Shown here: positions 1-23,541 of the stretch, in pieces
How positions within the stretch are numbered: position 1 is the first letter of the stretch
Layout of the letters: each line of letters opens with the position of its first letter
Virus record (IMG/VR): IMGVR_UViG_3300046001_001298
Coordinates: 1 to 23,541 of that record
DNA length: 23,541 nt
Direction: 5' to 3' (one strand)
DNA from: a virus
Program-made: the position numbers and the translations under genes
Notes under the pieces: generated by a model
Seen by the model: the letters and a program-made list of their open reading frames with translations, nothing else
The model's database searches: none
What the model was told of the DNA's origin: nothing

Positions 1-1593
1 TTGGTTTAAAAATATATCTGCAAAGTCAAAAGGGGTTAAAGTTCTTAAATCCCATGTTGCATTTGCGCTTACTTGTTTAGTTGGAAATGCGTTTCCAAAT
101 CTATCAACTAAATCTAAATCATAAGAACCGCCACCCGCAGGTACTACAATATCAATCGTTCTACCCAATACACTAAATGATGTTGGCGCTACATTTGTAG
201 TCACATTAATAGTTCCTACACTCGGTATAAACCCACTTGCAACCCCGTTGTTTTGAATAGATTGAGTAGGTAATATTAACCCCTCAGTTGCTTTAACAAG
301 TTGTGAGTAAGTTGGACTAACTGCAGCGTTTGTAATTGATGAGTCGCCTACATTATAACTTGATGTATTTTCAGCCTTAACACTTACGGCACTAATTAAA
401 GTACCATCGGACTTATTGACATTAACACTACTATCATTTATTGTGATGTTTTCAGTTGCCTCTGCTAATATCGGTTCTGTTTTTAAAGTCGTTCCTATAC
501 TATCTTTAATGACTGCAGTTGAGTCGTTTATTGTAATGTTTTCTGATGCTTGGGCTAAAATGTTTTCGGACTTTAAAGTAGTACCTGCTGAATTTTTAAT
601 AACCGCAACTGAGTCGCTAATACTTATGTTTTCTGTTGCCTCTGCTAAGATATTTTCAGTCTTTAAGGTTGCACCAACTGAGTCCTTTATAACTGCAACA
701 CTATCATTAATAGTAATATTTTCACTTGCAGTTGCTAATATATTCTCACTTTTTAAAGTATTGCCTAAACTATCTTTAATGACCGCTACTGAGTCAGCAA
801 CATTATAACTATCCGTTCCTTGTGCTAAGATTGACCTACTACTTATTAAAGTAGATGCGCTATTGTTTACATTTAAAGTACTATTGCTTATTGCTTGGGT
901 TAAAGTTCCACCACTTGGGATTGTACCCGTATAAAGAACATTGCCTAAGCTATCTTCAATCGTGTATGTAGCATCTGCACAAGCACCACCTGTATTAACT
1001 ATCCATTCGCCACCGATTAATGAGCCTACTAAAGCCCCTAATTGGTCTTTAACTACTACATTAAAGTTAGAGTTGCTTGGTGCATTGCCATAAATAACTG
1101 AATTAATTAGTATTCTCGCATCTTTACAAGGATTGCTTGGACTTGGAATTGATGAACTTAAAGGTATTGCACACGAATTGAAGTCGTAAAACTCCTCAAT
1201 CCCTATATCTACAAAGTGTCCCGTAACTTCATCGCCCCATTTTTCCCAAAAAGGAGTGATTGTATTTGAACTTGTAATGTTAAAACGCTCATTTTGTCCT
1301 AATTTCATCCAATAAGCAAGGACATCTAATGCAATTAATTGAGTATCTGACTCTACTTCTAACTCATTACCCTCACTTTTTAGTACTCTATCTGCTATAA
1401 TTACTCTGTAATTTCTTGAATAAGTAGTACCATTTAAAGTCCCACCCGTTGGATAAACCAACATTAAAGGATATATTAAATTCTCGTAGGCTTGTTGCTC
1501 AAATTCTTGGGCGTACAAAAAAGAATGGATTTGATAGTGTCCACTTGCAAGTAACTCAAACTCACTTTTTATTTGATTTGCTGTCTTTTGCAT
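1..1593 (-). CDS. Neck-domain protein fused to repeat-rich fibre (partial, runs off the left edge)
   Basis: The frame is open from ATG at 1593 to the window edge (531 residues seen, no stop). Residues 1-145 resemble a roughly 140-residue neck/tail-completion-like protein of Bacteroidetes phages (N-terminal helix, then a DRVLKSE...ESDTQLIALDVLAYW pattern). Residues 155-235 look like an Ig-like beta domain (ATYTIEDSLGNVLYTG). Residues 237-416 are six tandem 30-residue units of the type DSVAVIKDS-G-TLK-ENILA. After them comes a beta-rich stretch with GGGSYDLDLVDRFGN, as found in phage fibre or appendage proteins. The start lies 32 bases inside a 43-residue ORF. I infer a virion appendage anchored at the neck. 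The family assignment is from recall of typical sequences, and the true C-terminus is unknown. Confidence 0.75.
   Translation of the reverse strand, partial: MQKTANQIKSEFELLASGHYQIHSFLYAQEFEQQAYENLIYPLMLVYPTGGTLNGTTYSRNYRVIIADRVLKSEGNELEVESDTQLIALDVLAYWMKLGQNERFNITSSNTITPFWEKWGDEVTGHFVDIGIEEFYDFNSCAIPLSSSIPSPSNPCKDARILINSVIYGNAPSNSNFNVVVKDQLGALVGSLIGGEWIVNTGGACADATYTIEDSLGNVLYTGTIPSGGTLTQAISNSTLNVNNSASTLISSRSILAQGTDSYNVADSVAVIKDSLGNTLKSENILATASENITINDSVAVIKDSVGATLKTENILAEATENISISDSVAVIKNSAGTTLKSENILAQASENITINDSTAVIKDSIGTTLKTEPILAEATENITINDSSVNVNKSDGTLISAVSVKAENTSSYNVGDSSITNAAVSPTYSQLVKATEGLILPTQSIQNNGVASGFIPSVGTINVTTNVAPTSFSVLGRTIDIVVPAGGGSYDLDLVDRFGNAFPTKQVSANATWDLRTLTPFDFADIFLNQ
346..885 (-). 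repeat. Six tandem 90-bp coding repeats in the fibre gene
   Basis: Six in-frame units of 30 codons encode residues 237-416 of the fibre-like protein. The four central units (residues 267-386) share DS-AVIK-S-G-TLK-E-ILA-A-ENI-I. The outer units (237-266 and 387-416) are diverged and resemble each other (TLIS near the middle, SYNV near the end). A seventh unit starts at residue 417 and decays. DNA identity is lower than protein identity because synonymous codons vary (GAC TCA against GAT AGT), so the array is old rather than freshly duplicated. Confidence 0.85.
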
Positions 1594-1693
1594 TGCTTTC
1601 AATTACTTTAATTAGGTTCTTTTTCTTAAATCCGTATTTCTTACAATCCTGCTCGGATAGTTTATAAATATCTACCTTTTTTTCTTCTTGCAT
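1562..1693 (-). CDS. Small charged hypothetical protein (43 aa)
   Basis: The ORF starts at ATG 1693, 32 bases inside the end of the neck-protein gene, and ends at TGA 1562-1564, 32 bases inside the following fibre gene. The product is lysine-rich (MQEEKKVDIYKLSEQDCKKY at the N-terminus) with no membrane segment. The position and symmetric overlaps fit a short cytoplasmic phage gene in the head operon. I do not recognise it, and it could be a chance ORF, although it fills the only gap between its neighbours. Confidence 0.5.
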   Translation of the reverse strand: MQEEKKVDIYKLSEQDCKKYGFKKKNLIKVIESNAKDSKSNKK

Positions 1694-2177
1694 TGTTTAC
1701 ATTTATGTTAGGGATTTCTGAATAATTTTTAACACATTTATAAAGTGGATAATCTGTATAATTGTCAAGCAAATAATCCACTAAATTGACACGATAATTT
1801 TCAGCTATGTTACGATATTTAGTTTGAATAATACTCATGCCTGAACTATCTAAGGGTTGAGCATTGTCGCTACTACCTACCATTAAAGCCTTATTCTTAA
1901 TTTTGTAGTTTACATCTATTACTAATTCACTTACTACTTTATTGATTAAGTAAGGTTGTATGTAGTCAGTTAATAAGGTTGTATTTAATGCACTTACACT
2001 CTCAGCGTTTACCTGAGTGATTAACTCTGCGTATAAGTCTTTACCTATTACTTGCTTAAGGTATATGTCTTGAACCATTATTAATGTAGGTTGCAATAGT
2101 TTACTATCTACATTCTCATTAATAACTGATTGGTCTTTAATGACTTCGATTGATATAAATTGTGGTGTTAAACTCAT
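1662..2177 (-). CDS. Head-tail connector / neck protein-like (171 aa)
   Basis: The protein has a mostly helical pattern with FISIEVIKDQSVINENVDSK near the N-terminus and a repeated QDIYLKQVIGKDLY motif. This is characteristic of a gp6-like head-completion family that follows the portal gene in Bacteroidetes phages. The ATG at 2177 is two bases after the portal stop, so the genes are probably translationally coupled. The basic tail (NARRKKGRYL) overlaps the next small ORF. The role in closing the head under the portal is inferred from family resemblance and position. Confidence 0.6.
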   Translation of the reverse strand: MSLTPQFISIEVIKDQSVINENVDSKLLQPTLIMVQDIYLKQVIGKDLYAELITQVNAESVSALNTTLLTDYIQPYLINKVVSELVIDVNYKIKNKALMVGSSDNAQPLDSSGMSIIQTKYRNIAENYRVNLVDYLLDNYTDYPLYKCVKNYSEIPNINVNNARRKKGRYL

Positions 2178-2178
2178 A

Positions 2179-3975
2179 CTATTTTTTTCTTACTATTACT
2201 TGAGCGAACCAATGTCTGCATTGTGGAAAGTTTTGGTCAAACTCGGGATTGTGATACCACCCTCCTTTATACTTCCAAACGTCTGTATTGTATTCTTTCA
2301 TGTCATTGTTTAAATTGTCTATTTCCTCACGAGTGTAAATTTTATTTAACTTTAACATCTCAGCGCAAAAACTTCTATTCTTTGAGTCTTGAGGTCCTGC
2401 ATATTTCCACTTAGTTTCAAATTCAATCAAGGTTTCTGGTTCAACAACTTCTTTAATATCAAAGTTCGGTGCAGTTTGAGTACCTCCCAATGTTCCACCT
2501 ACTAAGTTCTTTTCAATCAACTTTTGTAGTGCCTTTTCTACATCAAAATCTAAATCTTTTTTTGCTCTGTTAATGTCCAACTTTTTCAAATTTTTATCTA
2601 AGATATATTTTAAAAGCGCATCTTCATCACTTGCAAACTCAAACTTATCTGCACTTAATCCTATCATTGCAAATTTACTTAAAATAATTGAGTCCATGTT
2701 AGCATCTAAAGATTTTTTTGATAATTGTGTAGGGGTTACTTGAGTAAGGTTTAAACCTATATTTAATTCATCCTCAATAATCTTTCTTAATTCCTCTTTA
2801 CTTAATACTGCCATTAACATAGACTCTGTTATTTCTAACCCTAAACCCTTTAATGGTTCAATTCTAAGTGCAGGTGGTATGCCACTACTTTTTAATATCC
2901 AATTTAACTCTCTTTCGATTAGTTGTTGATTAGGTTCAATATAATTTATGTTTAACATTCTCCATGCTAAATCTAATTCAGAACGCCCACCTAATTGACC
3001 CTCTGTTTTGATGCCGAACAACATGCCATTCACAACTTCGTGACCTCTTATAATTCTATCTTGTACGTCTGTTTTTAAAGACTCAAATTGTTTATCTAAA
3101 TCCGTTGGCTTAATACTTTCAATCTTAGGTGCTTCTGTATTAAGGTCAGCAAATTGTATCATAATTTGACCTGCATTATCCGTATTACAGAACTTATCGT
3201 AAAACTTACGCTCTATTTCATCTTGTTCGGCAGGACTTGGCACACCACCCATAAGGGTTATCATTGCACCTGCGCTAAATCCTGTCTTAACATTAACTAA
3301 GTGAAAGTTACTTACTTCAATATCGGTTTCAATATCAACTATACTTGCATGATATTCAGGTAAAGGATAACCTCTGAACTCAGGTCTTGTATCATAGAAA
3401 TAAACTAATTGTACACCCTCTTTTTTATTAGGGTCATATAAAGGAATTACTTTAACATCTTTAGGGAGTGTGTTATAACGACTTTTAAAGTTCTTCTTTG
3501 TTGATTGGTTTTTAGTCCATTCTTTTGAAACATATCCAACCTTGCCACAAACACTTAATCTTACTTGTTCGTATGGTTGATGAAAAATTGATGTAAGTTG
3601 ACCTCCTACAAATAAAACCTTGTAGAAGTTACCGCCAAATATCTTTCTATCTTTTAATATCTTGTTTGTTAATTCGTTTAAGTCATCATAAGGGTTCGGA
3701 TTATTAATTAGTCTTGATAACTGACCGCTTTCAAAACCATCTTTAATTTTCCATCCTTGTCCTAAAATAAACCTAACTTTTCCATTCACAATAGCGTGAT
3801 GTAAGCCACATCTATTATATAAGTAAGTAAGATAATCAGGGTACTCATTATTCGTGCCATTAATTATAAATTGTTCGCCATTGTTTTCAATAAACTCAGG
3901 GGTTTTATGCTCATACATCGGCACACTTGAAAACGCATACTTACGCTCCAAAGACTTTTCTTGTTGTTGTTCCAT
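2179..3975 (-). CDS. Portal protein with C-terminal MuF-like extension (598 aa)
   Basis: This is the dodecameric ring protein at the capsid vertex, through which DNA enters. It has a typical portal N-terminal half (YLYNRCGLHHAIVNGKVRFI about residues 50-70), a central region SNFHLVNVKTGFSAGAMITL and the stem-region sequence IRGHEVVNGMLFGIKTEGQL. Residues 519-598 form an extra domain: YAGPQDSKNRSFC, then GGWYHNPEFDQNFPQCRHW with C586 and H588. It recalls the PxCRH end of Mu-F-type head morphogenesis proteins. The start lies 35 bases inside the preceding gene. Unusually, the gene is downstream of the capsid gene and far from the terminase. The portal call is fairly firm; the MuF comparison is inference. 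Confidence 0.83.
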   Translation of the reverse strand: MEQQQEKSLERKYAFSSVPMYEHKTPEFIENNGEQFIINGTNNEYPDYLTYLYNRCGLHHAIVNGKVRFILGQGWKIKDGFESGQLSRLINNPNPYDDLNELTNKILKDRKIFGGNFYKVLFVGGQLTSIFHQPYEQVRLSVCGKVGYVSKEWTKNQSTKKNFKSRYNTLPKDVKVIPLYDPNKKEGVQLVYFYDTRPEFRGYPLPEYHASIVDIETDIEVSNFHLVNVKTGFSAGAMITLMGGVPSPAEQDEIERKFYDKFCNTDNAGQIMIQFADLNTEAPKIESIKPTDLDKQFESLKTDVQDRIIRGHEVVNGMLFGIKTEGQLGGRSELDLAWRMLNINYIEPNQQLIERELNWILKSSGIPPALRIEPLKGLGLEITESMLMAVLSKEELRKIIEDELNIGLNLTQVTPTQLSKKSLDANMDSIILSKFAMIGLSADKFEFASDEDALLKYILDKNLKKLDINRAKKDLDFDVEKALQKLIEKNLVGGTLGGTQTAPNFDIKEVVEPETLIEFETKWKYAGPQDSKNRSFCAEMLKLNKIYTREEIDNLNNDMKEYNTDVWKYKGGWYHNPEFDQNFPQCRHWFAQVIVRKK

Positions 3976-4339
3976 TTGTAAAAATTATTCTATCTGTTAA
4001 AATTTTATCGTATCTCATTAGTCCACTTTCTACCATTTCATTAGATAATGTATAATCTAAATTAGTAGTTGACACCTGAGCGTAGATGTAGTATTCGTAT
4101 TCATCTCCTAAACTTAATTTAAGTTGACCTAATAAAGGATTTGGAGTAGTTGATTGCGTTGTTATGGTAAACTTGTTATAACGTGTTTTGTAGGTGCTTG
4201 TATCCGATTGAATACATACATATTCTACATTGGTCTGTTTATTAACAAACCTAAATAAATAAGTAGGTGCATTAATCGTTGTCTTTTCAGTTAACGTAAG
4301 CACTACTATGTTGGCGGTATTTTCTTGTAATAATATCAT
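3941..4339 (-). CDS. Putative connector/structural protein (132 aa)
   Basis: A beta-rich protein (ANIVVLTLTEKTTINAPTYL, then YLFRFVNKQ and RYNKFTI, then YEYYIYAQ) ending near ETGLM-like residues. Similar short proteins sit beside the portal or capsid genes in Bacteroidetes phages and are presumed virion components. Its ATG lies 6 bases after the T-tract of an intrinsic terminator, so it can be expressed only by read-through or from an unseen promoter. Its last 35 bases overlap the portal start, pointing to coupling with the portal. The exact role is unknown. Confidence 0.6.
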   Translation of the reverse strand: MILLQENTANIVVLTLTEKTTINAPTYLFRFVNKQTNVEYVCIQSDTSTYKTRYNKFTITTQSTTPNPLLGQLKLSLGDEYEYYIYAQVSTTNLDYTLSNEMVESGLMRYDKILTDRIIFTNGTTTRKVFGA

Positions 4340-4344
4340 ATGTT

Positions 4345-4376
4345 TAAAAAAAGGGGTGTCAATCTCTCAACACCCC
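4345..4376 (-). terminator. Intrinsic terminator between capsid-block and portal-block genes
   Basis: On the minus strand GGGGTGT and ACACCCC (4376-4370 and 4359-4353) form a perfect 7-bp stem with a 10-base loop, followed at once by seven T. The T-run continues into the start region of the next gene (ATG at 4339). The plus strand has no T-run after the hairpin, so the element acts only on the leftward transcript. It probably caps most transcripts after the tube-like gene. Confidence 0.88.
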
Positions 4377-4399
4377 TCCCCATTTATGAAAACAACACT

Positions 4400-4909
4400 T
4401 TATGCTATCAAGGCAGCTATTGCACTTGAATTAATTTTAAGAACATCAAGTTTTTCCTCGCCTGTCAAAGTGATTACATAACCACTCATGTCGGCACTTG
4501 CAGTTCCTGTAGCGTATCCACCCTCTGCAATTTGTAATCCTCTTGAAGTTCCAAATAACCAATACTCACCATTCTCATCTAATACAATAGCAGCAACTGT
4601 CTGAGCAGCTAAAGCCATCATTTCGTTTCTTTTGGTAATATCGTACTTTGGTAAGTTCATTGTGATGTTCTGAGCGTAGAAACGACCTCCTACTGCTCTA
4701 TCCCCACTTGGTACAGAAGTCGCTGAACCGCCACCCATTGGTACTTCATAGGCATAAAACTTTTTGCCACCCACCATAGTGATGGTAGCAATGCCTGAAG
4801 ATACCGCAGGAGTTCCTATTCCGCTTAACTCTGCCAAATAGATTTTGGATATACCGCCCTTAGAAGAGCGGCAATCCAAACTAAATCCTGTGCTTAATAT
4901 ACAACTCAT
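4400..4909 (-). CDS. Putative tail-tube-like structural protein (169 aa)
   Basis: The N-terminus MSCILSTGFSLDC with a following GGISKIYLAE, and a C-terminal GYVITLTGEEKLDVLKI, match the pattern of small structural proteins encoded after the capsid gene in Bacteroidetes phages. The central QNITMNLPKYDITKRNEMM and VLDENGEYWLFG segments suggest a beta-barrel subunit. A tail-tube role is my best guess from that pattern; a head decoration protein is the alternative. It is the last gene before the intrinsic terminator, so it should be expressed as strongly as the capsid. Confidence 0.6.
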   Translation of the reverse strand: MSCILSTGFSLDCRSSKGGISKIYLAELSGIGTPAVSSGIATITMVGGKKFYAYEVPMGGGSATSVPSGDRAVGGRFYAQNITMNLPKYDITKRNEMMALAAQTVAAIVLDENGEYWLFGTSRGLQIAEGGYATGTASADMSGYVITLTGEEKLDVLKINSSAIAALIA

Positions 4910-4929
4910 ATTATTGTAAAATTAAAAGG

Positions 4930-5886
4930 TTAAACTAATTTAAAGGTAACTAACTCATCACCGAAACGTATTTGAGTTCCTAATTTAGCAATCAAACGAG
5001 CTATGATAGTATTATCTTTTCTTTCGTAGAATACATCAAGACTTTCATACTCATTCGGTGCATCTGTACCAATAACATAGTTTGATTTTCTTGTTAAGTG
5101 TATTCTGTTTGTACCTGTTAAACCATGTAAAGCAGTTACTCTTAATCCAAATGATGGTATAATTATAGAACCTGTCGCATAAGGACTAGCTTCTTCTGTT
5201 GCACCATAGTGGAAATTGTTTAGAGTAAAATACGCTTGTAATAATTTTCTGAAAGTATCCCATCCACAAACGAACTCCAAATCAGTTTGACCTGCTAAAG
5301 CGTTAGGGATTAAATTAACCATTCCGTTGAAGATACCTATTACGTTTCCTGTGGTAATTCCTGTTCCTGTTGAGATTGAAGTTGGGTTACCATTGATTGG
5401 ACTTGCAGCATCGATGATTTGGTTAAAACCAATTACACCACTTGCACCACCTGTAACACCTTGCCACAATAACACCTCAACTGCTGCTGCTACCTTAGCA
5501 GTATAGTACTCAGCGAACGCAGCCTCAATCGGCATGTTTTCGTAAGTTGAACCTTGTGGTAAAAATTGCTGAGTGTAAAAAGTTTCTAAGTCTGATGGAC
5601 AAAAAGTCTTTTGGTCATAAAAAGGATATACTTGAATTTCTTTTTTGTCGAAAATCACATCACCTGATGAAGTTAAACCGCATCCTGATTTAGCTCTCAA
5701 GGTCACGTCTACATCCATGTAGTTGATTTGCTCTTTGAATTTAATACCTGATTGAACTTGACCGCTCAAGTACTGAGAAGTTGCGTTGCTAAATACCGCT
5801 TTAGTAAATAGTTCTAAGTTTGTTTGGTCAACATACGCAGTTAAATTGTCTGTGTCGAAACCAAATTTTAATTTTAAATTTGCCAT
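4930..5886 (-). CDS. Major capsid protein (318 aa)
   Basis: The length, location just after the protease/scaffold gene, and composition fit an HK97-fold capsid protein. Visible features include an N-terminal arm region, the central VAAAVEVLLWQGVTG segment, a Gly/Ser/Thr-rich loop (about residues 155-185), the FVCGWDTFRKLLQAYF helix and the C-terminal ARLIAKLGTQIRFGDELVTF, resembling the P-domain end of such proteins. The gap to the upstream gene is 8 bases. The call rests on pattern and context, with no catalytic residues to check. Confidence 0.8.
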   Translation of the reverse strand: MANLKLKFGFDTDNLTAYVDQTNLELFTKAVFSNATSQYLSGQVQSGIKFKEQINYMDVDVTLRAKSGCGLTSSGDVIFDKKEIQVYPFYDQKTFCPSDLETFYTQQFLPQGSTYENMPIEAAFAEYYTAKVAAAVEVLLWQGVTGGASGVIGFNQIIDAASPINGNPTSISTGTGITTGNVIGIFNGMVNLIPNALAGQTDLEFVCGWDTFRKLLQAYFTLNNFHYGATEEASPYATGSIIIPSFGLRVTALHGLTGTNRIHLTRKSNYVIGTDAPNEYESLDVFYERKDNTIIARLIAKLGTQIRFGDELVTFKLV

Positions 5887-5894
5887 TTGTTTAT

Positions 5895-7037
5895 TTATTT
5901 TATTTTTGTTTGTTCGTATTTGAATTGTGAAGTTAATCCATCTAAGTAAGACTTAGGTTTAGATTGAGTATTGAATGAATGTTGAGTAGGTTCAGCTACT
6001 AAGGTCTTAACTAATTCCAAAACATCTTCAGTTAATTTGTTAGACTCTTTAATTTGTGCGCTAAATTTCTCTTCTACTTTGTTGATTGATTTCTCAAAGT
6101 TTGATTTCAACTCAGCATTTTCAGTTTCCAATTTAGTAACCATTTCAGTTAATTTTTGAATAGCCATTTCTTGTTCTGTCATTGGTTTTGCAACCGCAAC
6201 AACTTGACCACCCTCAATGCTAATCACAGTCCCATCTTCAAAGGTATGTTCGCCATCAGGTGCAGCACTACCATCTTCTAATAGTACAATAGTACCCTCA
6301 GCAAGTTCGCCCTCGTACATTACTTTAGTTCCATCGGTCAACATAGCCTCAGCCATTTTAACTTCTTCTTCCTCTTTTTTCTCTTCGACTTTTACATCTT
6401 CTGAGAATAGAGATTTTGCTTTTGCTACCAACTCATCGAGTTTACTTGTAGCTACTTTTTTATCTGTCATATTTATTATTGTTTGAAATTCTTTTAAAAA
6501 TGTTTGTTCACTAAACTCTTCTTTAGTTGCAAAGTTGCCCTCAATTGAAAACCCTTTTACTATCCCCGTTTTAACATAGTCGTTCCACACTTGCTCATTG
6601 TTTACTTTAACAAATGCGAATAAGCTACCATTCGGCAACTCTTCAAATCCTATCGGGGTGTTTACTCCTAATTCAGTATTGATGATAAAGAATTGTTGGA
6701 TATGCATATCTGCCAACTCTTTCTTTGCATCGTGTTCAAAATTAAAGGCAGTTAGTTTATTGTTCAATACCATTCTATCGGCTAATTGCTCAATAGTTTC
6801 ACTACTAAATTTAACAAAGAACTCCTTGCCATTCATGTTACGATACATTGGAAAGTCAGCCACCATTAAAGCACCTGCTAATATTCTCTTATCTTCATTG
6901 TGTGTTTTGAACTCGTAAGACTTATGTTCTTTAAAAGTCATCCAATTGCGTTGTATAGCAGGGTTTTCTACCAATGCGGTTGCATCAATTCCTTGAGTTA
7001 TATCCTCAAGCGTAAGTTCAATTATTGGTAGTTCCAC
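5895..7037 (-). CDS. XkdF-like prohead protease fused to scaffold (380 aa)
   Basis: Residues 50-170 resemble XkdF-type capsid maturation serine proteases: ILAGALMVADFPMYR, then FVKFSSETIEQLA, FNFEHD (H102) and KGFSIEGNF (S164), the likely catalytic His and Ser. Residues 195-228 are charged (KVEEKKEEEEVK). Residues 229-283 form a Gly/Glu-rich beta segment. Residues 285-345 are a coiled coil typical of scaffolds. The start is GTG at 7037; an ATG two bases upstream is out of frame. Met190 (codon at 6470-6468) lies at the domain border and could start a separate scaffold form. The major capsid gene follows directly. Confidence 0.8.
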   Translation of the reverse strand: MELPIIELTLEDITQGIDATALVENPAIQRNWMTFKEHKSYEFKTHNEDKRILAGALMVADFPMYRNMNGKEFFVKFSSETIEQLADRMVLNNKLTAFNFEHDAKKELADMHIQQFFIINTELGVNTPIGFEELPNGSLFAFVKVNNEQVWNDYVKTGIVKGFSIEGNFATKEEFSEQTFLKEFQTIINMTDKKVATSKLDELVAKAKSLFSEDVKVEEKKEEEEVKMAEAMLTDGTKVMYEGELAEGTIVLLEDGSAAPDGEHTFEDGTVISIEGGQVVAVAKPMTEQEMAIQKLTEMVTKLETENAELKSNFEKSINKVEEKFSAQIKESNKLTEDVLELVKTLVAEPTQHSFNTQSKPKSYLDGLTSQFKYEQTKIK

Positions 7038-7050
7038 ATCTATTAAACAA

Positions 7051-7155
7051 TTAACATTTTTTTTTATTGTTTTTTAAATATTTTTGATTATATTTGTAAC
7101 GTAGTTCGGTAGGCATACTGACGTAAGCGAGTTGATTTCTCTCGGCTACATTCAT
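7051..7155 (-). CDS. Small hypothetical protein (34 aa) upstream of the protease
   Basis: The ORF runs from ATG 7155 to TAA 7053-7051 and ends 13 bases before the protease GTG. The product, with ERNQLAYVSMPTELRYKYNQ in its middle and a lysine-rich end, looks protein-like rather than random. It lies antiparallel to the leader and promoter of the plus-strand HNH gene. That suggests it was already present when the HNH cassette arrived, or is the remainder of a gene cut by it. I do not recognise it. Confidence 0.45.
   Translation of the reverse strand: MNVAERNQLAYVSMPTELRYKYNQKYLKNNKKKC
7067..7096 (+). promoter_or_regulatory. Bacteroidetes-type promoter for the HNH gene
   Basis: TTG at 7067-7069, a 19-base AT-rich spacer and TATATTTG at 7089-7096 match TTTG/TTG-N19-TAnnTTTG exactly. 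Transcription would begin near 7102 and give a leader of about 78 bases before the HNH ATG at 7181. The site overlaps a short minus-strand ORF. Confidence 0.7.
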
Positions 7156-7180
7156 TTTAAAAGAAATCACAAAAGAAAAT

Positions 7181-7693
7181 ATGACAATAGAAATATATAA
7201 AGACGTAGTAGGCTACGAAGGAATTTATCAAGTATCTAACTTAGGTAATGTAAAAAGATTTTATAAAAAAAATCAAAATGGTATAATTATAAAGCCAATA
7301 AATAATGGCAGAGGTTATTATCGTGTAGGATTATATAAAAATAAAAAACCAAAATATTGTTATATACACAGATTAATAGCTGAATGTTTTATAAATAATA
7401 TAAATAACTACAAGACTGTTAATCATATTAATGGTATAAAAAACGATAATAGGTTAGAAAACTTAGAATGGTGTTCTTATGCTGATAATAATATTCATGC
7501 TTTACAAACGGGATTAAGGGTTCACCCAAGTGGAGATAATGATAAAAGAAGTAAAAAAATTATAAATATTGAAACGGGGGAAATATATCAATCATCATTA
7601 AGTTTATCAATAAAATTAGGAATGAATAGAAAAACATTGCAATATTGGTTATGTAACCCAAAAAATAATAAAAGTAATTATAGATATTTATAG
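7181..7693 (+). CDS. HNH homing-type endonuclease, NUMOD4-HNH-NUMOD1 (170 aa)
   Basis: This is a free-standing HNH nuclease that would nick or cut DNA to spread its own gene. Residues 3-30 match NUMOD4 (YKDVVGYEGIYQVSNLGNVK). Residues 60-104 are the HNH core with H63, N81-H82 and N90 in NHINGIKNDNRLENLEWCS. Residues 125-158 match a NUMOD1 DNA-binding helix-turn-helix (KIINIETGEIYQSSLSLSIK). It is the only plus-strand gene, with its own promoter before it and a terminator after it, and it separates the tail module from the head module. These traits suggest an independently acquired cassette. Confidence 0.9.
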   Translation: MTIEIYKDVVGYEGIYQVSNLGNVKRFYKKNQNGIIIKPINNGRGYYRVGLYKNKKPKYCYIHRLIAECFINNINNYKTVNHINGIKNDNRLENLEWCSYADNNIHALQTGLRVHPSGDNDKRSKKIINIETGEIYQSSLSLSIKLGMNRKTLQYWLCNPKNNKSNYRYL

Positions 7694-7724
7694 TTTGATT
7701 TTTTAGATTATTGTACTATATTTG
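7694..7724 (+). promoter_or_regulatory. Second plus-strand promoter, downstream of the HNH gene
   Basis: TTTG at 7694-7697, a 19-base spacer and TATATTTG at 7717-7724 match the Bacteroidetes consensus. The site starts just after the HNH stop codon. The expected start near 7730 is only about 50 bases before a terminator, so any product would be a very short RNA. Confidence 0.6.
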
Positions 7725-7729
7725 TAATG

Positions 7730-7783
7730 TTTTTAGAGATTGTTTTTCATAGTAGAAGTGCCTCTCATTTGGGAGGCATTTTT
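7730..7783 (+). ncRNA. Possible ~55-nt RNA between promoter and terminator
   Basis: A consensus promoter (7694-7724) is followed by 50-55 bases and then an intrinsic terminator. The transcript would be an AT-rich single-stranded 5' part followed by the terminator hairpin. It contains no ORF of note. No known RNA family is recognised, and only the promoter-terminator spacing supports it. Confidence 0.3.
7756..7783 (+). terminator. Intrinsic terminator of the HNH cassette
   Basis: TGCCTCTC (7759-7766) pairs with GGGAGGCA (7771-7778) around an ATTT tetraloop; seven of the eight pairs are Watson-Crick and one is U-G. Five T follow at 7779-7783. The T-run overlaps the stop codon of the convergent tape-measure gene. 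In the minus direction the hairpin has no T-run, so it stops only plus-strand transcripts and keeps them from running antisense through the tail genes. Confidence 0.85.
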
Positions 7784-9647
7784 ATATTATCGTACTTTGG
7801 CTGTATATTCCATCAACCTTTCTTAAACTACTTCTTATATCTGTTTCTGTTACAAAAACTTTAGTTGCAGGTTGTGATGTTGGTTCGTTTGTAGTTTGAC
7901 TTCCACGAATATTGGGAGGCTGTACTGAACCACCGCCACCACCTGCTGAACCGCCTCCACCACTTGAACCTTTAGCACCGCCTATTGTAGTTGCTGCTAC
8001 TTGTGCTATGCCTAAACCTGCTCTTATGTTTGCTAATGTTTTAAATGTTGTTTTAATAGCAGTACCACCATCGGGCAATAATGACCATGCAGGATTAGCA
8101 TTGTAGGCTGAAACCTCTCTTTGACGATTGATTAATATTCCTGCTATTGCTGCACCTTTCTCAACTGCTAATGCTGCTATTGCAACTGCTTTATTTTTTC
8201 CTGCTAATTGACCTAATAAGTCTGCGGTCTGATTTGCTATCCCTAACTTAGCATCTTGAATAGATTGTGTTGCTGCTATTTCTGCATCTGCTAAATCTTT
8301 TATTCTTTCTTTTTCTTTTTCGTCTTTTTCTTTTTGGTCTTCTTTAGCTTTTTCGTCTTTCTCTTTTTTCTTTTCGGCTGCCTCTAATCTAAACTTTTCA
8401 TTCAATGCGGCTGCATCCTTTTCAAAGTTTTCTCTAATTAGTTTCTGAGCATCTAAATCTCCCTTTAATAGTTCTTGTTTCTTTTCAGCCTCTTTTTGCA
8501 ACTCCATCAATTCTAATTCAAATTGAGTTTTGCCTCTTAATCTTTTTGCCTCTTCTTCGTCTGCAACTATTTTTTTTAATTCCTCTTGATGTTTCTTTTC
8601 CTCTTCTGCCTTTTTATCGTTTGCCTCTTTTTTCTTTTTAGCAGCATCCTCACTTGCCTTTTTATCCTTTTCTGCACCATCTTTTATTCTTGTTGTTTCC
8701 TCAGCATCTAATACCCTTATGGCTTGTACCATTTCATTGTAGGCTTTTATTTCATCTTGAGTTGCACCCTTTTTAAACGCTGCTATTTTTAAAGTTTCTA
8801 AGTCATTAAATAATAGTTTTCTTTTAGCTAAGTATAACTCTCTTGCACTTGCACCATTAGCCTCCATCAACTCTATTTCGTCTTTCATTTGTTGACTTCT
8901 AACTGCCCTTTGTTTTGCTGCGGTTTCCTCTTGTCTTTCAGCCTCAGAACTTATGCCTACAAAGTCCATGACTGCATTTTTAACCTTAGTAAATAAATCG
9001 CCTAATACTGAAAGGTCAGGCAAGAACCCTAATACTACCTTTTTAATCTTATCAAAGTTTGCAATCAATAAACCAACTGCTGCAACTATTAAACCGATAC
9101 CTAATGCTGCCCCTGCAATCCTCATTAACTTTAAAGCGCCTGTACTTGTACCAACTGCTGCTGCATATCGTGTTTGAACAAAGGTTAATACTTTTGTCTT
9201 AGCAGTATTCAAAGCCACCATAGCAGCACTATCTCCTTGTAAGGTAGCGTTTACTTGTTGTAGTCCATTTAATAAAGCGGTTGCCCCTTGTAACTTAACT
9301 AAGGTTTTCTGTAAATCTTCATTTTCAGAACCAAACAAAGCCATAGCACCCTGAGCCGCAGCAAATCCACCTACTATGCCCGTTGCCATATCTCCAAAAC
9401 CTTTTAACACTACATCCGCCCCATCGGTTGCTAAAGCCTTAACACGATTGTTTACATCGATAATAGTATCGGATAATTTACCTGCCCTTGCAGTTGCCTC
9501 ATCAAATGCTTTACCCGTTAAACTGCCACTTGCTAATTCATTCTTTAACTCCCTTAATTCCTGTTTGAGTGTTTTTGTTTTTTCGGCTGCTTTGCCTACG
9601 GAGTCCCCTCCCTTTATATCTACCGTTAATTGTACATTCTTTGCCAT
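7782..9647 (-). CDS. Tail tape measure protein (621 aa)
   Basis: This protein sets tail length and is ejected with DNA. The N-terminus has a K/E-rich helix (AEKTKTLKQELRELKNELAS), an Ala/Gly-rich hydrophobic region and one membrane-type helix at about 177-197 (AGAALGIGLIVAAVGLLIAN). Residues 235-450 are a long charged coiled coil with KKK/EEEK runs. Residues 555-575 are a Gly/Ser linker, followed by a short C-terminal domain. At about 0.15 nm per residue, a rule known for tape measures, the tail would be roughly 90 nm. The gene overlaps the hub gene by TAATG. It lies after the hub gene, whereas siphophages usually have it before. Confidence 0.88.
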   Translation of the reverse strand: MAKNVQLTVDIKGGDSVGKAAEKTKTLKQELRELKNELASGSLTGKAFDEATARAGKLSDTIIDVNNRVKALATDGADVVLKGFGDMATGIVGGFAAAQGAMALFGSENEDLQKTLVKLQGATALLNGLQQVNATLQGDSAAMVALNTAKTKVLTFVQTRYAAAVGTSTGALKLMRIAGAALGIGLIVAAVGLLIANFDKIKKVVLGFLPDLSVLGDLFTKVKNAVMDFVGISSEAERQEETAAKQRAVRSQQMKDEIELMEANGASARELYLAKRKLLFNDLETLKIAAFKKGATQDEIKAYNEMVQAIRVLDAEETTRIKDGAEKDKKASEDAAKKKKEANDKKAEEEKKHQEELKKIVADEEEAKRLRGKTQFELELMELQKEAEKKQELLKGDLDAQKLIRENFEKDAAALNEKFRLEAAEKKKEKDEKAKEDQKEKDEKEKERIKDLADAEIAATQSIQDAKLGIANQTADLLGQLAGKNKAVAIAALAVEKGAAIAGILINRQREVSAYNANPAWSLLPDGGTAIKTTFKTLANIRAGLGIAQVAATTIGGAKGSSGGGGSAGGGGGSVQPPNIRGSQTTNEPTSQPATKVFVTETDIRSSLRKVDGIYSQSTII

Positions 9648-12265
9648 TATCTTATTTTAATTATAATTCCACCATCCATTAAATATTCATGTGTATTATT
9701 GCCTGAAAATTCTTCAAATAAAGTACCATCAAAATTATTGATTATTACTTTGTGTGATGTATTTATGTGTTTAACAATATACAATTTGCCCGTGTTCAAA
9801 TCAGGGTCAGGCATTGTAATAGTTAAGTTTCCTGCGGTTGTATCAGCGAATAAATAAATTGGACTACCCTCACCACCTGTAAGTATTAAATCAGTTGAAG
9901 TAGTTAAGTATCTATATTGTAACATTACTAAGTTGTCCTTATCGGGAGGCAAATATGTAATACCACCACCTGTTAATACATTTGACCTTAACACTAAATC
10001 CCCTCCTTTTACTCTATCATTAAGGTTGCCCGTTTCATGATACAAATCAGGATTAGTTCCCCATGCACCTGACCCTCTGCCACCTCTTGTTGTTCCGTTT
10101 GATTTAGCAACCGCATCAATAGGGGTTAATTTTAAAAAAGTACACTTAGTGGTTTCTTTGCCATTGTAGTCACTCATTTCATACAATCGATAGTGATTAC
10201 CATCTATTTCATAAATCGGTCTTAAACTTAAATTGTGAACATCAAACGGGGTTAAGTTGACATAGCACTCTAGCATCTTACTATTTTTATTATTAACTTC
10301 TTCTAATCCTCTTTTGTGAAACTTATTATAAAGTCCTTGATTAGATACTACTACTTGTCCGTTTTCATTTGTGTAAAATACTTCCTGAGGAGTTGCAAAA
10401 CATAAATCATTATTTGGGTCAGTTGTATTGTCAAATGTTGAAAGGCTTGGATAAGTTAATCGGGTTGTTCTATTCGTGCCTATTCCATCATCTCCAAAGT
10501 CCCAAGCATCACCCGTTAATAATCCATTATAGTACATTATCTTAGGCTTACTCTTATCGTTCCTTACACCTTTATTTTCTTCGTCTTTTAAATCAGTTGC
10601 TAAAGGTCTATATTGTCCTTGTTTCGGGTCTGAGTTCTTAGCCACTACCATAAGACTAAAAGGTATTTTAACTTCTTTAGTCCCTTGTAAGAAATCGTTT
10701 TGAACATCTACATTAACATCTCCAAAGACTCTGCCATTTCTTTGATTGTAAAGGTTGTTATAATAGTCCTTATCTAAATCGTAAGTGAAGTTAAAAAACT
10801 TTTCTTTCGCCCCTCCGATTGGTTTAATTGTAAACTCTTTATTGTAATCTATTTTGTAAGTCCAATCAATTATTTCTGAGGTATAGTAGTTATCTCTCGG
10901 TTCAATCAAGTATGTAAGGTAGCCTCCTGAGTTCGGGTCGTTTGCTCTAAAGTAATAAGGTTCAATGTACATATTAAACATCTTAACTAATCCCATAACG
11001 AAATCCTTTTGAGTCATTTCAGAACTTAGTAAACTATTGACATTGATAGTATCTCCTAATCCGTAATCCTTAGTTAAAAATATATCAAATCTTGAACTAT
11101 CTATTGAAACCTCAGTACCTCCTGCTTGGTTTTTTACTACCCATTTATAATTAGTACCACTTGTTAATAGTTGTCCTATCTTTTCGTTTTGTACGTTTAT
11201 TTGTATTGAGGCATTGTTTGCTAAGCTACTTGTTAAAACGTGTTGATGTGTTATAACCCCTGCAATAACATTACTTGATGTTACTAATAATACACTAAAT
11301 AAAAACACACTACCACTTGGTAAAGTACTACCACTTACATTCTTTAAAACAGGGTTTAAGTTTAATACTATGTCATAGTCTGCAGTTACATCTACATTTA
11401 AAATACCCGTTGTATCGTCATATTGACTTAATCCATCTTGTTCTACTACATCAAATATAATATCATTGTTTGTGTATAAATTAAAGGTACTACCACTAGT
11501 AGTAAAAGGGAATAACCCACTTGTTGTAATTGAATAAGCACAAAGACTATTTGATATTTCAGTATCAGTTCTTACCATGCCATTGCTATTACCTTTATAA
11601 ACTAACTTCTTAAAGGTATCAGTATTAATAAAGTCTGAGTAATATCTAAAATCAGCCTCTTCCCAAATCTTATCCCATAAAGTCTTTACAAAAAACCAAA
11701 GGTCATAATCCGATACTTTCCAATAATCTGCTATTTGAATAGTGTTTACTATTACATCTGTTTGCCTCCCGTTCTTTACTTGAGGATAAACATATCCACT
11801 TGCATTAGTCCAACTTGATGCTATTTGTGATTGAGTATAAACATGGTCAAGTGCTGACAAATCCAAATCGGACATCTTCCTACCCTCAATACTTTTAAAG
11901 AAGTCAGCGTTCTCTCCGTAGATAATTAGTTCATATTCGATTAACTCTTTAGTCTTATTAATATTTACTAATTGACAATAACCCGTAATAACAGGTAATG
12001 AGTCTTCATAGTATGTTGCCTTTACTTTTTTAGTTGGATTGTAAAACGGGTCAAACTGAACATTACTTGATATAAACATTGAGGCATCAAAGTACCCGCT
12101 AAATACTTGATTGTTTACTCTACTACTTGGCAGGATAATTGACTTGGTAAAATGCGACTTCCTTTGGTTAGGGTCTTGAACATCGTAAACGGATTTCGTA
12201 ACGGGTACTAAATCCTCATCCATCAATTCAATCTGATACTCTCCTATTTCTAATATTCTATCCAT
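9647..12265 (-). CDS. Tail hub / baseplate-like structural protein (872 aa)
   Basis: The N-terminus (ELMDEDLVPVTKSVYDV, then KSHFTKSIILPSSRVNNQVF) is typical of large tail-tip proteins in Bacteroidetes phages, in which a strained FTKS-IPGT-like segment is conserved. Residues about 50-480 are beta-rich, and a central region holds PRDNYYTSEIIDWTYKIDYN. The last 75 residues (ITMPDPDLNTGKLYIVKHIN) resemble the distal receptor-binding end of fibres. I infer a tail-tip or baseplate protein, possibly carrying host recognition. It is coupled by TAATG overlaps to both neighbours. Confidence 0.7.
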   Translation of the reverse strand: MDRILEIGEYQIELMDEDLVPVTKSVYDVQDPNQRKSHFTKSIILPSSRVNNQVFSGYFDASMFISSNVQFDPFYNPTKKVKATYYEDSLPVITGYCQLVNINKTKELIEYELIIYGENADFFKSIEGRKMSDLDLSALDHVYTQSQIASSWTNASGYVYPQVKNGRQTDVIVNTIQIADYWKVSDYDLWFFVKTLWDKIWEEADFRYYSDFINTDTFKKLVYKGNSNGMVRTDTEISNSLCAYSITTSGLFPFTTSGSTFNLYTNNDIIFDVVEQDGLSQYDDTTGILNVDVTADYDIVLNLNPVLKNVSGSTLPSGSVFLFSVLLVTSSNVIAGVITHQHVLTSSLANNASIQINVQNEKIGQLLTSGTNYKWVVKNQAGGTEVSIDSSRFDIFLTKDYGLGDTINVNSLLSSEMTQKDFVMGLVKMFNMYIEPYYFRANDPNSGGYLTYLIEPRDNYYTSEIIDWTYKIDYNKEFTIKPIGGAKEKFFNFTYDLDKDYYNNLYNQRNGRVFGDVNVDVQNDFLQGTKEVKIPFSLMVVAKNSDPKQGQYRPLATDLKDEENKGVRNDKSKPKIMYYNGLLTGDAWDFGDDGIGTNRTTRLTYPSLSTFDNTTDPNNDLCFATPQEVFYTNENGQVVVSNQGLYNKFHKRGLEEVNNKNSKMLECYVNLTPFDVHNLSLRPIYEIDGNHYRLYEMSDYNGKETTKCTFLKLTPIDAVAKSNGTTRGGRGSGAWGTNPDLYHETGNLNDRVKGGDLVLRSNVLTGGGITYLPPDKDNLVMLQYRYLTTSTDLILTGGEGSPIYLFADTTAGNLTITMPDPDLNTGKLYIVKHINTSHKVIINNFDGTLFEEFSGNNTHEYLMDGGIIIKIR

Positions 12266-13494
12266 TAAAATCTTTGTCTATAAGATGCGTTGGTGAATTG
12301 AACATCTATCTCTTCAATGAACATTCCATCTTTGCGGGTGTCCTTATTAGTGTACGAACTTGTACTTATCTTAATAGGATAAAGTTTGCCATTCTGAAAG
12401 ATAAACGCTAAAGGGGATTTAATCATCTCAGCAATCCATTGACTCTCTATCGTGCTAATATAGTCTGTTCTTAATTTGATTGTACTCTCTATTCGTGTAT
12501 TGAACGCAGTATCGCCTGTTTCGTAACTTGAACGGACAAAACTATTACTTACTACTGCACCACCTTGCTTAAGGTAGAAGTCTTTTGTAACTTGATATGA
12601 CTTATCGTTTGCAAAGTTAAAATTATAAGCATCAAACCTACCTACTTTGTTTAACCAAAATATTCTTACAGGTGTGTACTTGTAACAATCTCTATCTATT
12701 TGAAAAGTCACTAACTCACTCTGAGCAGTGTTAGCAGCGTTCAATGCTTGTATGGTGTACTTATCTACTGCATCGGTTATTATCGGTTGTGTGCCACTTG
12801 CTAAGGTCTGAGAGTTTAAACTTGCAGTCCCTACTTGACAACTTAAAAACATTTCACTTGTTGTTGAGGTATTGGCAAATGAATTTGTAATTACATAAGT
12901 GCCGATTAAAGAACCACCAAACCCATAAGTTTTAATCTCTAACTTACTAAATGATGTTGATAGTTTATCTTGCATCATACCTAATTCAAAGAAATCATTT
13001 GAACCTATCCTGATTGAACCACCTCGCAACCCTGTTAAAAAATACTTATTTGCAAAGGCATCTATTACATAGTCACGAATATAATCAGTCTTAAATGTAT
13101 CTTCATACTCAAATGCAGTATTGACCGCTATTAAGGTATTACTATTGCTTGGACTTCCACTAGCTACATTGGTGTTAGTTGTTCCGGACAACTCAGCAAA
13201 CTGAATATAGAACTCTTTAAAAACATTAGCTGCCTTATAGATGCCTGTGGTGTTGTTTACTATTCCTGTGATGTCATAGCTAACTTGGTTCTGAATAGTA
13301 CGCTGTGCATCAAAGTGCGCCTTATCTCCATAGATTGATTTAGGTTTAACGTACTGAGCTATTGCACTACCCGATACAATAGGTTTAATCTGATAACTAA
13401 ATATCGGTTGCGTATTATTTGTATCAACTAAGAAGTCAATATGATTAAATGCCGATACTAAACCGCTCGGTTGTTGATTGATTGTAATTGCCAC
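12265..13494 (-). CDS. Tail structural protein, distal-tail-like (409 aa)
   Basis: A beta-rich protein with a conserved-looking FWLNKVGRFDAYNFNF motif at about residues 280-295, seen in tail proteins upstream of the hub in Bacteroidetes phages. The start codon is GTG at 13494 (MAITINQQPS); no better ATG is nearby. A consensus promoter at 13534-13505 ends about 10 bases before the GTG, so the mRNA would have almost no leader. The gene overlaps the hub gene by TAATG. Function is inferred from position and motif. Confidence 0.6.
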   Translation of the reverse strand: MAITINQQPSGLVSAFNHIDFLVDTNNTQPIFSYQIKPIVSGSAIAQYVKPKSIYGDKAHFDAQRTIQNQVSYDITGIVNNTTGIYKAANVFKEFYIQFAELSGTTNTNVASGSPSNSNTLIAVNTAFEYEDTFKTDYIRDYVIDAFANKYFLTGLRGGSIRIGSNDFFELGMMQDKLSTSFSKLEIKTYGFGGSLIGTYVITNSFANTSTTSEMFLSCQVGTASLNSQTLASGTQPIITDAVDKYTIQALNAANTAQSELVTFQIDRDCYKYTPVRIFWLNKVGRFDAYNFNFANDKSYQVTKDFYLKQGGAVVSNSFVRSSYETGDTAFNTRIESTIKLRTDYISTIESQWIAEMIKSPLAFIFQNGKLYPIKISTSSYTNKDTRKDGMFIEEIDVQFTNASYRQRF

Positions 13495-13496
13495 AA

Positions 13497-13531
13497 CTAT
13501 AAAACAAAGTTAATAATGTTTTATTGCTACT
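13497..13531 (-). repeat. Upstream element copy A (before the 409-aa tail gene)
   Basis: On the minus strand this copy reads AGCAATAAAACATTATTAAC followed by TTTGTTTTATAG. It closely matches copy B at 14728-14758, with only a few substitutions and short indels. The two copies share the AGCAATAAA start and the TTTGTTTTATA core, and each ends a few bases before a start codon. It includes the -7 box of the promoter described at 13505-13534. Confidence 0.6.
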
Positions 13532-13534
13532 CAA
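13505..13534 (-). promoter_or_regulatory. Bacteroidetes-type promoter before the 409-aa tail gene
   Basis: On the minus strand TTG, a 19-base spacer and TAACTTTG fit the consensus. The start site would fall near 13498, only a few bases before the GTG codon at 13494. This suggests a very short leader for the tail mRNA. Confidence 0.55.
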
Positions 13535-14057
13535 TAGTTAAGGTCAAATTAATATCCTCCCCTAAAACCTCCTCAAGTCTTGCAGCTAAGTCGTTAAAGG
13601 CTGCCTCATTAAATGTTGGTTTCCAAAATGGTTTCTGTTTGATACCTTTTTGTTTAATAGCATAAGCCATACCTATTGCTGCCTTTTCTTTTTTAGGTAT
13701 TGTTACCTTTTTGCCTCCACCACTTGGTACTATTCCATATCTCGGTATGTAATCTTCTAAATTCTTAATCATGTCCCTACTTGGAAACGGAGTCTTGAAT
13801 GAAAACACTCCACTATTTTGAACTCTGTTTTTTAAACCTTTAACACCCTCGTCTATAAATATGTAATAATCGTTAGCAGTAAAACCTATGCCAATATTTA
13901 ATCCCTCAACTTTTAATTCGGTGGTTTGTATTGATTGATTTAAAGGACTTGTATAAGGTATAGCCTGAGACTTCAATAAGTCCTTAGCGTTGTCTATTCT
14001 ACCTTGTGACCATTCAGCAAGTACTTCTGCAATTTTCTCTGTTATTTCTGCACTCAT
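13527..14057 (-). CDS. HK97 gp10-like tail-completion protein (176 aa)
   Basis: The pattern IFIDEGVKGLKNR, followed by FSFKTPFPSRDMIKNLEDYI and IAYAIKQKGIKQKPFW near the C-terminus, matches gp10-like tail-completion/neck proteins of siphophages. These form a ring at the head-tail junction or tail terminator. The gene starts by ATGA overlap at the end of the frameshifted reading frame of the preceding gene. The assignment is by motif recall, so moderate. Confidence 0.6.
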   Translation of the reverse strand: MSAEITEKIAEVLAEWSQGRIDNAKDLLKSQAIPYTSPLNQSIQTTELKVEGLNIGIGFTANDYYIFIDEGVKGLKNRVQNSGVFSFKTPFPSRDMIKNLEDYIPRYGIVPSGGGKKVTIPKKEKAAIGMAYAIKQKGIKQKPFWKPTFNEAAFNDLAARLEEVLGEDINLTLTIE

Positions 14058-14724
14058 TTTATATCCGTTTTAAATATATCAACATCTTTCAAGTATGCCA
14101 TGTGATTAAGGAACTCAAATATAGGTGTCTTAAATATTTCATTCCTTTTTTCAAAGCCTACCATTTTTATTATTACATCGTACCAACCCCATTTTAGGCT
14201 AAACCAAGTACTAACTCCTCCTCCTGAAAATAGCTTGGCATATCGTGATGAAATTTCAGCATAACAGCGCAAAAAAAAACTGCAATCGGATAAGCAACCT
14301 CAATACTTAAATCGTTTTGAAACTCATTTGCCCTATCCATTATATCCCTTTCATCTGTGCATAAGGTTGCTAATATCAAATGTACATTCTCAATTATCTT
14401 ATCGGGGTCTTGTGTTAAAGTACCCATGCTTACCCATTGCTCAACATTCCAATGATGTACTTGTTGAGTAACCTTGTAAACCTTACCATTCAATTCAAAC
14501 TCTTTTACCCACTCATTGTCTTTCATCTCAGCATCGATTAAGAATTGATATTTAGCCAATCGTTTATCAAAGTCTTTAACGAGCCATTGACTTGATAAGG
14601 TCTTAGGTACACCCTCAAATATGTCAAGTATAGCCATGCCTACTTCATAAGCGTTACCATCAAAGTGTTTAAATGCTGATTGTAGTTTTTGGAATTGTAG
14701 TATTGTTACGTCTTTAAATGTCAT
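14054..14724 (-). CDS. Predicted -1 frameshifted long form of the tail assembly chaperone-like gene (223 aa)
   Basis: A T9 run (minus strand, 14279-14271) gives a perfect T TTT TTT slippery heptamer in the zero frame, between codons for F150 and F151. A -1 slip bypasses the zero-frame stop and adds 72 residues (LRCYAEISSRYAKLF...). The added segment ends in FKTPIFEFLNHMAYLKDVDI. The -1 frame has no ATG at its start, only a TTG inside the T-run, so a slip explains it better than a separate gene. The short (G) and long (GT) forms are the well-known arrangement in lambda-type tails. Confidence 0.65.
14194..14724 (-). CDS. Tail assembly chaperone-like protein, short form (176 aa)
   Basis: A helical protein with MTFKDVTILQFQKLQSAFKH at the start, then WVKEFELNGKVYKVTQQVHH and NVHLILATLCTDE. 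It resembles the tail-chaperone proteins found before the tape measure in Bacteroidetes siphophages, which bind the tape measure during tail building. Here the tape measure is about 4.5 kb further on. The reading frame contains the T9 slippery run at codons 149-151 and stops 25 codons later. Copy B of an upstream repeat lies before its ATG. Confidence 0.65.
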   Translation of the reverse strand: MTFKDVTILQFQKLQSAFKHFDGNAYEVGMAILDIFEGVPKTLSSQWLVKDFDKRLAKYQFLIDAEMKDNEWVKEFELNGKVYKVTQQVHHWNVEQWVSMGTLTQDPDKIIENVHLILATLCTDERDIMDRANEFQNDLSIEVAYPIAVFFCAVMLKFHHDMPSYFQEEELVLGLA

Positions 14725-14727
14725 CTA

Positions 14728-14758
14728 TTATAAAACAAATTTAATTAATGTTTATTGC
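14728..14758 (-). repeat. Upstream element copy B (before the tail chaperone gene)
   Basis: On the minus strand this copy reads AGCAATAAACATTAATTAAA followed by TTTGTTTTATAA, closely like copy A at 13497-13531. It has a TAAATTTG box, but no TTG at the expected -33 distance. A looser third variant (TTAATTGTTTAATAGATG) precedes the protease gene near 7039-7056. Confidence 0.55.
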
Positions 14759-14928
14759 TTAGCTTTTTTAATTAGCAAACAAAACTGAAACCCTAATAAT
14801 ACTATGTTGATGTTTAAAAAATATAATAACGAATTAATTGAAAATCTAAAATACATAACACTCCATAAACTTAATACATAGTTTATCATTAAAGTGACTT
14901 TTGGTTTTTTATATTTAATTATTCTCAT
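14752..14928 (-). CDS. Small membrane protein (58 aa) after terL
   Basis: The ATG overlaps the terL stop as TAATG, and TAA is at 14754-14752. The product has a basic N-terminus (MRIIKYKKPK), then two hydrophobic stretches at about 11-27 and 33-53, and a basic end (KKAKQ). This two-helix layout with charged ends is compatible with a small phage membrane protein, and a holin is one speculative possibility. No homologue is recognised. The AT-rich DNA could make a chance hydrophobic ORF, but the exact coupling supports it. Confidence 0.55.
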   Translation of the reverse strand: MRIIKYKKPKVTLMINYVLSLWSVMYFRFSINSLLYFLNINIVLLGFQFCLLIKKAKQ

Positions 14929-16091
14929 TACCTTAAATGATACTTGCCATAGTTAGGACTTACTATCACATGACTAAGGATATAACGTACGCTGTCACAT
15001 AAATGGTTTTGAAAGTCTATTGGTTCGTTTAATATAGTTCCGTTTCTATCCGTTTTCCAAACATAACCCCTAAACTCTTTAATTAAGTTAGTTGACCGCT
15101 TAGTAATATGTATTCTTTCAAGTGCTTGTATCTTTTGTATGCCATTTATTATTGAGTCCTTACCCTTAACACATGGTGTTGCATTTATTCCGTATGACCT
15201 TAAATCTGCTATTGATTTCGGTTCGGCTGAGTCACATACTACTAACCCACCATAAGGCTTTAAAATGTCTGCTATTGCTTTATTACTTAATTCTTTTTGA
15301 TAGGCTATTTCATCTAAGATAAATTCATTGTTCCATTTATAAACCATTACTATTGCAGTTGGGTCATTCGAATAACCGAAATCGCAGCCAATCCCGATAT
15401 ACTTAGCCTCTTGAGGAACATTGTCTATTTGATGCCAATTAGTGAAGATAGTACCTTGTACTTGACCTATCTCGCCTAATCCGTAAACCCTATACCAATT
15501 ATCCCAATAGTCCGATGTCTTTGCCTTTTCTTTTGCACGTTCAATAAAGTCTATTGCAGTTTTTGGGGCAGCCTCATTATCTTTGTATGTTAGTGTAATG
15601 TAATCAACATTTGTATCATTCATTAATTCAGCATGAAACCAAAACTCTCGGGTAGGATTCCAATCTAAAAATACTGATTGTTTAGTCCTCATTGCTAATT
15701 CTGTATAAGCATGGAAACTTACATTATTACACTCATTAATATAAAGCCTATCACGTCTTGCACCCCTTAACTTACTATCGATGTCAGCACTAAAAAATTC
15801 AATATAAGAACCATTTGCAAATGTGTACTTAAAGTCAGTAGCGTTCCATCTATTTTCAAACCATCTACCTGTTGACATCATAATCTTTTTAAAGTCTTTT
15901 ATTGCCCCTCTCTTTAAATGAGGTATCGATTCAGCAACAATACTTATTTCTGTATTAGGGTGCTTTGTTGCATAGTCTATTTCAATAGGTATTATACCAA
16001 ATGTCTTACCCGCACTTGAACCGCCTTGCACTCCTTTTATAAACTTATCAAGTTTAAGTAATTTATTTATTGAGGTAGTCCGTACAAACAT
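14928..16091 (-). CDS. terL: Terminase large subunit (387 aa)
   Basis: This is the motor ATPase and nuclease that packages and cuts the genome. The ATPase Walker A is GGSSAGKT at residues 23-30, and the Walker B end is RLYINE with E120. The nuclease acidic residues appear as GCDFGYSNDP (D237), VCDSAEP (D287) and HLCDSVRY (D366). All expected residues are present and the length fits the smaller terminases of this group. The ATG at 16091 lies 25 bases inside the upstream HNH gene. The gene is separated from terS by that HNH insertion. Confidence 0.96.
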   Translation of the reverse strand: MFVRTTSINKLLKLDKFIKGVQGGSSAGKTFGIIPIEIDYATKHPNTEISIVAESIPHLKRGAIKDFKKIMMSTGRWFENRWNATDFKYTFANGSYIEFFSADIDSKLRGARRDRLYINECNNVSFHAYTELAMRTKQSVFLDWNPTREFWFHAELMNDTNVDYITLTYKDNEAAPKTAIDFIERAKEKAKTSDYWDNWYRVYGLGEIGQVQGTIFTNWHQIDNVPQEAKYIGIGCDFGYSNDPTAIVMVYKWNNEFILDEIAYQKELSNKAIADILKPYGGLVVCDSAEPKSIADLRSYGINATPCVKGKDSIINGIQKIQALERIHITKRSTNLIKEFRGYVWKTDRNGTILNEPIDFQNHLCDSVRYILSHVIVSPNYGKYHLR

Positions 16092-16552
16092 ATTGCTTTA
16101 TTTTTTGCCTCTTCAAATGTGTTAAACCTTTTACCAAATTTATAAACTCGATATTGATTTCTTATTTTATCGTGATACACATAAGGACACTTTGACTTAT
16201 ATTCTTTATCTGTATTCCTAAATGTTAAATTTTCGGAATTAGTACAATATCTTAAATTCTCTATTCTATTGTCTTTCTTTTGTCCATTAATATGGTCAAC
16301 ATATAAATTACTTTTACCTATAAATTCTTGAGCTACTAATCTGTGAACATAATATGATTTTGATATACCATTTTCATCTACTAAAGAAATTCTACTATAA
16401 CCTTTGTCATGTGTTCCTATCTTTATCTTTTCTTTTATTGTTCGGGTTCTGCCATCACTTCTTAAAATAACTCTTTGAACTGACTTTACATAGCCTTTAT
16501 TAGATACTAAGTATAAACCCTCATACCCTTTTATCTCTTTAAATATTTCCAT
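16067..16552 (-). CDS. HNH homing-type endonuclease, NUMOD4-HNH-AP2-like (161 aa)
   Basis: Residues 2-25 match NUMOD4 (EIFKEIKGYEGLYLVSNKGY). Residues 68-110 form the HNH core with H70, D86-H87 and N95 (VDHINGQKKDNRIENLRYCT). Residues 118-150 look like an AP2-type DNA-binding region (YVYHDKIRNQYRVYKFGKRF). The gene splits the terminase genes, a common target of phage homing endonucleases. Its end overlaps the terL start by 25 bases, and it has its own near-consensus promoter. It is distinct from the plus-strand HNH, sharing only the first two domain types. Confidence 0.9.
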   Translation of the reverse strand: MEIFKEIKGYEGLYLVSNKGYVKSVQRVILRSDGRTRTIKEKIKIGTHDKGYSRISLVDENGISKSYYVHRLVAQEFIGKSNLYVDHINGQKKDNRIENLRYCTNSENLTFRNTDKEYKSKCPYVYHDKIRNQYRVYKFGKRFNTFEEAKNKAICLYGLPQ

Positions 16553-16556
16553 AGTG

Positions 16557-16588
16557 CGAATATACTATAAACATTCCACTTATCCAAA
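16557..16588 (-). promoter_or_regulatory. Promoter of the minus-strand HNH gene
   Basis: On the minus strand TTTG, a 20-base spacer and TATATTCG (one mismatch to TAnnTTTG) lie only 4 bases before the HNH ATG at 16552. Transcripts would start at or next to the ATG, making them leaderless, and could also feed terL. Confidence 0.5.
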
Positions 16589-16590
16589 AG

Positions 16591-16995
16591 TTATTTATCG
16601 GGGAATAAAGGTTGTTCAATATTTGTTTGTTCTACCTTAGATATTAATCCTAATTTTTTAGCTATTAAGTTAGCGTTAAATAAGCCTACACTTGCACCTT
16701 TGTAGTTTTGAACAAAACAATGTTTGCGTATGTGCGTAATGATAGTGGAAAATTCAGAATAATTATTATCTTTATTTGATGCGTAATCCCCTAAATCTTG
16801 TATTATATCTCTATCTGCTAAGTAACATTCAAACCCCTCAAATGTTATAGGCACTTGTAAAGGGGTGTTTACCATTTCCCCATCCTTACCTACATATTCA
16901 ACTTTGTACATTGGGTTTGTTGCCTCATGCTTTACATACTCTAAGAATAGTTCTTTTAGTTTGTCGGGACTTTCTATGTATTTTTTATTACCCAT
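16591..16995 (-). CDS. terS: Terminase small subunit (134 aa)
   Basis: This DNA-recognition partner of the large terminase has KLKELFLEYVKHEATNPMYK at the N-terminus. ITFEGFECYLADRDIIQDLG and STIITHIRKHCFVQNYKGAS follow, then GLFNANLIAKKLGL. This is the standard order for small terminases of Bacteroidetes phages, with the last part contacting the large subunit. Its ATG overlaps the stop of a 55-residue ORF (TAATG). It is separated from terL by an HNH gene. Confidence 0.85.
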   Translation of the reverse strand: MGNKKYIESPDKLKELFLEYVKHEATNPMYKVEYVGKDGEMVNTPLQVPITFEGFECYLADRDIIQDLGDYASNKDNNYSEFSTIITHIRKHCFVQNYKGASVGLFNANLIAKKLGLISKVEQTNIEQPLFPDK

Positions 16996-17162
16996 TACGA
17001 TTTAATTATTATTTGAATACCTTTGTCTTGTTCTTGTTCTACTATTATACAATGATGTTCATTATATTTATCTTTTTTTACATTTACTTCTAATTCAGTT
17101 AAGTCTATGTAGATTAGTCTTTCCTTACCTTTAGATAATAGTATTGAATATAGTTTATCCAT
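16995..17162 (-). CDS. Small hypothetical protein (55 aa)
   Basis: The ORF runs from ATG 17162 to TAA 16997-16995, and overlaps the stop of the gene before and the start of terS after, both as TAATG. The product has a hydrophilic sequence (MDKLYSILLSKGKERLIYID at the start, then VEQEQDKGIQIIIKS). Coupling on both sides is strong evidence that it is translated. The function is unknown. Confidence 0.65.
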   Translation of the reverse strand: MDKLYSILLSKGKERLIYIDLTELEVNVKKDKYNEHHCIIVEQEQDKGIQIIIKS

Positions 17163-17491
17163 TAGTTTAATTCAAATCTAAGTTTATTGTTTTCAATCCT
17201 TGTTAATAGTTCCTCATTACTTACTGACTTCATTATTCTATCAATAGTAGCATCGTCATTGTTTACCCACATTGTTTTATTTTCTGTTTCAGTTAAGGTG
17301 TATAATCTTGGATGTGTTAATGTCGGAGGCTTACCTACTTCGCTTAATCCCCACCCTATAACTATATCATCTTTTTTATAATATGAAGTCATTACTGCCA
17401 TTGTAGAAAAGTCCTCAGCGTTTCCTTTGCGTGGCATCAATTCATAACCTTGCGTCTTAATGTATTCGGTAAATGTCATATCTTTTTCCAT
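17162..17491 (-). CDS. Hypothetical protein (109 aa)
   Basis: A soluble protein with no recognisable motif; the middle reads WGLSEVGKPPTLTHPRLY and the end is helical (NEELLTRIENNKLRFELN). The start could be ATG 17491 or the internal ATG four codons later (MTFTEYI). It sits in a tight run of small genes before the terminase, where phages often keep regulators or DNA-metabolism helpers. It is coupled downstream by TAATG. Confidence 0.6.
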   Translation of the reverse strand: MEKDMTFTEYIKTQGYELMPRKGNAEDFSTMAVMTSYYKKDDIVIGWGLSEVGKPPTLTHPRLYTLTETENKTMWVNNDDATIDRIMKSVSNEELLTRIENNKLRFELN

Positions 17492-17517
17492 CCGTATTTA
17501 TTAAGTTGTTCGGTTAA

Positions 17518-17790
17518 TCAGAATGGCAGTTCATCATTTGTCAAGTTTTCTGCATCGCTTACTTGACTTCTTGTATCAGTTCCTTTTACATAGGTATCGA
17601 TTTCAAGATAGTGAGTAGGCTTACCCTCTACTATTGTTTGTTTTTTCTTTAGGTTGCAATTAACCCACTCTTTACCCTCCATAGCTTTGTTCAATGCTTG
17701 TAGGTCTGATTTTGAAAAACTAATTTTAAGCATCTTGCCGAACTTAGTTTCAATCGTTTTAGCGTTTCCGCAGTAAATTTTTTCTGTCAT
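17518..17790 (-). CDS. Small protein with SSB-like acidic tail (90 aa)
   Basis: The sequence has a short beta-rich core (GNAKTIETKFGKMLKISFSK, then EWVNCNLKKKQTIVEGKP and HYLEIDTYVKG) and ends in NLTNDELPF. The terminal acidic-then-PF motif is the hallmark of single-stranded DNA-binding proteins, which use it to recruit partners. At 90 residues it is shorter than a normal SSB, so I call it SSB-like only. It begins by ATGA overlap with a 33-residue ORF. The neighbours do not settle the role. Confidence 0.55.
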   Translation of the reverse strand: MTEKIYCGNAKTIETKFGKMLKISFSKSDLQALNKAMEGKEWVNCNLKKKQTIVEGKPTHYLEIDTYVKGTDTRSQVSDAENLTNDELPF

Positions 17791-17888
17791 TTTGTTGTTT
17801 TTATATTTTGATGTGGTTCGTTATCCGTAACCTGTTTGGGTTTCTCTTTTGGTTTCTTTTTGCTTATTTCAATGTTAATGTAAAACAT
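17787..17888 (-). CDS. Small basic protein (33 aa)
   Basis: ATG 17888 overlaps the preceding stop as TAATG, and the stop overlaps the next ATG as ATGA (17790-17787). The product starts MFYINIEISKKKPKEKPKQV and has a very basic first half and a polar end. Exact coupling on both sides is the evidence that it is a real gene. The function is unknown. Confidence 0.55.
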   Translation of the reverse strand: MFYINIEISKKKPKEKPKQVTDNEPHQNIKTTK

Positions 17889-18268
17889 TACTTCATAGTT
17901 AGTTCTTGATTTGTTATTGAAAAATATAGATTTTGGGCTTGATGAACAAATTGAATTCTATCAGATAAATAGACTGAGCCTATTGAACAATACCAAAATT
18001 TGTTATATCTACAATAAAATTCTATGCCACCAAACATTATACACCAATCTAAATTGTTTACTTTTTTACCACCCATTTTTAATAACCATTCCTCTGTTAG
18101 TGGTATTGGGTTGATTGAGTTTATCGTTGGTTCGATATAATTCTCTTTTATAGACTCCACTACAACACTTGACATAGTAATTTCTTTTACTCTACATGGA
18201 TGTAAATTATTGTTAATACAAATGTAATTGTCTAATCTTAATTCTTTAAAGTTTATATTGTTATTCAT
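17888..18268 (-). CDS. Hypothetical phage protein with C-terminal NLYF-LT-EELT-type motif (126 aa)
   Basis: The protein begins NFKELRLDNYICIN and contains INPIPLTEEWLLKMGGKK. It ends FVHQAQNLYFSITNQELTMK. This LT-WL... then HQ-QNLYF-LT arrangement recurs in unassigned proteins of Bacteroidetes phages and mobile elements. No biochemical role is known to me. A full-consensus promoter ends 5 bases before the ATG, so this gene probably heads an operon that reaches the terminase, with an mRNA that has almost no leader. Confidence 0.65.
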   Translation of the reverse strand: MNNNINFKELRLDNYICINNNLHPCRVKEITMSSVVVESIKENYIEPTINSINPIPLTEEWLLKMGGKKVNNLDWCIMFGGIEFYCRYNKFWYCSIGSVYLSDRIQFVHQAQNLYFSITNQELTMK

Positions 18269-18273
18269 AGTTG

Positions 18274-18304
18274 CAAATATAATATTTAATTTTTATTTAA
18301 CAAA
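18274..18304 (-). promoter_or_regulatory. Full-consensus promoter placed at the start codon
   Basis: On the minus strand TTTG, a 19-base spacer and TATATTTG match the Bacteroidetes consensus exactly. TATATTTG is followed by CAACT and then the ATG at 18268. The start site, usually 4-8 bases after this box, falls on or beside the ATG. The promoter overlaps the end of the glycosyltransferase gene. Confidence 0.75.
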
Positions 18305-19233
18305 GTATTTATAATTTGGCATCTTAATTCGTAACTCTTTTGCATCGTGTAGTCTTTCGCATAGTCTTGCAACCCTAAAGCGTATTCGTTTCGTTGATGC
18401 TCACTTATTATAAGTAACTCAATAGCCTTACGCCATTCTTTCGCACCATTGACTCTTATACCCTGATAAGGTTTAACATCGCTATAAGTTCCTCCGTTGG
18501 TTATGATTGGTATTGCTGAGGCTGCACTCTCAAGTAGTTTAAGATTAGATTTGCACGAGGTGTATAGGTCATCATAACTTGGTAGCAATGCAAAGTCTAT
18601 TAAAGCATACATATCCATATAATCATCTACACTTACTGCCTCTAATACTTTTACTTGATGTTGCCAATTACCTGACCATATTCGTTGCAGGTGTTCCCAA
18701 TACTCAGGGACATAACCACTCGCCCCACCTAATACTCTACTTGCCTTGTACTTATGAAATAAAGGAATAGCTAATAGTCTATGGTCTAAGTGATGACTAA
18801 GTGTTCCTATCCACCCAAATGATAACTCATGTTCAACTTGTGTGCCTCCTGTGGTTATTGCATTGTGAACTAAAATAGATTGAATATTAAATTGTCTGTA
18901 TAGTTCATCTCTTAACTTCTTTGATGCAGTTGTAACGATGTCTGCGTTTTTCAGGTGTGCAATTATGTTTGATGTTATTTCTAACTCATTCGGTTGTCTG
19001 TTTGAATGCCACAATGGTCTCTCTACCCAATCATCTATATCTACCCATACCTTTGAACCTTTAATTTGAAGTTCTTTTATTGATTGTAACGATTGATGTA
19101 TGCCTCTAACATTGTAAACTATTATATCTTCAGGTTCGGTTACTTGAGCCACAAAGTCCGTTTTAAAGTATTGAAAAGGATTGAATAGTCTGTGATAGTT
19201 TACGCCTTGCGATTGACCTAATATTATTTTCAT
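18286..19233 (-). CDS. GT4-type glycosyltransferase (315 aa)
   Basis: This cytoplasmic enzyme would transfer a sugar from a nucleotide-sugar donor to a glycan or protein. The N-terminal part has KVWVDIDDW (residues 61-69). The second Rossmann-like half begins at LSFGWIGTLSHHLDHRLL (137-154) and contains KSNLKLLESAASAIPIITNG (228-247), where E235 sits as in the donor-binding region of GT4 enzymes. It starts by ATGA overlap with the 75-residue gene. The acceptor is unknown; virion or host-surface glycan is inferred from the other glycan genes upstream. Confidence 0.82.
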   Translation of the reverse strand: MKIILGQSQGVNYHRLFNPFQYFKTDFVAQVTEPEDIIVYNVRGIHQSLQSIKELQIKGSKVWVDIDDWVERPLWHSNRQPNELEITSNIIAHLKNADIVTTASKKLRDELYRQFNIQSILVHNAITTGGTQVEHELSFGWIGTLSHHLDHRLLAIPLFHKYKASRVLGGASGYVPEYWEHLQRIWSGNWQHQVKVLEAVSVDDYMDMYALIDFALLPSYDDLYTSCKSNLKLLESAASAIPIITNGGTYSDVKPYQGIRVNGAKEWRKAIELLIISEHQRNEYALGLQDYAKDYTMQKSYELRCQIINTLLNKN

Positions 19234-19457
19234 AGATTTATAATATGTTTTTTTGCTAATCTTAAAGGATAGGCCAAATCCAATGGGAAACCTTTAAACC
19301 TTATAAACACAACTTTGCCACACATACCAACTTGATGAACTACTCCAACCTTACCTATATTAACTTCCATTTCTTTAGTGTGTGTGTAATGTCTTTTTTT
19401 ATTAGGCCTATAATAAAAGCCTTTTATTTTTTTACCTATTAAATCTTTTGTTCTCAT
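19230..19457 (-). CDS. Small basic beta-rich protein (75 aa)
   Basis: The sequence has an SH3-like beta pattern (MRTKDLIGKKIKGFYYRPNK, then VNIGKVGVVHQVG and KVVFIRFKGF) and ends with YPLRLAKKHIINL. Similar short proteins with a GK-VKGF start occur in phages, with no known role. It is coupled by TAATG to the membrane protein before it and by ATGA to the glycosyltransferase after it. Confidence 0.6.
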   Translation of the reverse strand: MRTKDLIGKKIKGFYYRPNKKRHYTHTKEMEVNIGKVGVVHQVGMCGKVVFIRFKGFPLDLAYPLRLAKKHIINL

Positions 19458-19558
19458 TATTCAAAAATATATTTAATCATTAATACAACCATAAATACAT
19501 ACGCTATACAACAAGTATAACCTAAAGAATATCCTAATATTTTTTTAATATACTTCAT
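19457..19558 (-). CDS. Very small membrane protein (33 aa)
   Basis: ATG 19558 overlaps the preceding TGA as ATGA, and TAA 19459-19457 overlaps the next ATG as TAATG. The product starts MKYIKKILGYSLGYTCCIAY and is one hydrophobic helix (about 13-32) ending IKYIFE. Its first codons resemble those of the 54-residue protein before it (ATGAAGTATA in both), which hints at a duplication. The function is unknown. Confidence 0.55.
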   Translation of the reverse strand: MKYIKKILGYSLGYTCCIAYVFMVVLMIKYIFE

Positions 19559-19719
19559 AAGTGTTTTATCATTTTAATGTATGCAGGAATTTGAGTCATC
19601 AATATTGTTAAAAATATTTGAACATCTTCTCCTTTTATAATTTTAGTTAAACTATATGGTATTGTCCATAATGTTAAAAAAAATATTAGTATAGCTATTA
19701 TTTGATTAGTATACTTCAT
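19555..19719 (-). CDS. Small membrane protein (54 aa)
   Basis: ATG 19719 lies 14 bases inside the end of the metallophosphoesterase gene, and TGA is at 19557-19555. The product begins MKYTNQIIAILIFFLTLWTI, a clear membrane helix, followed by SLTKIIKGEDVQ and a second hydrophobic stretch (about 34-50). A two-helix membrane protein is likely. Coupling at both ends supports translation. No family is recognised. Confidence 0.6.
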   Translation of the reverse strand: MKYTNQIIAILIFFLTLWTIPYSLTKIIKGEDVQIFLTILMTQIPAYIKMIKHL

Positions 19720-20695
19720 ATGTATTTTGGTCTATTCTTTTATTCTCTACTCTATAATTACCATTCTCTTGAACTATCACTCTCGCAAATCCTAAGTTAT
19801 GTTTGCAGTTGAACGGGTCATAGTTAGGTGCTAAGGTGCATAAACAAGCTACTGAATAAGTTGTATTCAAGTCGCCTTGCAAATTACTCTCACTATGTTC
19901 AGAAGTTGTATGACAATGACCGATAAGCATTGAACCTTTAATCTTATTATACACTCCCTTAGCAGGGTTAACAGGACTAAAGAACCCCTTAATAATCATG
20001 TGACCATGTGTCACGGGTAGCTTACCTATCATTAAAACACTTGTTTGTGGTATCCAAACTATCCCTTTCTCTCTTAGCTTAAGTCTTGCACTCAAAGTAT
20101 AGTATTGGTCATTAAATAAAACGGGTGCTTTTTTCATTAAGTATCTCATGTACCAATTATCATGGTTACCCTCTACAAAGTAGATAGGACATTTAAACTC
20201 TTCAAGCAACATATCTAAAAAGTCCTCAGTCATTTGAAACCAATCCCTAACATCTGAACTATTAGGTGGTGGTGCATCGTGATTAGTAAATGGTTCGTTG
20301 TCTAATAAGTCCCCATTAATAACTATGCAATTAATCTTATTAGTCTTACCATATTCTAAAGCCTTACCTAATGCCTTAACATCGTGGTTAGGGAAATGTA
20401 TGTCACTAATTATTAAAATATTGTTACACTCTTTCGGTAAGTCTATAAAGTTTCTTTTTTCGCCTTTAGATTGTGGTAAGTTAAATTGAGTTTCAATATC
20501 AGGCTTATGGTCTACTACTTTATATTTTAATCTACTTTCACCCTGTGCGCCTGTTACCTTTCGAACTATTGAGCGTGTGTTTTCGTAGTCACTAAAATAA
20601 GTTGGATAAGTTTCTAACAAATAAGTTACTATTGCGTTCTTACTTAATTTTGGAAACTCAATCAATGCTTTAATTGCTATATCTTGTTTTTTCAT
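19706..20695 (-). CDS. Calcineurin-like metallophosphoesterase (329 aa)
   Basis: This is a two-metal phosphoesterase. Motifs are in order: SDIHFPNHD (D98, H100), NGDLLD (D129), EGNHD (N177, H178), THGHM (H230, H232) and GHCH (H260, H262). Residues 1-50 are a small helical domain (IEFPKLSKNAIVTYLLETYP) that looks like an accessory or DNA-binding module. All metal-ligand residues are present, so it should be active. The substrate is unknown; a nucleic-acid phosphodiester or a nucleotide is typical for phage members. The leader upstream is a tRNA-shaped RNA with its own promoter. Confidence 0.9.
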   Translation of the reverse strand: MKKQDIAIKALIEFPKLSKNAIVTYLLETYPTYFSDYENTRSIVRKVTGAQGESRLKYKVVDHKPDIETQFNLPQSKGEKRNFIDLPKECNNILIISDIHFPNHDVKALGKALEYGKTNKINCIVINGDLLDNEPFTNHDAPPPNSSDVRDWFQMTEDFLDMLLEEFKCPIYFVEGNHDNWYMRYLMKKAPVLFNDQYYTLSARLKLREKGIVWIPQTSVLMIGKLPVTHGHMIIKGFFSPVNPAKGVYNKIKGSMLIGHCHTTSEHSESNLQGDLNTTYSVACLCTLAPNYDPFNCKHNLGFARVIVQENGNYRVENKRIDQNTYEVY

Positions 20696-20708
20696 AATTT
20701 TAAATTAA

Positions 20709-20774
20709 ATGTCAATAAGGGACTCGAACTCTTATTCCAATCTTGTTGGGTGTTACCATTTACACTAATTGACA
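20709..20774 (-). ncRNA. tRNA-like RNA with shortened anticodon arm
   Basis: A 66-base element with three canonical tRNA parts and one altered part. The acceptor stem TGTCAAT/ATTGACA is 7 perfect pairs (20774-20768 with 20716-20710). The D arm is GTGT-AAATGGTA-ACAC with the conserved GG in the loop. The T arm is AAGAG-TTCGAGT-CCCTT with four of five pairs and the invariant TTCGA loop. Between D and T arms only 16 bases remain: a 4-bp CCAA/TTGG stem with a CAAGA loop, plus AAT, instead of about 23. No CCA is encoded. It sits at the predicted transcription start and 14 bases before the metallophosphoesterase ATG. It cannot be a standard decoding tRNA. Confidence 0.7.
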
Positions 20775-20783
20775 TCGTTAATA

Positions 20784-20813
20784 CAAAAGTACTATTTTAT
20801 TTTAAAAATCAAA
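20784..20813 (-). promoter_or_regulatory. Promoter for the tRNA-like leader and metallophosphoesterase
   Basis: On the minus strand TTTG, an 18-base spacer and TACTTTTG (fits TAnnTTTG) lie at the end of the methyltransferase gene. The start site would fall near 20777, within a few bases of the first base of the tRNA-like acceptor stem (20774). Confidence 0.55.
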
Positions 20814-21370
20814 ATAGTTTTTTTAAACCAATGTGCTTTATCCTCAATTACTGACCTTGCATCTTCGGTTTCCTTTTCCATTAATTCAAACCCCCTCTTT
20901 TCAAACTCAGGTATTATCTCATGGTTATCTAAGCAATTGACATGACCAAATCCCTCCTGACCTCTTACTGCCCATGAAGTTATTAAATACTTTTCAGCGT
21001 GTTTAGTAATGTTATCCAAATAAGTAGCCATGTGTTCTTTATGTATGTGTTCTCCCACTTCTAAACTAATTGCAGTATTGCATGGGAAATTATCTATTAA
21101 AAAACTCTTTGTCAAGTCTTGTTCTATCATATTAGTATAAACTGCTTGTTTAGGCTTATTACCCTCTACTCCTAATACATCAACCCAATTACCAAAAAAG
21201 TCTTTTATATCTTTACAATAGTTGCCTAAACCACAACCAAAGTCTATTATACTTGTTTGCCCTCTATCACCTAAAAACTTAATAATCCACTCACTTAACT
21301 TCTCTGAGTGTACATGGTGGTGGTGTGCAGTTTCGCCATTCCAATATCCTGTTTTTGATATTTCGCTCAT
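20792..21370 (-). CDS. Class I SAM methyltransferase (192 aa)
   Basis: The SAM-binding motif I is IIDFGCGLGN at residues 41-50, with a later VEG acidic loop at 68-70 and EVGEHIH at 104-110. The N-terminus has a natural HHHH (16-19) within KTGYWNGETAHHHHVHS, a pattern I associate with small methyltransferases near glycosyltransferases. The target is unknown: a sugar hydroxyl or a small molecule is the likely type. It starts by ATGA overlap with the preceding methyltransferase and is the last gene of the cassette before the promoter. Confidence 0.82.
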   Translation of the reverse strand: MSEISKTGYWNGETAHHHHVHSEKLSEWIIKFLGDRGQTSIIDFGCGLGNYCKDIKDFFGNWVDVLGVEGNKPKQAVYTNMIEQDLTKSFLIDNFPCNTAISLEVGEHIHKEHMATYLDNITKHAEKYLITSWAVRGQEGFGHVNCLDNHEIIPEFEKRGFELMEKETEDARSVIEDKAHWFKKTILIFKIK

Positions 21371-21954
21371 AATCTGTTAATATAAATGAACCAACAATCG
21401 TTTTCAACTTTGTGAGGTGTTCCAAATACTTCGGTTACTGCTTGATTAACTCCCTCCCAAGCGGTGTAGTCATGCCCTGCCATTATTCCATTAGGTTTCA
21501 TTTTAGGTAACCAACAATCAATATCTTTCATAACTGCCTCTTTGCTGTGTCCTGCATCTATGAACAGGCAGTCGACTGACTTATCCTCAAAGTATTTAGA
21601 CGCCTCATGTGATAAGGAAACAATAGTTTTAATCTTATTGCCTATTTGTGCTATATTGTAAGTGTATGACTCTTCTATTTCTGAAATGCCCTCGTATGCT
21701 TTAACTTCATTTACATCGGTTGAATTAGTCGAACCCTCAAAACTATCTATTGCAAAGAAGTTTATATCCCTTTTTTGTTTGTGGATTTCAACTCCGATAA
21801 ATGAAGTTGACTTACCCTTGTAGCAACCTAACTCTACGAATGTACCACCCTCAGGGGTTGCATCAAGTAGTTCTAAGTACTGAGTTTCCATGTTGAACCA
21901 ACCCTCAATTAAGTGATAGTAATGTTCTATTTTTTTAAATCTTTTATTTGTCAT
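21367..21954 (-). CDS. Class I SAM methyltransferase, Methyltransf_24-like (195 aa)
   Basis: The SAM site is TFVELGCYKGKST (residues 38-50), with FFAIDSFEGS (67-75, D70) and LFIDAGHS (130-137, D133). This is the arrangement of the Methyltransf_24 type, which often modifies sugars. I chose ATG 21954 (MTNKRFKKIE) because the longer frame begins at a TTG (22029) and would overlap the preceding 68-residue gene by 86 bases; the chosen start overlaps it by 11. Glycan modification is inferred from the glycosyltransferase neighbours. Confidence 0.8.
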   Translation of the reverse strand: MTNKRFKKIEHYYHLIEGWFNMETQYLELLDATPEGGTFVELGCYKGKSTSFIGVEIHKQKRDINFFAIDSFEGSTNSTDVNEVKAYEGISEIEESYTYNIAQIGNKIKTIVSLSHEASKYFEDKSVDCLFIDAGHSKEAVMKDIDCWLPKMKPNGIMAGHDYTAWEGVNQAVTEVFGTPHKVENDCWFIYINRL

Positions 21955-22150
21955 AAGTTTCTTTGTAATATTGTTCAAATGATTTCCCACCTTCTTCCAT
22001 AGAATATTGACCACCTTTCCAAAATTCAAAAATATGCTCTTTCTCCATTTGTTTAGCTACTTTAAATATAGCGTTCCATGTTAATTTATCCTTTGGCTCA
22101 TTCCAAAGTTTTTCAAATAACCATTCTACTGCCGTTGTTTTTGTATTCAT
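21944..22150 (-). CDS. Small hypothetical protein (68 aa)
   Basis: A helical soluble protein (TAVEWLFEKLWNEPKDKLTW, then AIFKVAKQMEKEHIFEFWKG). Small proteins with a TAVEWL...K-MEKE pattern are frequent in Flavobacterium-type phages and of unknown role. It is coupled by ATGA overlap to the GT2 gene before it. The methyltransferase start lies 11 bases inside its end. Confidence 0.7.
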   Translation of the reverse strand: MNTKTTAVEWLFEKLWNEPKDKLTWNAIFKVAKQMEKEHIFEFWKGGQYSMEEGGKSFEQYYKETYDK

Positions 22151-22839
22151 ATTATTTTTGCTAATTGTAATGTGTTTTTATATTCCTCTCTAATTTTCCA
22201 TTCCTCTTGTTCGTAATGGTAACCCCACCTCATTGCCTTATTCTCATCGCTTAACCTACTTGCATAACTCTTATACTTGTTCACTAATAAGTCAACATTT
22301 ATAAACTTCATGTGTAGTAACTTAGGTCTTACACTTGAAAAAATAACATCGCCTATCGGTTCAGCGTGGTGGCAACCTGCACCATAGTTAATATCTTTGA
22401 TGTACTTTTTATTAAAGCAAACTATCTTATCATATTGTTTAGCCTCAACTCCATGTCTAATATTACATACATCGTCTATATTATCAACATTGCACATATT
22501 ATAACCCTTACTCTCAAATAAGGTTTGATTAGTATTTAAGTCCTCAGGAGTAATATCCAAGAACTCATCTGCATCACATACAATAACCCAATCAGTATCA
22601 GCGTGTTTCCATGCGTTGTTCTTAATCTTTAAGTAGGTACTATCACTTAGTTTGTTGCCCGTGTGATAAGGTATGTAAGTGAGGTTAGGGGTTGATAGGC
22701 AAATGTTCTTAGTGCCATCGGTACTCTCATTGTCATACACTACTATTCTGCAGTTAGGAAACCTATCACGATACCATTTTATGAAGTGTGGTAAGATAAA
22801 CTCCTCATTGTATGTTATTACTATTATGGTCAAGTTCAT
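22147..22839 (-). CDS. GT2-family glycosyltransferase (230 aa)
   Basis: The GT-A fold N-terminus is complete: TIIVITYNEEFILPHFIKWY (residues 4-23), VVYDNESTDGT (33-43) and the metal-binding DxD in VCDADEFLD (D89, D91). The GCHHAEPIGDV segment resembles the C-terminal loop of small GT2 (Glyco_tranf_2_4) enzymes. It probably adds one sugar to a glycan or protein. It starts by ATGA overlap with the preceding gene. The donor and acceptor are unknown. Confidence 0.87.
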   Translation of the reverse strand: MNLTIIVITYNEEFILPHFIKWYRDRFPNCRIVVYDNESTDGTKNICLSTPNLTYIPYHTGNKLSDSTYLKIKNNAWKHADTDWVIVCDADEFLDITPEDLNTNQTLFESKGYNMCNVDNIDDVCNIRHGVEAKQYDKIVCFNKKYIKDINYGAGCHHAEPIGDVIFSSVRPKLLHMKFINVDLLVNKYKSYASRLSDENKAMRWGYHYEQEEWKIREEYKNTLQLAKII

Positions 22840-23513
22840 AAGTCTAATGTTGATATTCTTTTATTGTCAATCCAAACACTTAATAAACGCTCAAGTATAA
22901 AGGTGTGAAAGGTATAGTAATCTAATCCCGTTCTTTCTTTTAATTGCTCAGGACTTAATCCACTTTGATACTTAGCATCCTTAAAAGATAACTCTGTGTA
23001 CTTACTATCCATTAATTGAATAGCAGTCTTTAACACTTCAATATACTCTTTATATACCTTACCTTTAGCAATAAAAAAGTTTCCGTATATCGTGTGCTTA
23101 GGTTCTGCAACTACTAAATTTAACTCCTTGCAAATAACTTTAAATAATTTCATAAAACCTTTGTGATTTTTTTCTGTAAATTCTAAATATGGTTCAGGCA
23201 ATGGCTGACAAATATTTATGATGTCGTATCTTTTAAAGTGTTTCTTAACCATTGCATTGTATAAGGTGTTCTTTGTATGCCCTGTTTTGTAATTAAACTT
23301 CCAACTAAACACTCCGTAATACTTATCGTCTGAGAAAGACTTTGATAACTCAATCATAGGGTTATACTCGAATAAGTAAGATTGTTGCTCTACTGAGTTA
23401 ATATGGCTATTGTCATACTCTTTTTTAAAGTAATGGTGCTGACCTTTATCATATACGATTGATGTAACTTCTACATCTATTAAATCTATTGGTGTGAAGT
23501 CTATTGTTTTCAT
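22836..23513 (-). CDS. DUF4422-like putative glycosyltransferase (225 aa)
   Basis: The features that lead me to DUF4422 are YGNFFIAKGKVYKEYIEVL (143-161) and YYTFHTFILERLLSVWID (199-216), which match the N-F...YCEWL and gfl-ERLLs-W patterns of that family. Members are found in polysaccharide loci. The N-terminal half has GVFSWKFNYKTG and ICQPLP. No DxD motif stands out. It begins the visible operon and is coupled by ATGA to the GT2 gene. The assignment is by motif recall, so moderate. Confidence 0.6.
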   Translation of the reverse strand: MKTIDFTPIDLIDVEVTSIVYDKGQHHYFKKEYDNSHINSVEQQSYLFEYNPMIELSKSFSDDKYYGVFSWKFNYKTGHTKNTLYNAMVKKHFKRYDIINICQPLPEPYLEFTEKNHKGFMKLFKVICKELNLVVAEPKHTIYGNFFIAKGKVYKEYIEVLKTAIQLMDSKYTELSFKDAKYQSGLSPEQLKERTGLDYYTFHTFILERLLSVWIDNKRISTLDL

Positions 23514-23541
23514 ATCTTGTTCTTAAAATAATCTTTTAAAT

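What the first reader, a model, noticed from the sequence alone, without database searches (positions are those of the whole stretch)
20709..20813. Promoter-linked tRNA-like leader with a shortened anticodon arm
A consensus-type promoter is followed by a transcript that begins at or beside a tRNA-shaped element: perfect 7-bp acceptor stem, correct D arm with GG, and T arm with TTCGA loop. The region between D and T arms is about 7 bases too short, leaving a 4-bp stem with a 5-base loop. The anticodon arm is altered while acceptor, D and T arms stay canonical. That suggests selection for tRNA-shaped recognition (RNase P/Z processing, CCA addition or a host tRNA-binding factor) without decoding. 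It is also the 5' leader of the metallophosphoesterase gene, so it may set the mRNA end or its stability.
Basis: partly seen in the sequence, partly recalled or inferred. Interest (0 to 1): 0.72.

Follow-up and report, generated by a model that had tools for sequence, protein, structure and literature searches.

The report
Phage mRNA leader shaped like tRNA
A Bacteroidetes-type phage starts one of its messages with a small RNA that folds like a transfer RNA but has too short an anticodon arm to read a codon; its phage relatives conserve the shape, and comparable RNAs turn up in many unrelated viral sequences, so this looks like a tRNA shape kept for something other than decoding.

Summary
On the minus strand at 20774..20709 lies a 66-nt tRNA-shaped element: 7-bp acceptor stem, D arm with GG, TTCGA T loop, U8, A14, A15-U48, but a 13-nt anticodon arm instead of 17. 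Rfam's tRNA model scores it 37.6 bits (cutoff 29). A Bacteroidetes promoter lies directly upstream; the predicted start site puts the element at +6. It ends 13 nt before the metallophosphoesterase AUG. Seven related contigs carry it at the same site, all short-armed, with compensatory changes in D and T stems and indels only in loops. Two relatives lack it and have the promoter abutting the AUG. Decay of a normal tRNA and a conserved small protein are therefore unlikely.

The element is not isolated. Pattern scans plus a cloverleaf parser gave 63 clusters of short-armed tRNA-like sequences in viral contigs; two Bacteroidetes-phage-like families among them show clear acceptor-stem covariation. 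I found no description of such a class in the papers I could search.

What it does is inferred. I favour recognition by tRNA-shape enzymes (RNase P/Z) that cut it out and trim the mRNA; an uncut translation-enhancing leader is a close rival. No transcript data exist here.

The parts
20784..20813 (-). Bacteroidetes-type promoter: TTTG (20813-20810), 18-nt spacer, TACTTTTG -7 box (20791-20784)
   Evidence: exact match to TTTG-N17-21-TAnnTTTG; -7 box lies at -12 to -5 in Flavobacterium (PMC9723704); -7 box kept in relatives with and without the element
20779..20779 (-). predicted transcription start (+1), 5 nt before the element
   Evidence: inferred from the -12 to -5 position of the TAnnTTTG box; no RNA data
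20709..20774 (-). tRNA-like element, 66 nt, including discriminator position U73 at 20709
   Evidence: Rfam RF00005 37.6 bits; conserved with covariation in L001-L007
20768..20774 (-). acceptor stem 5' strand UGUCAAU (pairs with 20716-20710)
   Evidence: 7/7 pairs; invariant in all copies but one G-U
20750..20765 (-). D arm GUGU-AAAUGGUA-ACAC with G18G19
   Evidence: 4/4 pairs in all copies; one compensatory change G-C to A-U in L004
20737..20749 (-). shortened anticodon arm CCAA-CAAGA-UUGG (13 nt instead of 17 or 18)
   Evidence: short in every copy: loops of 5 or 6, or CCAAC-UUU-GUUGG in L006
20717..20733 (-). T arm AAGAG-UUCGAGU-CCCUU (one A.C mismatch in the window copy)
   Evidence: two pairs with compensatory changes across copies
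20710..20716 (-). acceptor stem 3' strand AUUGACA; no CCA encoded after it
   Evidence: sequence
20696..20708 (-). 13-nt A/U-rich spacer between the element and the start codon
   Evidence: 13-15 nt in all six distinct copies; unpaired in the predicted folds of three of four leaders
19706..20695 (-). metallophosphoesterase gene (329 aa) whose leader the element forms
   Evidence: Pfam PF00149 5e-12; phrog_221 metallo-phosphoesterase 2e-30
20692..20775 (-). upstream ORF starting at an AUG formed by A-1, U1, G2 (27 codons), overlapping the gene's AUG; not frame-conserved
   Evidence: reading frame broken by loop indels in L004 and L006

Best explanation
A tRNA-derived, non-decoding leader RNA that is read by its tRNA shape. 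Shown by sequence and comparison: the promoter of the metallophosphoesterase gene is followed by a tRNA-shaped element with intact acceptor, D and T arms and elbow residues but a truncated anticodon arm, and this arrangement is conserved under selection on RNA structure. Inferred: the host's tRNA-processing enzymes, RNase P at the 5' side (5-nt leader) and RNase Z or exonucleases at the 3' side, recognise the elbow and the acceptor/T-arm stack, which do not need an anticodon arm. They would cut the element out, leaving a metallophosphoesterase mRNA with a short unstructured leader of 13-15 nt and releasing a ~66-nt tRNA-like RNA that cannot decode. In relatives without the element the same promoter is predicted to give a leaderless mRNA.
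For: Rfam tRNA scores 37.6, 41.6 and 44.0 bits for three diverged copies. Seven contigs plus the window share the site, all short-armed. Covariation: 95.8% of cells paired, 3 pairs with double changes, structure far above its slid versions. The element is more conserved (mean 87% identity) than the promoter (78%) or spacer (76%). Tertiary core kept: U8, A14, A15-U48, G18G19, UUCGA loop. Elsewhere, 63 clusters of short-armed tRNA-like sequences in viral contigs keep U8 in 63/63 and U48 in 49/63, neither required by the searches, and 32/63 have an arm hairpin of at least 4 bp against 17 (max 28) in shuffles. Two sister families show acceptor-stem covariation. A predicted TSS 5 nt before the element resembles tRNA gene layout. 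mascRNA, with a compact loop in place of the anticodon loop, is a known case of RNase P/RNase Z processing by elbow mimicry (PMC11693755).
Against: No transcript, end-mapping or processing data. A-1:U73 pairs in all copies and -2:74 pairs in all (G-U, G-C, A-U), which lengthens the stem past the normal cut sites. U73 and no encoded CCA. The T stem has an A.C mismatch in three of six distinct copies, and two copies lose the outer arm pair. The acceptor stem barely varies. Across the wider set, placement just before a gene is not clearly commoner than for ordinary phage tRNAs (20/56 against 49/196 within 60 nt), so a leader role is specific to this and a few families.
Confidence: 0.4

Rival explanations
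1. The element stays in the mRNA as an uncut cis leader that raises or regulates translation and protects the 5' end, for instance by binding the ribosome through its tRNA-like elbow.
For: Constant 13-15 nt distance to the start codon; extended stem -1:73 and -2:74 kept paired; no CCA, U73; relatives without it are predicted leaderless. Precedent: the yjdF riboswitch, and authentic tRNAs grafted into leaders that raise translation 2- to 6.3-fold, with the elbow GG needed in yjdF (PMC9142559).
Against: A well-formed tRNA fold with a 5-nt leader would be expected to be an RNase P substrate in the cell; the precedent was measured in vitro with a Shine-Dalgarno sequence, which Bacteroidetes mRNAs usually lack.
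Confidence: 0.28
2. The product is a trans-acting tRNA mimic, for example a decoy for a host tRNA-binding factor or for a tRNA-targeting defence nuclease; the downstream gene only shares its promoter.
For: Comparable elements occur in many phages in unrelated gene contexts. tRNAs are known targets of phage defence and phage tRNAs are known counters (PMC11555353, PMC12409363, PMC12851939, abstracts).
Against: Several tRNA-cleaving defences act at the anticodon loop, which is missing here; no target identified; the window copy is tied to one gene at constant spacing.
Confidence: 0.14
3. A tRNA gene in decay: a deletion removed part of the anticodon arm and the rest is drifting.
For: T-stem mismatch in three copies and loss of an outer arm pair in two.
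Against: No full-armed relative at this site; later substitutions are compensatory; indels fall only in loops; element more conserved than its flanks; no other tRNA found in the phage.
Confidence: 0.1
4. The conserved feature is a small upstream ORF (AUG at about +5) controlling the downstream gene by translational coupling.
For: AUG conserved in all copies; in the window the ORF's stop overlaps the downstream AUG.
Against: Frame broken by +1 and -1 indels in L004 and L006; ORFs of 20-27 codons with different ends; stem covariation is not explained.
Confidence: 0.04
5. An autoregulatory operator: the phage metallophosphoesterase binds its own tRNA-like leader.
For: Physical linkage only.
Against: Sister short-armed families precede other genes; two close relatives have the gene without the element.
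Confidence: 0.04

Closest known systems
mascRNA / menRNA (tRNA-like RNAs of MALAT1 and MEN beta, PMC11693755)
   Same: acceptor and T arms, D-loop GG making an elbow, compact loop in place of the anticodon loop, part of a longer transcript, not usable for decoding
   Different: human, cut from long noncoding RNAs, reduced D arm; here a phage mRNA leader with a full D arm; processing not shown here
yjdF riboswitch and cis-tRNA leaders (PMC9142559)
   Same: tRNA-homologous element in an mRNA leader upstream of a start codon, elbow GG conserved
   Different: yjdF has an adenine-rich ligand-binding J1/2 and an anticodon-equivalent stem of normal length and controls a Shine-Dalgarno site; here J1/2 is UA and the arm is truncated
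Ordinary phage-encoded tRNA genes
   Same: cloverleaf, tertiary core, promoter a few nt upstream
   Different: no 7-nt anticodon loop, 66 instead of ~73 nt, no encoded CCA, U73, no other tRNA found in the phage
tRNA gene fragments left by phage integration (PMC9897764)
   Same: tRNA-like sequence that annotation tools handle badly
   Different: both ends of the tRNA are intact here and the change is internal; conserved upstream of a phage gene

Membership tests
canonical tRNA | 7-bp acceptor stem, D arm with GG, T arm with TTCRA loop, U8 | tested here: met
   one T-stem mismatch in the window copy
canonical tRNA | anticodon arm of 5 bp with a 7-nt loop and U33 | tested here: not met
   13- to 14-nt arm, loop of 3-6 nt in all copies
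canonical tRNA | 3' CCA end (encoded or added) | tested here: inconclusive
   not encoded; addition cannot be tested
mascRNA-like processed tRNA mimic | elbow residues G18/G19 with T loop UUCGA | tested here: met
   invariant in all copies
mascRNA-like processed tRNA mimic | cleavage by RNase P and RNase Z, CCA addition | not testable with these tools
   needs RNA
yjdF riboswitch | adenine-rich J1/2 ligand pocket and match to the family model | tested here: not met
   J1/2 is UA; no Rfam family other than tRNA reached its threshold in the region
tRNA-type mRNA leader (cis-tRNA) | tRNA fold between transcription start and start codon of the same mRNA | tested here: inconclusive
   sequence layout fits; transcript not shown
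tRNA gene fragment at a phage attachment site | only one end of a tRNA, at an integration junction | tested here: not met
   both ends of the tRNA present, element lies between two phage genes; host unknown

The most novel reading that the evidence does not exclude
Phages encode a broad, undescribed class of non-decoding tRNA mimics in which the anticodon arm is replaced by a short hairpin while the tRNA elbow is kept, used as shape-recognised RNA modules (processing signals, translation leaders or decoys); the window element is one family of them.
Probability: 0.4. Interest if true: 0.82.

Novelty: new variant of a known kind. Interest (0 to 1): 0.62.

Why it matters
tRNA shape is used outside decoding in plant viruses, human noncoding RNAs and one riboswitch. 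A conserved tRNA shape without a usable anticodon arm at the head of a phage mRNA, with comparable elements in dozens of other viral sequences, would give a bacterial system in which to ask what the tRNA elbow alone recruits. ARAGORN finds none in the window, so such RNAs may be overlooked in phage annotation. It also bears on how phages of bacteria without Shine-Dalgarno leaders shape their mRNA 5' ends.

Tried and rejected
Small-protein reading: frames not conserved. Simple decay: no full-armed relative, compensatory changes, loop-only indels. Leader placement as a rule for the wider set: short-armed elements are not clearly more often just upstream of genes than normal phage tRNAs, so I do not claim it. 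-1:73 pairing as a class feature: 29/63 against 22.9 expected, not convincing. GNRA/UNCG tetraloops as a class rule: only 6 of 62 by a strict test. Amino-acid identity from the acceptor: 1-72 and 3-70 pairs vary across the set, no single identity. Cultured relatives: no DNA match to the window element worth keeping, none to two sister families in the phage collection; metallophosphoesterase relatives there only at 30-37% identity. Relatives of the gene in prokaryote genome contigs: none. In genome contigs only a sister-type pattern was scanned, one hit in a MAG contig. Isolate contigs with other truncated elements had no near match among annotated phages.

Full report
OBSERVATION. The element lies on the minus strand, 20774..20709: UGUCAAU UA GUGU-AAAUGGUA-ACAC CCAA-CAAGA-UUGG AAU AAGAG-UUCGAGU-CCCUU AUUGACA U. 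Rfam's tRNA model matches its full length with 37.6 bits (gathering 29) when 501 bases are searched. In a search of the whole window at gathering threshold it is lost to the fast filters, and ARAGORN does not report it. A cloverleaf of this quality appears in about 1% of dinucleotide shuffles of the 23.5-kb window, so the window alone does not settle it; the comparison below does.

SURROUNDINGS. The window is part of a tailed phage: large terminase (Pfam Terminase_3C), gp3-like packaging protein, glycosyltransferases, methyltransferases and a metallophosphoesterase, nearly all on the minus strand. The element lies between a methyltransferase gene (21370..20792) and the metallophosphoesterase gene (20695..19706). 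Just upstream is TTTG-N18-TACTTTTG, an exact Bacteroidetes promoter. In Flavobacterium the TAnnTTTG box occupies -12 to -5 (PMC9723704), which puts +1 at 20779 and the first acceptor base at +6. The window contig, and a 53.6-kb contig of a relative, hold no other tRNA at the search's threshold.

RELATIVES. A search with the metallophosphoesterase in viral contigs gave 80 loci. L001 to L007 carry the element at the same site. L009 and L010 lack it and have the promoter's TTTG 4 nt before the AUG, a predicted leaderless start. Loci with 65% or lower protein identity lack it. A tree of the protein does not resolve whether L009/L010 lost it or branched before its gain. Two different patterns, one on the acceptor and T arm and one on the arm and T arm, return the same seven contigs. 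Across six distinct copies, 95.8% of base-pair cells pair, with double compensatory changes in one D-stem and two T-stem pairs; sliding the partners by 1-3 columns drops pairing to 32-47%. The acceptor stem is almost invariant. Indels fall only in the D loop (L006) and the arm loop (L004). The arm is short in every copy: 5- or 6-nt loops, or CCAAC-UUU-GUUGG in L006. Two further pairs, A-1:U73 and -2:74 (G-U, G-C or A-U), extend the acceptor stem in all copies. The element is more conserved than its flanks (87% against 78% and 76%). The distance from U73 to the start codon is 13-15 nt.

NOT A PROTEIN. An AUG formed by A-1, U1, G2 opens a 20-27 codon ORF in all copies, but L004 and L006 change frame and the ends differ.

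A WIDER SET. Position 8 is U in 63/63 and position 48 is U in 49/63; neither was required. An arm hairpin of 4 bp or more is present in 32/63, against a shuffled mean of 17 and maximum of 28. Encoded CCA is rare (4/63, against 22/74 in ordinary tRNAs of the same loci). Two Bacteroidetes-phage-like families have clear covariation, including three consecutive acceptor pairs changed together; they lie 19-28 nt before a gene start. L090 repeats the window's layout of promoter then element. A sister-type pattern found one hit in 84,980 prokaryote genomes, while the viral scans returned more than twenty contigs with elements of that type. Some of the 63 may be decayed tRNAs; the families with covariation are unlikely to be.

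MECHANISM. Shown: a conserved, non-decoding tRNA shape between a promoter and a start codon. Inferred: who reads it. Enzymes that measure from the tRNA elbow, RNase P and RNase Z, do not need the anticodon arm, and mascRNA shows that an RNA with a compact loop there is processed by them (PMC11693755). That would release a tRNA-like RNA and give the mRNA a short open leader. The close rival is an uncut leader that helps translation, as tRNAs grafted into leaders do in vitro (PMC9142559); the paired -1:73 and -2:74 positions and U73 lean this way. I put 0.40 and 0.28 on these.

NOVELTY. Five searches of the paper library for tRNA-like RNAs of phages with reduced anticodon arms found no description. 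The library holds open-licence papers only, so absence there is weak evidence. The window element is a new variant of known tRNA mimics; whether the wider set is one class is open.

Noticed in passing
L330, L332, L338, L339, L346, L347, L350-L353, L360, L363-L365, L368-L371, L373, L377: A separate family in viral contigs: TTTGTA, 5-17 nt, then a tRNA-Gly(UCC)-like gene with U73, loop CATCCAG in many (A33 instead of U33) and a conserved extra A in the T stem, often followed by a terminator-like hairpin with a T run; looks like a stand-alone, possibly non-decoding Gly-tRNA-like RNA.
   Followed up: no
L133, L134, L136, L139: A Gln-type tRNA whose anticodon stem halves (AACAG ... CTGTT) appear separated by an insert that holds a second T-arm-like sequence; looks like an interrupted or recombined tRNA.
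   Followed up: no
L232 (180-kb viral contig): At least four different truncated tRNA-like sequences in one contig, with D-to-T regions of 6-13 nt.
   Followed up: no
L242 at 373 (also L313, L316): A 59-nt tRNA-like sequence without an anticodon arm, 47 nt upstream of an ORF whose start reads like a TnpB/IS605 OrfB protein (the protein resemblance is from memory).
   Followed up: no
L095, L099 and relatives: A conserved stretch with an imperfect inverted repeat (GGCTTTGCAATTTAGAAAGCAAATGCAAGGC) directly upstream of the tRNA-like element, with no obvious promoter.
   Followed up: no
window 18274..18304 (-): A second exact Bacteroidetes promoter 5 nt before the ATG of the ORF at 18268, predicting a nearly leaderless mRNA.
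   Followed up: no
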